Positions 1 through 64,000 of a stretch of DNA of 64,000 nucleotides are shown in pieces. Location of the stretch: positions 62,001-126,000 of the forward strand of contig NZ_QKSD01000007.1 in the NCBI RefSeq assembly GCF_003234085.1, given 5' to 3'. The translations under genes and the position numbers were made by a program. The notes below the pieces were generated by a model. That model had not been told where the DNA came from and did not search any database. It worked only from the letters and a program-made list of their open reading frames with translations. Each line of letters begins with the position of its first letter. Within the stretch, counting starts at the first letter, position 1. The stretch comes from Curtobacterium sp. MCPF17_052 (lineage in GTDB: Bacteria; Actinomycetota; Actinomycetes; Actinomycetales; Microbacteriaceae).

Positions 1-106
1 CGATGTCGTCGCCTCGCTGGTTCAGTGCGGTGTCCACGTCGCTGACGAGGAGGTCGTTGCCGTAGGTGGAGAGTCCTGCCGCTGCTGCGGCGTCGCCGGT
101 TGCCAT
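1..106 (-). CDS. Partial phage structural protein (N-terminus only)
   Basis: Only the first 35 codons are inside the window; the gene continues off the left edge. It starts at the ATG at 106, preceded by a GAGG ribosome-binding sequence, 10 nt after the stop of the upstream tail protein gene on the same strand. The visible residues (MATGDAAAAAGLSTYGNDLL and onward) resemble the start of small tail-associated proteins of actinobacteriophages, but no domain can be recognised from so short a piece. Its position immediately downstream of a tail gene supports a virion structural role; this is inference. Confidence 0.6.
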   Translation of the reverse strand, partial: MATGDAAAAAGLSTYGNDLLVSDVDTALNQRGDDI

Positions 107-116
107 TTCTCGATCC

Positions 117-1538
117 TCAGTTCACGTAGTCGGTGACGGTCCCGGTGATGGAACCGATGGTCTGGCCTGTGGGGGAGTTGCCGACCGAGCCGGGCAGGAC
201 GGCCAGGAGGCTCTTCGTGACGACCTCCATGGAGTCGTCTGCGAGGTCCCACACCACGGCATCGACGTAGCCGGTCTGCACGCCGCCGTCCACCGTGGTG
301 ATGACCGCTTCCTGTCCGGGACGGGTGGTGTAGTCGGTTGCACCAGTGACCTGAAGTTGGCGCTGGCGGGTCTTCAACCGCGACAGCATGTACGCCGCCC
401 GTCCTGGTCCCGGGTAGGGGGCCTGGATCGTCTCCGGCATGTACGCCTTCGTGTAGGACGATGGCCCCGCGACGTCGCGGGCGGTCTTCTCCTTGCCGGT
501 GCCGCTCTCGGTCCAGGCGTAGTTCAAGATCACGGCGTCAGCGAAGAGCGGCAGCCCGTCCGTCTGCGTCGCGGTGCGGCTCGCGAGGTCGGTGACCCGG
601 TAGAGGCCGTATCCGTACCCGATGCGGGTCTGACCGGAGACGCGGTAGTTGTTGTCGGCCAGGTTCCAGGTGCCGTTGAGGTCCTGGAAGAGGCGTCGGC
701 CGGTCGCCTGGAGGATCGGCTGGAGGAACGCGATGCCGTTGGTGCCGGGCTGCCAGATCAGAGCGTCAGGGCTGCGATCGATGAGCGCCGTGCGGCTGGA
801 CGTGGAGAGTCCGGCCACATCGTCCCAGTCGTAGTTGTAGGCGGCCGTGTCGGCGGTGTTGCCGTCGAAGTAGGCCAGCGCGGTGCCGTTCGTGTCGAGA
901 CCGTTGCCCTCCACCAGCATCACCGAGTCGTAGTAGACCGAGTTGTCGGCCGAGTTCGTCGCGCCGTTCATCAGTCGCACTTCGGTGTCCGTCGACCCAG
1001 CAGGGACGGTGAACGTCATGGTCAACTTGGTCGTCGTGCTGGCAGTGTTCGGGGCCTGATTCGATCGGGCGATGACCATCTCAACGCCGTTAACCGTGGC
1101 GACAGCGCGAAGACGGCGGGAGTCGCCGTCCAGGCTGCCGGTCTGGGCCGTTCCAATGCGGATGTAGGCGGTCATCGTGTACTGCTGGCCGACCGAGAGG
1201 CTGACCGGGAGGATCGCGTAGGCGGCACCGGTGTTGTTCGGCTGGATGCGGAGGGAGTAGGACCCCTGCTGTGCCCCGTAGGTACTGATGGAGAGGTCAG
1301 CACGCGCCGACACCCAGACGCCGGAGGAGACCTCGAACGACCCACCCGGAATCATGTTCTGGACGTCCCGGTACGTGGTGAACGAGGTGTCAGGACCGGA
1401 GGCCAAAGCGACGTTGGTTGAGGCCCCCAACGCCTTGGTGAGCACCGCCTGGCAGAGGCTGCGGACGGACCCCTGGGATGTTGCGTAGTTGATCGGTGCG
1501 GCAGGGCTGTAGTCCTGCACCAGGGCTTCGTCGTTCAC
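117..1538 (-). CDS. Phage minor tail protein, probably 5'-truncated
   Basis: Long open frame of 473 residues from a GTG. The N-terminal stretch with NDEALVQDYSP and a following helix resembles the middle of siphovirus minor tail proteins; residues about 60-230 look like a beta-rich carbohydrate-binding module (Phe/Trp/Tyr-rich strands, a DSVMLVEG-type end), and the C-terminal half looks like a tail baseplate or receptor-binding segment. The GTG at 1538 has no ribosome binding site, and the frame stays open upstream to the TAA of the HNH gene (1611-1613), with plausible family-like residues (YHSEVGINLV) just before it. I infer that the original 5' part has been deleted and that the product, if made, is a fragment. 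Part of the prophage at the left of the window. Confidence 0.7.
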   Translation of the reverse strand: MNDEALVQDYSPAAPINYATSQGSVRSLCQAVLTKALGASTNVALASGPDTSFTTYRDVQNMIPGGSFEVSSGVWVSARADLSISTYGAQQGSYSLRIQPNNTGAAYAILPVSLSVGQQYTMTAYIRIGTAQTGSLDGDSRRLRAVATVNGVEMVIARSNQAPNTASTTTKLTMTFTVPAGSTDTEVRLMNGATNSADNSVYYDSVMLVEGNGLDTNGTALAYFDGNTADTAAYNYDWDDVAGLSTSSRTALIDRSPDALIWQPGTNGIAFLQPILQATGRRLFQDLNGTWNLADNNYRVSGQTRIGYGYGLYRVTDLASRTATQTDGLPLFADAVILNYAWTESGTGKEKTARDVAGPSSYTKAYMPETIQAPYPGPGRAAYMLSRLKTRQRQLQVTGATDYTTRPGQEAVITTVDGGVQTGYVDAVVWDLADDSMEVVTKSLLAVLPGSVGNSPTGQTIGSITGTVTDYVN

Positions 1539-1610
1539 GAGGTTGATGCCGACTTCAGAGTGGTACTGACAAACGGAAAAGACCGTCAGTATTCTCGGAT
1601 TGCATTGTTG

Positions 1611-1913
1611 TTACCATTCGCGAAGTCCTTGTGCTGCATTCTTCTTCGCGCGCTTCATTGCGTTGAGTCGGGCGATGGAGATGCGTCCGCCCTCGGCCCT
1701 GTTGCAACTACGGTGGCTCGGCTGAAGCAGATGGGGTGGGTAGTCCAGGCCCTCAGGCCAGCGGTCCAACGGCACCGTGTGGTCTACATCCCACGGGGTG
1801 CCTGGCAGCACCGGCTTGGCGCACTTGGAGCAGGGGGCGGGCAGCGTGGGGGCCAGGCGTGCGCGTGCACGTCGGCTGCCGCCGTTGGCCCAGGCTGCGT
1901 GGTGCCTAGACAT
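1611..1913 (-). CDS. Phage HNH endonuclease
   Basis: Small nuclease of 100 residues. Visible motifs: a first zinc knuckle CSKC (about residues 28-31), the HNH core DVDHTVPLD (about 42-50) and a second half QPSHRSCNRAEGG carrying the H-N pair, followed by a basic Lys/Arg-rich tail. In tailed phages such small HNH proteins normally sit beside terminase genes and assist DNA packaging. Here the next gene downstream is a tail gene and no terminase is seen, which suggests loss of the head module between them. The start ATG overlaps the end of the upstream gene by 8 nt. Assignment as HNH family is secure; the packaging role is inferred from the family. Confidence 0.85.
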   Translation of the reverse strand: MSRHHAAWANGGSRRARARLAPTLPAPCSKCAKPVLPGTPWDVDHTVPLDRWPEGLDYPPHLLQPSHRSCNRAEGGRISIARLNAMKRAKKNAAQGLREW

Positions 1914-2139
1914 CCAGCATCAGGAGGCGGAAGGCCTCGAAGTCCTCACGGTCTTCCTCACGCAGAACCCACTCATCTGCTGGTCGCTGACGCTGGGTGT
2001 CGGAGGCGTACATCCAGGCCCACGTGAACTGGTCTCGCTGGGCTGCTGAGAGGCTGGAGATAGCAGTGGCGAGGTTGGTAGGCACTTCACCGAATCGATC
2101 CGTGAGAGCGGCCTGTAGCGCCTGCGTGACGATTGCCAT
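1906..2139 (-). CDS. Small phage protein of unknown function
   Basis: A 77-residue acidic protein starting at the ATG that overlaps the upstream stop codon as ATGA (2137-2141), which fixes the start. The sequence begins MAIVTQALQAALTDRFGEVP and is rich in Asp, Glu, Gln and Trp; the C-terminal third looks alpha-helical. No known domain is recognised. It is translationally coupled to the 43-residue gene before it and overlaps the HNH nuclease gene after it, so all three are likely co-transcribed. Confidence 0.65.
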   Translation of the reverse strand: MAIVTQALQAALTDRFGEVPTNLATAISSLSAAQRDQFTWAWMYASDTQRQRPADEWVLREEDREDFEAFRLLMLDV

Positions 2140-2270
2140 CAGTTGTCCTTCTGGTCCAGTGCGCGGCGTTCCTCGATGATGCGGGCCATCAAGTTCCACG
2201 CGTGCGCTACTTCCTCCGCGGTGAGGCGTCGCTGCTCATTTCGAGAACTGAACGTTGTGTTCCACCACAT
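2139..2270 (-). CDS. Very small phage protein (43 aa)
   Basis: An ATG at 2270 follows a good ribosome binding site (GGAAGG, about 7 nt upstream). The 43-residue product (MWWNTTFSSRNEQRRLTAEE and onward) is charged and mostly helical, with a basic middle and an acidic/basic end. The stop codon overlaps the next start as ATGA, a strong sign of real translation. No family recognised. Confidence 0.6.
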   Translation of the reverse strand: MWWNTTFSSRNEQRRLTAEEVAHAWNLMARIIEERRALDQKDN

Positions 2271-2339
2271 GGTGCTTCCTTCCGATTGACTGCCTGGTCT
2301 ACGGATTACTATCGGCAGCCAGCGTGCCGAACAGAACAA

Positions 2340-2369
2340 CGCCCCCACCTGCTGCCACAGATGGGGGCG
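2340..2369 (-). terminator. Rho-independent terminator of the HTH protein gene
   Basis: Inverted repeat of 11 bp with one G-U type mismatch (2340-2350 with 2359-2369, core gcccccac / atgggggc). Read on the minus strand it is followed by a T-rich run (ttgttctgttc), as expected for a terminator. It lies about 70 nt past the stop of the minus-strand gene at 2438 and before the next small gene. Confidence 0.7.
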
Positions 2370-2437
2370 ATGCGCTCTAACCAGGCATGGAAGGAGCGGG
2401 ACAATCCTATTAGAAGGCCGTGCGTTCTGCTTTTGAG

Positions 2438-3502
2438 TCAGACCAGCATGAGCATTTTGCTCCAGTAGTCAGGGTCGGACGTATTCAGCATCGCGACAGC
2501 CTCATCCAGGGTGGCCGCGTTGTACATCTCTGGATCGAGAACTACGCGACGATTGTTGAAGTGAGGCTCAGTTTCATTAGTGGTATCTACTGGCTCAGAC
2601 TGCGGGACAATTTCCTCGGATTCTTCTTTTGACTTAGTTGTCCCAGGGTTTGAGCCACGCTGAGCACGGAGCCGCTTGATGGTGGACACGCTGGTCTCCA
2701 GTGCCTCGGCCTGCTGAGCGATCGTCATTCCGTCCATGCCATCCAGCATCGACGGGTGCAGGCTGCGGGTGCGCTTGCCTGCCTCAGCCCCAGTGGTGTC
2801 GAAGTCCAGTTCTCGAAGTCGGCGCTGGAACGTCTTCGCGCTGTGCCGGACCTGCTTGGTGTCCCAGTCCCAGGACGCCAGCCGCTCAGCCGCTTGAGTC
2901 AGGGTCAGCCCACGGAGTTGGTCCAGGTACGGGCGCACCATGTCCACGGTCACGGTGGGCTGCCTCGGAGCGTGGCTCTGACCGCCCCTGACGGCCGCGT
3001 AGCGGCGCTTCAGCGACTCCTCTGCATGCCACTCCATCCAGTGCTCACCGGACCACTCAGCGACCCGCTGGACGATGCGCTCCATCTGCGCCACCTTCAC
3101 CTTGCGGTAGAGGCGCGGGCGCTTCTCATCCGTGTGGTCCAAGTGGTCTGCTGCGTAGGTCAGCGTGTAGTCCCACAGGTGTCCCGCCACGACTGCGTTA
3201 TCCATGTAGGTCCAGTGGTTGGTCCACGCCACACGATGCGTTTCAGGGTCACGCCACTGCGTGTTGAGGCCGTAGCGGTTCCTGACTGCGAGAGCGGCGC
3301 TTGACAGGTGCGAGACCCAGCGAGACTCCCACGAGTCCTCAGCGACCAGCACACGCCCCTTGCCGGTGCGAGTCTTCCCGTCAGCATCAACGGCATACGT
3401 CGTCACACGCTTCTCAGCCTGTGGGTTCTCTGGTGCCTCAGGTACCTTCCCCCAGGCGAAGGCCTCAGGTACTACCTGGGAAAGGTTATGCAAGTTGTCC
3501 AT
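2438..3502 (-). CDS. Phage protein with C-terminal helix-turn-helix, function unknown
   Basis: 354 residues from the ATG at 3502, chosen because it has an AAGGAG site about 11 nt upstream; an in-frame upstream ATG at 3550 has none. The N-terminal part (residues about 20-190) is rich in Trp, His and Arg and has no recognised fold. From about 195 there are two HTH-like segments; the clearest is GMTIAQQAEALETSVSTIKR, typical of small phage DNA-binding domains, followed by an acidic low-complexity linker and a short helical tail. Position in the early/regulatory part of the prophage suggests a replication or control role; this is inference. The gene is less GC-rich than the chromosome. Confidence 0.65.
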   Translation of the reverse strand: MDNLHNLSQVVPEAFAWGKVPEAPENPQAEKRVTTYAVDADGKTRTGKGRVLVAEDSWESRWVSHLSSAALAVRNRYGLNTQWRDPETHRVAWTNHWTYMDNAVVAGHLWDYTLTYAADHLDHTDEKRPRLYRKVKVAQMERIVQRVAEWSGEHWMEWHAEESLKRRYAAVRGGQSHAPRQPTVTVDMVRPYLDQLRGLTLTQAAERLASWDWDTKQVRHSAKTFQRRLRELDFDTTGAEAGKRTRSLHPSMLDGMDGMTIAQQAEALETSVSTIKRLRAQRGSNPGTTKSKEESEEIVPQSEPVDTTNETEPHFNNRRVVLDPEMYNAATLDEAVAMLNTSDPDYWSKMLMLV

Positions 3503-3550
3503 GGGTTTGGACCACTCCTTCAGTCGGGATACCGACAGTGTGGACCACAC

Positions 3551-3587
3551 GATGCATCTTCGCTTGCGAATTCAAATCATGATTTGA
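3551..3587. promoter_or_regulatory. Cluster of three dyads upstream of the HTH gene (candidate operators)
   Basis: Three adjacent inverted repeats lie 50-85 nt upstream of the start at 3502: gatgcatc (3551-3558), ttcgcttgcgaa (3559-3570) and the perfect 16-bp palindrome tcaaatcatgatttga (3572-3587). The AT-rich 16-mer is striking in this GC-rich DNA. Such dyads are usual binding sites for phage repressor or activator proteins; no partner protein is proven here. Confidence 0.5.
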
Positions 3588-3607
3588 GCCGCATGTGGGC
3601 AAAGGGA

Positions 3608-3640
3608 AGGCCCCACCGGAAGGAGTCACCGGTGGGGCCT
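3608..3640 (-). terminator. Strong terminator downstream of the zinc-ribbon gene
   Basis: Perfect 12-bp stem (3608-3619 aggccccaccgg paired with 3629-3640) around a 9-nt loop. On the minus strand it is followed by ttccctttg. It closes the minus-strand transcript that runs from the recombinase through the small genes to 3663, and separates it from the HTH gene. Confidence 0.8.
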
Positions 3641-3662
3641 GTTGAAGTATCCCGACTTCACG

Positions 3663-3908
3663 TCACACAGTAGCGTCTAGGTCCGACTTCCGCTCGTGGA
3701 TACGGTTAGCAACTTGCGCCATCTGGATGCCGTACGCGGGGTCTGTTGCAAATGCGACACGGGCTGCGTCAACAATGACACGGAACGATTCCAGACGCTT
3801 GGCTCGCCGGATGCCTGCTGCGTGGTCGCACCCACACGACTTGGACCGGAGGAGGTTGGACTGATGTCTCCACACCAGGTAGCGGCACTTCGGGCAGGCC
3901 ACGCGCAT
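3663..3908 (-). CDS. Small phage zinc-ribbon protein
   Basis: 81 residues from the ATG at 3908, which has an AGAAGG ribosome binding site at proper distance. A CPKC pair (residues 6-9) and a CGC segment about 20 residues on suggest a zinc-binding knuckle, followed by basic helices (GIRRAKRLESFRVIVDAARV). The frame extends upstream to an ATG at 3992, which would add a hydrophobic segment (MTSVLAVGTVVGAGFVVVS) that could be a membrane anchor but has no ribosome binding site; either start is possible. Function unknown, perhaps nucleic-acid binding. Confidence 0.55.
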   Translation of the reverse strand: MRVACPKCRYLVWRHQSNLLRSKSCGCDHAAGIRRAKRLESFRVIVDAARVAFATDPAYGIQMAQVANRIHERKSDLDATV

Positions 3909-3998
3909 CTTGCCTTCTCGTCGCTCTGTGCTCACCACGACGAATCCAGCGCCCACCACCGTGCCGACAGCAAGTACAGAAGTCATGCCCACATTGTT

Positions 3999-4202
3999 TC
4001 AGTCGAGCGAGTCAGGGAAATCCTGAAACTCAGGGCCATCGAATGGGTCGGCCGGAGTGTGCGTTTCATGGTCATGGTCAAACCCCTTCTGGCGCACGAG
4101 GTCCACATCCGGATCGACGTGAATGTAGCGCCGACACTCGATGCACCAGGCTGCTACCCAAGGACCGGGGAAGTCGTTGAAGGTGGTGACGTACGTGGTC
4201 AT
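3999..4202 (-). CDS. Small acidic phage protein with CxxC
   Basis: 67 residues, strongly acidic, rich in Asp, His and Pro. It has one CIEC pair (about residues 20-23) in an aromatic context (PWVAAWCIECRRYIHVDP), suggesting a small metal-binding or structural protein. It follows the membrane protein gene by 9 nt and precedes the zinc-ribbon gene, all on the minus strand. No recognised family. Confidence 0.55.
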   Translation of the reverse strand: MTTYVTTFNDFPGPWVAAWCIECRRYIHVDPDVDLVRQKGFDHDHETHTPADPFDGPEFQDFPDSLD

Positions 4203-4211
4203 GGCGGGAGG

Positions 4212-4373
4212 CTACTTGACGGTCGAGTACGCGCATCCTGACGTGTACGGGCACTCACGGGGCTTCTCGTGCTTGGCGCTGGTGCCGCTGACGACGGTGC
4301 CCACCACGATGATGAGGACGCCGACGATGACGACGAGCGCCAGGGCGACCTTGGTCCGGTTGTATTCGTTCAT
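4212..4373 (-). CDS. Small single-span membrane protein (53 aa)
   Basis: The ATG at 4373 overlaps the recombinase stop as ATGA and has an AGGAG site upstream within the recombinase gene. After a short charged start (MNEYNRTK) there is a strongly hydrophobic segment of about 20 residues (VALALVVIVGVLIIVVGTVV), then a short tail with two cysteines (CPYTSGC). The coupled start and typical membrane segment support a real gene. Role unknown; small membrane proteins next to integrases are common in prophages. Confidence 0.65.
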   Translation of the reverse strand: MNEYNRTKVALALVVIVGVLIIVVGTVVSGTSAKHEKPRECPYTSGCAYSTVK

Positions 4374-5779
4374 GCTGCTTCTCCTGAGTTGAGTGTGGTG
4401 ACGACCCGGTGAGCGACGACCACACGGTCTTCGGTCCGGCCGGGGTTGACGGTGACGTGTACGAGCAACTGGATGAGTTCGCGGTGCCGGTGCAGGCTGA
4501 GGCTGGCCACACGTTCGGTGAGGGCGCGCTTGACGACAGCGGACCTACCGAGGTCAGCGTTGTGCCCGTCGAACAGGTGCGCCTTCAATCCGGACAGCAC
4601 TTCGGCAGCCACGGAGGACTGCGCCAGGTGGTCCCGGCGCGCAACCAAGCGCCGTTCCTCGTCCTTCAACCGTTGGAGGGCTGGGCGTTCTGCGGCGGCG
4701 TCTGCCAGCCCTTCCCGGACTAGGCTCATGATCCCCTCACGCTGCTTCTGCACGCGGCTGAGGGCGGCGCTGACGGCCTCCAGGCTGTCGTCCTCATCCG
4801 TGGTCGCGGGGAGGATGGCCGAGGGTCCAAGGAGAAGGGCTCCGGTGACCTCATTCATGACGATCCGTTCGAGTATCGGCTTGTTGATGCTGGGGTGGGA
4901 CGCATCGGCCCGGCACCGGTATGACCGCATGAACGTCATCCGGCTGCCGCACACACCGCAGAACGTGATGCCGCTGAGAAGGTGGCGGACCTCGGCTCCC
5001 GGACTCGTCTTGCGTGTGGGGTCGGCCAGGATGTCGTTGGCGCGTGCGAAGAGGTCGGCGTCCACGATCGGGAGCAGGGTCGTGCTCTTGGTCCACGTCC
5101 CCAGGTGCGAAACCTCCCCTACATAGGAGCGGTTCACAAGCGTGTCCCGCACTCGACGCGGGGACCACCGCTCTGACCCGGTAGTGGGAGTCCGGCCCTC
5201 ACGGTTGAGCGTCTGGGCGATGTCGCGGACCGACCCACGCTCGACCAGGGACTGGAACATGAACTGGACGATCGCTGCTTCCTCTGGGCGGGGCGTCACG
5301 TTGTCTGGCTCGTAGCCGTAGCGGCGTCGTCCCGGGACTGGGCGTCCCTGTGCTGCCCGGTACTCGTTGGCTCGCTTCTGACGCTCGCTCTTACGGCGGA
5401 CCTCGAACCGGGCCATGCCAGCGAGCATCGTGGCGCGGAACTCACCGTCAGCACTGGACAGGTCGATTTCGCCATCCACCGTGACGACGGCAAGGCCCGA
5501 CTCAATGAGGGTCAGGAGGTCACGCTGAGAGCGGAGGAGACGGTCCAGGTCCACGGCAACTACATGGGTGATGCGGCCCCGCTCAGCGTCCTGGAGCATG
5601 CGCGCCCAGGCACTCTTGGGACCACGGTCCTTGGACGCGCTCTGGCCGTCGTCGGCGTAGACGTCCACGACGTCCCAACCACGGGACAGTGCCATGGCCT
5701 CTGTGCGGGCCTGCTGGCGTTCGATGCCTTCCTGGTGTTCGACGGACTGCCGGAGGTACAGCGCTGCTCTGGGGATCAC
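4370..5779 (-). CDS. Large serine recombinase (prophage integrase)
   Basis: 469 residues. The N-terminal resolvase domain starts RAALYLRQS with the catalytic Ser, followed by ERQ, the YADDGQSAS region and a conserved [19 protein letters not shown] stretch. A recombinase domain follows (GRRRYGYE, about residues 155-250), then a zinc ribbon (FCGVCGSRM then YRCRA, about 285-315) and a C-terminal coiled coil typical of large serine integrases. It catalyses site-specific integration and excision of the phage. The start is uncertain: GTG at 5779 gives a canonical N-terminus; GTG at 5821 is also in frame; neither has a clear ribosome binding site. The gene reads away from the attachment junction in dprA, about 50 nt beyond its start. 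Confidence 0.92.
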
Positions 5780-5821
5780 TCCAGTGCCTACAAGGGTGGA
5801 GCGAGGTTCGGTCAGGGTCAC

Positions 5822-5850
5822 GCATGCATTCGAGCGTTTCTGGCCCGCAA
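5822..5850. other. Prophage-chromosome junction (attachment site) inside dprA
   Basis: To the left is the phage integrase region; to the right the DprA reading frame starts abruptly at [12 protein letters not shown], a conserved part of the DprA Rossmann fold. The switch therefore lies near 5822-5850. The exact crossover core cannot be defined without the other junction, which is outside the window. Serine integrases normally recombine attP beside the integrase gene with a short chromosomal attB, as seen here. Confidence 0.7.
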
Positions 5851-6304
5851 CCGGTTGATCGCGGCCCTCGCGACCACGACCGTGATCGTCGAGGCCGGAG
5901 CCCGGTCCGGCGCGCTCAACACCGCGAACCACGCCGGACAGCTCGGACGGCCGGTGTTCGCCGTGCCCGGCCCGTACTCGTCGCCCGCGTCGGTCGGATG
6001 TCACCGACTGATCGCGGACCGGCGGGCCGAGCTCGTGGTGCAGCCCCGCGACCCGGCGGAGACGGCAGTGCGCCTGTGCTCCGGGGAGCGGATCGTCGCT
6101 GGGGCGGAGGTCCCGATCGCGGGCGCGCGGATCGACCCGGAGGTGCTGCGCGTGGTCGACGCCCTCACTCCGCGTCGGCCGACACCGGTGGACGAGGTGG
6201 CTCGGCGGTCGGGGTTGTCCCTCGTCGACACCACGGACGCCCTCGCGCTGGCGGAGTTGCAGGGTCTGGTGCAGCACGGCCCCGGCGGATGGACGACGAC
6301 GTGA
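5834..6304 (+). pseudogene. dprA: dprA (smf) C-terminal fragment, split by prophage
   Basis: The frame from 5834 encodes about 156 residues matching the C-terminal part of DNA-processing protein Dpr[32 protein letters not shown], the [16 protein letters not shown] loop and GCHRLI, then a winged-helix domain (about residues 90-150). DprA loads RecA on incoming single-stranded DNA during transformation. The N-terminal SAM-like and first Rossmann parts are missing here and presumably lie at the other prophage end. No plausible start codon or ribosome binding site precedes the fragment, so I treat it as inactive while the phage is integrated. xerC follows 71 nt downstream. Confidence 0.85.
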
Positions 6305-6375
6305 CACGGGGGCGGGACGGGTCGGGTGCGGGCGCGTCGATGCGCGAGCCCGCCCGGCACGCCTACCCTGGCGTC

Positions 6376-7380
6376 ATGCGGGACACCGAGGGCGACCGGG
6401 AGCGACAGCGCGGCATGCTCGGCGACGTCGTCCGGGTGTTCCTGGACCACTGTCGGCACGGCCGGGGCCTCAGCGAGCAGACCGTCCGGGCGTACCGCGC
6501 CGACCTCGACGACCTCGTGGCGTTCGCCGCCGAGCGGCAGGTCGTCTCGGCGGCGGGTCTCACGCTCGAGGTCCTCCGCGACTGGCTCTGGGCAGCGACG
6601 GAGCGCGGCCTCGCGCGGTCGACGATCGCCCGACGCAGCGCCTCGGTCCGGGCCTTCACCCGATGGGCGAGCGAGACCGGAGTCCTGACGGTGGACCCGG
6701 GTGTCCGGCTCCGGGCTCCGAAGGGTGCCGCGCACCTGCCCCGGGTCGTCGCGCGGGACCAGGTGCGCTCGATGCTCGATGGCCTCACGGTCCGTGCCGC
6801 GGACGACGATCCGGCAGCGCTCCGCGACCGTGCCGTGGTCGAACTGCTCTACGCCGCCGGCATCCGGGTGAGCGAACTCGTGGGGCTCGACCTCGGGGAC
6901 GTCGACCGGACCCGGCTGACCGTCCGCGTGCTCGGCAAGGGCGGCAAGGAGCGGGTCGTGCCGTTCGGTGTCCCGGCACACGACGCCCTCGAAGCGTGGC
7001 TCGACCGCGGACGCCCGGCACTCGCTGCAGCGGCAGCCGGAGCCGTGGGAGCACCCGGAGCAGCGGGCGCAGTCGGAGCCGCACACGGTCCCGGTTCGGC
7101 GGGCACCGCCCTGTTCCTCGGCGACCGGGGCGCCCGACTCGGCACCCGGAGCGCCTACCGTGTCGTCGCCCGGCTCCTCGAGGCGCTGCCCGGCGAGGGC
7201 CCGAGCGGACCGCACACCTTCCGGCACACCGCGGCGACGCACCTGCTCGACGGGGGAGCGGACCTCCGCGCCGTGCAAGAGCTCCTCGGGCACGCGAGCC
7301 TCGGCACGACGCAGATCTACACCCACGTCTCGTCGGCCCGGCTCCGCGAGGTCTACCGCACCGCTCACCCCCGCGCCTGA
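6376..7380 (+). CDS. xerC: Tyrosine recombinase XerC
   Basis: 334 residues. N-terminal SAM-like core-binding domain (about 10-95), then the catalytic domain with Arg in AAGIRVSEL, Lys in [17 protein letters not shown], the [15 protein letters not shown] box and the Tyr nucleophile. XerC with XerD resolves chromosome dimers at dif. The start follows a TACCCT -10 box (6363-6368) by 7 nt, so the mRNA is probably leaderless. Odd: an Ala/Gly-rich insert of about 30 residues ([20 protein letters not shown]) lies between the Lys region and the HxxR box, where homologues have a short loop. The 3' end overlaps the convergent M23 peptidase gene by 16 nt. Confidence 0.93.
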
Positions 7381-7934
7381 GGGTCCGGCAGCAGCACCGG
7401 CCACGCGGGCCTCGGCAGCAGCGGCAACGGGTCGACGTACGCGCCGTCGACCCGGGCACCGAGATGCAGGCACGGCGTCGCCCGCGGGCAGTGTCCGGCA
7501 CCGACCGTCCCGACTCGATCGCCCCGACGGACGGGCGTCCCCGCCGACACCGACGGCACGACCGGGTCGAGCGTGCTCACCAGCCCGCCGCCGTGGTCGA
7601 TCGTGACGACCGTCCGTCCGCCGACCTGCCCGGCGAACGCCACCGTCCCGTCCGCTGGTGCGTTCACCGGGGTGCCGGGTGGGGCCGGGACGTCGAGCCC
7701 ACGGTGGCCCGGCCCGTAGTCGGTGGCGGGAGCGTCCCACGGCCGGAGGACGACCCGGGTCGTCGTCGGCCACGTCCACGGTGCCGGTGACCGGTGGGCC
7801 GCGTGCTGCGCCGGATCCGATGCGGCGGCGGTCCCGGCGACGAGTACCAGCAGGACGACCAGCACCGCTGTCACCAGCACCGCCAGCACCGCCAGTGCCG
7901 CCGGTACCGCCAGTACCGCCCTGCTCGGAAGCAC
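7365..7934 (-). CDS. M23 family metallopeptidase (LytM domain), secreted
   Basis: 189 residues from a GTG at 7934. A long hydrophobic signal/anchor (about residues 5-35, [18 protein letters not shown]) precedes the LytM domain: [15 protein letters not shown] gives the first zinc His and Asp, VVTIDHGGG the central strand, and [16 protein letters not shown] the last zinc His. The usual HxH is CxH here, as in a common actinobacterial subgroup with a CLHWG-like motif, so cleavage activity is uncertain. Likely acts on, or activates hydrolases of, peptidoglycan outside the membrane. The frame stays open upstream to an ATG at 8072, but that part is the translation of a 15-bp tandem repeat, so I prefer the internal start. 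Confidence 0.75.
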
Positions 7935-7982
7935 CGGACCCGCCCGGACCCCCGTCCGCCATGCCGCGTCGCACCGACCCGT

Positions 7983-8087
7983 CCCGCCCTGCCGCATCTC
8001 GCCTTCCCTCGTCCGCCCTTCCCGCATCCCGCCCTCCCGTATCCCGCACTGCCGTGTCCCGCACTGCCGCATCCCGACCTGCCGGGT
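7983..8087. repeat. Seven degenerate 15-bp tandem repeats
   Basis: Seven consecutive 15-mers can be aligned starting at 7983, 7998, 8013, 8028, 8043, 8058 and 8073; typical units are cccgcactgccgcat, cccgcactgccgtgt and cccgccctcccgtat. They lie upstream of, or at the very N-terminus of, the M23 peptidase frame on the minus strand. Length polymorphism between strains would be expected. Confidence 0.75.
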
Positions 8088-8219
8088 CCACGCTCACGCG
8101 TCCGACACGGCCACGGGGTCGGTCGGACGCGGTCTGTGGAGGGCGACCCCGGCCTCCCGTCCGGTGCAGGACAAGTCGGGCTGCACCACACCTGATGTGC
8201 TGAGCAGCCGCGGAAGGGG

Positions 8220-8225
8220 TACTGT
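8220..8225 (+). promoter_or_regulatory. Candidate -10 box of the sugar porter gene
   Basis: TACTGT matches the actinobacterial TANNNT -10 pattern and would start a transcript near 8232, giving a leader of about 95 nt before the GTG at 8327. No convincing -35 is seen. The remainder of 8088-8326 shows no gene. Confidence 0.4.
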
Positions 8226-8326
8226 CGGGGCCGCTCCGGACACCGCAACGCCGCTCGGACGGCGATCCAGCCGACCGCCGGGGCACCGTGCAGCACCCGG
8301 CACGGCGGCGGGAACCCAGGAGCATC

Positions 8327-9769
8327 GTGTCGACCACGACCACCGGACACGGCGACGACCGTGCGTTCAAGGGGAAGGTCACACTGTTCGCCATCGCGGC
8401 GGCGGTCGGTGGCTTCCTCTTCGGCTTCGACTCATCCGTGATCAACGGTGCCGTCGACGCGATCAAGGGTGAGTTCGACCTCTCCGATGCCGCCAGCGGC
8501 TTCGCGGTCGCCTCGGCCCTCATCGGCTGCGCCTTCGGCGCCTACTTCGCCGGCCGCCTGGCCGACCGCTTCGGCCGCACCAAGATCATGTTCTGGGCCG
8601 CCGTGCTGTTCTTCGTGTCCTCGATCGGCAGCGCGTTCGCGTTCGCGACCTGGGACCTCGTCATCTGGCGCCTCGTCGGTGGCCTCGGTATCGGCACCGC
8701 CTCGGTCATCGCACCGGCGTACATCTCCGAGGTCTCGCCGAAGGCCATCCGCGGGCGCCTGGCGTCGTTCCAGCAGCTCGCCATCACGCTCGGCATCTTC
8801 GCCGCGCTGCTCTCCGACCAGCTGTTCGCCGTGACCGCTGGCAGTGCGTCCTCCGAGGTCCTGGGCCTCGCCGCCTGGCGCTGGATGTTCCTGGTCGGTG
8901 TGATCCCCTCGATCGTCTACGGCGTCCTCGCGATCACCCTGCCGGAGTCGCCGCGCTACCTGCTCACGAAGGGCCGGAGCGACGACGCGCGCGAGGTGAT
9001 GGGCAAGATCGTCCCGCGCGACACGGTCAACACGAGCCTGGAGGAGATCCAGGACGGCATCAAGAAGGAAGCCAACGAGAAGAAGGGCTCGATCCGGGGT
9101 GACCGCTTCGGGCTCCAGCCGATCGTCTGGGTCGGCATCATCCTGGCGGTGCTGCAGCAGTTCGTCGGCATCAACGTGATCTTCTACTACTCGACGACGC
9201 TCTGGCAGGCGGTCGGGTTCAAGGAGGAGCAGTCCTTCCTCATCTCGACGATCACCTCGGTGGTCAACGTGGCCGTCACCTTCATCGCGATCTTCCTGGT
9301 CGACAAGGTCGGTCGGAAGCCGCTGCTCATCGCAGGTTCCGCGGGCATGTTCGTGTCGTTGACGATGGTGGCGATCGCCTTCTCGCAGGCCTCGATCGTG
9401 AACGGCGAACCGCAGCTCCCCGGAGGGTGGGGTGTCATCGCGCTGGTCTTCGCGAACCTGTTCGTCGTGTCGTTCGGCGCCACCTGGGGTCCGCTGATGT
9501 GGGTCCTGCTCGGTGAGATGTTCCCGAACCGCATCCGGGCCACCGCGCTCGGCGTCGGCTCGGCGGCCAACTGGATCGCGAACTTCATCGTCACGATCTC
9601 GTTCCCGGTGCTGTCCGGCTTCAACCTGACGGTCACGTACGGCATCTACGCGCTGTTCGCCCTGCTCTCGCTCTTCTTCGTCATCGCGAAGATCCCCGAG
9701 ACGAAGGGCCGCTCCCTCGAGGAGATGGGCATCAGCGCCGAGGGCGACGCCGTGAGCGCCAAGTCCTGA
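8327..9769 (+). CDS. MFS sugar porter (glucose/xylose-type sugar:H+ symporter)
   Basis: 480 residues with 12 predicted membrane spans. Sugar-porter signatures are all present: GGFLFGFDSSVINGAV in TM1, GRLADRFGRTKIM after TM2, PESPRYL at the end of TM6, VDKVGRKPLL after TM8 and PETKGRSLEEM at the C-terminus. It resembles the Streptomyces glucose permease GlcP in its TM1 region; the exact sugar cannot be told. The GTG start at 8327 is chosen for its AGGAG site (about 5 nt upstream); an in-frame GTG at 8288 lacks one. Single-gene transcript ending in a strong terminator at 9788. Confidence 0.9.
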   Translation: MSTTTTGHGDDRAFKGKVTLFAIAAAVGGFLFGFDSSVINGAVDAIKGEFDLSDAASGFAVASALIGCAFGAYFAGRLADRFGRTKIMFWAAVLFFVSSIGSAFAFATWDLVIWRLVGGLGIGTASVIAPAYISEVSPKAIRGRLASFQQLAITLGIFAALLSDQLFAVTAGSASSEVLGLAAWRWMFLVGVIPSIVYGVLAITLPESPRYLLTKGRSDDAREVMGKIVPRDTVNTSLEEIQDGIKKEANEKKGSIRGDRFGLQPIVWVGIILAVLQQFVGINVIFYYSTTLWQAVGFKEEQSFLISTITSVVNVAVTFIAIFLVDKVGRKPLLIAGSAGMFVSLTMVAIAFSQASIVNGEPQLPGGWGVIALVFANLFVVSFGATWGPLMWVLLGEMFPNRIRATALGVGSAANWIANFIVTISFPVLSGFNLTVTYGIYALFALLSLFFVIAKIPETKGRSLEEMGISAEGDAVSAKS

Positions 9770-9787
9770 TCCGCTCCATCCACGTCC

Positions 9788-9837
9788 GGGAGGCCCGGAT
9801 CACGTCAGCCGCTCGGCTCGCGTGATCCGGGCCTCCC
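9788..9837 (+). terminator. Terminator of the sugar porter gene
   Basis: Perfect 17-bp stem (9788-9804 with 9821-9837, gggaggcccggatcacg) with a 16-nt loop and a downstream ttctgtt. The gggaggcccgg part is shared with the long palindromes at 21970, 47290 and 63860. Confidence 0.85.
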
Positions 9838-9843
9838 TTCTGT

Positions 9844-10038
9844 TAGCATTTCCCCAGCAGCGCGCCGAGCGCGCTGACTTCGCGTGTCCACGCAGCACAC
9901 ACGGTCATCGGTCCCGCTCTCGCGAGCGGGCGGCTGTGTGTCCGGGCACCAGGGACCATGACCTCCGGTCGTGGTCGACACAACCGCACCAGGTGCACGG
10001 TCATGCCGTGCGCCGAGAAGACAGAAGGAGGACGGCAC
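9844..10038 (+). promoter_or_regulatory. rpsB promoter and structured 5' leader
   Basis: TAGCAT at 9844-9849 fits a -10 box. The roughly 185-nt leader then folds: ggtcatcggtccc (9903-9915) pairs with gggaccatgacc (9952-9963), enclosing a hairpin cccgctc/gagcggg, and a second hairpin gcacgg/ccgtgc (9995-10011) sits just before the ribosome binding site. Long structured leaders of rpsB are used in several phyla for S2 autoregulation; that role here is inferred from position and folding, not from a recognised motif. Confidence 0.5.
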
Positions 10039-10965
10039 ATGGCCGTCGTCACCATCCGCCAGCTGCTCGACAGCGGCGTCCACTTCGGACACCAGACCCG
10101 TCGGTGGAACCCGAAGGTGAAGCGATTCATCCTCGCTGAGCGCTCCGGCATCCACATCATCGACCTGCAGCAGTCGCTGGCCTTCATCGACCGCGCGTAC
10201 GACTTCGTCAAGGAGACGGTCTCGCACGGTGGCACGATCCTCTTCGTGGGCACCAAGAAGCAGGCGCAGGGCTCCATCGCCGAGCAGGCGACCCGCGTCG
10301 GCCAGCCGTACGTCAACCAGCGTTGGCTCGGCGGTCTGCTCACGAACTTCCAGACGGTCTCCAAGCGCCTCGCACGCATGAAGGAGCTCGAGGAGATCGA
10401 CTTCGACGACACGACGAAGGGCTTCACCAAGAAGGAGCTCCTCATCAAGAAGCGCGAGCTGGACAAGCTCCACAAGACCCTCGGTGGTATCCGCAACCTC
10501 ACGCGGACCCCGAGCGCGCTCTGGATCGTCGACACCAAGAAGGAGCACCTCGCTGTCGACGAGGCGCAGAAGCTCGGGATCCCGATCATCGGCATCCTCG
10601 ACACCAACTGCGACCCGGACGAGATCACGTACCCGATCCCGGGCAACGACGACGCGATCCGCTCCGTGGGCCTCCTGACCCGCATCGTCGCCGACGCCGC
10701 GGCCGAGGGCCTGAAGACCCGTCACAACGGTGGCAACGACGACGAGGCCACCGAGCCGCTCGCCGAGTGGGAGCAGGAGCTCCTCGGTGGCGACAGCGCG
10801 ACCCCGGCCGCCGACGCCGCTCCGGAGGGCGCCACCGTCGAGGAGAACAACGCCGACGCGCAGGTCGCCGCGAAGGAGATCGGCGAGCCGATCGCCGACG
10901 CCGACAAGAACGCCGAGCCGACGGCCGAGGCCGCCGCCGCTGCGGAGACCACTCCCGCCGAGTGA
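10039..10965 (+). CDS. rpsB: 30S ribosomal protein S2
   Basis: 308 residues starting [20 protein letters not shown], the standard S2 N-terminus, with an AGAAGGAG site 8 nt upstream. The body has the usual signatures ([47 protein letters not shown]). S2 binds the 30S head-platform junction. The last 65 residues form an Ala/Glu-rich acidic tail ([20 protein letters not shown] and onward), a feature of actinobacterial S2 proteins. It is followed by tsf, the universal partner, 90 nt downstream after a hairpin. Confidence 0.97.
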
Positions 10966-10971
10966 GCACCC

Positions 10972-11003
10972 GGGGCGCCGGACCGTGACCGGTCCGGCGC
11001 CCC
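10972..11003 (+). terminator. Hairpin between rpsB and tsf (partial terminator)
   Basis: Perfect 14-bp GC-rich stem (10972-10985 ggggcgccggaccg with 10990-11003) and a 4-nt loop, without a clear T-run. It may reduce read-through into tsf or stabilise the rpsB mRNA end. Confidence 0.55.
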
Positions 11004-11055
11004 TGCTCCGCTCCCCACTCTCCACACACGCACAGTCCAGAAAGGACTCCAGGCA

Positions 11056-11883
11056 ATGGCAAACTTCACCGCTGCTGACGTGAAGAAGCTCCGCGAGGAC
11101 CTCGGCGCCGGCATGATGGACGCCAAGAACGCCCTCGTCGAGGCTGACGGCGACTACGACAAGGCCGTCGAACTGCTCCGCATCAAGGGCGCGAAGGCCG
11201 TCGCCAAGCGCGACGACCGTGCGACCTCGGAAGGTGTCGTCGTGGCATCGGCCGACAACGGTGCCGCCACCGTCGTCGAGCTCGCCAGCGAGACCGACTT
11301 CGTCGCCAAGAACGAGAAGTTCACGACCCTGGCCGACAAGGTGCTCGGAGCGGTCGCCGCTGCCGGGGCCACCGACGTCGCCTCCGCGAACGCTGCGCCG
11401 CTCGACGGCAAGACGGTGCTCGAGGTCGTCAACGAGAACGCCGCCGCGCTCGGCGAGAAGCTCGAGGTCCGCACGGTCCGCCGTGTCGAGGGCTCGGCCT
11501 TCGAGATCTACCTGCACAAGACGAGCCAGGACCTGCCGCCGCAGATCGCCGTCGTCGTCGCGTACGAGGGTGACAACGCCGCCGAGGCGCGTTCGATCGC
11601 GCAGCACGTCGCGTTCGCGAACCCGTCGTACCTGACGCGCGCCGAGGTCCCGACCGAGGCCATCGAGAAGGAGCGCGCGACCGTCGAGGCGATCACGCGC
11701 GAAGAGGGCAAGCCCGAGGCTGCGCTCCCGAAGATCGTCGAGGGCCGCGTCAACGCCTTCATCAAGGGCATCTCGCTCCTCGACCAGGACTACGCGAAGG
11801 ACAACAAGATCTCCGTCGCGAAGGCCGCCGAGAACGCCGGCATCACGATCCAGGGCTTCGCCCGCGTCAAGGTCGGCGCGTAA
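11056..11883 (+). CDS. tsf: Elongation factor Ts
   Basis: 275 residues. The N-terminal UBA-like domain (MANFTAADVKKLREDLGAGM MDAKNAL, residues 1-45) and the TDFVAKNEKF motif that contacts EF-Tu are clear, followed by two alpha/beta core subdomains. EF-Ts exchanges GDP for GTP on EF-Tu in the cytosol. The start has an AGAAAGGA ribosome binding site. It lies between rpsB and pyrH, the conserved bacterial order. Confidence 0.97.
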   Translation: MANFTAADVKKLREDLGAGMMDAKNALVEADGDYDKAVELLRIKGAKAVAKRDDRATSEGVVVASADNGAATVVELASETDFVAKNEKFTTLADKVLGAVAAAGATDVASANAAPLDGKTVLEVVNENAAALGEKLEVRTVRRVEGSAFEIYLHKTSQDLPPQIAVVVAYEGDNAAEARSIAQHVAFANPSYLTRAEVPTEAIEKERATVEAITREEGKPEAALPKIVEGRVNAFIKGISLLDQDYAKDNKISVAKAAENAGITIQGFARVKVGA

Positions 11884-11893
11884 CGAACCCATG

Positions 11894-11927
11894 ACGGGGC
11901 CAGGAACCAACCGGTTCCTGGCCCCGT
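11894..11927 (+). terminator. Terminator downstream of tsf
   Basis: Perfect 15-bp stem (11894-11908 acggggccaggaacc with 11913-11927), 4-nt loop, then tgtcgtgc. It separates rpsB-tsf from pyrH, which has its own -10 box (TACATT, 11952-11957). Confidence 0.8.
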
Positions 11928-11988
11928 TGTCGTGCGCCCCCGCGCACCGAGTACATTTCCACGAGACCACGACGAAGGGTGCCCCGAC

Positions 11989-12708
11989 ATGACCGACGAG
12001 AAGACCGGACGCCGACGAGTCCTGCTGAAGTTGTCGGGAGAGGCGTTCGGCGCCGGATCCCTGGGCGTCAACCCTGACGTCATCAGCACCATCGCGAAGC
12101 AGATCGCCAGCGCCGCCCGAGAGGTCGAGGTCGCGATCGTCGTCGGCGGTGGCAACTTCTTCCGCGGCGCCGAGCTGTCGCAGCGCGGCATGGACCGCGG
12201 TCGCGCCGACTACATGGGGATGCTCGGCACCGTCATGAACGCCCTTGCGCTGCAGGACTTCCTCGAGCAGGCAGGTGCCGCCACGCGCGTGCAGTCGGCG
12301 ATCAGCATGACCCAGGTCGCCGAGCAGTACATCCCGCGGCGTGCCGAGCGCCACCTCGAGAAGGGCCGTGTCGTCATCTTCGGTGCGGGCGCGGGCCTGC
12401 CGTACTTCTCGACCGACACCGTCGCGGCGCAGCGCGCGCTCGAGATCGGTGCCGACGAGGTGCTCGTGGCCAAGAACGGCGTCGACGGCGTGTACTCCGC
12501 GGACCCCAAGAAGGACCCGACCGCCGAGAAGTTGCACCACGTGACCTACCAGGACGCGCTGCTCAAGGGCCTCAAGGTCGTGGACGCGACGGCGTTCTCG
12601 CTCTGCATGGACAACGGCATGCCGATGCACGTCTTCGGCATGGAGGGCGAGGGCAACGTCCGCGCCGCGATCCAGGGCGAGCGCATCGGCACCGTCGTCA
12701 GCAACTGA
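11989..12708 (+). CDS. pyrH: UMP kinase
   Basis: 239 residues of the amino-acid-kinase fold: [12 protein letters not shown] at the N-terminus, [11 protein letters not shown], the [20 protein letters not shown] uridylate region, [20 protein letters not shown] and [19 protein letters not shown]. It phosphorylates UMP to UDP for RNA, DNA and sugar-nucleotide synthesis. The ATG is preceded by AAGGG and by a -10 box TACATT about 32 nt upstream. Length and order (tsf-pyrH-frr) are standard. Confidence 0.96.
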
Positions 12709-12762
12709 CCGGCGCACCGCCGCCGACTGACTAGACTCGACCCGTACCGAAGGAGAACCACC

Positions 12763-13317
12763 GTGATCAGTGACGTCATGACCGATGCGACCGAGAAGAT
12801 GGCGAAGGCCGTCGAGGTGGCGAAGGACGACTTCGGCACCGTGCGCACCGGACGCATCAACGCCGCGCTCTTCCAGAAGATCCCGGTCGAGTACTACGGG
12901 TCCCCGACCCCCCTCGCGCAGCTCGCGTCCTTGCAGACGCCGGAAGCCCGCACGCTCATCGTGACGCCGTACGACAAGACGGCGCTCAAGGAGATCGAGC
13001 GTGCCATCGCGACCTTCCCGAACCTCGGTGCGAGTCCGACCAACGACGGCGAGATCGTCCGCGTGACGATCCCCGAGCTCTCGGCCGAGCGCCGTAAGGA
13101 GTTCGTGAAGATCGTCAAGAGCAAGGGTGAGGACCACAAGGTCGTCCTGCGCAACATCCGCCGCAAGGCGAAGGACGACCTCGACGCGCTGAAGGGCGAG
13201 GTGTCCGACGACGACATCGCCCGCAGCGACAAGGAGCTCGACGTCCTGACGAAGAAGCACGTCGACCAGATCGACGAGGCGCTGAAGAAGAAGGAAGCCG
13301 AACTCCTCGAGGTCTGA
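12763..13317 (+). CDS. frr: Ribosome recycling factor
   Basis: 184 residues, the normal family length. Starts at GTG with a GAAGGAG site 7 nt upstream. Signatures: [29 protein letters not shown], the ALKEIERAI region and the helical tail. RRF, with EF-G, splits post-termination ribosomes. TAGACT at 12732-12737 is a likely own -10 box. The stop codon overlaps the cdsA start (tgatg). Confidence 0.96.
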
Positions 13318-14309
13318 TGCGCCGTCCCGACCAGGGCGACGACCGCCCCACATCTGATGACCGCCGCACATCGGGGTTCCGACAGGACTTCGACGCGCGG
13401 GCGAGGGCGGCCCGGAACGACTTCGAGGCGCAGATCCGTCAGCGCCGAGCGGAGTTCGGTGCGCGGAACGAGGCACTGACAGCACGGACCGGGCGGAACC
13501 TGCCGGCAGCCATCGCGATCGCCCTGGCGTTCGCGGTGGTCATGCTCGGGTCGCTGCTGCTGTACACCCCGTCGTTCATGGTCGTGGCCGCGTTCCTGCT
13601 CGGGCTCGGCGTCTACGAACTGGCGAGCGCGATGCGGTTCGCCGGTCGTGACGTCCCCCGGATCCCGAGCATCGCGGTCGCGATCGCCACGGTGCCGGCG
13701 GCATTCCTGGGCGGGCAGATCTGGGCGCTGTTCACGCTGCTCGGCGGTGTGGTGTTCATCTCGCTCTGGCGTCTCGTCGAGGTCGCGGTGTCGCGCACGA
13801 AGCCGCCGGCGGCGAGCGTGGCGCGGGACCTGACGAACGGCCTGTTCGTCCAGGCGTACGTGACCCTGCTCGGTGCCTGCGTGGTGCTGCTGTCCGCGCA
13901 GGAACAGGGGCAGCTCTGGGTCGTCGGGTTCATCCTCGTGGTCGTCGCCGTGGACACCGGGGCCTACGCCACCGGCATCAACCTCGGCAAGCACCCGATG
14001 GCTCCGCGGATCAGCCCGAAGAAGACCTGGGAGGGCTTCGGCGGCTCGGTCGGCGCGAGCATCATCGTCGGCATCCTGGTCGCCTGGCTCATGCTCGGTC
14101 TGCCCTGGTGGACCGGCATCATCCTCGGGGTGCTCATCTCCGGGTCCGCCACCCTCGGCGACCTCACCGAGTCGATGATCAAGCGAGACCTGGGCATCAA
14201 GGACATCTCGTCGTTCCTGCCCGGCCACGGGGGACTGCTGGACCGGATCGACAGCATCCTGCCGTCCGCGGCCATCGCGTACCTGATGTACCTCGTCGTC
14301 AACCACTGA
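13317..14309 (+). CDS. cdsA: Phosphatidate cytidylyltransferase
   Basis: 330 residues, translationally coupled to frr. A charged cytosolic N-terminus of about 55 residues precedes eight or so membrane spans. The CTP-transferase signature near the C-terminus is clear: SPKKTWEGFGGS, then SATLGDLTESMIKRDLGIKD and PGHGGLLDRIDS with the catalytic Asp residues. It makes CDP-diacylglycerol for phospholipid synthesis in the membrane. The long soluble N-terminus is usual in actinobacteria. Confidence 0.94.
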   Translation: MRRPDQGDDRPTSDDRRTSGFRQDFDARARAARNDFEAQIRQRRAEFGARNEALTARTGRNLPAAIAIALAFAVVMLGSLLLYTPSFMVVAAFLLGLGVYELASAMRFAGRDVPRIPSIAVAIATVPAAFLGGQIWALFTLLGGVVFISLWRLVEVAVSRTKPPAASVARDLTNGLFVQAYVTLLGACVVLLSAQEQGQLWVVGFILVVVAVDTGAYATGINLGKHPMAPRISPKKTWEGFGGSVGASIIVGILVAWLMLGLPWWTGIILGVLISGSATLGDLTESMIKRDLGIKDISSFLPGHGGLLDRIDSILPSAAIAYLMYLVVNH

Positions 14310-14395
14310 CGGTCCGCTCGCTCCGTCGATCCTCCTGACCGGACGGGTCCGCGCGTCCAGGTGGCGCACCGGTCGGAGCCTGGCACAATGGCGCC

Positions 14396-14944
14396 GTGCC
14401 TTCGACGTTCCCGACTGCCCCCCGCTCGGTCCTCGGCTACGACTCCGACGAGGTCGACCACTTCCTCGAAGACGCTCGTCGCGCGTACACCGCGAATGAC
14501 AGTGCCCCGGGGATCGAGGCCGCCAAGATCCGTGCGACCGCCTTCTCGATGAAGAAGGGCGGCTACTCGACCGTCCACGTCGACGCTGCGCTCGAGCGAC
14601 TGGAGGACGCGTTCGCCGCCCGTGAGCGCGAGCGCGAGATCGCGGACGTCGGCCAGAAGGCCTGGTACGCGGAGGCACGGGGGAAGGCCTCGGACGTCGT
14701 CGCGCGACTGGGACGTCCCGACGCGCAGCGGTTCCAGCGGGTCAGCTTCCTGACGACCGGGTACCACCCGAAGGACGTCGACGCGTTCTCCCGTCGGCTG
14801 CACGGGTACTTCAAGGACGGCAAGCCGCTGAGCCTGACCGAGGTGCGATCCGTCGTGTTCCGTCCGAAGCACGGCGGGTACCGCGAAGCGCAGGTCGACG
14901 CACTGCTCGACGCCGTCATCGAGGTCATGCTCGCCGTCCGCTGA
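14396..14944 (+). CDS. DivIVA-domain protein
   Basis: 182 residues from GTG. A -10-like CACAAT (14384-14389, in TGGCACAATG) lies 6 nt upstream, so the mRNA is probably leaderless. Two DivIVA-type repeats: GYDSDEVDHFLEDARRAY near the N-terminus with KGGYSTVHVDAALERLEDAF, and GYHPKDVDAFSRRLH with HGGYREAQVDALLDAVIEVM. These short motifs occur in DivIVA/Wag31-related proteins that bind curved membrane at poles and septa; this one lacks the long coiled coil, so a scaffold role is unlikely. It follows cdsA, as in related genomes. Confidence 0.8.
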   Translation: MPSTFPTAPRSVLGYDSDEVDHFLEDARRAYTANDSAPGIEAAKIRATAFSMKKGGYSTVHVDAALERLEDAFAAREREREIADVGQKAWYAEARGKASDVVARLGRPDAQRFQRVSFLTTGYHPKDVDAFSRRLHGYFKDGKPLSLTEVRSVVFRPKHGGYREAQVDALLDAVIEVMLAVR

Positions 14945-15048
14945 GGCCGGAACGAGGACCTGCACCGGGCCTCCCGGACGGACCGAACCGACTCACCTGG
15001 GTCAGGTGCTTCGCTTTCCGTGATCGTTCCGTTATCCTGGTCAGACTC

Positions 15049-16023
15049 ATGGGCAGGCACACGGCAGACAACCGATCCGACCGCGGAACCCGCGCACCGG
15101 ACGATCTCGCGATCGTCAGTGAGCGCCGAGCGGCGAAGAACCGAATCCGCACGACGGAGACCTCGGTCGCCCGTCCGGTGACCGCACCGCAGGCGCAGCA
15201 GCACGTCGCTCCCGTCATCGCGCCCGTGTCCGTCGCCGCGAACCGTGTCTCGGACGCCTCCGCGGCTCGTGCCGCCGTCGCGTCGACCCTGACCGCACCG
15301 CGTGCCGTGCGTCGTGCACGCAGCCGCGCAGTCGCCCCGGTCAAGCCGCCGGCGCCGCGGTCCTTCGGGGGCTTCGTCCGGCAGCGCTCGACGATCCCCG
15401 TGCTCTCCTTCTTCGCGGTGTCAGCCTTCGTCGGCGGGTCGCTCTTCAACCCGATGCAGACGGACGCCGCGTCGGCCGCACCCGTGCTGGCGCCGGCGCC
15501 GATCTCGGTGCCGCAGCAGTTCTCGGCGCACGGCACGTACGGCGACTTCGACGCAGGGCGTGACGGCTTCGACGTCACCAAGCCAGCGCCGAAGCCGGTG
15601 CCGACGCCGACCCCCACCGCGACGCCGGACGCCGACGCGACCGACACCGACGCGGCGACGACGTCGACGTCCGCTCAGCAGCCGGTTGCCAGCACGCCGG
15701 TCGTGCCCGTCGCCACGCCGGACCCGGGCAGCGCCCAGGCCATCGGCCAGCAGATGGTCGCCGCTCGCGGCTGGGGCAACGACCAGTACAGCTGCCTCGT
15801 CTCCCTGTGGAACAAGGAGTCCGGCTGGCGGGTCAACGCCTACAACCCGAGTGGCGCGTACGGCATCCCGCAGTCGCTGCCGGGCAGCAAGATGGCATCC
15901 GCCGGTGCCGACTGGCAGACCAACCCGGCCACGCAGATCACCTGGGGTCTCAACTACATCACCGGTGTCTACGGCACTCCCTGTGGCGCCTGGGCGCACA
16001 GCGTCTCGTACAACTGGTACTGA
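15049..16023 (+). CDS. Secreted lysozyme-like transglycosylase (Rpf/SLT-type)
   Basis: 324 residues. A long basic N-terminus (about 110 residues) precedes a signal-anchor (PVLSFFAVSAFVGGSLF, about 120-140), then a Pro/Thr/Ala-rich linker, and a C-terminal lytic domain: QYSCLVSLWNKESGWRVNAY with the catalytic Glu, GAYGIPQSLPGSKM and a final CGAWAHSVSYNWY. This domain cleaves the glycan strands of peptidoglycan and occurs in many actinobacterial exported proteins. TATCCT at 15033-15038 is a good -10 box giving a leader of only a few bases. No ribosome binding site is seen. Confidence 0.85.
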   Translation: MGRHTADNRSDRGTRAPDDLAIVSERRAAKNRIRTTETSVARPVTAPQAQQHVAPVIAPVSVAANRVSDASAARAAVASTLTAPRAVRRARSRAVAPVKPPAPRSFGGFVRQRSTIPVLSFFAVSAFVGGSLFNPMQTDAASAAPVLAPAPISVPQQFSAHGTYGDFDAGRDGFDVTKPAPKPVPTPTPTATPDADATDTDAATTSTSAQQPVASTPVVPVATPDPGSAQAIGQQMVAARGWGNDQYSCLVSLWNKESGWRVNAYNPSGAYGIPQSLPGSKMASAGADWQTNPATQITWGLNYITGVYGTPCGAWAHSVSYNWY

Positions 16024-16035
16024 TCGGCGATCGGG

Positions 16036-16341
16036 GTGCCGCGGAGCAACCGGCCGCGGGGCCCACGCGGTCGTGGTCATGACGTCGAGCCGGAGGACTC
16101 CGGCTTCGACCGCATGCTCAACGGCTGGCGGCGCACCGAGCACCGGCGTGGTCGCGAGTGGTCGGTCCAGCCGATCTCGGCAGCGTCCGCGCAGAAGGAG
16201 TACGTCTGCCCGGGCTGTGGCCTGACGATCGAGCCCGGCGTCGCACACGTCGTGGTCTGGCGTGCGGACGGCGTCCTCGGCGACGCAGCCGACCTGGCAG
16301 CCCGACGTCACTGGCACCACCACTGCTGGAGCATCGCATGA
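16036..16341 (+). CDS. Small zinc-ribbon-like conserved protein
   Basis: 101 residues from a GTG 12 nt after the previous stop. N-terminal half is basic and Pro/Arg-rich; the C-terminal half has a CPGC pair (YVCPGCGLTIEPG) and an HWHHHCW end that could complete a zinc site. Its stop overlaps the start of the hydrolase as ATGA. Homologous small proteins accompany this hydrolase in related genomes as far as I recall, but the function is unknown. Confidence 0.7.
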   Translation: MPRSNRPRGPRGRGHDVEPEDSGFDRMLNGWRRTEHRRGREWSVQPISAASAQKEYVCPGCGLTIEPGVAHVVVWRADGVLGDAADLAARRHWHHHCWSIA

Positions 16342-17108
16342 CGTCCGAGCCCGCACCCGCCGCAGACGGCGCCGAGATCCGGTCGGGCACGGTCCTGCCC
16401 GCTTCTCGTACCGACATCGAGCTGGTCACCGATGACCACCTGACCCTCGTCGGCGAGTTGGCGGAACCGCTCGACCGGCCCGCGCGGGGAACCGTCGTCG
16501 CCCTGCACCCGCTGCCGACTGCGCAGGGCTTCATGGATTCGCACGTCCTGAAGAAGGCCGCCGCACGTCTGCCCGCGCTGGCCGACATCGCGGTCCTGCG
16601 CTTCAACTTCCGATCGGTGACCTCGCCCCGCGGTACCTCGGAGGGTGTCTTCGGCGACGGCGTGTCCGAGGGGTTCGACCTCCGTGCTGCCGTGCACGAC
16701 GTCGTCGAGCGGAGGCTGCCGACGCCGTGGTTGGTCGGCTGGTCGTTCGGCACCGAGGTCGTCCTCAAGCACGCCCTCGAGCACGTCGAGGCCGGGCACG
16801 TCGCCGGTGTGGTCCTGCTGTCGCCGCCACTGCACCGCACCTCTGACGAGGAACTCGCGCGTTGGGCCGCGGTCGAGGTGCCGGTGGTCGCCCTCGTCCC
16901 GGAGCACGACGACTTCCTGCAGCCCGACGAGGCAGCCCGACGGTTCGCCATCGCCCCGACGGTCCGGGTCGTTCCCGTTGCGGGGGCGAAGCACCTGTGG
17001 GTGGGGGAGAAGTACGTGCGGACCGTCCTCGACGCGATCGCCGATCTCGTCGTCCCGGGCAGCGCTCCGCTGCCGACCCACTGGCCCGCGGACGACCAGC
17101 GCCCCTAG
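16338..17108 (+). CDS. Alpha/beta hydrolase
   Basis: 256 residues from the ATG that overlaps the zinc-protein stop. The alpha/beta fold is visible: strand plus HPLPTAQGFMDS (oxyanion region), the nucleophile elbow VGWSFGTEV with Ser, an Asp/Glu in PEHDDFLQPDE and the His in AGAKHLWVGEK. It resembles the short YheT/ComE-type dienelactone-hydrolase-like proteins of unknown substrate. Cytosolic; coupled to the zinc-ribbon gene. Followed by a terminator at 17127. Confidence 0.82.
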   Translation: MTSEPAPAADGAEIRSGTVLPASRTDIELVTDDHLTLVGELAEPLDRPARGTVVALHPLPTAQGFMDSHVLKKAAARLPALADIAVLRFNFRSVTSPRGTSEGVFGDGVSEGFDLRAAVHDVVERRLPTPWLVGWSFGTEVVLKHALEHVEAGHVAGVVLLSPPLHRTSDEELARWAAVEVPVVALVPEHDDFLQPDEAARRFAIAPTVRVVPVAGAKHLWVGEKYVRTVLDAIADLVVPGSAPLPTHWPADDQRP

Positions 17109-17126
17109 CCCGGCCCCGTCAGTAGC

Positions 17127-17152
17127 CCGGCCCCGTCAGAGGACGGGGCCGG
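17127..17152. terminator. Bidirectional terminator with duplicated left arm
   Basis: Stem ccggccccgtc (17127-17137) with gacggggccgg (17142-17152), 4-nt loop, between two convergent genes. The left arm agcccggccccgtcag is duplicated: an extra copy at 17107-17122 just before it, a small tandem duplication. Confidence 0.75.
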
Positions 17153-17169
17153 CGCCGCGGACGGCGTCG

Positions 17170-19011
17170 TCAGCGATCCGTGTCGTCCTGCTCGTCGGAG
17201 TCCGCCCGGTCGCCCTGCGCCGGCGCCTGCTCGTCGATGACGCCGGCTGCGTGGCTCAGGACGCCCCGGAGGTTCTCCAGGTACCCCGCCACGGCTTCCC
17301 GCTCGGTCCGGATCGCTCCGAGCCGGTCCTCCGCATCGGCCAGGAGCTCGGCGGTCCGGTCCTCGGCGTCCGCGACGAGGCGGTGCGCACGCTCCTGTGC
17401 CTCACGCACCAGGTCGGCGGCGTGCTCCTGCGCCGCGGTCTCCTGCTGGCGAGCGAGGTCCGCGGCTTCCCGCTCGAGGCGGTCGGCGGTCTCCCGTGCC
17501 GTGGTGGCGCGGCGGGTGGCCTCGGCGAGCTGGAGGTTCGCCTCGTCCAGGTACTTCTGCGTCTCGGTGACCGTGGCGCGGTGCCGGTCGAGGTACTCCT
17601 GCTCGGCGTCGTCGCGGCGGGCGGCGAGTTCGGTCTCGAGGGCCGCGCGGGCGTCGTCACGTTCGCGGGCGATCTCGGCACGCACCTCGTCGCGTTCCCG
17701 GGCGAGACCGGCACGGGCCGTGTCGATCTCCTGGCGGAGGGCGGTGCGCTCGGCCAACAGGTCGTCGAGTTCGGCCGTCCGACGGTCGGCGATCTCGGTG
17801 TCGACCTCGGCGTGCTCGCGTTCCCGACGGGCGGCGAGTTCGTTCTCGTGTTCCCGGGCGGCGCGCTCGGCCTCGGCGGCGGCGGCGTCGCGCTCACGTT
17901 CGATGCGGGCGACGTGCTCGGCGGTCTCGCGCTCGATCCGATCAGTGGTCTCCTGCACCCGGCGGGCGTTCTCGGCCGCGGTCTGCTCGGAGTCGACCCG
18001 GAGCTGGGCACGCGCGGCGGCGATCTCCTGCTCGAGGTCGGTCCGAGCGACGGCGAGTTCGCGGTCCCACTCGGCACGGGCGGCAGCCAACTCCTCGTCG
18101 AGGGCACTCCGCCGGTCGTCGATCTCGGCGGCGAGTCCGGCCCGGCGCTGGTCGACCTCCGCGGTCAGTTCGGCGCGAGCGGTCTCGAGTTCGAGTTCGA
18201 GGGCTCGGCGCGCCTCACCGTGCTCGCGCTCCCACGCGGTGCGGGCTTCGGTCAGCGTGCGTTCCAGCTGCTCACGGCGGGTGCCCTCCTCGCGGTCGAG
18301 GTCCTCGAGGCGACGAGCCTGGTCGGCCTCGAAGACGCTGCGGCGGTGCTCGGTCTCGCGGTCGAGGTCGGCGGCGGCACGACGGGCGTCGGCGGACTCG
18401 CGCTGGGCGACCTCGCGCAGTTCGGCGACCTCGTGCTCGACCTGGGCGCGGAGGGCGTTGGTCTCGCGGATGGCGACCGAGCGGACCTCGGCGGCCTCGG
18501 TGACGGCGGCTCCACGGACGGCGGCGGCTTCGTTGCGGGCGTCCTGCACGAGGATGCCGGCTTCGGAGCGGGCGCGCTCGACGGTGTCGGCCGACTCGGC
18601 GCGGGCGCGGGAGAGCTCGTTGGTCGCCCGGGTGCGGGCGTCCTCGAGCGTGACCTGGGCTTCGTCGCGGGCTTCGCGGAGGGTGCGCTCGGCCTCGGTA
18701 CGACTGGTGGCGCGGAGCCGCTGGGCGTCGATGTCGGCCTGGCTGATCAGCCGGGTGGACTGCTCCTCGGCGACGCGGAGGGTGGACTCCAGCCGGGTGC
18801 CGAGGCCGCTGTAGGTCGGGGTACCGGCCTCGTCGAGCTCGCCCTGCAGGTCCGAGACGCGGGACTGCAGGAGACGGATCTCCTTCGCCGCCTCGGCCCG
18901 GTCGGTGTTCGACTTGATCAGTTCGCGGCGGAGGTCGTTCAGAGCCCGTTCGACCTCGTCCTTGCGGTAGCCCCGCAACTCGGTCCCGAACTCTGCCTCG
19001 TCGTTCGCCAC
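17170..19011 (-). CDS. Large coiled-coil protein with DivIVA-like N-terminus
   Basis: 613 residues from a GTG with an AGGGAG site 6 nt upstream. The first 40 residues (FGTELRGYRKDEVERALNDL) resemble the DivIVA N-terminal membrane-binding segment; the rest, from about 45 to 590, is a nearly unbroken Ala/Glu/Arg-rich coiled coil with many heptads and a short acidic tail. Similar proteins (Scy, FilP and Wag31-associated scaffolds) organise polar growth in actinobacteria; which of these it equals cannot be settled from sequence. Convergent with the hydrolase and divergent from the membrane protein at 19195. Likely cytoplasmic, under the membrane. Confidence 0.75.
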   Translation of the reverse strand: MANDEAEFGTELRGYRKDEVERALNDLRRELIKSNTDRAEAAKEIRLLQSRVSDLQGELDEAGTPTYSGLGTRLESTLRVAEEQSTRLISQADIDAQRLRATSRTEAERTLREARDEAQVTLEDARTRATNELSRARAESADTVERARSEAGILVQDARNEAAAVRGAAVTEAAEVRSVAIRETNALRAQVEHEVAELREVAQRESADARRAAADLDRETEHRRSVFEADQARRLEDLDREEGTRREQLERTLTEARTAWEREHGEARRALELELETARAELTAEVDQRRAGLAAEIDDRRSALDEELAAARAEWDRELAVARTDLEQEIAAARAQLRVDSEQTAAENARRVQETTDRIERETAEHVARIERERDAAAAEAERAAREHENELAARREREHAEVDTEIADRRTAELDDLLAERTALRQEIDTARAGLARERDEVRAEIARERDDARAALETELAARRDDAEQEYLDRHRATVTETQKYLDEANLQLAEATRRATTARETADRLEREAADLARQQETAAQEHAADLVREAQERAHRLVADAEDRTAELLADAEDRLGAIRTEREAVAGYLENLRGVLSHAAGVIDEQAPAQGDRADSDEQDDTDR

Positions 19012-19194
19012 GTGTCGCTCCCTGTGGTCGTCACGGACCACCCCGTGCAGTCCGGACCCCGATTGTAGTGGTGCGTCCGCGACGGCTCCTGAGGCCTGCG
19101 GTGGACCCGGGGATGCGCCTCCCAGCTGTCCTGGGTACCCTGGGCCGTTGTCCTGCGCCGATCCACCCACCCCGGCGCGGAGGGAGAGAGATCC

Positions 19195-20937
19195 GTGCGA
19201 TTCGTCCTGGCGATCGTCAGCTTCGTCATCGGGGTGCTCCTCGTCGGCCTGGGAGTCGGGCAGCGGACCGTGTTCGCGCCACCCACCTCGATCGTCGCCG
19301 CGACGAGCGGGACGAACGCCGCTCCCGTCACCGTGCTGCCCGGCAGCGTCCTCAACGCGAACCCCGGCTACCAGCGCGTGAACGTCTCGGGCTCCGGCAA
19401 GGTGTTCGCCGCCTACGGCAAGACGTCGGACGTCGATGCCTGGATCGGTGACGCCGAACACACGACCCTCCGCTACGACGCCGACGACGCCTCCCTGCAG
19501 TCCCGCACCACCGGATCCGGCTCCGACCTGCCCGATCCGAAGGGCAGCGACCTCTGGTACCAGGAGTACGACGATGCCCGTCAGTTCACCGTCCGACTGC
19601 CGGCCGACGTGTCGCTCGTGGTGATGGGCGACGGCTCGGACGCCGCACCCTCGGACATCTCCGTGACGTGGCCGCGCGACACCGCGACGCCCTCCGTGGG
19701 TCCGCTGCTGACCGCCGGTGGTGTCTTCGTGCTGGGCGGCCTGGTGCTGCTCGTCTGGGCCTTCCTGCACCAGCGCCGGTCCCGTGGTCCGCGTCGTCGG
19801 AGCGGGGGCGGGCGCCCGCCGCGCGTGCGTGCGTCCCGTCGCGCCGCCGCGGCCGGAGCCCAGGTGCCGGCCCGCAGCCGACGTGGTCGCCGCGCGATCA
19901 TCGCCGTGCCGGTGCTCGTCGCCGGTGCACTCGTGTTGAGCGGCTGCTCCTCGGAGTACTGGCCGACCGGCGGTGGCGCGGACGTCACCCCGACCCCGAC
20001 CGCCACGGCGACCGGTGCCGCTGCCGCGGACACCTCGACCGCCGCGACGAAGCAGCAGATCGGCCGCATCGTGTCCCGCGTGGCCGAGGTCGCCGAGAAG
20101 GCCGACGCCGACAAGGACGCGGACCTCGCCGCCACCCGCTTCACCGGTCCGGCGCTCGAGATCCGCAAGGCGAACTACACCATCCGCGACAGCGACGACA
20201 AGGCGCAGGCCCTGCCCGCCGTTGACGCCGACGACGTGTGCGTCGCGCTGCCGCAGCAGACCGACACCTGGCCGCGCACCGTGTTCGCCGTGGTCGCCGC
20301 GGACTGCACCGACAAGAAGACGGCCCCGCAGGCGCTGACCCTCGTGCAGCAGGACGCCCGTTCCGACTACAAGGTCGAGTACGCCGTCTCGCTCGAGGCC
20401 GATGCACAGTTGCCGTCGCTCGCGCCGACCTCCGTCGGTGCCGCCCAGCTCGCTCCGGACACCAAGCTCCTGGCGCTGGCCCCGAACGCCGTCGCCGCGG
20501 CGTACGGCGACATCCTCTCGAAGGACACCGAGAGCGAGTCCGCCGACCTGTTCGCCAGCGACGGGGACGACCTGCGATCGCGCATCGGCAAGTCCTACAA
20601 GGACGAGAAGGCGAAGGGGCTGCCGGACACCGCGAAGATCGAGTACTCGTCCGAGGTGCCCGAGGACACCGCCCTGGCCCTCGCGACGAACACCGCCGGT
20701 GCGCTCGTGTCCGTCGACCTCAACGAGGTCGAGAAGGTCACCCCGACGGCAGACGGTGCCGAGGTCAACCCCGAGGGTGCGGTCAAGGCGCTGTCGGGTG
20801 TGGACTCCAGCACCAAGGGTGTGACGGCCACCTACGGCGTCCAGTTGCTCTTCTCCGTGCCCCCCGTGGGCTCGGACGACAAGATAGAACTCCTCGGGTT
20901 CACTCAGGGCCTGATCGCAGCGAGTGAGGTGCAATGA
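19195..20937 (+). CDS. Membrane protein with internal lipoprotein signal (possible gene fusion)
   Basis: 580 residues from GTG with a GGAGGGAGAG site. Part 1 (about 1-230): N-terminal membrane span (residues 3-22), an extracellular beta-rich region, a second span (about 168-190) and an Arg-rich stretch. Part 2 begins with a textbook lipoprotein signal in the middle of the chain: RRGRRAIIAVPVLVAGALVL then SGC with Cys251, a Thr/Pro/Ala linker and a secreted domain to the end. An internal GTG at 19864 with GGAG 6 nt upstream would start exactly at this signal. Function unknown; coupled by ATGA to the thioredoxin-like gene. Confidence 0.75.
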   Translation: MRFVLAIVSFVIGVLLVGLGVGQRTVFAPPTSIVAATSGTNAAPVTVLPGSVLNANPGYQRVNVSGSGKVFAAYGKTSDVDAWIGDAEHTTLRYDADDASLQSRTTGSGSDLPDPKGSDLWYQEYDDARQFTVRLPADVSLVVMGDGSDAAPSDISVTWPRDTATPSVGPLLTAGGVFVLGGLVLLVWAFLHQRRSRGPRRRSGGGRPPRVRASRRAAAAGAQVPARSRRGRRAIIAVPVLVAGALVLSGCSSEYWPTGGGADVTPTPTATATGAAAADTSTAATKQQIGRIVSRVAEVAEKADADKDADLAATRFTGPALEIRKANYTIRDSDDKAQALPAVDADDVCVALPQQTDTWPRTVFAVVAADCTDKKTAPQALTLVQQDARSDYKVEYAVSLEADAQLPSLAPTSVGAAQLAPDTKLLALAPNAVAAAYGDILSKDTESESADLFASDGDDLRSRIGKSYKDEKAKGLPDTAKIEYSSEVPEDTALALATNTAGALVSVDLNEVEKVTPTADGAEVNPEGAVKALSGVDSSTKGVTATYGVQLLFSVPPVGSDDKIELLGFTQGLIAASEVQ

Positions 20938-21944
20938 CCAACGTCCCCCCGACCCCGTCCAGCTTGCGTGGAGCGGTCGACCTCTCGTCCCTCGTCGACC
21001 GGGCGCAGCGTCCGCCGCAGGGCCCCGGTGTCCCGGCCGCGGCAGCCCCGAGCGGGCCTGCTGCCGGTGCTCCGGCAGTCGGTGCCCCTGGTGACGGCGT
21101 GTTGAGCGTCCCGTCCCTCGTGATGGACGTCACGGATCAGAGCTTCCAGGACATCGTCCAGCTCTCCACCGTCGTCCCGGTCATCGTCGACATCTGGGCC
21201 GAGTGGTGCGGCCCGTGCAAGCAGCTCTCGCCGGTCCTCGAACGACTGACCGAGGAGTACGCGGGTCGCATCGTCCTCGCCAAGGTGGACGCGGACACCA
21301 ACCCGCAGCTCGTGCAGGCGTTCCAGGCGCAGTCGATCCCGACGGTCGCCGCGGTGATCGGTGGCCGCCCGCTCGGGCTCTTCGTCGGCGCACTGCCCGA
21401 GGCCGAGGTCCGCGACGTGTTCGAACAGGTCCTGCAGGCGGCGGAGCAGAACGGCATCGCCGGTCGCGTCCAGGTCGACGGAGCGATCGAGGCCGACGAC
21501 GCCGAGCAGGGCGAGCCGGAACCGGAGCCGCTGCCGCCGCACCACCAGGCCGCGTACGACGCGATCGAGGCCGGCGACTACGCCACCGCGATCAGCGAGT
21601 ACCGCACCGCGATCCTGCAGGATCCGCACGACCAGATGGCCGTCGCCGGTCTGGCGCAGGTCTCGCTGCTCGACCGTCTCGCCGGCAGGACCGCGGACGA
21701 GATCCGGGCAGCAGCCGGTGCCGGTCCGTCGGACGTGGCGGCCCAGCTCGCGGTCGCCGACCTCGACATCAGCGGCGGGCACGTCGAGGACGCCTTCGGA
21801 CGTCTCCTCGACCTCGTCCCGACGGTCTTCGGTGAGGACCGTGAGGCGCTCCGCGTGCGGCTGGTCGAGTACTTCGAGCTGATCGGTGCCGAGGACCCGC
21901 GCGTCGTCGCGGCGCGACGGCGACTCGCCAACGCGCTCTACTGA
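20934..21944 (+). CDS. Thioredoxin-like co-chaperone (CnoX/YbbN type)
   Basis: 336 residues. After a Pro/Ala-rich N-terminus (1-65) comes a thioredoxin domain with the active site WAEWCGPCKQLSPVLERL and the cis-Pro segment QSIPTVAAVIGG. The C-terminal half is helical with TPR-like repeats (AAYDAIEAGDYATAISEYRT and onward), the layout of CnoX/YbbN proteins, which hold unfolding proteins and hand them to chaperones. Cytosolic, no signal peptide. The start overlaps the preceding stop as ATGA, so it is co-translated with the membrane protein. Followed by the palindrome at 21970. Confidence 0.88.
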   Translation: MTNVPPTPSSLRGAVDLSSLVDRAQRPPQGPGVPAAAAPSGPAAGAPAVGAPGDGVLSVPSLVMDVTDQSFQDIVQLSTVVPVIVDIWAEWCGPCKQLSPVLERLTEEYAGRIVLAKVDADTNPQLVQAFQAQSIPTVAAVIGGRPLGLFVGALPEAEVRDVFEQVLQAAEQNGIAGRVQVDGAIEADDAEQGEPEPEPLPPHHQAAYDAIEAGDYATAISEYRTAILQDPHDQMAVAGLAQVSLLDRLAGRTADEIRAAAGAGPSDVAAQLAVADLDISGGHVEDAFGRLLDLVPTVFGEDREALRVRLVEYFELIGAEDPRVVAARRRLANALY

Positions 21945-21969
21945 GCCGCGGCGCGGGACGCGACACAGG

Positions 21970-22015
21970 ACGGACGGGAGGCCCGGTACCAGCTGGTACC
22001 GGGCCTCCCGTCCGT
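21970..22015. repeat. 46-bp perfect palindrome, copy 1 of 3
   Basis: Both arms of 23 bp match exactly (arm ends gcccggtaccag / ctggtaccgggc at the centre). The same sequence recurs at 47290-47331 and 63860-63905. Here it lies between the convergent ends of the thioredoxin gene and glgB, where it can terminate transcription from both sides. Confidence 0.9.
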
Positions 22016-22028
22016 ATACCGTCCCAAG

Positions 22029-22088
22029 ACGCAACCTCGGCGCCGTCCCGCAACGGAAGACCGTTGCGAGTCGACGCCGAGGTTGCGT
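22029..22088. terminator. Nested hairpin terminator (acgcaacc family, copy 1)
   Basis: Outer stem acgcaacctcggcg (22029-22042) pairs with 22075-22088; inside it a second hairpin cgcaacgg (22049-22056) / ccgttgcg (22061-22068) with loop aaga. It ends 12 nt before the glgB stop. A related sequence is at 35005-35064. Confidence 0.75.
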
Positions 22089-22100
22089 TCCGCGAGGGTG

Positions 22101-24584
22101 TTACTCGGCCAAGCGCAGCCAGACCGCGCCGAGCGGCGGCACGACGAGGTTCGCGGAGGCGGGGCGGCCCGCCCACGGGACGTCCTCGGCCTCGACCGAG
22201 CCGAGGTTGCCGACACCAGAACCGCCGTACGCCGACGCATCGGTGTTGAGCACCTCGTTCCAGGTGCCCGCCGTCGGCAGCCCGAAGCGGTGCTCGACGG
22301 GGACGCCGGAGAAGTTGACGAAGACCGCCAGCTTCTCGTCGCCCGCCTTGCGGAGGAACCCGAGCGTCGAGTGCGGCGCGTCACCGCTCTCGAGCCACTC
22401 GAAGCCCTCCGCGCTGGCGTCGAACGTCCAGAGCGCCGGGTTCTCCTTGTAGACGCGGTTCAGCTCGGCGACCAGGTCCTGCACGCCGCGGTGGCCCGGG
22501 TCGTCGAGGAGCCACCAGTCGAGGCCGTTCGCCTCGCTCCACTCCGAGGGCTGCGCGAACTCCTGGCCCATGAAGAGCAGCTGCTTGCCGGGGTGCGCCC
22601 ACATGAACGCCAGGTAGGCGCGCACGTTGGCGAGCTTCTGCCACTCGTCGCCGGGCATCTTGCCGTAGAGCGAGCCCTTGCCGTGCACGACCTCGTCGTG
22701 GCTGATCGGCAGGGTGAACTGCTCGCTGAACGCGTAGACGAACGAGAACGTGATCTCGTCGTGGTGGTACGAGCGGAAGGCCGGGTCACGCTCGACGTAC
22801 TGCAGCGTGTCGTGCATCCAGCCCATGTTCCACTTCTGCCCGAAGCCGAGCCCGCCGGCGCTCGTCGGCCGGGTGACGCCGGGCCACGAGGTCGACTCCT
22901 CGGCGATCATCACGATGCCGGGGTAGCGCTTGTAGGCGGTCGCGTTCGTCTCCTGCAGGAGCGAGATCGCCTCGAGGTTCTCGCGGCCGCCGTGGATGTT
23001 CGGAAGCCACTCGGTGCGGGAGTAGTCGAGGTACAGCATCGAGGCCACCGCGTCGACCCGGAGGCCGTCGATGTGGAACTCCTCGAGCCAGTACAGCGCG
23101 TTCGCGACGAGGAAGTTGTGCACCTGCGGCTGCCCGAAGTCGAACACGTAGGTGCCCCAGTCGAGCTGCTCGCCGCGGCGGGGGTCCGGGTGTTCGAACA
23201 GTGCGTAGCCGTCGAACTTCGCCAGCGCCCACTCGTCCTTCGGGAAGTGACCGGGGACCCAGTCCATGATCACGCCGATGCCGGCCGAGTGCAGTCGGTC
23301 GATGAGGTACCGCAGGTCGTCGGGGGAGCCGAACCGTGCCGTCGGCGAGTAGTAGCCGGTGACCTGGTAGCCCCAGGACCCACCGAACGGGTGCTCGGCG
23401 AGCGGCAGGAACTGGACGTGGGTGAAGCCCGTGTACTGCAGGTGCCCGATGAGGTCGTCCGCCACCTCGCGGTAGCTGAGACCCGGACGCCACGAGCCGA
23501 GGTGCACCTCGTAGACGCTCATCGGCGCGTCGTGGGTGGTCGCGGTGGCACGCGCGGCCATCCACTGCTGGTCGCCCTCCGACCAGGTGTGGTGTGCGCT
23601 CGTGATCACGGACGCGGTGAGCGGCGGCACCTCGGTGCGGCGTGCGAACGGGTCGGCCCGCTCCACCCAACCGCTGTCGGTGAGGATCTGGAACTTGTAG
23701 CGCTGCCCCTCGAGGGCACCCGGCCAGAACAGCTCCCAGACGCCGAGGTCGTTGAGACGGCGCATCGCGGTGGTGCGGCCTTCCCAACCCTCGAAGTCGC
23801 CGATCACGCGGACCGCGGTGGCACGCGGAGCCCACACGGCGAACGCGACGCCGTCGACGCCGTCCACGGTCTGGACGTGCGCACCGAGGTGGTGCCAGAG
23901 CTGCTCGTCGCGGCCCTCGCCGAACAGGTGCAGGTCGAGCTCGCCGAGCGTCGGCGGGAACCGGTACGCGTCGTCGGTGGTCCAGGTCTCGTCGTCCTCG
24001 TAGTCGGCCTCGACGCGGTACCGGCCGAGTTCGCCGCGGGTCGCGCCGGCCCAGACGCCTTCGCCCTCGTGACGGAGTTCGACGTCGTCGCCGTCCGGTC
24101 GGACGATGCGGACCGCGGTCGCCAGGTGGCGGACCACGCGGACGCTCGTGCCGCCGTCGACCGGGTGCGGGCCGAGCACGTCGTGCGGCTGGGACCACCG
24201 GCCCTCGGCGACCTGCTGGCGGATCCACTCGTCGACGGGACCGGGGACCGGCTCCGTCGTGGCGGCGGTGGTGCTGGGGGACGTGGCGGGCGCGCCGTCC
24301 GTCCGGGAGGCGGTGGGCGCCTCCGTCTCGTCCGGTGCGTCCGTCGTCAGTCCGCCGGCGAGGGTCGCCGATTCCGGCACGTCCCGGGAGGGTGACTCGG
24401 GTGCGGCGGCCGGAACGCCCGGGAGGTCCTCACCCGGTGCCGAGGTGTTCGGCTCGGTGCGGACCACCTGACGGGGGATCGCGGGCGGTGGCGGCGGGAC
24501 CGGCGGCAGGCCCGGTCCACGCGGCGGCTGTGGTGCGCGGTCCTGCGGTGCGCTGTTCTGCCCGGTGCTGTTGGGATCGGTCAT
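22101..24584 (-). CDS. glgB: 1,4-alpha-glucan branching enzyme
   Basis: 827 residues. A Pro/Thr/Ala-rich extension of about 110 residues precedes the CBM48 domains and the GH13 barrel. Catalytic motifs: [25 protein letters not shown] (nucleophile Asp), IMIAEES (acid/base Glu) and [15 protein letters not shown] (third Asp). It makes alpha-1,6 branches in glycogen or the GlgE-derived glucan. The start overlaps the glgE stop (ATGA), so the two are coupled, as in other actinobacteria that use the GlgE pathway. The N-terminal extension is low complexity and probably disordered. Confidence 0.95.
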
Positions 24585-26638
24585 CGGTGCGGTCCTTCCA
24601 CGACGAGCAGGTGCACGGGCTCCTGGAAGGCATCCAGGCGCACGTAGTTCGAGGAGCCCCAGGTCCAGCGGGCACCGGTCACGACGTCGCGGACGTCGAA
24701 CTCGGTGCCGGGCTCGAGCCCGAGGGTGGTGAGGTCGAGGTGCACGGTCGTCTCACGAGCGGAGTGCGGGTCGACGTTCGCCACGACGATCACGGTGTCG
24801 TCCCGACCGGACCGGGTGAACCGTCCGGGCAGGTGCTTGGAGTACACGACGATGGCGTCGTCCTCGGCGCTGTGCACGGTGGTGTTCCGCAGCTGCCGGA
24901 GCGCAGGGTGCGCCGACCGCAGGCGGTTGAGCATCGTCACGTAGGGGGCGAGGCTCGCGCCTTCCGCCTCGGCGAGCGCGAAGTCACGGGGCTTGTACTC
25001 GTACTTCTCGTTGTCGATGTTCTCCTCGGAGCCCGGGCGGGCGACGTCCTCGAAGAGCTCGTACCCGGCGTACATGCCCCACGTCGGGGCGCCGGTCGCG
25101 GCGAGGGCGGCACGCACCTTGTAGCCGGCACGGCCGCCGTACTGCAGGAACTCGGTGAGGATGTCCGGCGTGTTCACGAAGAGGTTCGGGCGCAGGTAGG
25201 CGCTCGTCTCGTGGGAGAGCTCGTCGAAGTACGTCTCGATCTCCTCCTTCGTGTTCCGCCAGGTGAAGTACGAGTACGACTGCTGGAACCCGGTCTCGGC
25301 CAGGGCGCGCATCATCGCCGGGCGGGTGAACGCCTCGGCGAGGAACACGACGTCCGGGTGCTCGTCGCGGACCTCACGGATCACGCGCTCCCAGAACCAC
25401 AGCGGCTTGGTGTGCGGGTTGTCGACGCGGAACACCTTGACGCCGAACGTGATCCAGTGGCGCAGGACCCGGAGCACCTCGGCGACGAGGCCCTCGGGGT
25501 CGGTGTCGAACTGGATCGGGTAGATGTCCTGGTACCGCTTCGGCGGGTTCTCGGCCGTGGCGATGGAGCCGTCGGCGCGGACCGTGAACCACTCCGGGTG
25601 TTCGGTGACCCAGGGGTGGTCGGGGGAGCACTGGAGGGCGAAGTCGAGTGCGACCTCCATGCCGGTGTTCTTCGCGGTCTCGACGAAGGCGCGGAAGTCG
25701 TCCTCGGTGCCGAGGTCCGGGTGGATGGCGTCGTGGCCACCCTCCGGCCCACCGATCGCCCAGGGGCTGCCCGGGTCGTCCGGTCCGGCGGTCAACGTGT
25801 TGTTCGGGCCCTTGCGGGCGGTCCGGCCGATCGGGTGGATCGGCGGCAGGTAGACGATCTCGAAGCCCATCCGGGCCACGGCGGGCAGACGACGGGCCGC
25901 GGTCCGGAAGTCGCCGCTCTTCCACGAGCCGTCCGGGTTGCGCTTGGCGCCCTCGCTGCGGGGGAAGAACTCGTACCAGGCGCCGACGCCGGCGCGGGTG
26001 CGCTCGACGTCGAGCAGCTGCAGGGCGGAGCTCGTGCGCAGCGAGTCGATCGGTGTCTCGGCGATCTCGGCGACGACGCGCGGGTCGTCCACGGCGGCCA
26101 GGCGTTCGGCCGCGTCGAGGTCGGTGTCCCGCAGTCGGGCCGCGGCACGGGTGGCCACGGCGGAGCCCTGACGGTCGAGCAGTGCGGCACCGTCGAGCAG
26201 GGTCGCCTCGGTGTCGACGCCGGCGGCGATCTTCAGTCGGGCGCCGTGCACCCAGGTCGCCCAGTCGTCGGAGTACGCCTCGACGTGCCACTCCCAGACA
26301 CCGGTGCCCTCGACCTGCACGGTCGCTTCGTAGCGGTCGGTGCCCGCGGCGACGAGCGTCAGCGGGACGCGGAGGGTGCGCTCGTCGACCTGCGGCGCCG
26401 CGGGTGCAGGGGTCTGCTGGGCGACGGCCTGCGTCGTCTCGGGCTTCTGGCCGAGGGGCCGGACGAGGACGAGGTCCGCGCCGATGATGCCGTGCCCCTC
26501 CCGGAAGACGGTCGCACCGAACGTGATCACCTCCCCGTCGAAGCCCTTGCCCGGGAAGCCGTTCGGCGTCGTCGGGGCGAGTTCGGTGATCGGGATGCGC
26601 CCGATCTTCGGACGCCGGGGTCGGTCTACGGAGGCCAC
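24581..26638 (-). CDS. glgE: Alpha-1,4-glucan:maltose-1-phosphate maltosyltransferase
   Basis: 685 residues from GTG; a TAGCGT -10 box (26646-26651) ends 7 nt before it, so the mRNA appears leaderless. N-terminal domains begin [12 protein letters not shown]; the GH13_3 barrel shows [15 protein letters not shown], the nucleophile region [15 protein letters not shown] and the acid [12 protein letters not shown], followed by [13 protein letters not shown]. GlgE extends glucans with maltose-1-phosphate made from trehalose (TreS/Pep2, not in this window). Coupled to glgB downstream. Confidence 0.95.
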
Positions 26639-26723
26639 GGAGCAGACGCTACCCGGCTGGGCCGTCCGTGTTCCCCGGGAAGCGTGTCGCGCCTCCGGAC
26701 CCGGTGCCGAACGGGGCCGTCCG

Positions 26724-28769
26724 TCAGACGACCTCGAAGACGTGGATGCCGGGGCCGTAGGCCGTGAACCCGGTGCCGGCGGGGCGGTGCCGGTCGTGGT
26801 CGCGGTGCTTCTCGCTGGACCAGGCCAGCCGGTACGCGAAGACGTCCTCGCGCGTCGGCAGCGTCAGGTCGCGGGTGCGTCCACTGCCGTGCACCACCAC
26901 CAGCACGCGGTCGTAGGGCTCGTGCTCCGGCGTCGACTCGACGAAGTACTGCAGGGCACGGTGGATGGGCTGGTCCCAGCCCTCGGCCGTCATCGCCTGT
27001 CCGTCCGGGCCGTACCAGGTCATCCGCGACGCCGAGGGCGTGGTCTGCCCGGGGACGCCGAACCGCGACGGACGGAGTGCCGGGTGCGCCGCACGGAGCC
27101 GGGTCAGGGCGGCCATCGCCTCGGTCATGGACTCGGCGTCCTCGTCGTCCGACCAGTCCACCGGTGTCAGGTCGTCGGAGACGACGTAGGCGTTGTTGTT
27201 GCCGTTCTGGGTCCGGCTGCGCTCGTCACCCGCGGTGATCATCGGCACGCCGGCGGAGAGCAGCACGGTCGCCATCAGGTTCCGCATCGAGCGCCCGCGC
27301 GCCGCACGGACGCCCCGGTCCGCGGTGTCGCCCTCGATGCCGTGGTTGAACGAGCGGTTGTCGTTCGAGCCGTCGCGGTTCTCCTCGCCGTTCGCCTCGT
27401 TGTGCTTCGCGTCGAAGGACACCAGGTCGTGCAGGGTGAAGCCGTCGTGGGCGGTCACGAAGTTGACGCCGGACAGCGGGCCGCGCTCTGCCCCGAACAG
27501 GTGGCGCGAACCGGTGAGGGCCCCGGCGAGCGCCCCGATCCCGGCGTCCGGGGCGCCGCGGCGTCGTTCGTCGGCGATGTCCTCGAGCCAGAACTTCCGC
27601 ACCGTGTCGCGGAACCCGTCGTTCCACTCGAGGGTGCGGGCACCGAAGGAACCGGTACGCCACCCGTCCGGCCCGACGTCCCACGGTTCCGCGATGACGA
27701 GCGTGTCCTGCAGGTCGGGGTGGTTCCGGATCCGCTCGAGCAGCGGGTGCTCGGGGTCGAACACGTGGTCGGCGTCGCGGGCCAGCGACGCCATCAGGTC
27801 GAAGCGGAAGCCGTCGACCTGGACCTCGCGCGCCCAGTAGCGCAGGCTGTCGAGGACCAGGTCGGCGGTCGCCGTCACCGAGGTGTCGACGGTGTTGCCG
27901 CAGCCCGTCGTGTCGTAGTAGGTGTCGGTGTCCGACCAGCGGTAGCGGCCGGCACCGTCGATCCCGCGGAGCGAGGTCGTGGGGCCGCCGAGACCCTCTT
28001 CCGCGGTGTGGTTGTAGACGACGTCGAGGACCACCTGGATCCCCGCCTCGTGCAGCAGCCGGACCATGCCCTTGAACTCGCGGAGCACCCCGTCGGCACC
28101 GGCGGCCCGGGCTCCGGCGGAGGCGTGGCCCGCGTGCGGTGCGAAGAAGCCGAGCGTGTTGTAGCCCCACGCGTTCTCACGCCCGGCCTCGCGCAGCCAG
28201 CGCTCGGTGTCGAACGCCTGCACGGGCAGCAGCTCCAGCGTCGTCACGCCGATGCGCTGCAGGTGGGCGATGGTGCTCTCGTGCGCGATGCCGGCGTACG
28301 TGCCACGGAGCTCCTCGGGGACGGCCGGGTTCGCGCTCGTGAAGGTCCGGACGTTCGCCTCGTAGACGACGGCCCGGTCGAGGGGGACGACGGGCTTCGT
28401 GACGCCGCCCCAGTCGAAGTCGCCGTCGACGACGACGCTGGTCCAGCGGGTGCCGTCGGCGCCGGCCTCGGCTTCGGCGCCGGTCGCGACGATCCCGCGT
28501 GCGTACGGGTCGAGGAGCGGGCGCGTCGGGTCGAAATCGTGCCGTGGTCCCGACGGTCCGTCCACGAGCAGGTGGTACGTGTCCCCGACCCGCACGCCGG
28601 GCGTGCTGGCGCTCCACTCGTCGGTGTCGCCCCGGCGTGCCAGGGGGAAGGCGCCCCGGCCGTCGACGACCACCGTCACCGCGGTCGCCGAGGCTGACCG
28701 CACCGTCATCCGGGGGTCGCCGTCGTCGACCCGGAAGCCGGGCGTGGTCTCGGTCGCGGTCTCGTACAC
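26724..28769 (-). CDS. glgX: Glycogen debranching enzyme
   Basis: 681 residues. CBM48 at the N-terminus (RHDFDPTRPLLDPYAR), then a GH13_11 barrel: VVLDVVYNHTAEEG, VDGFRFDLMASLARD (nucleophile), VIAEPWDVGPDGWRTGSF (acid) and FVTAHDGFTLHDLVS, with the GlgX/TreX signature NGEENRDGSNDNRSFNHG. It removes alpha-1,6 branches. GTG start with a TACCCT box (28776-28781) 6 nt upstream: leaderless. It sits upstream of glgE-glgB, 85 nt apart, and divergently from the desulfurase gene. Confidence 0.94.
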   Translation of the reverse strand: MYETATETTPGFRVDDGDPRMTVRSASATAVTVVVDGRGAFPLARRGDTDEWSASTPGVRVGDTYHLLVDGPSGPRHDFDPTRPLLDPYARGIVATGAEAEAGADGTRWTSVVVDGDFDWGGVTKPVVPLDRAVVYEANVRTFTSANPAVPEELRGTYAGIAHESTIAHLQRIGVTTLELLPVQAFDTERWLREAGRENAWGYNTLGFFAPHAGHASAGARAAGADGVLREFKGMVRLLHEAGIQVVLDVVYNHTAEEGLGGPTTSLRGIDGAGRYRWSDTDTYYDTTGCGNTVDTSVTATADLVLDSLRYWAREVQVDGFRFDLMASLARDADHVFDPEHPLLERIRNHPDLQDTLVIAEPWDVGPDGWRTGSFGARTLEWNDGFRDTVRKFWLEDIADERRRGAPDAGIGALAGALTGSRHLFGAERGPLSGVNFVTAHDGFTLHDLVSFDAKHNEANGEENRDGSNDNRSFNHGIEGDTADRGVRAARGRSMRNLMATVLLSAGVPMITAGDERSRTQNGNNNAYVVSDDLTPVDWSDDEDAESMTEAMAALTRLRAAHPALRPSRFGVPGQTTPSASRMTWYGPDGQAMTAEGWDQPIHRALQYFVESTPEHEPYDRVLVVVHGSGRTRDLTLPTREDVFAYRLAWSSEKHRDHDRHRPAGTGFTAYGPGIHVFEVV

Positions 28770-28827
28770 GCCCCCAGGGTACGAGGCCGACCGGGTATCC
28801 TGAAAACGCTCCAGAAAGGGGTACCCC

Positions 28828-29991
28828 GTGCCCGTCTACCTCGACCACGCCGCGACGACGCCGATCCTGCCCGCGGCGCTCGCCGCGTTCACCGACGCGT
28901 TGGCGACGGTCGGCAACCCGTCGTCGATCCACAGTGCCGGCCAGCACGCCCGGATGCTGCTCGAGGACGGTCGTGCCCGTGTCGCCGCGTCGCTCGGCGC
29001 CGACCCGGTGGAAGTCGTCTTCACCTCGGGCGGGACCGAGAGCATCAACCTCGCGGTGAAGGGGTTGTTCTGGGCGCGGCAGCGCGACCGTCGGCGCCCC
29101 CGCATCGTGGTGCCCGCGGGGGAGCACCACGCCACCGTCGACACGGTCGACTGGCTGGAGCGCCACGAGGGTGCTGTCGTCGACGTCGTCCCGCTCGACG
29201 CGCAGGGTCGCGTCGACCTGGCCGGACTGGAGGCCCGACTCGCCTCCGCCGACGACGTCGCTCTGGTCACGTTCCTGTGGGCGAACAACGAGGTCGGCAC
29301 CATGCAGCCCGTCGAGCGGATCGTGGCGCTCGCGCACGCGGTCGGCGTCCCGGTGCACAGCGACGCGGTCGCCGCCTACGGGCAGGTCCCGGTGGACTTC
29401 GCCGCCTCCGGGCTCGATGCGCTGAGCGTCTCGGCGCACAAGATCGGTGGTCCGGTCGGGGTCGGCGCGCTCGTGCTCGGCCGACGCGCGGTCGTCGAAC
29501 CGCTCATCCACGGCGGCGGCCAGCAGCGCCAGGTGCGGAGCGGCACGCAGGACGCCCCGGGTGCCGCGGCCTTCGGGGTCGCCGCCGCCGCACCGCACGC
29601 CGACGTCCGGCACCTGCGGGACCGGTTGGTCGACGGGGTCCGGGCCGCGGTGCCGTCCGCGGTGCTGATGGGGGACCCGGTCGACCGGCTGCCGAACAAC
29701 GCGCACTTCACGTTCCCGGGTTGCGAGGGGGACTCGCTGCTGTTCCTGCTCGACGCCGCCGGGGTCGCCGTGTCCACCGGGTCGGCCTGTCAGGCCGGGG
29801 TGCCGGAGGCCTCGCACGTGCTGCTCGCGATGGGCCTCGGTGAGGACGACGCCCGCGGTGCACTCCGGATCACCCTCGGGCACACCTCGACCGAGCAGGA
29901 CGTTGACGCCTTCCTCCGGGCGCTGCCGGTCGCCGTCGAGCGTGCCGGTGCGGCGGGTCTGGCGCGCCGGGAGCCCTCGCTCGGGCGCTGA
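28828..29991 (+). CDS. Cysteine desulfurase (NifS/IscS family)
   Basis: 387 residues. Fold-type I PLP enzyme: YLDHAATTP at the start, [20 protein letters not shown], the cofactor Lys in [12 protein letters not shown] and the active Cys in [16 protein letters not shown]. It moves sulfur from cysteine to a protein persulfide for tRNA thiolation or Fe-S assembly. In many actinobacteria mnmA follows this gene; here prfB does, so the sulfur acceptor is not given by context. GTG start with AGAAAGGGG upstream; TATCCT at 28796-28801 is a likely -10 box. Confidence 0.92.
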
Positions 29992-30034
29992 GTCCGGCGT
30001 CGAGCCGGACGCCCGGCCGGTAGGATCGGGGACC

Positions 30035-31144
30035 ATGGTCGAACTGGACATCAGCGAGCAGGTCAACGCCCTCCGAGTGACCTTCGGGAACATCCGCTCC
30101 GTGGTCGACGTCGACCGGCTGGAGCGTGAGATCGCCGAGCTCAGCGAGCAGGCCGGTGCGCCCGACCTCTGGGACGACACCGACCACGCGCAGCAGGTCA
30201 CCAGCGCGCTCGCGCACCGACAGTCCGAGCTGAAGAAGCTCACCGCCACCGCACAGCGCCTCGACGACCTCGAGGTCCTGGTCCAGATGGCGAACGAGGC
30301 CGAGGACCAGGAGTCCGCCGACGAGGCGGCCGAGGAACTCAAGGCCATCACGAAGACCATGGGCGAGCTCGAGGTCCAGACGCTCCTCGACGGCGAGTAC
30401 GACGACCGTCCGGCCGTGATCACGATCCGTGCCGGTGCCGGTGGGGTCGACGCGGCGGACTTCGCCGAGATGCTCATGCGCATGTACCTGCGGTACGCCG
30501 AGCAGCACGACCAGAAGGTCACCGTGATGGACACCTCCTACGCGGAAGAGGCCGGCATCAAGTCCGCCACGTTCGAGGTCGACGGCCCGCACGCGTTCGG
30601 CACGCTGTCGGTCGAGGCCGGCACCCACCGCCTGGTCCGCATGTCGCCGTTCGGTGCCGCGGGCAAGCGCCAGACGTCCTTCGCCGCGGTGGAGGTCATC
30701 CCGCTCATGCCGGAGACCATGGTCATCGACATCCCGGAGAACGACATCCGTGTCGACGTCTTCCGGTCCTCCGGCCCCGGCGGACAGTCCGTCAACACGA
30801 CCGACTCCGCCGTGCGCCTGACCCACCTGCCGACCGGCACCGTCGTCTCGATGCAGAACGAGAAGTCGCAGATCCAGAACCGTGCCGCCGCCATGCGCGT
30901 GCTGCAGTCGCGCCTCCTGCTCCTGAAGAAGGAGGAGGAGAGCGCGAAGAAGAAGGAACTGGCCGGCACGATCACGGCCAGCTGGGGCGACCAGATCCGC
31001 AACTACGTCCTGGCGCCGTACCAGATGGTCAAGGACCTGCGGACCGAGTACGAGGTCAACAACCCGTCGGCGGTCTTCGACGGTGACCTGGACGGCTTCA
31101 TCAACGCCGGCATCCGGTGGCGCAAGCGTCCCGACGAGGACTGA
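30035..31144 (+). CDS. prfB: Peptide chain release factor 2
   Basis: 369 residues. Stop-codon recognition motif SPF ([19 protein letters not shown]) identifies RF2 (UGA/UAA), and GGQ in [20 protein letters not shown] is the hydrolysis motif. Encoded in one frame: the programmed +1 frameshift of many RF2 genes is absent, as usual in actinobacteria. TAGGAT at 30021-30026 lies 8 nt before the ATG, so the mRNA is probably leaderless. It precedes ftsE, the conserved actinobacterial order prfB-ftsE-ftsX-smpB. Confidence 0.97.
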
Positions 31145-31237
31145 GCCCGATCCGGCACCGATCTGAGCGACCCCGCGGGTTCCTGAGCCGCGCGCCTGGA
31201 GCGGGAACACCGGTTCGCGACCTACCCTGATCCGGTC

Positions 31238-31993
31238 ATGATCAAATTCGACCAGGTCACCAAGGTGTACTCGGGCAACCCGAGTCCCGCCCTCGACAAC
31301 GTCACCCTCGAGATCCTCAAGGGTGAGTTCGTCTTCCTCGTCGGTGCGTCCGGCTCCGGGAAGTCGAGCTTCCTCCGGCTCGTCCTCAAGGAGGAGAAGC
31401 CCTCCCGCGGGCAGATCCACGTCCTCGGACAGCGTCTCGGCGCGCTCTCGTCCCGCAAGGTCCCGTACTTCCGCCGCAACCTCGGCGTCGTGTTCCAGGA
31501 CTTCCGACTGCTGCCGAACAAGAACGTCTTCGACAACGTCGCGTTCTCGCTGCAGGTGATCGGCAAGAGCAAGGGCTTCATCAGCGAGTCCGTCACCGAC
31601 GTGCTCAAGCTCGTCGGGCTCTCCGGGAAGGCGACCCGCATGCCGCACGAGCTCTCCGGCGGTGAGCAGCAGCGCGTGGCGATCGCCCGCGCCGTCGTGA
31701 ACAAGCCCGCCGTCCTGCTGGCCGACGAACCGACCGGCAACCTCGACCCGACGACGTCGGCGGGCATCATGGCGCTGCTCGAACGCATCAACCAAGGAGG
31801 CACGACGATCCTGATGGCGACGCACGACGCGAGCATCGTGAACCAGATGCAGCGGCGGGTCATCGAGCTCTCCGGCGGCACGGTCCTCCGTGACGAGCAG
31901 GCCGGCGGCTACCAGACCCAGGCCCTGCCCATCCAGCGCGGCGGCGTCTCGAACACGACCGGCATCCAGACCATCCCGGGGCTCATCCGATGA
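31238..31993 (+). CDS. ftsE: Cell-division ATP-binding protein FtsE
   Basis: 251 residues. ABC ATPase with Walker [13 protein letters not shown]-loop [18 protein letters not shown], signature [15 protein letters not shown] and Walker [14 protein letters not shown]-loop ATHD. A C-terminal extension of about 30 residues past the usual end is polar. FtsE drives FtsX to activate peptidoglycan hydrolases at the division site. TACCCT at 31223-31228 is the likely -10 box, 9 nt before the ATG. The stop overlaps the ftsX start (ATGA). Confidence 0.96.
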
Positions 31994-32904
31994 GGCTCGG
32001 ACTCGTCATGGCCGAGGTCGGTTCCGGCCTCCGTCGGAACGCCTCGATGGTCGTCTCCGTCGTCCTGGTGACCTTCATCTCGCTGACCTTCGTCGGCACC
32101 GCGATCCTGCTCCAGATGCAGATCAACCAGATGAAGGGCTACTGGTACGACCGGGCCCAGGTCGCCGTCTACCTCTGCACCGACACCGACACCACGGGCA
32201 ACTGCACCGGGGCGAAGGCGACCGACGACCAACGTGCCCAGATCAAGCAGCAGCTCGAGTCGTCCACGCTGAAGCCGTACATCGAGAAGGCGTACTTCGA
32301 GGACCAGCAGGACGCGTACACACGGTTCAAGCAGCAGTTCAAGGACTCGCCCGCCACGGAGTTCGTCAAGCCCGAGTATCTCAACGAGACGTTCTGGGTG
32401 AACCTGAAGAACCCGTCGCAGGCCGACGTCCTGGTCGAGAGCCTGTCCAAGGTCGCGGGCGTGCAGAGCGTCGTCGACCAGCGCGGGTACCTGCAGCCGA
32501 TCTTCAACCTGCTCAACGCCTCGTCGTACACGGCGATCGGCATCGCGGGGCTGATGCTCGTCGCGGCGGTCCTCTTGATCGCCACCACGATCCGGTTGTC
32601 GGCGTTCTCGAGACGACGGGAACTCGGCATCATGCGGCTGGTGGGAGCCTCGAACCGGTTCATCCAGACGCCGTTCGTGCTCGAGGGGGTGATCGCCGCC
32701 GCGGTCGGAGCCGTGCTCGCGGGTGGTGCGATCACGGCCGTGGTCTGGTTCTTCGTCCGCAACTACCTGACGAAGCGGTTCTCCGGGACGGCGTTCATCG
32801 GGATGGACGACGCGGCGGTCGTCGTCCCGGCGGTCATCGTGATCGGTGTCGTCCTGGCGGCCGTCTCGGCCTCCATCGCGATCCGTCGGTACCTGAAGGT
32901 CTGA
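31990..32904 (+). CDS. ftsX: Cell-division permease FtsX
   Basis: 304 residues. One N-terminal membrane span (about 20-45), a large extracellular domain (about 46-175) and three C-terminal spans (about 180-300), the standard FtsX topology; the segment [20 protein letters not shown] between TM2 and TM3 is diagnostic. Two Cys residues ([15 protein letters not shown]) near the start of the outer domain could form a disulfide, as in mycobacterial FtsX. Works with FtsE to control a periplasmic hydrolase such as RipC. Confidence 0.95.
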
Positions 32905-32937
32905 GCCGAGCACCGGCCCTCACGCGGGTCGCCACGT

Positions 32938-32993
32938 CGGGAGGCCCGCACACCGTAACCGGGGAGATCCCGGGAAGGTGCGCGGGCCTCCCG
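32938..32993 (+). terminator. Hairpin downstream of ftsX
   Basis: Stem cgggaggcccgc (32938-32949) pairs with gcgggcctcccg (32982-32993) with a 32-nt internal region that can fold further. It is a diverged relative of the gggaggcccg palindromes and lies between ftsX and the smpB promoter (TATGCT at 33002-33007). Confidence 0.6.
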
Positions 32994-33055
32994 GCGTTCG
33001 ATATGCTGGGCGGCTCGCGCGCAGCGCGGACACACCGAACGAAGAGGAGCCGGGC

Positions 33056-33532
33056 ATGGCGAAGGAACGCGGGGAGAAGGTCGTCGCGACGAACCGTCGT
33101 GCGCGCCACGACTACCTCATCGAGGACACGTACGAGGCCGGCATGGTGCTCAGCGGGACCGAGGTGAAGTCGCTGCGTGAAGGCCGGGCGTCGCTCGTCG
33201 ACGGGTACGCGTTCGTGGACGCGGGGGAGGCGTGGCTCGACGCCGTGCACATCCCCGAGTACACCGAGGGGACGTGGAACAACCATGCTCCCCGTCGGAA
33301 GCGGAAGCTGCTCCTCCACAAGCAGGAGATCGTGAAGATCTCGCACAAGACGGCACAGGGTGGCTACACGCTCGTGCCGATGAAGATCTACTTCCACGAC
33401 GGTCGGGCCAAGGTCGAGATCGCGGTCGCGAAGGGCAAGCGCGAGTTCGACAAGCGCCAGGCGCTGCGCGAGAAGACCGACAAGCGCGAGGCCGAGCGGG
33501 CCATGCGCTCCCGCAACCGTCTCGGCGAGTGA
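33056..33532 (+). CDS. smpB: SsrA-binding protein SmpB
   Basis: 158 residues from an ATG with an AGAGGAG site. SmpB OB-fold motifs: [60 protein letters not shown] and the basic tail [20 protein letters not shown]. It delivers tmRNA to stalled ribosomes. The tmRNA gene follows 124 nt downstream, the usual actinobacterial arrangement. Confidence 0.97.
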
Positions 33533-33559
33533 CCAGCCAGCTCGACTAGCATGGGACGC

Positions 33560-33611
33560 GTTCAGTCGGTAGACTGAACAGCTGCCTGGCCCGGTTCATC
33601 CGGGCACCAGG
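33560..33611 (+). promoter_or_regulatory. Two hairpins and -10 box between smpB and ssrA
   Basis: Hairpin 1: gttcagtc (33560-33567) / gactgaac (33572-33579), perfect 8-bp stem, which contains the -10-like TAGACT (33570-33575). Hairpin 2: gcctggcccgg/ccgggcaccaggc (33584-33611). The second could terminate smpB; the first overlaps a likely ssrA promoter, so read-through and independent transcription may both feed tmRNA. Confidence 0.5.
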
Positions 33612-33656
33612 CTTGGCAACTCAACAGCGTGACAGCGGTTCGCACGACGGCCTGCA

Positions 33657-34034
33657 TGGGGATGATCGGTTTCGACATTGCCTGTGTGCCGACGGGAAGC
33701 GGGCCGAGGACCCACGGTCATCTCGTCAACGATCCGTGGAAAACAACAAGTGCCAATTCCAAGCGCACTGACTTCGCTCTCGCTGCGTAAGCAGCCCAGC
33801 ACATGAAGTCCGTCGGCCAGGTGATCGTCTTCTAACCTGAGTTCCGGCGTCATCCAGAGGACTTGCTGCACGGTTGCGCCTCAGGGCCGTGCGGGACTTG
33901 CACTGAGACTGGGCCCGTCGTCCGAGAAGCCGGTAGCAACGGACGGGGCCGAGCAGAACGAACATCCGGATACGCCCGTAGAAGACGTCGAATTGCAGCG
34001 ATGGACGGGGGTTCGATTCCCCCCATCTCCACCA
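33657..34034 (+). ncRNA. ssrA: Transfer-messenger RNA (tmRNA)
   Basis: The 5' end ggggatgatcggtttcgaca and the 3' end ggttcgattccccccatctcc plus acca form the tRNA-like domain; acceptor arm ggggatg pairs with catctcc (one G-U). The resume codon region encodes the tag ANSKRTDFALAA from gcc at 33752 to the taa at 33788-33790, ending in the ALAA degron. With SmpB it rescues stalled ribosomes and marks proteins for proteolysis. Length about 378 nt is normal. Confidence 0.97.
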
Positions 34035-34073
34035 CCTGCCGATCGTCGGACCGCTGTCACGTGAGTCGCCATC

Positions 34074-34111
34074 GAAGGCCCTGCACCGTTCCCGGACGGT
34101 GCAGGGCCTTC
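34074..34111 (+). terminator. Terminator downstream of ssrA
   Basis: Perfect 16-bp stem (34074-34089 gaaggccctgcaccgt with 34096-34111) around a 6-nt loop, 40 nt after the tmRNA 3' end. Confidence 0.85.
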
Positions 34112-34227
34112 GGCATGTCCGGGACCGGTGTCGGGACTGGCCCGATCCTGTCCTGCCGGGTGCGAGGGCTACGCTCCGGGACACGGCGCCGCACCCCGTC
34201 GGCGCCGTCCCGAACGAGAGGTACACC

Positions 34228-34995
34228 GTGCAGGAGATCGCGATCCGAGTCCGTCTGCGGGAGCAGGACCGTCTGGGCCTGGCCGAGTACGAGCGCATCG
34301 TGGGGTCGGTCGCCTCCGTCGCCGCCGTGGTCGCATGGCTGCCGACGCCCGAAGCACGGCTGGTGCTGCGCGGTCGTGGTGCCGAGCCGGTGCGTCTCGA
34401 GACCGTGTCCTACGGTGCGGTGTTCGAGATGCTCGTCGTGATGGACCAGCACACTCCGGGTGTCGAACGGGCGGCGGCTGCGGTCGCGGCGTTGCTCGAG
34501 TCGGTCCGGCACGAGCACGTCGAGGACGACGTCGCCGGGATCGCGGGGGAGCTGGACCGCCTGGACCGTTCCGCTCCGCGTGGACGGTCGGCGCCCGAGC
34601 GTGCGCTCCGGACGTTCCTGGAGGGTGCCCGTGCGGATGCGTCGGCACGGAAGTCCACGACGCGACTGCGCGCTGCGCAGGCGCTGCTGCGGCTCGCCGA
34701 GTCCGGTGCCGAGGTCCTGGTCGAGCGGGTCGAGGACGCCCTGGCACCGGTCGTCAGCGAACAGGCGGTCGACGTGCTCGTGGACACCGGTTCGGCCGTC
34801 GTCGTCGAGCCGGTCGACGGTGTCGAGTCGGCCGCTGCGCCCGAGCCCGCCCCCCTGCAGCCGGAGAAGCCGTCCGCCGAGAAGGACAGCAAGAAGAGAG
34901 ACGGCAAGAAGAAGGACGGCAAGAAGAAGGACGGCAAGAAGAAGGACAGCAAGAAGAAGGACAGCAAGAAGAAGGACGGCAAGAAGAAGAAGTAG
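34228..34995 (+). CDS. Unknown protein with Lys-rich tandem-repeat tail
   Basis: 255 residues from GTG, with GAGAGG 6 nt upstream; TACGCT (34170-34175) may be the -10 box. The first 200 residues are mostly helical, Ala/Arg/Glu-rich, with no recognised domain (VQEIAIRVRLREQDRLGLAE at the start). The last 37 residues are almost only Lys, Asp, Gly and Ser in 5-residue repeats (KKDGK, KKDSK). Such tails bind nucleic acid or polyphosphate in histone-like actinobacterial proteins; here the role is unknown. Convergent with the flavin monooxygenase gene. Confidence 0.7.
   Translation: MQEIAIRVRLREQDRLGLAEYERIVGSVASVAAVVAWLPTPEARLVLRGRGAEPVRLETVSYGAVFEMLVVMDQHTPGVERAAAAVAALLESVRHEHVEDDVAGIAGELDRLDRSAPRGRSAPERALRTFLEGARADASARKSTTRLRAAQALLRLAESGAEVLVERVEDALAPVVSEQAVDVLVDTGSAVVVEPVDGVESAAAPEPAPLQPEKPSAEKDSKKRDGKKKDGKKKDGKKKDSKKKDSKKKDGKKKK
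34885..34989 (+). repeat. Seven 15-bp tandem repeats encoding the Lys-rich tail
   Basis: Units of gacggcaagaagaag or gacagcaagaagaag start at 34885, 34900, 34915, 34930, 34945, 34960 and 34975; only the first has a base change in its last codon (aga). Near identity suggests recent expansion by slippage. Confidence 0.9.
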
Positions 34996-35004
34996 CGTCG
35001 CAAG

Positions 35005-35064
35005 ACGCAACCCCGGCGTCAGGACGCAACGCTGTGACGTGCCGTCCTGACGCCGGGGTTGCGT
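35005..35064. terminator. Bidirectional terminator (acgcaacc family, copy 2)
   Basis: Perfect 22-bp stem: 35005-35026 (acgcaaccccggcgtcagga then cg) pairs with 35043-35064. It lies between convergent genes and shares its outer arm with the structure at 22029. Confidence 0.85.
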
Positions 35065-35074
35065 TGTGCGGAAG

Positions 35075-36379
35075 TCAGAAGTCGAACAGGTTCTGCCGCA
35101 GACCGCCCGCGCCGTACTCGCGGCGGAGGATCCCGCGCTGGCGGAGCACCGGCACCAGGTCGCCGAGCATCCGATACACCTGCGCCGGGTGCAGGTCGCC
35201 GGACAGGATCACCCCGTCGTTGTCGGCGTCCGACCCGAGCTCCTCGATGAAGTCCGCGAACTCCTCCGCCGTCCCGACGAAGCCCGAGCGGTCCGCGACC
35301 CGGCCGAGGCGGGCCTTCCGCGTGAGCAGTTCGCGCAGGGGTGCGTCCGGGGTGTCCCCGAGGAGCCCCCGGACGGTGCCGGCCGAGACGTGGTCTGCGA
35401 AGGTGCCGGCGGGAATCGGCGCGTCGAGGTCGAGTGCGAGCAGGTCGGTCTCGGAGTCGCTCGACCACGCGAGCGCGACCGTGCGGAGGTCCTCGTCGGT
35501 CGGGTGCCGGGACGCTTCGACGATGCGGTCGGCCTCCTCCGGTGACTCCACCACGACGGGCTTGAGCACGAACAGGACGCGGAGGTCCTCCGGTCGGCGT
35601 CCGACCTCGGCGGCGGCGGCGTGCACCTTCGTCCGGTAGGTGGCGACCGCAGCGGCCGACAGGGGAGCGAGCGCGAGCTGCACGTCGGAGTGTGCGCCCG
35701 CGAAGCCGAGTCCGCGGCCGGAACCACCGGGGGAGACCACGACCGGGTCGGACTCGAGCGGCAGGGCGTTCAGCGGCCCCGCGGTCCGGAAGTACCGGCC
35801 CTCGTGGGTGAACGCGTCGAGTTCGGATCCATCGGCGAAGTGCCAGTCCGACTCGGACTGCAGGTGTCCCGACCCCCACGAGTGCCAGAGCCGACGGAGC
35901 AGGCCGATCCACTCCTCGGCGCGGTCGTAGGCGGCGTCGTGCGGCAGCGGGTCGAGACCGGCGTGCCGAGCGCTGCCGACGTCGGTGACGACGTTGACGC
36001 CGAGCCGGTCCGACGACAGGTGCGCGAGCGTCGCCAGCTGTCGGGCTGCCAGGTACGGCGGGGTGACGCCGGCGTTCACGGTCGGCGCGATGCCGATGTG
36101 CCGTGTCGCGGCGAACAGCCACGGCGCGAGCAGCAGCGGGTCGTGCTTCGGCCCGCCGTACGCCTGCCGGATCCGCAGGTCGAGGGTCGTCGGGTTCCCG
36201 AGCGAGATCGCGTCCTCGGCGATGACCAGGTCGAGGCCGGCGTCCTCGAGGGCACGGACGGCCTGCTGGTACATCTCCGGTCTGGTCCAGTCGTGGCCCC
36301 AGTGCCAGTCCGCTCGACCCCATGCCTGCGGGCCGAAGCCGCGCGAGAAGAAGTAACCGACGTGCTGCATCCTCGCCAT
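35075..36379 (-). CDS. LLM-class flavin-dependent monooxygenase (NtaA/SnaA/DszA family)
   Basis: 434 residues, TIM-barrel luciferase-like enzyme of the two-component, FMNH2-dependent type. Signatures: LDLVIAEDAISLG, KHDPLLLAPWLFAATRHIGI, RLGVNVVTDVG, and the HEGRYFRTAGPLN region typical of NtaA-like proteins. Such enzymes oxidise organosulfur or aminopolycarboxylate compounds. The ATG overlaps the stop of the sulfhydrylase gene (ATGA), so the two are co-translated, which favours a sulfur-scavenging role; the substrate is unknown and no reductase gene is adjacent. Confidence 0.88.
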   Translation of the reverse strand: MARMQHVGYFFSRGFGPQAWGRADWHWGHDWTRPEMYQQAVRALEDAGLDLVIAEDAISLGNPTTLDLRIRQAYGGPKHDPLLLAPWLFAATRHIGIAPTVNAGVTPPYLAARQLATLAHLSSDRLGVNVVTDVGSARHAGLDPLPHDAAYDRAEEWIGLLRRLWHSWGSGHLQSESDWHFADGSELDAFTHEGRYFRTAGPLNALPLESDPVVVSPGGSGRGLGFAGAHSDVQLALAPLSAAAVATYRTKVHAAAAEVGRRPEDLRVLFVLKPVVVESPEEADRIVEASRHPTDEDLRTVALAWSSDSETDLLALDLDAPIPAGTFADHVSAGTVRGLLGDTPDAPLRELLTRKARLGRVADRSGFVGTAEEFADFIEELGSDADNDGVILSGDLHPAQVYRMLGDLVPVLRQRGILRREYGAGGLRQNLFDF

Positions 36380-37755
36380 CAGTGGGCCCCGTCGAGGACG
36401 GTGACCGCCGTGCCGGTCGCGGGGTGCCCCTCCCGGCCGACGACCCGACCGTCCGTCGTGATCGCGCGCACCGCGGCGAATCCACGCTCGAGGTCGCGGA
36501 GCAGGTCGGCGGCGTCCTCGATGCCGATCGACAGGCGCACGAGCCCGTCGTCGATGCCCTGCGCCGCCCGCTCGGCGGCCGTGCGCCCGGCGTGCGTCGT
36601 CGTCGCCGGGTGCAGCACCAGCGACCGCACGTCGCCCAGGTGGGTCATCCGGCTGAACAGCTCGACCGCGTCGATGAACGCGTGCGCGGCCGGCTCGCCG
36701 CCGGCGAGCGTGAACGCGAAGACGGAACCGGCTCCGCGCGGCAGGTAGCGCTGGGCGAGGTCGTGGTACGGACTGGAGGCCAGACCCGCGTGGTCGACAC
36801 TCGTCACCTCGGGCTGCGCCTCCAGCCAGGTCGCGACCGTCAGCGCGTTCGCCACGTGCCGCTCCACGCGGAGCGACAGCGTCTCGATGCCCTGGCGGAG
36901 GAGGAACGCGTTGAACGGCGAGGGGGTCGGTCCGATGCGGGAGGCGACGACGTCGCGCGCGTAGGCGAGGAAGGCACCGGTGCCGGCACGGTCGACGTAG
37001 CTTGCGCCGCCGAGGGCACGGTCGGGCTGGGTGAGGTGCGGCCAGCGCTCCGGGTTCGCGGTCCAGTCGAACCGGCCGCCGTCCACGACGACCCCGCCGA
37101 GGCCGGCCCCGTGCCCGGAGAGGAACTTCGAGGCGGAGTGGATGACGATGTCGGCTCCGTGCTCGACGGGCTGCACGAGGTACGGCGTCGCGAGGGTGTT
37201 GTCGACGACGAGCGGGACACCGGCGCGATGGGCCACCTCGGCGACGCCGGTGATGTCGAGCACGTCGTTCTTCGGGTTCGGGATCGACTCGGCGAAGAAC
37301 AGCTTGGTCTCGGGCCGGACGGCTGCAGCCCAGGCCTCGAGGTCTCGTGCGTCGGTGACGAAGTCGACCTGGATGCCGAGCCGGCCGAGGTTCTGCAGCA
37401 GCAGGCCGCGGGTGCCCTCGTAGATGCTCGCGGCGCTGACGACGTGGTCCCCGGCGGCGAGGAGCCCGAGGAACGCGACCGTCGCGGCCGCCTGACCGCT
37501 GCTCACCAGGATCGCGTCGGCGCCCCGCTCGAGGAGGGCGACGCGTCGCTCGACGTCGGCGTTCGTCGGGTTGCCGAGCCGGGTGTACGTGTAGCCGTCG
37601 TCGGTCCCGGCGAACCGGTCGCGGGCCTGGGCGGCGTCGTCGAACAGGAAGCCGGAGGACATGTGGATCGCGGGCACCCGTGCACCGTGGGCGGTGTCGG
37701 GCATGAAACCGCCGTGCACCTGCTCGGTCGCGAAACCGGGTCGTTCGTCCGTCAT
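36379..37755 (-). CDS. O-acetylhomoserine sulfhydrylase-type PLP enzyme
   Basis: 458 residues. Cys/Met metabolism PLP family: FATEQVHGGFMPD, the YTYTRLGNPTNADVERR motif, SSGQAAATVAFL, NPKNDVLDI, VVDNTLATPYL and the cofactor Lys in HSASKFLSGHGAGLGG. Length and insert match MetY (O-acetylhomoserine plus sulfide to homocysteine) rather than cystathionine gamma-synthase. First gene of a two-gene operon with the flavin monooxygenase: release of inorganic sulfur and its assimilation could be linked. The start is the first ATG in a GC-rich leader, with GGAGG about 10 nt upstream. Confidence 0.88.
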   Translation of the reverse strand: MTDERPGFATEQVHGGFMPDTAHGARVPAIHMSSGFLFDDAAQARDRFAGTDDGYTYTRLGNPTNADVERRVALLERGADAILVSSGQAAATVAFLGLLAAGDHVVSAASIYEGTRGLLLQNLGRLGIQVDFVTDARDLEAWAAAVRPETKLFFAESIPNPKNDVLDITGVAEVAHRAGVPLVVDNTLATPYLVQPVEHGADIVIHSASKFLSGHGAGLGGVVVDGGRFDWTANPERWPHLTQPDRALGGASYVDRAGTGAFLAYARDVVASRIGPTPSPFNAFLLRQGIETLSLRVERHVANALTVATWLEAQPEVTSVDHAGLASSPYHDLAQRYLPRGAGSVFAFTLAGGEPAAHAFIDAVELFSRMTHLGDVRSLVLHPATTTHAGRTAAERAAQGIDDGLVRLSIGIEDAADLLRDLERGFAAVRAITTDGRVVGREGHPATGTAVTVLDGAH

Positions 37756-38079
37756 GCGTCCACCTCCGTGCCGGGTCGTCCGGCCGCTCCCGCGTCCGGT
37801 CGTTGCCGTACTCTCGCAGGCTCGGCATGGTCGCGGGCCGATTGCGGCGTCGGGTTACGGAGCGGGACGTGGTGCGGCCGCCGACCGTCCGGCGGCGACG
37901 CGCAGCACGACCGCGAGTCGCCCGGCGGATCCGGACGCGGGCCGTGCGGGCACTGCGTCGCCCGGGAACGACCGGACGTCGTCGCTCTCGGCGCCGGCCG
38001 CCACCGTGCTGTCCACGCGATCGGTCGCCAGGAAGCCGACGCCCCGGTGCGTCGCAGGTCCTGGCCTCCGTCGTGCCAG
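37756..38079. other. 324-bp region without a recognised gene
   Basis: Between the sulfhydrylase start and the M50B stop. No coding frame has a credible start plus homology. In the frame of the peptidase, 80 open codons follow its stop, but they look like chance in this base composition. I looked for a SAM-type riboswitch ahead of the sulfhydrylase gene and saw none of its conserved segments. Confidence 0.5.
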
Positions 38080-38799
38080 CTAGGTGCCGAGGAGGGCGCG
38101 GACGCCGGTGAGGACGGTGTCGCCGACGGCGAGCAGCGGCCCCCGGGCAGCCCACACGGCGACCCCGTTCACGGCGAGGAACAGCACGAACCAGACGACC
38201 GCGGGCAGGTGCATCTCGGCCGCTGCGATGTGGAAGTCGGTCTGCACCCGCGCCCCGGTGAGGAGCCACCGGACGACCTGCACGAGCGAGCGGAGCCCGT
38301 CGACGAGGAGCGCGGCACCGAGGGCGGCCACCACGAGGAGGGTGAGGTCCGACGGGCGGACGGCGACCCAGACGGCGAGCGCGTCGAACCCGATCACCAC
38401 GAGCAGCCCGAACCAGTTCCGGACGAACAGCAGGGCGACCAGGCCGACGACGCCGAGCACGGCGACGGGCAGCCACGGCGAACCGACGACGGCGCCGGTG
38501 ACGAGCAGCACACCGGCCCAGATCGGTGCGCTGTAGCCGGCGAAGAGGTTGAGCAGCCGCACCAGCCAGCGGATGCCGCCGGGGACCCGTCCGAGCTGGA
38601 CCCAGGCTTCCCCGGAGCCGTCCGGGTGCAGGTCGATGCGTCGGATGCGGCCGCCGAAGGGGACGACGACGACGCAGTGCCCGACCTCGTGCACGATCGT
38701 CGCGGCCAGGCGGGCGACCCGACCGAGGAACGGCACGAGGGGGAGCACGGCGCCGATGAGCAGGGCACCGAAGACGGCGGATGCGGGCAGGGAGGTCAA
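38080..38799 (-). CDS. M50B-like membrane peptidase
   Basis: 239 residues, about six membrane spans. The zinc motif HEVGH (TIVHEVGHCVVVVPFGGRI) lies after TM1, and a second region FAGYSAPIWAGVLL follows, as in the Peptidase_M50B family. Substrate unknown. The start at 38799 is a TTG; no ATG or GTG lies close in this frame, so the exact start is uncertain. Between the lipoprotein gene and the sulfhydrylase gene on the same strand. Confidence 0.8.
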   Translation of the reverse strand: MTSLPASAVFGALLIGAVLPLVPFLGRVARLAATIVHEVGHCVVVVPFGGRIRRIDLHPDGSGEAWVQLGRVPGGIRWLVRLLNLFAGYSAPIWAGVLLVTGAVVGSPWLPVAVLGVVGLVALLFVRNWFGLLVVIGFDALAVWVAVRPSDLTLLVVAALGAALLVDGLRSLVQVVRWLLTGARVQTDFHIAAAEMHLPAVVWFVLFLAVNGVAVWAARGPLLAVGDTVLTGVRALLGT

Positions 38800-38837
38800 G
38801 CCGACATCGTCGCAGACCGTCCTCAGCGGTTCACTGG

Positions 38838-38864
38838 GAGCACACCCCTCTCAGGAGTGTGCTC
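38838..38864 (-). terminator. Hairpin after the lipoprotein gene
   Basis: Stem gagcacac (38838-38845) / gtgtgctc (38857-38864) between the stop at 38878 and the next minus-strand start. No T-run; probably a weak terminator of the polysaccharide operon. Confidence 0.5.
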
Positions 38865-38877
38865 GTGGCAGGTGCGC

Positions 38878-39690
38878 TCACTGCGACACCTGGCTGGTCG
38901 TGACGATGCGGCGCCACGGTCCGTTCGGGACCTTGTCGGCCTCGACGAACCGCCAGCTCACCCGGTCGTCCTCGCCGTCGAGTTCGGCGTACCCGAGACA
39001 GCCGTTCAGCGCGGGGGAGACGTCGACCCCGGCACCGTTGTACCGCTTGTTGGCCGGTCGCTCGTTGCCGGGGCCGAAGACGTAGGCGCTGTCGTGGTAG
39101 GTGCCGGGGCCGGCGTCCTGGACCTGGCCGTAGCAGGTCCGCCCGTCCTTGCTCAGCTGCACCCACCGGTTCTTGAGGTAGCTGAAGCCGTCGTCACCGC
39201 GGTGCTTCCGGTAGGCGGGGTCGCCCGCCCAGGGGACGACCCGGTCGCGGTCGCGGAACCCGGTGCGGTCGTTGACGTCGTCGTACGGGACGTCGAGGTA
39301 GAACGGGTTCTCCTTCGGCTTCATGTGCGTCGGGAAGTACCCGTTCGCGGCTCGGCGTCGTTCGGTCTGGCAGACACGCTCGACGATGACGCCGTCGCAG
39401 CCGCCGTAGCTGCCCTGCCAGTCGTCGTCGTAGGTGGAGTAGACCTGGCTGCCGTCGTCGGCGTCCGGGTCGAAGACCTCGCCGACCCAGAACGTGGTGG
39501 AGACGATCCTGGTGTGCCACGGGTAGGTGCGGGCCACCGCGCCCCCGCCGGAGGGACTGCCGCAGCCGGCGAGCACCGCGGCGAGCGCGAGTGTCCCGAC
39601 GAGTGCCGCAGCCGTGCGCGGACGCGCACCGCGGCCCCGGGAGCCGCGGGTGCGGGTCTCCCGGGGTCGGGGCTCGGGTGTCGTGCTCAC
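38878..39690 (-). CDS. Lipoprotein of unknown function in polysaccharide operon
   Basis: 270 residues from the GTG at 39690, one base after the deacetylase stop. A basic N-terminus leads to a lipoprotein signal ending LALAAVLAGCGS (Cys about residue 45). The mature part is rich in Tyr, Trp, Asp and Gly with conserved-looking pieces (YPWHTRIVSTTFWVGEVFDP, GGCDGVIV, PKENPFYLDVPYDDVND, DAGPGTYHDSAYVFG) and several Cys residues that may pair. It resembles secreted actinobacterial proteins of unknown role. As last gene of the operon it may act on or anchor the polymer. Confidence 0.78.
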   Translation of the reverse strand: MSTTPEPRPRETRTRGSRGRGARPRTAAALVGTLALAAVLAGCGSPSGGGAVARTYPWHTRIVSTTFWVGEVFDPDADDGSQVYSTYDDDWQGSYGGCDGVIVERVCQTERRRAANGYFPTHMKPKENPFYLDVPYDDVNDRTGFRDRDRVVPWAGDPAYRKHRGDDGFSYLKNRWVQLSKDGRTCYGQVQDAGPGTYHDSAYVFGPGNERPANKRYNGAGVDVSPALNGCLGYAELDGEDDRVSWRFVEADKVPNGPWRRIVTTSQVSQ

Positions 39691-39691
39691 G

Positions 39692-41284
39692 TCACCGGGC
39701 GATCGTGCCGGGCAGCGCCGACGACGCGGCGGCTGCAGAACCGGCAGGCGTGGACGGGGTGTCGAGCTGGCCGGGCATGCCCGACGTGTCGAGCTGCCCG
39801 AGGACCGCACGGGACCGGACGGTCAGGGCGTCCACGGCCGGGGCGATCCGGCTCACACTGCTGCTCGCCTTCGCCTTCGTCGTCGCGCTGTTCGTCGTCG
39901 TGGTGGTGGTCGCGAGCGGCGGGGCGCCGACGGTGTCGTACGCGGCGACGTCGTCGGTGGTCAGCGTGCCGTTCGAGAACAGGTTCAGGCCGAAGCTGAT
40001 CCCGTCGAACCCGGCCGGGATCTGGTCCGTCGTCCACACCGCCTGCGTCCACGTCGAGGCCGAGGCGTACCAGGGGCTCGACGTCCAGTAGTGCCAGGAG
40101 CCGGTCGTCGAGTCGCGCAGGTAGACGGTGAACTGCGTGACGGTGTTCGCCTTGTAGTACTCGCGGAGCGAGTACGTGTGGCCGGCGACCACGGTGGGGG
40201 CGCAGTCACCGAGGTCGAACGTCGGCAACCACTTGGCGTCACCGTCGACGTGGTCGCTCACGGTCAGCGACGTCGCCTTGGTGGTGGTGCCGGTGCGGCC
40301 CGGGGTGACGGTGCTGAACGCTGCCGTGTTCGAGCCGTACCCGCCGTACTGCCAGCACTTCTGGCCGCTCGGGCTGGTGGTGGAGGTCGTCTGGAAGGAC
40401 GGGTTCTGCACCGCGTTGACACCGGGGGCTGCGGGTCCCGGGACCGGGGACTGCACGACCGGCTGCACCGGGGTGCCGACGGCGTCGCCGACCGTCTTCA
40501 CGGTGGTGGCGTTCGCGGGGTCCGCGGAGTAGGCGGCGAGCCACTGGGCGAACTGTGCGAACAGCGCCGGCGAGGTCGTCGGGTCGAGCGAGGTGTCGTC
40601 GCTGATGTGGTGGAAGGTGAGCTGCACCCAGCCGCCCTTGTCGGTCTTCGCCTGGGTGACCTGCTGCTGCAGGTCGGCCAGGGTCCAGTTCGCCTCGACC
40701 TGGCTCGGTGCCCGGGTCAGCATGGCGTTCCGCGGCGGCAGGGTCTCCGCCGTGACGCAGCCGGCGCAGTCGTACGGTGTCCGGACGTCCCCGAGGCCAC
40801 GGGCACTGGTGTACCCGCAGGCGCGGACGGCGTCACGCGTCTTCGTGGTCGACTCCGCGAACGGGTAGGCGAAGCTCCGGACGGTGTAGCCCCATGACGA
40901 CAGCGTGGCACGGGACTGGCAGGCCTGCCGCTGTGCCTCGGCCTGGGACAGCGCGGACATGTCGGGGTGGGTGACGCTGTGCCCGCCGATCTCGTTGCCG
41001 GCCGCTGCCAGGGTGGCCAGGTCCGACTGCTGCATGTAGCCGGGGGCGTTGAGGTAGCCCGTGATGATGTAGAACGTGCCGGTCAGGCCGTTCTGCTGCA
41101 GCGCCTGCGCGGCCTGCATCTGGTCGGCGTCGCCGTCGTCGAAGGTCAGGCTGACCGTGACGGGCTTCGTGGCCGTCGCGGCGCGTGCCGGGGCTGCCCC
41201 GAGGAGGCCGGTGACGACGATCGCCACCGCCGCCAGGACGGCGAGGATCACCGTCAGACGGTTGAACGACTGGTCCTTGGTCAT
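39692..41284 (-). CDS. Secreted polysaccharide deacetylase (CE4) with C-terminal binding domain
   Basis: 530 residues. Signal peptide (about 1-36, ending APARA). The NodB/CE4 domain follows: TFDDGDADQ supplies the two Asp residues, GGHSVTHPDMS the two zinc His, then RSFAYPFAES and LTFHHISDD. The second half (about 290-450) is a carbohydrate-binding-like beta domain (NPSFQTTST, WQYGGYG, WYASASTWTQAVWTTDQIP), then an Ala/Thr/Ser-rich tail. CE4 enzymes remove acetyl groups from N-acetylglucosamine polymers or peptidoglycan. The start overlaps glmS (ATGA). Confidence 0.9.
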   Translation of the reverse strand: MTKDQSFNRLTVILAVLAAVAIVVTGLLGAAPARAATATKPVTVSLTFDDGDADQMQAAQALQQNGLTGTFYIITGYLNAPGYMQQSDLATLAAAGNEIGGHSVTHPDMSALSQAEAQRQACQSRATLSSWGYTVRSFAYPFAESTTKTRDAVRACGYTSARGLGDVRTPYDCAGCVTAETLPPRNAMLTRAPSQVEANWTLADLQQQVTQAKTDKGGWVQLTFHHISDDTSLDPTTSPALFAQFAQWLAAYSADPANATTVKTVGDAVGTPVQPVVQSPVPGPAAPGVNAVQNPSFQTTSTTSPSGQKCWQYGGYGSNTAAFSTVTPGRTGTTTKATSLTVSDHVDGDAKWLPTFDLGDCAPTVVAGHTYSLREYYKANTVTQFTVYLRDSTTGSWHYWTSSPWYASASTWTQAVWTTDQIPAGFDGISFGLNLFSNGTLTTDDVAAYDTVGAPPLATTTTTTNSATTKAKASSSVSRIAPAVDALTVRSRAVLGQLDTSGMPGQLDTPSTPAGSAAAASSALPGTIAR

Positions 41285-43110
41285 TCGACCGTCACCGACT
41301 TCGCGAGGTTGCGGGGCTTGTCCACGTCGCAGCCGAGTTGCAGCGCGAGCTCGCGGGCGAGCATCTGGAGGGGGACCACGGACTCGAGCGGCCCCCAGAG
41401 CGACATGCCCTGGTCGGTCACGTCGGTCCGTCGCGAGAGCAGCCGGCCGGCGTCGCGTCCGAGTGCGGGTACGTCGGCGCCGGCACCACCGATGGTGATG
41501 ACGAAGCCGCCGCGGGCACGGACCTCGGCGACGTTCGCCTGGATCTTGTGCTCGCCGTTGTCGACGACGACCACGGGGGTGCCGTCGGTGACGAGAGCGA
41601 GCGGACCGTGCTTCAGCTCACCGGCCGGGTAGGCCTCGGCCCACCGGTAGGAGAGCTCCTTGAGCTTCAGCGCACCCTCGGCGGCGAACGGGAGGCCCGC
41701 CCCACGTCCCAGGAACAGGAACCCGGAAGCGTCCCGCACGCTCGAGACGAGCAGCGGGATCCGGTCGAGCGACGCTTCGGCCGCACCGGCGAGGAGGCCG
41801 GGCAGCCGCTGCATGTCGCCGACGAGCGCCAGTGCCCGCGACCGGTCGATCCGGCCGGACGCCACGAGCGCCGAGATCATCGCCGAGACGCCGACGACGA
41901 CCTGCGCGGTGAACGTCTTCGTCGCGGCGACGCCGATCTCCGGCCCGGCGTGGCAGTCGAGCACCGCATCGGCTCGTCGGGCGAGCGAGGAGTGCAGGTT
42001 GTTCGTCAGCGCGAGCACCTGGTACCGGTCCGCGAACCGGTCGAGCGCACGGAGCACGTCCGCGGTCTCGCCGGACTGGCTGATCGCGACGACCAGCGTG
42101 CCCGGTGTCAGGACGGCCTGGTCGGCCTCGCTCGCGACGACGGTGTCGGTGGGGACGCCGCCGAGCCCGCGGAGCGCGGTCGCGATGACCTGCCCGGCGT
42201 TCAGCGACGTGCCGCACGCGACCACCGCGACGCGCTCGAACGACGCGAGCCCGAGGCCGCGCCACATGCTCCCGTCGACCGCACGACCGGCGATGCGGTC
42301 GAGGATCTCCGCCACGACGGCGGGCTGCTCCTCGATCTCCTTCGCCATGTGGTCGGTGTGGTCGCCGAGCTCGAGCGCCTCGGCGGCGAACGGCGACGGC
42401 GTCGCGAACGGCACCGCCACGACCTCCCCGCGGGACGACCAGGTCCAGCTCTCGCCGAGCTCGACGACGTCGCCGTCTCGGAGCGCGACGAACGTCTCGG
42501 CCCAGGTGGCGATCGCACCGATGTCGCTCGCGACGAAGTCACCGCGCGCGGCACGGGCCACCACGAGCGGGGACCGGTCGGCCGCGACGACCATCCGGCC
42601 GTCCCGGGCGTCGAGCACCACGATGGCCCAGGACCCCTCGAGCTGCGCGGTCGCGATCTGCACCGCGAGCATCAGGTCCGGGTCGACCGCCAGGGCACGC
42701 TCGACCAGGTGCGTGATGACCTCCGAGTCGACCTCGGACGCGAACACGTGCCCCTGGGCGCTCAGCTGCGCGCGGAGCAGGTCCGCGTTCTCGATGATGC
42801 CGTTGTGCACGACGCTGATCCGGCCGGAGCAGTCGGCGTGCGGGTGCGCGTTCGTCTCACGGACGGCGCCGTGCGTCGCCCAGCGGGTGTGTCCGATGCC
42901 GATGCCCGTGAACGGGTCACCGGAACGGGCGGCGACCAGCGTGCGCAGGTCGCCGACCCGGGACACCGAACGGATCGTCTCGGTGCGGCCGGTGCTGGTG
43001 CGCACGGCGATGCCGGCGGAGTCGTACCCGCGGTACTCCAGGCGCTCCAGGCCGTCCAGGAGGTACGGGGTGGCGTCGTCGGCAACCCGTGCCGCGATGA
43101 TGCCGCACAT
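41281..43110 (-). CDS. glmS: Glucosamine-fructose-6-phosphate aminotransferase
   Basis: 609 residues. The mature N-terminal Cys follows Met (MCGIIAARV) in the class II glutaminase domain (GHTRWATHGAV, SDIGAIA); two SIS domains follow (VACGTSLNAGQV, SQSGETADVLRAL), ending with DKPRNLAKSVTVE. It makes glucosamine-6-phosphate, the entry to UDP-GlcNAc. Set between an epimerase (2 nt upstream) and a deacetylase (overlap), it is probably a dedicated copy that feeds an aminosugar polymer; whether another glmS exists cannot be seen here. Confidence 0.94.
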   Translation of the reverse strand: MCGIIAARVADDATPYLLDGLERLEYRGYDSAGIAVRTSTGRTETIRSVSRVGDLRTLVAARSGDPFTGIGIGHTRWATHGAVRETNAHPHADCSGRISVVHNGIIENADLLRAQLSAQGHVFASEVDSEVITHLVERALAVDPDLMLAVQIATAQLEGSWAIVVLDARDGRMVVAADRSPLVVARAARGDFVASDIGAIATWAETFVALRDGDVVELGESWTWSSRGEVVAVPFATPSPFAAEALELGDHTDHMAKEIEEQPAVVAEILDRIAGRAVDGSMWRGLGLASFERVAVVACGTSLNAGQVIATALRGLGGVPTDTVVASEADQAVLTPGTLVVAISQSGETADVLRALDRFADRYQVLALTNNLHSSLARRADAVLDCHAGPEIGVAATKTFTAQVVVGVSAMISALVASGRIDRSRALALVGDMQRLPGLLAGAAEASLDRIPLLVSSVRDASGFLFLGRGAGLPFAAEGALKLKELSYRWAEAYPAGELKHGPLALVTDGTPVVVVDNGEHKIQANVAEVRARGGFVITIGGAGADVPALGRDAGRLLSRRTDVTDQGMSLWGPLESVVPLQMLARELALQLGCDVDKPRNLAKSVTVE

Positions 43111-43112
43111 GT

Positions 43113-44132
43113 TCAGACCACCGCCGTCGCACCGGCCGACGCGCTGGCCACGGCGGCGGAGGAGTCGGCCGTCCGGGTCCGGACGTCCTCGGCGACCAAC
43201 CGGACCACGGCCTCCAGGGGGGTCACCGGGGCGAACCCGACGGCGGCCTTGGCGCGGGTGTTGTCCGGGACACGACGACGCATGTCCTCGTAGCCCTCGC
43301 CGTACGCCTCGTCGTAGGGGACGTAGGTGATCCGGCTGTCCGAGCCGGTGATGTCGATGACGAGCTCCGCGAGTTCAGCGATGCTGATCTCGCGCTCGCC
43401 GCCGAGGTTGAACGCCTCGCCGTAGGCCTCCTCGTGCTCGATGAGCGCGACCATCGCGGGGACCACGTCGCCGACGAAGGAGAAGCAGCGCGACTGGACG
43501 CCGTCGCCGTAGACGGTCAGCGGTTCGCCGCGGACGGCCTGGCCGACCAGGTTCGGGACGACCATGCCGTAGCGGCCGGTCTGGCGCGGGCCGACGGTGT
43601 TGAACGGACGGGCGATGGCGACGCGCAGGCCGTACTCCTTGAAGTAGGCGTGCGCGAAGGCCTCGTCGATGCCCTTCGCCGCGGCGTACGTCCAGCGGGC
43701 CACGAGCGGCGAACCGAGGACGCGGTCGGCGGTCTCGTGCAGCGCGTCGGCGGTGTTCTTGCCGTAGATCTCGCTCGTCGAGACGAGGAGCAGCTTGGCG
43801 CCGGCGGCCACACAGGCGTCCAGGACGTTCTCGCTGCCGTGGATGTTCGTGCGGAGCCCCTGCAGCGGGTGGTCCACGATGAGCTTCACACCGACCGCGG
43901 CGGCCAGGTGGAACACCCGGTCCGACCCGGCGACCAGTTCGGTGACGAGCGCACGGTCGAGGATGCTGCCCTCGACGACGCGCAGCCGGTCGTGTCCGGC
44001 CACGGCGGCCAGGTTGTCGGCACGACCGGTGGAGAAGTCGTCGAGGACGACGACGTCGTCGCCGTCGGCGAGCAGGCGTTCGACGAGGTGGCTGCCGATG
44101 AACCCGGCGCCTCCGGTGACGATGGACTTCAT
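43113..44132 (-). CDS. NAD-dependent nucleotide-sugar epimerase/dehydratase (SDR)
   Basis: 339 residues. Extended SDR: GGAGFIGSHLVERL for NAD, the SxnYxxxK-type active site seen as STSEIYGKN and TYAAAKGIDE, and RPFNTVGPRQTGRYGM typical of UDP-sugar epimerases and decarboxylases. Substrate probably a UDP-hexose or UDP-N-acetylhexosamine. 11 nt after the dehydrogenase gene, 2 nt before glmS: same operon. Confidence 0.87.
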   Translation of the reverse strand: MKSIVTGGAGFIGSHLVERLLADGDDVVVLDDFSTGRADNLAAVAGHDRLRVVEGSILDRALVTELVAGSDRVFHLAAAVGVKLIVDHPLQGLRTNIHGSENVLDACVAAGAKLLLVSTSEIYGKNTADALHETADRVLGSPLVARWTYAAAKGIDEAFAHAYFKEYGLRVAIARPFNTVGPRQTGRYGMVVPNLVGQAVRGEPLTVYGDGVQSRCFSFVGDVVPAMVALIEHEEAYGEAFNLGGEREISIAELAELVIDITGSDSRITYVPYDEAYGEGYEDMRRRVPDNTRAKAAVGFAPVTPLEAVVRLVAEDVRTRTADSSAAVASASAGATAVV

Positions 44133-44143
44133 GGCGTTCCCTT

Positions 44144-45556
44144 TCAGAGGAGGATGCGGCCGGTGAGGTCCGCAGCCCGGTAGGTGGTGTCGATCACGAG
44201 CTGCTCGCCGGTGATCCAGGACAGGTCGGCGTCACTGTGCCGGGTGTGCAGGAGCACGACGTCCGCGCCGAAGGCGGCCTCGTCGACGACGTCGTCGAGG
44301 ACGGTGCCGTCGTGCAGGCGGACGGAGTCGAAGCGGTGGTCCGCGAACCCGACGTCGGCACCGGCGGCGAGCAGGCCCTCGAGGATCTCGAGCGCGGGCG
44401 ACTCGCGGAGGTCGGCGACGTCGCGCTTGTACGCGATGCCGACGACGAGCACCCGGGCGCCGCGGAGACCACGGCCGGCGTCCGAGAGGACCTCACGGGT
44501 GCGGTCGACGACGCGACCCGGACGGGCTGCGATCTCGGTCATCGCCTGGGTGATCATCGGCGCTGCCTGCCGGTCCGCCTTGAGCTGCCAGAGCAGGTAG
44601 TGCGGGTCGCAGGGGATGCAGTGGCCGCCGACGCCCGGGCCCGGCATGAACGCCATGAACCCGTACGGCTTGGTCGCCGCGGCGTCCACGACGTCCGCCA
44701 CGTCGATGCCCATCGTGCGGCAGATGTCCGAGAACTCGTTCGCCAGCGCGATGTTCACGGCGCGGAACGTGTTCTCGAGGAGCTTCGTCATCTCCGCCGC
44801 GGCGAGCGAGGGAACGCGGTGCACCCGGGCGTAGCGGCCGAGCATCTCGTCCGCGATCTCCGCACACTCCGGCGTCGCGGCACCGAGGACGCGGGGGACG
44901 TCCTCGTGCGCGACCGAGGCGTTGCCCGGGTCGATGCGCTCCGGGCTGAACGCGACGAACACGTCCTTGCCCGGCAGCAGCCCGCGCTCGGTGAGGGGCT
45001 GCACGAGCAGGTCGTCGGTGCACCCGACGTAGGTGGTGCTCGTCAGCATGAGGAGCTGCCCGGGGACGGCGTGCTCGACGACCGTCGCCGCGGCGCCGCG
45101 GAGGATCGCGAGGTCCGGGACCAGGTACTCGTCGACGGGCGTCGGCACGCACACGATCACGGCCGCGGCACGTGCCAGCATCGAGGGGTCGTCGGTGAGG
45201 ACGAAGTCGTCCGCCAGGAACGCCGACTCCAGACGCACCCGGTCGTCCTCGAGCAGGTCGGCGCCGCGGGACCGGATCGTCTCCAGGCGACGCTGCGACA
45301 CGTCCAGGCCGATCACCGAGGTGCCCGAGTGGTGGTACGCCAGGGCGGTCGGCAGCCCGACGTAGCCGAGGCCCACGATCGCCACGTCGAACTCGAAACC
45401 ACGGGTACCGCCAGCCGCGGTGGTGCCGTCGGTGCCCGGCACGCTGCGGTGCAGGGAAGCGGGGACGTCCGGGGACGTCGGGACGGCCGACGTCGACGGA
45501 GCGACCGGCGACGTGCGGACCGACAGCGCGTCGGACGGCGATGGTGCGATGGACAT
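44144..45556 (-). CDS. Nucleotide-sugar dehydrogenase (UDP-ManNAc/UDP-GlcNAc type)
   Basis: 470 residues from the ATG at 45556, which has GAGGGGA upstream; an in-frame GTG at 45583 has none. After a Ser/Thr-rich 60-residue N-terminus: VAIVGLGYVGLPTALAY for NAD, VCVPTPVDE, FSPERIDPGN, AEMTKLLENTFRAVNIALAN, and the active Cys in GVGGHCIPCDPHYLLW. The HCIPCDP form is typical of WecC/WbpA enzymes that make UDP-N-acetyl-hexosaminuronic acids. First gene of the operon, so the polymer may contain uronic acid. Confidence 0.9.
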   Translation of the reverse strand: MSIAPSPSDALSVRTSPVAPSTSAVPTSPDVPASLHRSVPGTDGTTAAGGTRGFEFDVAIVGLGYVGLPTALAYHHSGTSVIGLDVSQRRLETIRSRGADLLEDDRVRLESAFLADDFVLTDDPSMLARAAAVIVCVPTPVDEYLVPDLAILRGAAATVVEHAVPGQLLMLTSTTYVGCTDDLLVQPLTERGLLPGKDVFVAFSPERIDPGNASVAHEDVPRVLGAATPECAEIADEMLGRYARVHRVPSLAAAEMTKLLENTFRAVNIALANEFSDICRTMGIDVADVVDAAATKPYGFMAFMPGPGVGGHCIPCDPHYLLWQLKADRQAAPMITQAMTEIAARPGRVVDRTREVLSDAGRGLRGARVLVVGIAYKRDVADLRESPALEILEGLLAAGADVGFADHRFDSVRLHDGTVLDDVVDEAAFGADVVLLHTRHSDADLSWITGEQLVIDTTYRAADLTGRILL

Positions 45557-45610
45557 GCGGGTTCCCCTCGGGTCGGGACACAACCGGGAGGGTCGTCCCG
45601 GCAGGCACCG

Positions 45611-45697
45611 ACCGCCGTCGGGTGGACCGCGGGATCAGGTGGGCCTCGTCCGGGCCGTCGTCCGTCCCCGGATCAGGCGGGGACGGACGACGGCGGT
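45611..45697 (-). promoter_or_regulatory. Alternative RNA stems in the leader of the dehydrogenase operon
   Basis: On the minus-strand transcript, segment A (45697-45679) can pair with B (45669-45655; perfect 15-bp stem, ccgtcgtccgtcccc on the plus strand, 9-nt loop). The first ten bases of A (accgccgtcg) can instead pair with C (45620-45611, cgacggcggt). A cannot do both. C lies about 60 nt before the start codon. This is the form of an attenuator or riboregulator, without a recognised ligand motif or U-run. Confidence 0.45.
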
Positions 45698-45851
45698 CCG
45701 GGTGCGGCCGGTCGGGTACCGATCTCGGGTACGCGGTCCTGCCCCGATGACGGGGCCGGCGGTCGGTGCGTTGCCACCATCACGGGTCGAGTGCCCCTCC
45801 GGCAACGCCCCCGGACCGGTCTTGCGGTGCTCCGCAGCACCGTGGCGGCGA

Positions 45852-45908
45852 CTGCGGGACCGCATGCGGACTCCCGCAACCGCATGCGGCCACGGCTGCG
45901 GGAATGCG
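45852..45908. promoter_or_regulatory. Repeated dyad operator upstream of the glycosyltransferase
   Basis: Two identical palindromes ccgcatgcgg (45860-45869 and 45880-45889) spaced 20 bp apart, i.e. on nearly the same DNA face, flanked by tgcggga/tcccgca (45853-45859, 45872-45878) and a third partial unit tgcgggaatgcgg (45896-45908). They end about 25 bp before the -10 box TAGCGT (45933-45938). Likely binding site of a dimeric regulator acting on the divergent polysaccharide genes. Confidence 0.55.
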
Positions 45909-45944
45909 GTGCGCGGCCCACTCCGCGCGGCTTAGCGTCGCCCC

Positions 45945-47249
45945 ATGCTCACGTTCGTCGTCGCCCTCGTGCTCGTCCTCGGCGTCAACACGATCCTCTG
46001 GACCACGGTCGGCGCGACCCGCGTGGTCACCGCCCGCCTCCACCGCATCGGCGCCGACGGCCGCGGTCGCCGCGCCCGCCGCCGCGGCATGCCGGCACCC
46101 GTCCCGCGCGGCTACCGCCCGCCGACGACCGCGGACGTCGCCGTCCTCGTCGCCGCGCACAACGAGGAACTCGTCATCGAACGGACCATCCGCTCCGCCG
46201 CCGAACACCTGCCGCCCGAGCAGATCCTCGTCGTCTCCGACGGCTCCTCGGACCGCACCGTCGAGATCGCCCGTGCCGCCGGCGCGCAGGTGTACGACCT
46301 GCAGCCGAACCGCGGCAAGGCCGGCGCGATCGCCGCCGCCATCGAGCACTTCGCCATCCCCGAACGCTTCGAGGTGATGATGCTGCTCGACGCGGACACA
46401 CACCTGTCCACCGACTACTTCAGCACCGGGCTCCCCGAGTTCTCCGCACCCGACGTCGTCGCCGTCGCCGGACGTGCCACCACCATCCTGGAGCCCCGAG
46501 CCCCCACCGTCTTCGGTCGCCTGCTCGTCGCCTACCGCGAACGCGTCTACGTCGCCGTCCAGTACCTGCAGAAGTTCGGCCAGGCCGCCCCCGCCGCGAA
46601 CGTCGTCGCCATCGTCCCCGGCTTCGCCTCGATGTACCGCACCCGGATCCTCCGCGACATCGACATCACCGCCGAGGGGCTGGCCATCGAGGACTTCAAC
46701 ATGACGTTCGAGGTGCACGCGAAGGACCTCGGTCGTGTCGCCTTCCGCCCCGGCGCCGCCGTCGCCTACACGCAGGACCCCGACACTCTCCGTGACTACG
46801 CCAAGCAGGTCCGTCGCTGGAACCTCGGCTTCTGGCAGACCCTCCGGCGCCACCGGTTCGGCCTCCGCCGTTTCGGGCTCGCCACCGGACTGTTCGTCCT
46901 CGAGCTCCTGACGTCGAGCCTGATGATGCTCCTGCTGCTGCCCGCGGTGGCGCTCGCCGGGACCGCCGCGGTCCTGGTGGCCCTCGGGATGGGTGCCGGC
47001 TTCCCGGACGCCGTGCTCGCCGTCGACCCGGTCACCGGGATCGTGATCGGCGTGCTGCTGCCCGACTACCTGCTCACGATCGTCGTCGCGGTGGTGTCAC
47101 GTCGGGGCGTGTACGTCCTGTACGGGTTGACGTTCCCGCTCCTCCGGGTCCTCGACTCGTACCTGTGCCTCCGGGCGCTCGTCCTGGCGTTCCGTGGTGG
47201 CTCCAGCGGGGTCTGGCACAGCCCGACGCGCCGCGCGGCGACCGTCTGA
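45945..47249 (+). CDS. Processive family 2 glycosyltransferase (PgaC/IcaA-like)
   Basis: 434 residues. One N-terminal span, then a GT2 domain: VAVLVAAHNEELVIERT, VVSDGSSDRT, NRGKAGAI, LLDADTHLS (DxD) and the processive QVRRW motif (DYAKQVRRWNLGFWQT), followed by three or four spans. This layout is that of poly-N-acetylglucosamine and hyaluronan-type synthases. Leaderless: TAGCGT ends 6 nt before the ATG. Divergent from the dehydrogenase-epimerase-glmS-deacetylase operon, whose products could supply and modify its polymer. Confidence 0.88.
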   Translation: MLTFVVALVLVLGVNTILWTTVGATRVVTARLHRIGADGRGRRARRRGMPAPVPRGYRPPTTADVAVLVAAHNEELVIERTIRSAAEHLPPEQILVVSDGSSDRTVEIARAAGAQVYDLQPNRGKAGAIAAAIEHFAIPERFEVMMLLDADTHLSTDYFSTGLPEFSAPDVVAVAGRATTILEPRAPTVFGRLLVAYRERVYVAVQYLQKFGQAAPAANVVAIVPGFASMYRTRILRDIDITAEGLAIEDFNMTFEVHAKDLGRVAFRPGAAVAYTQDPDTLRDYAKQVRRWNLGFWQTLRRHRFGLRRFGLATGLFVLELLTSSLMMLLLLPAVALAGTAAVLVALGMGAGFPDAVLAVDPVTGIVIGVLLPDYLLTIVVAVVSRRGVYVLYGLTFPLLRVLDSYLCLRALVLAFRGGSSGVWHSPTRRAATV

Positions 47250-47289
47250 CCGCGCGTCCACCGACCCGGCCTCGAGTCGGCACCATGAC

Positions 47290-47331
47290 GGACGGGAGGC
47301 CCGGTACCAGCTGGTACCGGGCCTCCCGTCC
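47290..47331. repeat. 42-bp perfect palindrome, copy 2 of 3
   Basis: Same sequence as at 21970 and 63860 with arms of 21 bp. Lies between the convergent ends of the glycosyltransferase gene and the LuxR gene; probable bidirectional terminator. Confidence 0.9.
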
Positions 47332-47346
47332 TGTGCGCCGTCGCGG

Positions 47347-50046
47347 CTACCCCAGCAGCGCCACCAGGTGCGAGCGCGAGCGCGCCCCCACCTTCCGGTA
47401 GATCTGCGTGAGCCGGAGCTCGACCGTCCGCTGCGACATGTACAGGGACGAGGCGATCTCGCGGTTCCGGTAGCCCTCCGTGACCTTCTGGACCACGGCC
47501 TGCTCCTCGGCGGTGAGCAGGGTCAGCACCGGCGTGCCGTCCGGCGCGCTCCGCGGCGTCGTCGGCGAGGGCGTCGAGTCGTACTGCGACTGCCGGAGCG
47601 CGGACGAGCCGACCGCCGGCGGCATCGCGGCGACGCCCTGCGGGGTGACGAGCGGACGACGGAGCCCCGCTGCCTCGTACGCCGCAGCCGATGCGGCGCC
47701 GAGTCGTGCACGGTCCGGACCGGTGCCCGTCGAGGCGAGTGCCGCGAGGGTCCTGGCCCGTTCGAACTGCGAATCCGTGGGCTCGAACAGCTCGAGCGCA
47801 CGGTGGCGTGCGGCGTCCCGGGAGGTGTCGTCGCTGACGAGCGCCAGGCTCCGGGCCAGGACGAGGGCACCCCAGCGCGACGGGTGCGCCCGGTGGTCGG
47901 CGGCGAGCCGGGCCGTCATGGTCCGCGCGTCGTCGGTCCGTCCGAGCCGGACGTAGGACTCGATCAGGTCCCCGAGGTGCCGGAGCACCGTCGGGTTCCG
48001 GACCGTCCGTCCGATCGCGTCGGCGGTCTCGAGTGCCACGGCGGCCTCTTCCGCGCGGCCCTCGAACAGCAGGACCCGACCGCGGAACGCGTGCAGCTTC
48101 GCCGTCGCGCCCCAGAGCCCGCTCGTGGACCGGAGCGCCAGGCACCGGTCGAGCACCTCGAGGCTCACCAGCGGGCGTCCCTCGAGGAAGTGCCGCCAGG
48201 CGATCGCGATCGCCCGCGAGGGCTCCCGCAGTCGCTCGACGACGCTCGACCCGGTCTCCCAGGCGTCGATCGCACGGAGGGCGAGCCGGAAGTTGCCCGA
48301 GCGCACCTCGTTCTCGGCGGTCAGGTACCGGGCGGCCTCCACCCACACCGGTGCGGTGTGCGAGGAGCGGGCGATGACCAGCGCGAACACACGCCGGGCG
48401 CTGCGGTACCGCTCGGACAGGCTGAGCGCGTGGGCGAGGAGGAGCAGTGCCGGGTCGGAGAGGGCCAGCAGGCTGGTCGTCGCGAGTCCGTCGTGCAGCT
48501 CCCGGTCCGGCGGGAGGTGCCCGTCGACCGCGGCGACCATCTGCCGAGCGGCCTGCAGGATCTGCGCCGTGCCGGCCGGCAGCGCCGACTCGAACGGTTC
48601 CGCGCGGTGCAGCAGGTCACGGGCGTGCTCCAGTTCCCAGGCCTCGGCCCGGAAGCTGGCGACCATGGCCAGGAGGCCCGTGACGGCCTCCGCCTCGTCG
48701 GCGTCGGTCGCGTCGGCGGGGACGAGGAGCTCGTCGGCCTCGACGGCCTCGCCGTTGAGGTACTGCACCGAGTAGTGCAGCCGCAGGCGGCGTACGTCGT
48801 CGAGGCGGGACCGGAACGGCGCGATCGCGGCGAGGTACCGTGCCGCGTAGCCGAGGAGCCGGTGTGCGAGCAGGACCTCGGCGACCGCGAGGAGCGCAAG
48901 GTGCTCGCTCTCGGAACGGGTGCCGACGTGCAATGCGCGCTCGGTCAGTGTCACGGCTGCAGCGGGGTCGCCGTCCGCCGCGTACGCCAGGGCGGCGTGC
49001 AGCAGGGCGACGGCGTCCGGGACGTCGTCCGTGAAGCTCCGGTGCCACGACGCGGAACGCGGGTCGTGGGTCGCGGCGGACACGGCGAGCTCGGCGTGGG
49101 CCGCCCGACGGTCGCGGGCCGTCATCCGCCAGTGCAGGAAGGAACGCACGAGCGGGGAGCGGACCGAGATCGACTGACCGCGGACCGTGACGAGGCCGAC
49201 GGACGCGAGGTCCTCGACGACGTCGCGGTCCCACTCCGGACCGGCGGCCTTCGTGACGGGCACCAGGGCGAGGCGGGCCAGGACGTCCAGATCGCGTCCT
49301 GCGACCGCCGCGAACACGGGCGCTGCGACCCGGTCCGTGGTCGGCGTCGGGCGCAGCGGCAGCACGAGGGGTTCCGTGCCGAGCAGCTGCTCACGGCGCA
49401 GCATGCCGAGCTGCTCGCGGAGCACGCCGGGGTTGCCGGCGGTCTGCTCCGCGATGACCGCCAGCACGCCGTCGTTCGCGTCGTCGGCGGCCATCTCACG
49501 GGCGAGCAGCAGTGCCTCGTCCGGGTGCAGGGCCTCCAGGCGCAGCGCCGGCAGGGCCGCGAGCGGGCTGTCGGACGGCACGCTGGTCACCGTGGCGACG
49601 ACACGCAGGGACGTGCCGACGAGTCGACCGGCGAGGAACGCGATGAGCGTCTGGCTCGCCTCGTCCATCCGGTCGAGGTCGTCGATGAGGACCAGGGTCG
49701 GCGCCATCTGGAGCGTGCGCAGGGTGTCGAGGAGTTCGTGGGCCACGACGATGACCTGCGCGGGGTCGGCGTCGCGCATGGTCCCGAGGATCCGGGTGAC
49801 GTGTGCGGCGGCCCGGGGGTCGTCGAGTGCGCTGAAGAGCGTCGTCACACCACCGAGCGGCCAGCGGGATTCGCTGCCGTTCACGCCGATGCGGACGACG
49901 GGGAGGGAGACGCGGCTGCTGGCCGCGTCGAGGACGCTTGTGCGTCCGGAGCCGGGATCGCCGACGACGACCAGCGCGGACTCCCGAGGGAGTACGGCGA
50001 GGGTCGTGATCCGGTCGACCTCAGTGCGTCGACCGGTGAGTTCCAT
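47347..50046 (-). CDS. Large LuxR-family transcriptional regulator (LAL type)
   Basis: 899 residues. N-terminal AAA-type ATPase region with a P-loop GDPGSGRTSV (residues 29-38) and Walker B LVLIDDLDRMD (about 108-118); a long helical, TPR-like middle; and a C-terminal LuxR HTH (LTAEEQAVVQKVTEGYRNRE, then IASSLYMSQRTVELRLTQIY). The P-loop Lys is replaced by Arg, so ATP hydrolysis may be weak or lost. LAL proteins usually activate nearby operons; here the polysaccharide locus is adjacent, which makes it a candidate regulator (inference). No good ribosome binding site at the ATG. Confidence 0.88.
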   Translation of the reverse strand: MELTGRRTEVDRITTLAVLPRESALVVVGDPGSGRTSVLDAASSRVSLPVVRIGVNGSESRWPLGGVTTLFSALDDPRAAAHVTRILGTMRDADPAQVIVVAHELLDTLRTLQMAPTLVLIDDLDRMDEASQTLIAFLAGRLVGTSLRVVATVTSVPSDSPLAALPALRLEALHPDEALLLAREMAADDANDGVLAVIAEQTAGNPGVLREQLGMLRREQLLGTEPLVLPLRPTPTTDRVAAPVFAAVAGRDLDVLARLALVPVTKAAGPEWDRDVVEDLASVGLVTVRGQSISVRSPLVRSFLHWRMTARDRRAAHAELAVSAATHDPRSASWHRSFTDDVPDAVALLHAALAYAADGDPAAAVTLTERALHVGTRSESEHLALLAVAEVLLAHRLLGYAARYLAAIAPFRSRLDDVRRLRLHYSVQYLNGEAVEADELLVPADATDADEAEAVTGLLAMVASFRAEAWELEHARDLLHRAEPFESALPAGTAQILQAARQMVAAVDGHLPPDRELHDGLATTSLLALSDPALLLLAHALSLSERYRSARRVFALVIARSSHTAPVWVEAARYLTAENEVRSGNFRLALRAIDAWETGSSVVERLREPSRAIAIAWRHFLEGRPLVSLEVLDRCLALRSTSGLWGATAKLHAFRGRVLLFEGRAEEAAVALETADAIGRTVRNPTVLRHLGDLIESYVRLGRTDDARTMTARLAADHRAHPSRWGALVLARSLALVSDDTSRDAARHRALELFEPTDSQFERARTLAALASTGTGPDRARLGAASAAAYEAAGLRRPLVTPQGVAAMPPAVGSSALRQSQYDSTPSPTTPRSAPDGTPVLTLLTAEEQAVVQKVTEGYRNREIASSLYMSQRTVELRLTQIYRKVGARSRSHLVALLG

Positions 50047-50548
50047 CAGGACTCACCGGCCTCCGGCGCCAGGGCCAGTGACAGGCACGGGGGAGCGAGA
50101 CGCGCCGGCGGGGAAGCCGACGACGTGGGAGCCCGCAGCGGAGTGGGTGGCTCCGCGGTGGGTGGTGCCGGCGGACGACGGGTGGGTGGCCCGGTTCGCT
50201 GGCAGGGTCGACGTGTGGACAGATCGCGGATGACGAGCCTGGGTGGGCTCGGTTCCGCTCGGGAACGATGATGTCATCGTCTTGATCACCCCTCGGGTTA
50301 GGGTCTTCGGACGAATGACGGCGGTCCGGTGCACGCTGGGACTAGGGATCCCGTTGCATCCACCTGGACTTCCGTCGTGAGAACGGTAACCCCTCTTCGG
50401 TCGTGCCGAGCCGTCCGTCAGGGAAAGGTCTCGATCCGCGTGCCCCCAGTCCGGGGGGACCCGCGGACCCCCGTCCGGACGCCGTGGTAGGGGTCGGGGT
50501 ACAGAACCGTGGGTCTGCCCGGAGCATGTCCCGGGTACGAACGGGGCG
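50047..50548. other. 502-bp divergent intergenic region with an inverted repeat
   Basis: No gene recognised. It contains the dyad acgatga-tg-tcatcgt (50265-50280) and, on the plus strand 15-25 bp later, TTAGGGT, which could be part of a -10 box. The stretch 50260-50400 is less GC-rich than its surroundings, fitting a promoter zone for luxR (minus) and the exporter (plus). Confidence 0.4.
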
Positions 50549-52123
50549 ATGAGTGAGCGGACGGGCGAACAGACGAGCGATCGGGCGTCGGACCGGCAAC
50601 GGTGGCGGGCGTTCGGGGTGTGCGTCGCGGTGGCGGCGCTGACGATCCTGGACCTGTCGAAGGTCAACGTGGGTCTGCCCTCCATCGAGGAGTCCCTGCA
50701 CGCGACGAGTTCCGCATTGCAGCTCATCGTCGCCGGGTACGCGCTCGCGTTCGGGCTCGCCCTGGTGCCGGCGGGACGTCTGGGTGACCTGACCAACCGA
50801 CGCCGGCTGTTCGTCATCGGGCTCGTCGCCTTCACCGTCTCGAGCCTGCTCTGTGCGCTCGCGCCGACGATCGAGGTGCTCACGGTCACCCGGATCCTGC
50901 AGGGTTTCGCCGCAGGGACGCAGATGCCGCAGGTGATCGGCCTGGTGCAGCAGCTGTTCCGCGGCGAGGAACGCGGCCGGGCCTTCGGCCTGTTCGGCGC
51001 GGTCATCGGGGTGTCCACGGCGCTCGGCCCGACGATCGGCGGTGGGCTGATCGCGCTCGGCGGGGAGCAGGACGGATGGCGCCTGCTGTTCTGGATGAAC
51101 GTCCCGCTCGGCCTCGTCGCGCTGGTCTTCGCCTGGCGGCTGCTCCCGCGCGGGTCGCAGGGGAAGGCCGCGGATCGGGAGCTCGACATCGTCGGGATCC
51201 TGCTGCTCGGAGTCGCGATCATCGCGTTGATGCTGCCGTTCGTGACCACGTCCGGCGGCGGAGGATCGGCCGCCCGGTGGCTCTGGCTGGTGGTGTTCGC
51301 GGTCTTCCTGGTCGGCTTCGTGCTGTGGGAACAGGGGTACAAGCGCCGGGGGAAGTCACCGGTCGTCCACTTCGAGCTGTTCCGCCGTTCGTCCTACCGG
51401 AACGGCCTGGCGATCGTCGCCGTCTACTTCGCGGCCCTGCCCGCGTCGTTCCTCATGGTGACGCTGTACCTGCAGGAGGGTCTCGGGCTCGCCCCGGTGT
51501 TCGCCGGCATGGTGAGCATCCCGTTCGCGATCACGAGCGCCGTCGGCTCCTACGTCGGCGGCCGGCTCGTGAACCGCATCGGTCGGGCTCTGGTCGTCGC
51601 CGGGCTCGTGGCCGTCGTCGTCGGCTTCGTGCTGCTCGTGCTCGCCGCGGTCCTCACCCCGCCGGAGGTCACACCGTGGGCGATGGCCGGGGCGTTCCTG
51701 GTCGGCGGCCTCGGAGGCGGGTTCGTCGTCTCGCCGAACCAGACCCTGACGCTCGCCGAGGTCCCGGTCGAGCAGTCCGGCGTCGCCGGCTCGATGCAGC
51801 AGCTCGGGCAGCGCGTCGGGACGGCGATCGGCACCGCGGTGGCGACGAGCATCTTCTACGGGATCGTCCGGAGCGAGTCCGCCGGGTCGGGGTCCGGCGG
51901 CCGGCTGGAGGCGTACCACGACGCCTTCCGCAGTGGCACGACCTTCACGGTGTCGCTCATCGCGCTGGCCCTCGTGCTGGCGGTCGCCGACCTGCTGGTC
52001 CGCCGTCGTGCCGCGCGGCGGGACGGCGCGGACGACCGGGAGGCCCGCCCCGCCTCCGACGAGCGGGCGGACGACGGGACGGGGTCGGCGGGGCACGTCG
52101 TGGAGCCGCGCCGACAGGACTGA
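50549..52123 (+). CDS. MFS exporter, DHA2 family (14 TM)
   Basis: 524 residues with about 14 spans. DHA2 motifs: DLSKVNVGLPSIEESLHATS in TM1, GYALAFGLALVPAGRLGDL with NRRRLFVIG after TM2, and GLFGAVIGVSTALGPTIGGGL (antiporter motif C) in TM5. Exports drugs or metabolites with proton exchange; the substrate cannot be predicted. Polar Asp/Arg-rich C-terminal tail. The ATG at 50549 has only a weak GGGG upstream. Convergent with hisN, 21 nt apart. Confidence 0.88.
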   Translation: MSERTGEQTSDRASDRQRWRAFGVCVAVAALTILDLSKVNVGLPSIEESLHATSSALQLIVAGYALAFGLALVPAGRLGDLTNRRRLFVIGLVAFTVSSLLCALAPTIEVLTVTRILQGFAAGTQMPQVIGLVQQLFRGEERGRAFGLFGAVIGVSTALGPTIGGGLIALGGEQDGWRLLFWMNVPLGLVALVFAWRLLPRGSQGKAADRELDIVGILLLGVAIIALMLPFVTTSGGGGSAARWLWLVVFAVFLVGFVLWEQGYKRRGKSPVVHFELFRRSSYRNGLAIVAVYFAALPASFLMVTLYLQEGLGLAPVFAGMVSIPFAITSAVGSYVGGRLVNRIGRALVVAGLVAVVVGFVLLVLAAVLTPPEVTPWAMAGAFLVGGLGGGFVVSPNQTLTLAEVPVEQSGVAGSMQQLGQRVGTAIGTAVATSIFYGIVRSESAGSGSGGRLEAYHDAFRSGTTFTVSLIALALVLAVADLLVRRRAARRDGADDREARPASDERADDGTGSAGHVVEPRRQD

Positions 52124-52144
52124 GCGGGCCGCGCCTCCCGTCCG

Positions 52145-52930
52145 TCAGTCGCGGCGGACGACCTCGACGACCGCGTCGTGGACCAGGCCGTTCGAGGCCA
52201 GGGCGCTGCCGTGCCACGGCCCCGGGTCGCCGTCGAGCGAGGTGAAGCGCCCGCCGGCCTCCTCCACGATGGGCACGAGGGCCGCCATGTCCCACGGCTT
52301 GAGGTCCGGCTCGCCCGCGACGTCGAGGACCCCCTCGGCGACCATCATGTACGACCACATGTCGCCGTAGGCCCGGGTGCGCCAGACCTTCCGGGACAGC
52401 GCGACGAGGGAGTCGAGCCGGTCGTCGTCGTCCCACTGCTGCAGGGAGTTGTAGCTGAGGCTGGCGTCCTCGAGTGTTCGGACACCCGACACCTGCAGCG
52501 GCCCCTCGAGCGAGTGCGCGCCGAGACCCTCGGCGGCCCACCAGCGCCTGCCGAGCGCCGGGGCGCTCACCACGCCGAGGACCGGTCGTCCGTCCACCGC
52601 GAGTGCGATCAGGGTTGCCCACACCGGCACGCCCCGCAGGTAGTTCGCGGTGCCGTCGATCGGGTCGACCACCCATTGGCGATGACCCGCACTGACGGCC
52701 TCGGCTCCGGTGTCGGCCGTGGTCTCCTCGCCGAGGAACGCGTCGTCCGGTCGCTCCGCGGCGAGTCGATCGCGCAGCGCCCGCTCGACGGCCTGGTCGG
52801 CGTCGGTGACCGCGGTGTGGTCGGCCTTCTCGGTGACGTGCAGGTCCGCGGCGCGGAAGCGGTCCAGGCTGATCGCGTCGGCGGTGTCGGCGAGGGAACG
52901 GGCGAAGTCCAGGTCGGCGCTGAGGTCCAC
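52145..52930 (-). CDS. hisN: Inositol-monophosphatase family enzyme, probably histidinol-phosphatase
   Basis: 261 residues from GTG; TACGCT (52938-52943) ends 7 nt upstream, so leaderless. IMPase motifs: FLGEETT (first metal site), WVVDPIDGTANYLRG (second) and LKPWDMAALVPIVEEAGG near the C-terminus. The order and length match actinobacterial HisN, which removes phosphate from histidinol phosphate, but inositol phosphatase activity is possible. It lies beside rsgA and aroA in related actinobacteria, where hisN is the usual call. Confidence 0.82.
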   Translation of the reverse strand: MDLSADLDFARSLADTADAISLDRFRAADLHVTEKADHTAVTDADQAVERALRDRLAAERPDDAFLGEETTADTGAEAVSAGHRQWVVDPIDGTANYLRGVPVWATLIALAVDGRPVLGVVSAPALGRRWWAAEGLGAHSLEGPLQVSGVRTLEDASLSYNSLQQWDDDDRLDSLVALSRKVWRTRAYGDMWSYMMVAEGVLDVAGEPDLKPWDMAALVPIVEEAGGRFTSLDGDPGPWHGSALASNGLVHDAVVEVVRRD

Positions 52931-52950
52931 GACCCCGAGCGTAGCGGCGG

Positions 52951-54027
52951 TCAGGCCGCGACGACCTCTTCCTCCTCCAGCCGGGTGACCGCACGCTCGC
53001 GGGCGATCCGCGTCCGACGGGCGACGAGCCCGTGGACGAGGACGCAGAGCAGCACGGCGGCGACGAACCAGAGTCCCAGGACCAGGCCGCTCCGACCGAG
53101 CGAGGTGCCGGGGAAGTACTGCAGGTCCTGTGCGGCCTGCAGCCAGGCCGCACCGCTCCAGAAGGTGTTGAGGCCCGCGAAGAACCCGGGCTGGAACGCC
53201 GGCTGGAAGATCCCGCCCGAGGACGTGAAGTTGAGCATCACGAACAGCATCGTCAGCACCGGCGTGGTCCACCGGCCGATGAGCGGGTGCAGGCCGACGC
53301 CGAGTGCGATGACGACCGCGTCGTACAGCCAGGCGAACAGGAACACCTGCCACTGGTGGGTGGTCAGCACGCCGTACACCGGGCCGGCGACGACGATGCC
53401 GATGCCTGCGACGACCCCCGCGGTGACGAGTCCGACGACGGCGGTCCACACCGGGCGCAGGCGCGTGGCGAAGGCGGCGACGGCGATCGCGGACGAGTAC
53501 CCGCCGACGCTCAGGCCGACCAGCAGGAAGAACAGGCCCTGACCGGTGGTGTCCTCGGCACCGGTCGGGACGACGTCGACGACGTGGAACGGCAGGTGTT
53601 GCTCGAACGCGATCGGCACGAACACCTTCTCCGCAGCCGAGGCCGTGGTCTCGCTGGCGGCGGTCGAGACGTAGAGCGTCGCGTCGGCGTCGCTCGGGGC
53701 GTAGACCGCCGCGAGCTCCCGGTTCCGGACCTGCTGCTCGGCGGCCCGGCTGTCGTCGACGACGTGCGCGACGAGGGCACCGTCGGACCGGTCGGTCACC
53801 GTCTGCGCGAAGACCTGCGTGGTCGGGGTCGTGCCGACGATCCCGACGGGGAGGTCGTGCGGGGTGGGGGCGTGGAAGGCACCCAGGTAGGCCAGGGTCA
53901 TCCCGACCGCGAGGAAGAGCGGGACGAGGATGTGCGACCCGAACGAGCGCAGCACCTGCCCGAGGCCCTGCGGGCGCAGCACACCGGGGGAGCGGTGCGG
54001 TGGGCGTGGGGCCGCATGGCCGTGCAT
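52951..54027 (-). CDS. YhgE/Pip-like membrane protein
   Basis: 358 residues from the ATG at 54027. One N-terminal span (HILVPLFLAVGMTLAYLGAF), an extracellular domain of about 110 residues (HDLPVGIVGTTPT, ELAAVYAPSDADATLYVSTA), then five C-terminal spans as in ABC-2-type permease subunits. Such proteins are linked to export or envelope stress. The frame is open up to a GTG at 54114, but that part covers the operator at 54069-54085, so the internal ATG is preferred; neither has a clear ribosome binding site. Confidence 0.72.
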   Translation of the reverse strand: MHGHAAPRPPHRSPGVLRPQGLGQVLRSFGSHILVPLFLAVGMTLAYLGAFHAPTPHDLPVGIVGTTPTTQVFAQTVTDRSDGALVAHVVDDSRAAEQQVRNRELAAVYAPSDADATLYVSTAASETTASAAEKVFVPIAFEQHLPFHVVDVVPTGAEDTTGQGLFFLLVGLSVGGYSSAIAVAAFATRLRPVWTAVVGLVTAGVVAGIGIVVAGPVYGVLTTHQWQVFLFAWLYDAVVIALGVGLHPLIGRWTTPVLTMLFVMLNFTSSGGIFQPAFQPGFFAGLNTFWSGAAWLQAAQDLQYFPGTSLGRSGLVLGLWFVAAVLLCVLVHGLVARRTRIARERAVTRLEEEEVVAA

Positions 54028-54068
54028 GGTCGGAGCGGTGGGGGAGGACGACGCGTTCGGGGACGCGT

Positions 54069-54085
54069 AGTTGTACTTTGCAACT
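54069..54085. promoter_or_regulatory. Dyad operator overlapping the promoter of the YhgE-like gene
   Basis: agttg (54069-54073) and caact (54081-54085) form an inverted repeat with a 7-bp spacer. On the minus strand this holds a TTGCAA and a TACAAC that could act as promoter elements. AGTTGCA-type dyads are common MarR-family sites in actinobacteria; no MarR gene lies adjacent. Confidence 0.55.
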
Positions 54086-54147
54086 TCGGACACGAGGAGC
54101 GAGACTACGCCCACCTCGGCGGGAAGTCGAGGGGGCCGGCGCGGGAC

Positions 54148-55203
54148 CTACGCCGTGCCGGGGTCCTCGGCGCCCATGCCCGTCAGCAGGGCCCGGAACG
54201 AGTCGAGGCGCTCGACGCCGGTCGTCCCGAGTTCGCCGTTCTGTACCCGGTCGACGATCTCCCAGTCGTGCGCCTGGTCGAGCGGGATGCCGTCGGGGGA
54301 GTCCTGCACGGTGACCGCATGCGAGGCGAACGCGCGGAACACGTTCTCCGGCTGCACGTGGCCCAGGCCGAACGACCGGACGCCCGGGGTGTCGATGATC
54401 CAGCCGCCGTCCCGCACCCGCAGTGCGATCGAGGACGACGACGTGTGCCGCCCACGACCGGTGACGGAGTTCACGACGCCGATCGCCCGCGTCGACCCGG
54501 TCAGGGCGTTCACGAGCGTCGACTTGCCGACGCCCGAGTGCCCGACGGTGACGGTGACCTTGCCGTCCAGCAGCTCGTGCAACGCCTCGAACGGCACGTC
54601 ATCCGCGCGGCTCGTCACGATGCGCAGGTCGAGGCAGGCGAAGTGCGCCAGGAACGACGTCGGGTCGGCGAGGTCCGTCTTCGTGATGCAGAGGATCGGG
54701 TCGAGCCCCGCGTCGAACGCCGCCACCAGGTACCGGTCGATGAGCCGGGTCCGGGGCTCCGGGTCGGCCGCGGCGACGACGATGAGCATCTGGTCGGCGT
54801 TCGCGACGATGACGCGCTCGACCTCGTCCGAGTCGTCGGCGCTGCGTCGGAGCAGCGAGGTGCGCTCGGCCACCCGGACGATGCGGGCCAGGGAGCCCTC
54901 GTCACCCGAGACGTCGCCCGCGAGCGAGACGTGGTCGCCGGTCACGACGGACTTCCGGCCCAGCTCGCGTGCCTTCGTCGCGGTGACGACGTGCTCGCCG
55001 TCCTCGCTCGTCACCAGGACGCCGAACCGACCGCGGTCGACGTTCGTCACCCAGCCGGTCGGGGCGTCGTCGTACGAGGGTCGGGTCTTGGTGCGCGGCC
55101 GGTTGCCCTTCGGGTTCGGGCGGACACGGACGCTGGACTCGTCGTACTGGCCGTACGGCTCGTCCTCGTCGGTGCCGCCATCGGTCTCGTCCCACCAGCT
55201 CAT
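54148..55203 (-). CDS. rsgA: Small-subunit-dependent GTPase RsgA
   Basis: 351 residues; start fixed by the ATGA overlap with aroA. OB-fold then a circularly permuted GTPase: TKTDLADP (G4) precedes GHSGVGKSTLVNAL (G1) and DTPGVRSFGLGHV (G3). RsgA helps mature the 30S subunit. Odd: the usual C-terminal zinc motif (two Cys, His, Cys) is not visible; the segment reads AFASHAVTVQDSPDGIPLDQ without cysteines. Coupled to aroA as in many actinobacteria. Confidence 0.93.
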   Translation of the reverse strand: MSWWDETDGGTDEDEPYGQYDESSVRVRPNPKGNRPRTKTRPSYDDAPTGWVTNVDRGRFGVLVTSEDGEHVVTATKARELGRKSVVTGDHVSLAGDVSGDEGSLARIVRVAERTSLLRRSADDSDEVERVIVANADQMLIVVAAADPEPRTRLIDRYLVAAFDAGLDPILCITKTDLADPTSFLAHFACLDLRIVTSRADDVPFEALHELLDGKVTVTVGHSGVGKSTLVNALTGSTRAIGVVNSVTGRGRHTSSSSIALRVRDGGWIIDTPGVRSFGLGHVQPENVFRAFASHAVTVQDSPDGIPLDQAHDWEIVDRVQNGELGTTGVERLDSFRALLTGMGAEDPGTA

Positions 55204-56567
55204 GCCGGATCCCCTTCGCTCGTCCGCGCGGTGCTCGTCGCCAGCAGGTCGGCCCACAGCTCGGGGAACTGCGGCAGCGTCTTCGCGGTCGAGCCGATGT
55301 CGTCGACGGCCACGCCCGCCGTCACCAGGCCGACGACGGCTCCGGCGGTGGCCATGCGGTGGTCCTCGTACGCGGCCCAGTCGCCGCCGTGGAGCTGCGC
55401 CGGATCGATCCGCAGGCCCTCCGGTCGTTCCGTCACCGCGCCTCCGAGACCGTTGACGTCCGCCGCGAGCGCGGCCAGCCGGTCCGTCTCGTGGCCCCGC
55501 AGGTGACCGATGCCCGAGACCTCGCTCGGTCCGTCGGCCAGGGCCGCGAGCGCGACCAGCGCGGGGGCCAGTTCGCCGCCGCGGGTCAGGTCCAGATCCA
55601 CGCCCGGGACGGAGGCCCCACCCCGGATCCCGACGCCGCCGTCGAACACCAGGTCGTCACCGTCCCGCGTCACGGTCGCGCCCCACAGCGGCAGGAGCGT
55701 CTCGAGGTCGGCACCGACCTGCGTCGTCTCGGTCGGCCAGGTCCGGATCCGGACCTGGCCGCCGGCGACGAGGGCGGCGACGGCGAAGGGGGCCGCGTTC
55801 GAGAGGTCCGGTTCGATCGTGACGTCCCGCGCCGCGATCGGCCCGGGGTGCACGACCCACTCGCCGACCGACGGCTCGTCGACATGCACGCCGCGGGCGC
55901 GGAGGACCTCGACCGTCATGGCGATGTGCGGCAGGCTCGGCAGTCGCTCGCCGGTGTGCCGGAGGTGCAGCCCCTCGGTGAAACGCGGCGCGGAGAGCAG
56001 CAGCCCGGAGACGAACTGGGACGACGCCGACGCGTCGATGTCGAGCGCACCGCCCCGGACCGCGCCGGTGCCGACGAAGGTGAAGGGCATCGCGCCGCCG
56101 CCGTCGTCGGTGACCTGCACCCCGAGGTCGACCAGGGCCTGGACCACCGCGGCCATCGGGCGCTTCCGGGCGTAGGGGTCGCCGTCGATCGTGACCGGAC
56201 CCTCGGCCAGGGCGGCGAGCGGCGGCAGGAAGCGCATCACGGTGCCCGCGAGACCGCAGTCCACCCGGACGTCACCGTGCATCGGTCCGGGCGCGACCCG
56301 CAGGTCGGGACCATACGGGTTCACCGGGTCGCCGGCCGTGGGTCGGACCTCGTCGATCCCGACGCCGAGCTGCCGGAGCGCGGTCGTCATCAGCGACGAG
56401 TCCCGCGAGTGCAGCGGCAGGTGGATCGTCGACGGGCCGTCGGCCAGGGCGGCGAGGACGAGCTCCCGGTTCGTCAGCGACTTCGAGCCCGGCAGCGCGA
56501 CGTCGCCGGCCAGCGGGCCGCGCGCGACCGGGGCGGTCCAGGGGTGGGAATGCGTCGTGGCTGCCAT
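55200..56567 (-). CDS. aroA: 3-phosphoshikimate 1-carboxyvinyltransferase (EPSP synthase)
   Basis: 455 residues. Motifs: [67 protein letters not shown], and [17 protein letters not shown] near the end. It joins PEP to shikimate-3-phosphate in chorismate synthesis. Divergent from sigR; its start codon lies inside the spacer of the SigR-type promoter. Confidence 0.95.
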
Positions 56568-56572
56568 CGGTT
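56547..56572 (+). promoter_or_regulatory. SigR/SigH-type promoter of sigR
   Basis: GGAAT (56547-56551), 18 bp, GTT (56570-56572): an exact match to the known SigR/SigH consensus GGAAT-N18-GTT. A transcript from about 56578 would include the strong ribosome binding site at 56595-56601 and the GTG at 56606. It predicts positive autoregulation of the sigma factor. Confidence 0.8.
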
Positions 56573-56605
56573 CACCACACTACTGAACCCATCGGGAGGA
56601 GCACG

Positions 56606-57532
56606 GTGATCGCACTCGCACCGTCACGAACGGCCGACACAGCACTGCTGCCTCGGGTCGTCACGACGCTCGCCGAGCCACAGGGCCCGGACACCACCGT
56701 CCGCCTAGACTGGCGGGCGATGACGACCGACGAACCGCAGCACGCACCGGACGACCTGGTCGACGAGACCGAGGCGCAGCTCGACGCCGTCGAGGACGAA
56801 GACCTGGCCGGACTCGACTCCGACGCAGGGCCCGACGCGGCGCCCGAGCCCGTCGACGCGAAGACCGTGTCCGAGCACGAGCTGCGTCGTCTGTTCGAGG
56901 ACCAGGCGCTGCCGTTCATGGACCAGCTCTACGGTGCGGCGATGCGGATGACGCGCAACCCGGCCGACGCCTCCGACCTCGTGCAGGAGACCTTCGTGAA
57001 GGCGTTCGCCGCCTTCCGACAGTTCCGCCAGGGCACGAACCTCAAGGCGTGGCTCTACCGGATCCTGACGAACACGTTCATCAACACGTACCGCAAGAAC
57101 CAGCGGAACCCGTACCAGGGCACGATCGACGAGCTCGAGGACTGGCAGCTGGGCGGCGCGGAGAGCGTGACCCAGTCGATCTCGGCGCGCTCCGCCGAGG
57201 CCGACGCCATCGACCACCTGCCGTCCTCCGCCGTGAAGGACGCGCTGCAGGCCATCCCGGAGGACTTCCGGATGGCCGTCTACTTCGCCGATGTCGAAGG
57301 GTTCTCCTACCAGGAGATCGCCGACATCATGAAGACCCCCGTGGGGACGGTCATGAGCCGCCTCCACCGTGGCCGCCGGCTGCTCCGCGGACTGCTGGCC
57401 GACCACGCACGTGAGACCGGTGTCGTCCCGGACGCAGCGTCGACGGCGACGATGCGCGGACGAGGCCGAGGTGCAGGCACGCGGGCGGCCACGACGGCCG
57501 GCACCCGCACGACCCGGAAGGACGCACGATGA
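56606..57532 (+). CDS. sigR: ECF sigma factor SigR/SigH (two possible starts)
   Basis: 308 residues from the GTG at 56606 (GGAGGAG 4 nt upstream), or 270 from the ATG at 56720. Region 2: [20 protein letters not shown] and [20 protein letters not shown]; linker with [10 protein letters not shown]; region 4: [20 protein letters not shown], then [20 protein letters not shown]. These match SigR/SigH, the thiol-oxidative-stress sigma factor controlled by RsrA-type anti-sigma factors; rsrA follows with ATGA overlap. The tail is Arg/Thr-rich and probably disordered. Two promoters, two isoforms: see the regulatory entries. Confidence 0.93.
56706..56711 (+). promoter_or_regulatory. Second -10 box before the internal sigR start
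   Basis: TAGACT ends 8 nt before the ATG at 56720, the spacing used by leaderless genes in this window. It would give a constitutive short form of the sigma factor. Confidence 0.55.
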
Positions 57533-57771
57533 GCGGGTGTGACTGCTCGAAGGCGAAGGCGGAACTCGAGGAGTTCCTCCACGACGAACTCCGACACGAG
57601 GACGCTGCGGACATCCGCGAGCACATGGACGGCTGCGAGGACTGCCTCACCGAACACCGCGTCGGCGTGGTGCTCATGGAGACCGTCAAGCGCGCCTGCC
57701 GCGAATCCGCGCCGGAGCAGCTCCGGGACGAGGTCCTCGCCCGACTCCGCGCGGTGCAGTCGACCCACTGA
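57529..57771 (+). CDS. rsrA: Zinc-containing anti-sigma factor (RsrA-like)
   Basis: 80 residues. The ZAS motif HMDGCEDC (His-x3-Cys-x2-Cys) and an upstream [18 protein letters not shown] with Cys and His residues match the redox switch of RsrA/RshA. Reduced, zinc-bound protein holds SigR; disulfide stress releases it. Start overlaps sigR stop (ATGA). The short helical C-terminus ([15 protein letters not shown]) completes the family length. Confidence 0.92.
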
Positions 57772-57840
57772 CGCCCGGTCCCGCGCGGCCGGGCTCGTCA
57801 CACCCGCGGGGACGACGTCGTGAACGGGTAGGGTGCGGAC

Positions 57841-58278
57841 ATGACCGACGCCGAGCCGATCAGCACCTGGACCGAACCCGACGTCGCTGCGGTGACCGAC
57901 CTGCTGCGCCTGCTCGGCCACCGGGTGGAGCCCGACGCGATGCAGGCCCGACTCGACCGGCTCACCGCCGAGGCCGGACACCGCACCTGGGTGGTCCGTG
58001 GCGACGACGGTCGTCCGATCGCGGTCGCCGGCGCGCAGGTCACGTGGACGTACGCCAGCGACGAGCCGACCGCACAGCTCCTGCTGCTGGTCGTCGATCC
58101 GACGGCCAGGAGGCACGGCACCGGTTCCGCACTCCTCGGCACGTTCGAGACGTGGGCGGCCGAGCAGGGCGCGCGGCGCCTGTCCGCGGTCAGCGCCGCG
58201 GCGACCGACAACGCGCACCGCTTCTACCAGCGCCGCGGGTACCACGAAGCCGGCGTGCGGTACACCCGGATGCTCTGA
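57841..58278 (+). CDS. GNAT family N-acetyltransferase
   Basis: 145 residues. Acetyl-CoA-binding motif A LLVVDPTARRHGTGSALLG and the C-terminal DNAHRFYQRRGYHEAGVRY are clear. Substrate unknown. TAGGGT (57829-57834) ends 6 nt before the ATG: leaderless. Its own transcript ends in the strong palindrome before kgd. Confidence 0.85.
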   Translation: MTDAEPISTWTEPDVAAVTDLLRLLGHRVEPDAMQARLDRLTAEAGHRTWVVRGDDGRPIAVAGAQVTWTYASDEPTAQLLLLVVDPTARRHGTGSALLGTFETWAAEQGARRLSAVSAAATDNAHRFYQRRGYHEAGVRYTRML

Positions 58279-58345
58279 CTCGCGGCCGGGGATCGCGCCG
58301 ACCGCCACGTCCGCGCCGTACAGCGCTGCCGCCCGCGGCCCCGCG

Positions 58346-58399
58346 CCCCGCAACGAAGAACGCGCCCCGTCGGAACGGGGCGCGTTGTTCGTTGCGGGG
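58346..58399. terminator. Bidirectional terminator between GNAT gene and kgd
   Basis: 25-bp stem with one mismatch (58346-58370 and 58375-58399; start ccccgcaacgaagaacgcgc) and a 4-nt loop, between convergent genes. The kgd stop follows after 8 nt. Confidence 0.85.
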
Positions 58400-58407
58400 T
58401 GCGAGTG

Positions 58408-61400
58408 CTACCGCAGCGCGCGGTCGATGACGTCTGCGGCCTCCTGTGCACTGCGCTTCGAGGAACCGGTGGCCGGGGCCGCGCTCGCCGAGCGGGACGA
58501 GACGGACAGCGGCCGGCCGTCGAGGTGCGGCGACAGGTTCATGCAGACGAAGGGCCAGGCACCCTGGTTCTCGGGCTCCTCCTGCGCGAAGACGACCTCG
58601 GCCTCGGGGTAGCTCGCGAGCACCTCGAGGATCCGATCGAGCGGCAACGGGGCGAGCTGCTCGAGCCTGACGAGGGCCACGTCGGTGATGCCGCGCTTCT
58701 CGGCCTCGGTCCGCAGGTCGTGGTGGATCTTGCCCGAGTGCAGGACGACGCGGCGCACCGAACCCTTGTCGACGCCGCGCGACTGCAGGCGGTCGTCGTC
58801 GAGCACCTCCTGGAACGAGCCGGACGTGAAGTCGTCGACGGCGCTCGTCGCCTGGCGCAGGCGGAGCATCGCCTTCGGGGAGAACACCACGAGCGGCTTC
58901 TGCGGCTTCGCCCACGCCTGGCGGCGGAGCAGGTGGAAGTACGACGCCGGGGTCGACGGGCGAGCCACCACCATGTTGTCCTGCGCGCAGAGCTGCAGGT
59001 AGCGCTCGATGCGGCCGGAGGAGTGGTCCGGTCCCTGACCCTCGTAGCCGTGCGGGAGCAGCAGCACCAGGCCGGAGCGCTGGCCCCACTTCTGCTCGGC
59101 GGAGGAGATGAACTCGTCGATCACGGTCTGGGCGCCGTTGGCGAAGTCGCCGAACTGCGCCTCCCAGAGCACCAGGGCCTCGGGACGCTCGACCGAGTAG
59201 CCGTACTCGAACGCCATCGCCGCGTACTCGCTGAGGAGCGAGTCGTAGATGAAGAAGCGTGCCTGGTCCTCGGTGAGGTTGGCGAGCGGCAGCCACTCCT
59301 GGCCGTTCGTCCGGTCGTGGAAGACGGCCTGACGCTGCACGAACGTGCCGCGGCGAGCGTCCTGTCCGGCGAACCGCACGGGCTTGCCCTCGACCAGGAC
59401 CGAACCGATCGCCATGAGTTCGGCCATCGCCCAGTCGACGCCGCCGGCTCGCGTCATCTCTCGGCGCTTCGTGAGCAGCTGCTGCAGCTTCGGGTGGATC
59501 GAGAAGCCCGACGGTGGGTTGCCGTGCGCGTCGCCGATGAGTTCGACGAGCTCCTGCGAGATCGCGGTCTCGCGCACCTCGAGCTCGGAGTCGTCACGCT
59601 GCGAGGTCGGACGCTCGAGGCCGTTCACGGCACCGGAGTCGTCGACCGAGACGGCCGGCATGGTGCCGGTCTGTGCCTCGTGGGTCTCGGCGAACGCACG
59701 CTCCAGGCGGTCCTGGAAGTCGCGGTGCGCGTCGTCGTACTCCTGCTGCGTGATGTCGCCGCGGCCGACGAGGGCCTCGGTGTACAGCGTGCGGACGGAG
59801 CGCTTGGCCTCGATGAGGTTGTACATCAGCGGCTGCGTCATCGAGGGGTCGTCGCCCTCGTTGTGGCCGCGCCGGCGGTAGCAGACCAGGTCGATCACGA
59901 CGTCGCGGTGGAACTCCTCGCGGTACGCGAACGCCAGGTCGGCGACGCGGGACACGGCCTCCGGGTCGTCGCCGTTCACGTGGAAGACCGGCGCCTGGAT
60001 GGTCTTCGCCACGTCCGTCGAGTAGACGGAGGTGCGCGCGGACTCCGGCGGGGTGGTGAAGCCGACCTGGTTGTTGATGACCAGGTGCACGGTGCCGCCG
60101 GTGCGGTAGCCGCGCAGCTGCGACATCTGCAGCGTCTCGACGACCACGCCCTGTCCCGCCATCGCCGCGTCGCCGTGCACGAGCACCGGCAGGGTGCCGA
60201 ACGTCCCCGCCGGCTTCCGGTCCTGCTTCGCGCGGACGATGCCCTCGAGCACGCCGTCGACGGCCTCCAGGTGGGACGGGTTCGCCGCGATGGTCACCGG
60301 GATGGCCGTGCCGTCGGACGCGCGGAACACGCCCTCGGTGCCGACGTGGTACTTGACGTCGCCGGAGCCCTGTCCGGAGACGGTGCCGGGCAGCTGGGTG
60401 CCCTCGAACTCGCGGAAGATCTGACCGTACGTCTTGCCGGCGATGTTCGTCAGGACGTTGAGGCGACCGCGGTGCGCCATGCCGATCGCGACTTCGTCGA
60501 GGCCGGCACCGGCGGCGTTCTGGATCAGGGTGTCGAGGAAGGCGATGGTCGACTCGCCGCCCTCGAGCGAGAAGCGCTTCTGGCCGACGTACTTGGTCTG
60601 CAGGAAGGTCTCGAACGCCTCGGCCTCGTTGAGCTTGCCGAGGACCCGAAGCTGTTCGTCCTTCGACGGCTTCGAGTAGGGCACTTCGATGCGTTCCTGC
60701 ACCCAGCGGCGCTGCTCCGGGTCCTGGATGTGCATGTACTCGATGCCGACGGTGCGGCAGTAGGCGTCGCGCAGGATGCCGAGCACGTCGCGCAGGGGAG
60801 CGGTGGTCGTCCCGGCGAGCCCGCCGGTCACGAACTCGCGGTCGAGGTCCCAGAACGTCAGCCCGTGGCGCTCGATCTCGAGGTCGGGGTGCGTGCGCTG
60901 CCGGTACTCGAGCGGGTCGATGTCGGCCATCAGGTGCCCGCGGACGCGGTAGCTGTTGATGAGCTCCTGCACGCGGGCGGTCTTGTTCACCCGGTGCGCC
61001 AGGTCGACGTTGATGTCGTTCGCCCACTGGATCGGCTTGTAGGGGATCCGGAGCGCGGCGAAGATGTCGTCGTAGAAGCCGTGCTGACCGATCAGTCGCT
61101 CGTGCACCTTCTTGAGGAACTCGCCGGAGCCGGCGCCCTGGATCACGCGGTGGTCGTAGGTGCTGGTCAGCGTGATGGTCTTGCCGACACCGAGCTCGAC
61201 CAGGGTCTTCGGTGCCGAGCCCTGGAACTGTGCCGGGTACTCGAGCGCCCCGGCACCGACGATGCAGCCCTGGCCCTTGGTGAGACGGGGGACGGAGTGT
61301 TCGGTGCCGATGCCGCCGGGGTTCGTCAGGGAGATCGTCGTGCCCTGGAAGTCCGACGGGGTCAGCTTGTTGTCCCGGGCGCGCTTGACGACGTCCTCGT

Positions 61401-62286
61401 AGACGGAGAGGAACTGCCCGAACGTCAGGGTCTCGGCCCGCTTGATGCTCGGGACGAGCAGAGAGCGCGTGCCGTCCTTCTTCGGGACGTCGATCGCGAT
61501 GCCGAGGTTGACGTGCGCGGGGGTGACGAGGAACGGCTTGCCGTCGCGCTCCTCGTAGGAGACGTTCTGGCTCGGGAACTCCTTGAGCGTCTGGACCATG
61601 GCCCAGCCGATCAGGTGGGTGAACGAGATCTTGCCGCCACGCGCACGCCGCAGGTGGTTGTTGATGACGATCCGGTTGTCGATCATCAGCTTCGCGGGGA
61701 TCGTCCGGACGCTGGTCGCGGTCGGGACGGTCAGCGAGGCGTCCATGTTCGACGCCAGGGTCTTCGCCATGCCGCGCAGCGGGGTGGCGACGTCCTCGTG
61801 CGTCTCCTCGTGCTCGTCGGCGGAGTCGTTCGCCTCGGCTGGGATGGGCTGCGGCGACGGCTGGCGCGAGGTGGTCCGGGCCTGGAGCGGGGTCTTCGCC
61901 TCGCCGGTGGCGGGCTGCTGCGTGCTGGACGGCCCGGCGACGGCGGCGGGCTGCTCTGCAGGGGCGTCCGCGGCGGCAGCGGCCTGCGCGGGGGCTTCGG
62001 TGGTCGAGTCGGTCGCGGCGGTCGCGGCGGTCGCGGCGGTCGAGGTGGTGGAGTCGGTGCTGCTGAGCTGGGTCCGGTGGTAGCTCTCGAGGACCGGCCA
62101 CCAGGACTCGTCGACGCTGCTCTTGTCGGCGACGAACTGCTCGTAGAGCTCGTCCACCAGCCACTCGTTCGCGCCGAATTCGCCCGCGGTCTCGTCAGTT
62201 CCGGTCAGATGGCTCGACACAGCCGATCGCCCACTCTCCGTCGATTGATGCTCGTGTGTGTCGTGCAGGGCAACCCTGTCCCGCAC
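58408..62286 (-). CDS. kgd: Multifunctional 2-oxoglutarate decarboxylase/dehydrogenase E1-E2 (Kgd/OdhA type)
   Basis: 1292 residues. N-terminal segment FGANEWLVDELYEQFVADKS, an Ala/Thr/Pro linker (about 75-165), an E2 acyltransferase domain without lipoyl domain (STYDHRVIQGAGSGEFL holds the catalytic His), then the thiamine-diphosphate E1 domain with GDAAMAGQGVVVETL and VINNQVGFTT, and the C-terminal E1 part. Typical of actinobacteria. TAGGGT (62294-62299) lies 7 nt before the GTG at 62286, so leaderless; a GTG at 62220 begins the family-typical sequence and is an alternative. Convergent with GNAT, divergent from guaB1. Confidence 0.95.
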   Translation of the reverse strand: MRDRVALHDTHEHQSTESGRSAVSSHLTGTDETAGEFGANEWLVDELYEQFVADKSSVDESWWPVLESYHRTQLSSTDSTTSTAATAATAATDSTTEAPAQAAAAADAPAEQPAAVAGPSSTQQPATGEAKTPLQARTTSRQPSPQPIPAEANDSADEHEETHEDVATPLRGMAKTLASNMDASLTVPTATSVRTIPAKLMIDNRIVINNHLRRARGGKISFTHLIGWAMVQTLKEFPSQNVSYEERDGKPFLVTPAHVNLGIAIDVPKKDGTRSLLVPSIKRAETLTFGQFLSVYEDVVKRARDNKLTPSDFQGTTISLTNPGGIGTEHSVPRLTKGQGCIVGAGALEYPAQFQGSAPKTLVELGVGKTITLTSTYDHRVIQGAGSGEFLKKVHERLIGQHGFYDDIFAALRIPYKPIQWANDINVDLAHRVNKTARVQELINSYRVRGHLMADIDPLEYRQRTHPDLEIERHGLTFWDLDREFVTGGLAGTTTAPLRDVLGILRDAYCRTVGIEYMHIQDPEQRRWVQERIEVPYSKPSKDEQLRVLGKLNEAEAFETFLQTKYVGQKRFSLEGGESTIAFLDTLIQNAAGAGLDEVAIGMAHRGRLNVLTNIAGKTYGQIFREFEGTQLPGTVSGQGSGDVKYHVGTEGVFRASDGTAIPVTIAANPSHLEAVDGVLEGIVRAKQDRKPAGTFGTLPVLVHGDAAMAGQGVVVETLQMSQLRGYRTGGTVHLVINNQVGFTTPPESARTSVYSTDVAKTIQAPVFHVNGDDPEAVSRVADLAFAYREEFHRDVVIDLVCYRRRGHNEGDDPSMTQPLMYNLIEAKRSVRTLYTEALVGRGDITQQEYDDAHRDFQDRLERAFAETHEAQTGTMPAVSVDDSGAVNGLERPTSQRDDSELEVRETAISQELVELIGDAHGNPPSGFSIHPKLQQLLTKRREMTRAGGVDWAMAELMAIGSVLVEGKPVRFAGQDARRGTFVQRQAVFHDRTNGQEWLPLANLTEDQARFFIYDSLLSEYAAMAFEYGYSVERPEALVLWEAQFGDFANGAQTVIDEFISSAEQKWGQRSGLVLLLPHGYEGQGPDHSSGRIERYLQLCAQDNMVVARPSTPASYFHLLRRQAWAKPQKPLVVFSPKAMLRLRQATSAVDDFTSGSFQEVLDDDRLQSRGVDKGSVRRVVLHSGKIHHDLRTEAEKRGITDVALVRLEQLAPLPLDRILEVLASYPEAEVVFAQEEPENQGAWPFVCMNLSPHLDGRPLSVSSRSASAAPATGSSKRSAQEAADVIDRALR

Positions 62287-62409
62287 GCCGTCAACCCTAG
62301 CCGCTCATCCGTGGCCGTGAGGTGGGAGACGGCGGGTGAGTCGAGCCTCCAGGGCGGTCCGCGTGGCGCTCCCCGGCGGCCCTCCGCAGGCCGCCGTACA
62401 GTGGCCGTC

Positions 62410-63849
62410 ATGAGGTTCTACGAGACGCGGCCGACCCACGACCTGACCTACTCCGACGTCTTCCTCGTCCCCAGCCGGTCGAGCGTGACGAGCCGCTTCG
62501 ACGTGGACCTGGCCACGAACGACGGCACCGGCGCGACGATCCCGATCGTCAGCGCGAACATGAACTCCGTCACCGGTCCGCGACTGGCCGCGACCCTCGC
62601 TCGGCGGGGCGGCCTCGGCGTGCTGCCGCAGGACATGCACCTGCAGGACCTCGACGCGGCGATCCGCTGGGTGAAGGCACAGCCGGTCGCGTTCGACTCC
62701 GCGCTCGACCTGGGCGCCGACACCACCGTCGCCGAGGCGCTCGAGCAGCTGCTGCCTGTCGCCGGCCGTGGTGTCGTGGTCCGCGACGAGGCGGGGGAGT
62801 ACCTCGGCTGCGTGCCCGCGACCCGTCTCGCCATCGCCGGCGCGGACGCGGTCCTCGGCGACCTGCTGCACGGCGCGACGACCGCGATCGACGCCGAGGA
62901 CGCCGGGTCCTCCCGCCATGTGTACGACGTGCTCACCGCGGCCGGCGTCGACTTCGCGCCGGTGATGCGGCACGGCAAGGTCGTCGGCACCGTCAGCCCG
63001 ACGAGCGCCATCCGCTCCGACATCTACCGGCCCGCGGTCGACGCCTCCGGCCGACTGCGTGTCGCCGCGGCCGTCGGCATCAACGGCGACGTCGCCGCGA
63101 AGGCCGCAGCGCTGGCGGACGCCGGTGTCGACGTCCTGGTCCTGGACACCGCGCACGGTCACCAGGAGGGCATGATCCGCGCGCTGCGCGCGGTGTCGGC
63201 GCTCGACCTCGGCATCCCGCTCGTCGCCGGCAACGTCGTCACCGCCGACGCCGTGGCCCACCTCGTCGCCGCGGGTGCCTCCATCATCAAGGTCGGGGTC
63301 GGTCCCGGGGCGATGTGCACCACGCGCATGATGACGGCGGTCGGTCGTCCGCAGTTCTCCGCCGTCCTCGAGACCGCCGCCGCCGCGCGTTCGCTCGGCG
63401 CGCACGTCTGGGCTGACGGTGGCGTCCGCTACCCCCGCGACGTCGCGCTGGCCCTGGCCGCGGGCGCGTCGGCCGTGATGATCGGCTCGTGGTTCGCCGG
63501 CACACTCGAGGCACCGGGCGTGCTCCGCCGCGACGACGCCGGGCGCGCGTACAAGGAGAGCTGGGGGATGGCGTCCGCCAAGGCGGTGCGGGAGCGCTTC
63601 GAGCGCCTCGACCCGTACGAGCGGGCGCGCAAGGCGCTCTTCGCGGAGGGCATCTCGTCCTCCACGATCTACCTCGATCCCGAGCGGCCGAGCGTCGAGG
63701 ACCTGCTGGACATGATCACGACGGGTCTCCGCAGCTCCGCCACCTACGCCGGCGCGACGAGCCTGCCCGAGTTCGCCGACCGTGCCCTGGTCGGCATCCA
63801 GTCCGCCGCCGGTTACGAGGAGGGCAAGCCCCTGCCCGTCAGCTGGTAG
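62410..63849 (+). CDS. guaB1: GuaB1 family GMP reductase (IMPDH-related)
   Basis: 479 residues. IMPDH/GMPR barrel with two CBS motifs inserted (about 95-210: EYLGCVPATRLAIA, HGKVVGTVSPTSAI), phosphate loop GVGPGAMCTTRMMT with the active Cys, and the ADGGVRYPRDVALALAAGA and SWFAGTLEAPG regions. In actinobacteria GuaB1 turns GMP back to IMP; older annotation calls it IMP dehydrogenase. TACAGT (62397-62402) ends 7 nt before the ATG: leaderless. Confidence 0.92.
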   Translation: MRFYETRPTHDLTYSDVFLVPSRSSVTSRFDVDLATNDGTGATIPIVSANMNSVTGPRLAATLARRGGLGVLPQDMHLQDLDAAIRWVKAQPVAFDSALDLGADTTVAEALEQLLPVAGRGVVVRDEAGEYLGCVPATRLAIAGADAVLGDLLHGATTAIDAEDAGSSRHVYDVLTAAGVDFAPVMRHGKVVGTVSPTSAIRSDIYRPAVDASGRLRVAAAVGINGDVAAKAAALADAGVDVLVLDTAHGHQEGMIRALRAVSALDLGIPLVAGNVVTADAVAHLVAAGASIIKVGVGPGAMCTTRMMTAVGRPQFSAVLETAAAARSLGAHVWADGGVRYPRDVALALAAGASAVMIGSWFAGTLEAPGVLRRDDAGRAYKESWGMASAKAVRERFERLDPYERARKALFAEGISSSTIYLDPERPSVEDLLDMITTGLRSSATYAGATSLPEFADRALVGIQSAAGYEEGKPLPVSW

Positions 63850-63859
63850 CGGAGCACGG

Positions 63860-63905
63860 ACGGACGGGAGGCCCGGTACCAGCTGGTACCGGGCCTCCCG
63901 TCCGT
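63860..63905. repeat. 46-bp perfect palindrome, copy 3 of 3
   Basis: Identical to the 46-bp copy at 21970-22015, including the outer a/t pair. It starts 10 nt after the guaB1 stop and probably terminates it. The gene on the far side is outside the window. Confidence 0.9.
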
Positions 63906-63943
63906 GAGGGCGTCGCGTCAGCGGCGGGCTCGGCCGCGCTCAC

Positions 63944-63996
63944 CGCGGAAGCGACAGTCCTGCGCCGACGAGGGGGACACGACTGTCGCTTTCGCG
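63944..63996. repeat. Inverted repeat at the right edge
   Basis: cgcggaagcgacagtc (63944-63959) and gactgtcgctttcgcg (63981-63996) pair with one mismatch around a 21-nt loop. A minus-strand frame ending at the tga 63918-63920 stays open to the window edge and could be the 3' end of a convergent gene, but this is too short to support. Confidence 0.55.
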
Positions 63997-64000
63997 AGGG

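What the first reader, a model, noticed from the sequence alone, without database searches (positions are those of the whole stretch)
56547..56720. sigR has the signals for two isoforms: SigR promoter plus long start, leaderless promoter plus short start
GGAAT-N18-GTT is an exact SigR-type promoter; 23 nt later GGAGGAG precedes a GTG that adds 38 residues to the sigma factor. A separate TAGACT box lies 8 nt before the internal ATG. In Streptomyces an N-terminally extended SigR form made from the autoregulated promoter is unstable and turns the response off; this window suggests the same logic in a distant family.
Basis: partly seen in the sequence, partly recalled or inferred. Interest (0 to 1): 0.7.

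Follow-up and report, generated by a model that had tools for sequence, protein, structure and literature searches.

The report
Two-start stress sigma factor gene, sigR
The gene for a bacterium's oxidative-stress switch carries two separate sets of start signals, one self-activated for a longer protein and one hidden inside that longer reading frame for a shorter protein, and the same arrangement is written in many other actinobacteria besides the Streptomyces in which such isoforms are known.

Summary
It is not chance. Of 102 distinct Microbacteriaceae sequences, 102 keep TANNNT exactly 8 nt before the in-frame ATG, with CTA as the Leu codon in 70 of 70 (0.7% of Leu codons in the sigma core); 101 have a SigR-type promoter upstream (shuffled 1.1). 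The best Shine-Dalgarno start between them is in frame in 92, out of frame in 1, tied in 8, absent in 1. Of 30 lower-scoring relatives, 20 have the whole set. Of 112 genomes of 33 other families, 86 have the N8 ATG in frame (0 in other frames) and 78 the whole set; 26 lack the ATG, among them all 8 Streptomyces-like and all 7 Mycobacterium-like loci. The isoform logic is known from Streptomyces sigR. New here is the leaderless short start, with its -10 box written into codons of the long form, as the commoner version in this sample. Instability of the long form is inferred, not shown: pN/pS of the extension is 0.83-0.90, and clpP1P2 lacks a SigR-type promoter here.

The parts
56547..56551 (+). 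-35 element GGAAT of the SigR-type autoregulatory promoter (p2)
   Evidence: p2 found in 101 of 102 family sequences; matches the SigH consensus GGAAYR-N17-18-GTT (PMC4803200, passage)
56570..56572 (+). -10 element GTT of p2
56595..56601 (+). Shine-Dalgarno GGAGGAG of the long form
   Evidence: match of 5 or more bases to the anti-SD complement at 76 of 101 long starts (chosen for best match) and 0 of 102 short starts
56606..57532 (+). long isoform of SigR (308 aa, GTG start)
   Evidence: TIGR02947 300 bits, cut-off 251.55
56606..56719 (+). 38-codon N-terminal extension, present only in the long form
56706..56711 (+). -10 box TAGACT of the leaderless promoter (p1), written inside codons Leu(CTA)-Asp-Trp of the extension
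56720..57532 (+). short isoform of SigR (270 aa, leaderless ATG)
57529..57771 (+). rsrA, redox anti-sigma factor; overlaps the sigR stop as ATGA
   Evidence: TIGR03988 61.7 bits, just under cut-off 62.5
55200..56567 (-). aroA, divergent neighbour; its first codons contain the p2 -35 and its ATG lies 2 nt before the p2 GTT
   Evidence: TIGR01356 334 bits
56577..56582 (-). TAGTGT, putative -10 box of a leaderless aroA promoter, 9 nt before its ATG
   Evidence: CAT inside p2 with TANNNT at N7-9 on the other strand in 87 of 101 sequences

Best explanation
sigR makes two proteins from two promoters. A SigR-independent promoter (p1), whose -10 box sits inside the extension's codons, makes an mRNA that begins at or next to the internal ATG; this leaderless message yields the 270-residue SigR held by RsrA (box and start shown by conservation; leaderless use inferred). 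When RsrA is oxidised, freed SigR fires p2 upstream, and that mRNA carries a Shine-Dalgarno site and a GTG that yield a 308-residue SigR with a 38-residue tail (signals shown; use inferred). The tail's likely job is to make the stress-induced pool short-lived, as in Streptomyces (inferred by analogy). The -10 box is kept while the frame through it is kept, so one stretch of DNA is promoter and protein at once.
For: TANNNT-N8-ATG in 102 of 102 sequences, with changing boxes (63 TAGACT, 21 TAGAAT, 12 TAAGCT, 6 others) and rare codons CTA 70 / GTA 31 / ATA 1. p2 in 101 of 102. Best Shine-Dalgarno start in frame 92, out 1, ties 8 (frame 0 in each), no candidate 1; the reverse complement of the same stretches gives 22/21/17 by frame. 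All 28 Curtobacterium sequences have that start in frame though the extension varies from 25 to 50 codons. Pattern [ATV][TVILA]L[EDTA] in residues 2-9 of 39 of 70 non-Curtobacterium extensions against 3.6 in shuffles (pattern chosen after seeing the sequences). 30 lower-scoring family members: N8 start in 27, plus p2 in 24, plus in-frame long start in 20. 112 genomes of 33 other families: in-frame N8 ATG in 86, whole set in 78. With the N8 ATG but no p2, the upstream frame closes within 13 codons in 3 of 8, against 0 of 78 with p2 (Fisher 0.0005; threshold set afterwards). In this genome GGAAT-N18-GTT precedes trxB, IMP dehydrogenase, SelR, sufB, superoxide dismutase and others.
Against: No transcript or protein data. 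pN/pS of the extension in Curtobacterium is 0.83-0.90, so most of it is under little amino-acid constraint; its last 6 codons give 1.76. The 0.36 for codons 2-9 came from 17 sequences chosen for an identical motif and is not independent. The motif is weaker outside the family (8 of 50, shuffled 0.73). 26 of 112 outgroup genomes lack the N8 ATG, including every sampled locus of 7 families. clpP1P2 and ClpC (contig C28) have no SigR-type promoter on the reading strand in the fetched flanks. No conserved -35 for p1. 4 of 24 lower-scoring relatives with N8 start and p2 have no in-frame long start of 9 or more codons.
Confidence: 0.78

Rival explanations
1. Two isoforms are made, but the extension does not shorten half-life; it tunes something else, such as RsrA binding or affinity for core polymerase, or simply allows Shine-Dalgarno translation from p2.
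For: Extension pN/pS 0.83-0.90 and free length variation of 25-50 codons; clpP1P2 without a SigR-type promoter. For M. tuberculosis SigE, shorter and longer isoforms showed no main functional difference in preliminary studies (PMC10027907, passage).
Against: A short conserved N-terminal motif (39 of 70, shuffled 3.6) fits a recognition tag better than a spacer; the Streptomyces precedent is an unstable long form (PMC4921905 section 2).
Confidence: 0.3
2. The only aim is two promoters. The extension is translated because the -10 box must lie close to the short ATG and p2 lies upstream, and in-frame translation through it is tolerated because the tail is harmless.
For: Near-neutral evolution of most of the extension.
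Against: A Shine-Dalgarno start in the right frame is kept in 92 of 93 unambiguous sequences; a Shine-Dalgarno site directly before the short ATG, which would be simpler, is found in 0 of 102 (match of 5 or more).
Confidence: 0.15
3. The long start is an annotation artefact of a GC-rich frame; only the short protein exists.
For: High GC keeps frames open: frame 2 of the extension has a stop in only 16 of 100, while frame 1 is closed in 100 of 100, where the -10 box itself supplies a stop when it reads TAG or TAA.
Against: Frame of the best Shine-Dalgarno start 92 to 1 with an even control; p2 just upstream (median 41 nt from GTT to the long start).
Confidence: 0.05

Closest known systems
Streptomyces coelicolor sigR p1/p2 with SigR and unstable SigR'
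   Same: ECF sigma plus zinc anti-sigma operon, ATGA overlap, SigR-type promoter p2 upstream, upstream in-frame start giving an N-terminal extension (55-58 residues there, 38 here), downstream promoter for the short form (PMC5472188 passages and part of section 5, PMC4921905 section 2).
   Different: Short form in Streptomyces starts at GTC behind AGGAGGTG; here a leaderless-type ATG 8 nt after a -10 box. 0 of 8 Streptomyces-like loci have the N8 ATG although 8 of 8 have p2. Extension sequences look different (by eye).
Mycobacterium tuberculosis sigE (paralogue) with promoter-dependent isoforms
   Same: Isoforms of one ECF sigma factor chosen by promoter; a leaderless mRNA is among its transcripts (PMC10027907 and PMC4921905, passages; the two papers differ on which promoter gives it).
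   Different: There the oxidative-stress promoter (SigH-dependent P3) lies inside the gene and gives shorter forms; here the stress promoter lies upstream and gives the longer form.
Corynebacterium glutamicum and Mycobacterium tuberculosis sigH-rshA
   Same: Orthologous sigma/anti-sigma pair (PMC3489674, PMC4921905, passages).
   Different: C. glutamicum sigH transcript starts lie 22, 89 and 93 nt upstream of the start codon, so not leaderless; 0 of 7 Mycobacterium-like loci here have the N8 ATG, 5 of 7 have p2.
Leaderless genes of actinobacteria (TANNNT class)
   Same: TANNNT about 10-12 nt upstream of the start codon, no Shine-Dalgarno site (PMC3160421 and PMC3898074, passages).
   Different: Here the leaderless start is nested in the frame of a longer, Shine-Dalgarno-led form under another sigma factor, and is fixed at 8 nt over many families.

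Membership tests
Streptomyces-type SigR/SigR' dual-isoform system | SigR-family ECF sigma factor followed by a zinc anti-sigma factor | tested here: met
   sigR TIGR02947 300 bits over cut-off 251.55; rsrA TIGR03988 61.7 bits, just under 62.5; HMDGCEDC (H-x3-C-x2-C) in the sequence
Streptomyces-type SigR/SigR' dual-isoform system | SigR-dependent promoter upstream of the long start | tested here: met
   By sequence only: 101 of 102; the same motif before trxB, sufB and others in this genome
Streptomyces-type SigR/SigR' dual-isoform system | In-frame upstream start giving an N-terminally extended form | tested here: met
   By sequence only: 92 in frame, 1 out, 8 ties, 1 no candidate, of 102
Streptomyces-type SigR/SigR' dual-isoform system | Short form started at GTC behind a strong Shine-Dalgarno site | tested here: not met
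   ATG in 102 of 102; SD match of 5 or more at 0 of 102 short starts
Streptomyces-type SigR/SigR' dual-isoform system | Long form unstable, degraded by Clp proteases | not testable with these tools
   needs half-life measurement
Streptomyces-type SigR/SigR' dual-isoform system | Clp protease genes in the SigR regulon (feedback) | tested here: inconclusive
   No motif before clpP1P2 or ClpC on C28; GGAAT-N17-GTT before a Clp_N protein on C26 and GGAAT-N18-GTT before a ClpB-like ATPase on C27
Streptomyces-type SigR/SigR' dual-isoform system | WblC/WhiB7 site upstream of p1 | tested here: inconclusive
   No strongly conserved block between -60 and -20 of the short ATG in 101 sequences in ungapped register; no WblC model was used
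Leaderless gene (TANNNT class) | TANNNT about 10 nt before the start codon, no Shine-Dalgarno site | tested here: met
   102 of 102 with N8; SD match of 5 or more at 0 of 102
Leaderless gene (TANNNT class) | mRNA 5' end at the start codon | not testable with these tools
   needs 5'-end mapping

The most novel reading that the evidence does not exclude
In actinobacteria the resting form of SigR is started in a way that initiation factor IF3 disfavours (a leaderless ATG in most families, GTC in Streptomyces), whereas the stress-made long form uses an ordinary Shine-Dalgarno start and bears an N-terminal tag of the type M-x-A-T/V-L-D/E-R-P that marks it for turnover. The ratio of stable to unstable sigma factor would then read the state of the ribosome as well as redox state, and the SigR promoter, which overlaps the aroA start in most Microbacteriaceae examined, would also shut aroA down while the response runs.
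Probability: 0.25. Interest if true: 0.75.

Novelty: new variant of a known kind. Interest (0 to 1): 0.55.

Why it matters
SigR' is described in the papers seen here as a Streptomyces device, with a short start (GTC, repressed by IF3) that looks like an oddity. The sequences here suggest that the two-isoform device is widespread in actinobacteria and that its commoner short start is leaderless, with a promoter fixed inside the coding sequence of the long form. That makes a general question testable in many easily grown genera: does a cell set the length of a stress response by choosing between a stable and an unstable form of the same sigma factor? It also warns that automatic start calls for these proteins may each be half right.

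Tried and rejected
Chance match of GGAAT-N18-GTT: rejected (27 sites in the 3.54 Mb genome; 80 of 102 against 0.16 in resampled sequence). The 'pattern read backwards' control (0 sites) has a different base make-up and was not used.

Openness of the frame as evidence: weak, because frame 2 is also open in 84 of 100 and frame 1 is closed in 100 of 100, with the -10 box itself supplying a stop where it reads TAG or TAA. The Shine-Dalgarno frame test was used instead. There the long start is picked for its match, so its better score than the short start is partly built in; the frame result is not.

Strong purifying selection on the whole extension: not found (pN/pS 0.83-0.90).

A first per-family table used a wrong codon phase and was replaced. 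An idea that Streptomyces keeps TAGACT in its LDW codons was dropped: the codons there are CTCGAC or CTGGAC in the Streptomyces-like loci printed.

SigR control of clpP1P2: no motif. SigR control of infC: only a GGAAC-N19-GTT inside a palindrome about 0.3 kb upstream, too weak to use.

Sampling limits: the 102 family sequences are the best matches to the query, so 30 lower-scoring or streamlined genomes were added by hand choice: N8 start in 27 (one of them GTG), with p2 in 24, with in-frame long start in 20; p2 without N8 start 1; neither 2. Two N8 ATGs out of frame were also seen in these 30. Three of the 30 (L297, L298, L299) are under the sigma model's cut-off, L298 and L299 far under. Sequences are related, so counts are not independent trials. 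Of 112 outgroup genomes, 58 are top-scoring rows were picked by hand across families; 6 stretches of genomes already held (L216, L219, L220, L221, L230, L235) were dropped from the counts. The N-terminal motif and the 13-codon threshold were set after looking at the data.

Papers: Kim 2009 (pmid 19682253) and Kim 2012 (PMC4546429) are not held. I recall, from no call, that the 2009 paper also reports an extended SigH in Mycobacterium smegmatis; if so, isoforms outside Streptomyces are already in print. In the listings I saw no title or abstract start that reports a leaderless sigR short start; these searches cover open-licence papers only. I looked inside 13 papers, as passages or single sections, none in whole: PMC5472188, PMC4921905, PMC3489674, PMC6282962, PMC4803200, PMC8999054, PMC3160421, PMC3898074, PMC5515868, PMC8103513, PMC9765437, PMC8138138, PMC10027907. 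Four of them (PMC8999054, PMC5515868, PMC9765437, PMC8103513) gave nothing used here.

Full report
What is there. The window lies in a Curtobacterium-like genome (closest named relative C. salicis WW7, 97% identity in the best segment). sigR (TIGR02947, 300 bits) is followed by rsrA (TIGR03988, 61.7 bits, cut-off 62.5) with an ATGA overlap and preceded by divergent aroA (TIGR01356).

Relatives. 30 loci, 80 and the window make 111 sequences, which collapsed to 102 distinct ones. The short ATG was chosen by protein context (three by hand), not by DNA signal. TANNNT then lies at exactly N8 in 102 of 102; the boxes are TAGACT 63, TAGAAT 21, TAAGCT 12, TAAGAT 2, TAGGAT 2, TAAACT 1, TACAAT 1. The codon carrying the TA is CTA in 70, GTA in 31 and ATA in 1, although CTA is 11 of 1501 Leu codons and GTA 23 of 762 Val codons in the sigma core of the same set (window left out). 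The box has changed repeatedly but stayed TANNNT, as expected of a -10 box under selection. There is no conserved -35, but C and G stand at -19 and -18 in 85 and 83 of 101. Published work ties TANNNT about 10-12 nt before a start codon to leaderless genes in actinobacteria (PMC3160421, PMC3898074, passages).

The upstream promoter. GGAA[TC]-N17-19-GTT is present in 101 of 102; L088 is truncated. Resampled regions give 1.12, the reverse strand 0. Strict GGAAT-N18-GTT: 80 of 102 against 0.16. The M. tuberculosis SigH consensus is GGAAYR-(N17-18)-GTT (PMC4803200, passage). In this genome the strict motif occurs 27 times. I identified the gene downstream of 11 of the 26 other sites by family search: trxB and IMP dehydrogenase, SelR, DUF4193, FMN reductase, MDMPI_N (mycothiol-linked), SufB, a ClpB-like ATPase (Pfam AAA and AAA_lid_9; the name is mine), a zinc-dehydrogenase-type oxidoreductase, Fe/Mn superoxide dismutase and an OYE-type oxidoreductase. 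The other 15 sites were not run through a family search, and several have no convincing gene downstream. The set looks like a thiol-stress regulon, so the motif is very likely read by this SigR.

The long start. Between p2 and the short ATG, the start codon with the best Shine-Dalgarno match is in frame in 92, out of frame in 1 (L103), tied between frames in 8 (frame 0 among them each time), and absent in 1. On the reverse complement of the same stretches the unambiguous frames are 22, 21 and 17. Start codons (first of ties): GTG 44, ATG 40, TTG 17. A match of 5 or more bases is found at 76 of 101 long starts, which were picked for it, and at 0 of 102 short starts. So the two starts appear to belong to different classes of translation initiation.

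The extension. In 28 Curtobacterium sequences it varies from 25 to 50 codons, and in all 28 the best Shine-Dalgarno start is in frame. 0 of 100 extensions hold an in-frame stop. Amino-acid constraint is weak overall: pN/pS 0.90, or 0.83 without the last six columns, against 0.36 for codons 2-8 of the short form and 0.044 for the first 20 core codons. The exception is the N terminus: [ATV][TVILA]L[EDTA] within residues 2-9 occurs in 39 of 70 non-Curtobacterium extensions (3.6 in shuffles; 0 at residues 8-15) and 8 of 50 outgroup extensions (0.73 in shuffles). The pattern was set after seeing the sequences. A short tag followed by a free linker is consistent with a degradation signal but does not prove one.

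How far it reaches. In 112 genomes of 33 families outside Microbacteriaceae, an in-frame ATG with TANNNT at N8 exists in 86; in the other two frames in 0 and 0. Of the 86, 78 also have a SigR-type promoter upstream (looser pattern [GT]GAA[TC]-N17-19-GTT) and all 78 an in-frame start between. 24 of 33 families have at least one complete case. In 7 families no sampled locus has the leaderless ATG. One of them has a short form that begins GPV-TGTDAGTEH (L221), which matches the N terminus of S. coelicolor SigR in PMC5472188 (section 5); I take it as Streptomyces (0 of 8; p2 in 8 of 8). Another I take as Mycobacterium-like from recall of its sequence (0 of 7; p2 in 5 of 7). In the 8 genomes with the leaderless ATG but no p2, the upstream frame closes within 13 codons in 3; with p2 this happens in 0 of 78. 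Among 30 lower-scoring or streamlined Microbacteriaceae, 27 have the N8 start, 24 of these p2, and 20 of these 24 an in-frame start of 9 or more codons.

Mechanism. p1 gives resting SigR; p2, fired by SigR freed from oxidised RsrA, gives the extended form. In S. coelicolor the extended form has a half-life of about 10 min against hours for the short form, and proteases of the regulon remove it (PMC4921905 section 2; PMC5472188 passages). That last step is inferred here. It is weakened by the lack of a SigR-type promoter at clpP1P2 and at ClpC on contig C28, and only partly offset by such promoters at a Clp_N protein on C26 and the ClpB-like gene on C27.

A wider reading. In Streptomyces the short form starts at GTC and is repressed by IF3 (PMC5472188). 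IF3 also discriminates against leaderless mRNA, though its binding to the 50S subunit is suggested to promote it (PMC8138138, passages, work in E. coli). Both kinds of short start are thus of the type that IF3 disfavours on the 30S subunit, which suggests a shared design reached in two ways. This is a hypothesis with no direct test here.

A parallel. M. tuberculosis sigE, a paralogue, is also transcribed from several promoters, one leaderless, and its oxidative-stress promoter gives shorter isoforms (PMC10027907, passages). There the stress promoter is internal and shortens the protein; here it is upstream and lengthens it.

Neighbour. In 86 of 98 sequences with a recognisable aroA N terminus, the aroA start codon lies inside p2 at the same offset, and TANNNT sits 7-9 nt before such a codon on the other strand in 87 of 101. 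p2 and the aroA start region therefore share DNA, and firing of p2 should exclude aroA initiation (inference).

Databases. 7224 related proteins passed 1e-60 among 7998 candidates, of which 120 are listed; lengths differ for proteins that seem to come from one contig (290 and 276 aa for a 689135-base contig; 287 and 251 aa for a 251113-base contig), so start calls appear to vary; I did not align them, and none of the names shown mentions isoforms.

Verdict. The kind is known from Streptomyces; the leaderless, codon-embedded short start and its breadth are the new part, as far as the searched library shows.

Noticed in passing
56547-56582: The SigR-type promoter overlaps the start of divergent aroA: aroA ATG 2 nt before GTT, and a leaderless-type TAGTGT box for aroA just beyond. 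The aroA start codon is at the same offset in 86 of 98 relatives, so SigR activity may block aroA transcription.
   Followed up: partly
L220, L221, L163 (Streptomyces-like loci), extension region: Their extension reads ..LDWTVLH.. (CTGGACTGGACGGTGCTG or CTCGACTGGACGGTGCTG), in step with the LDWxxM end of many Microbacteriaceae extensions; it could be the remnant of a lost leaderless start.
   Followed up: no
L290, L291, L293, L296 (small Microbacteriaceae genomes): In these four streamlined genomes no SigR-type promoter was found; two of them (L290, L296) still have a leaderless-type short start.
   Followed up: partly
L269 about 1211 (own genome, upstream of infC): infC appears to start with ATC and has a GGAAC-N19-GTT inside a palindrome upstream; weak hint of SigR control of IF3.
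   Followed up: no
L267 about 1036 (own genome contig C26): A Clp_N/AAA protein distinct from ClpC has GGAAT-N17-GTT closely upstream of its likely start.
   Followed up: partly
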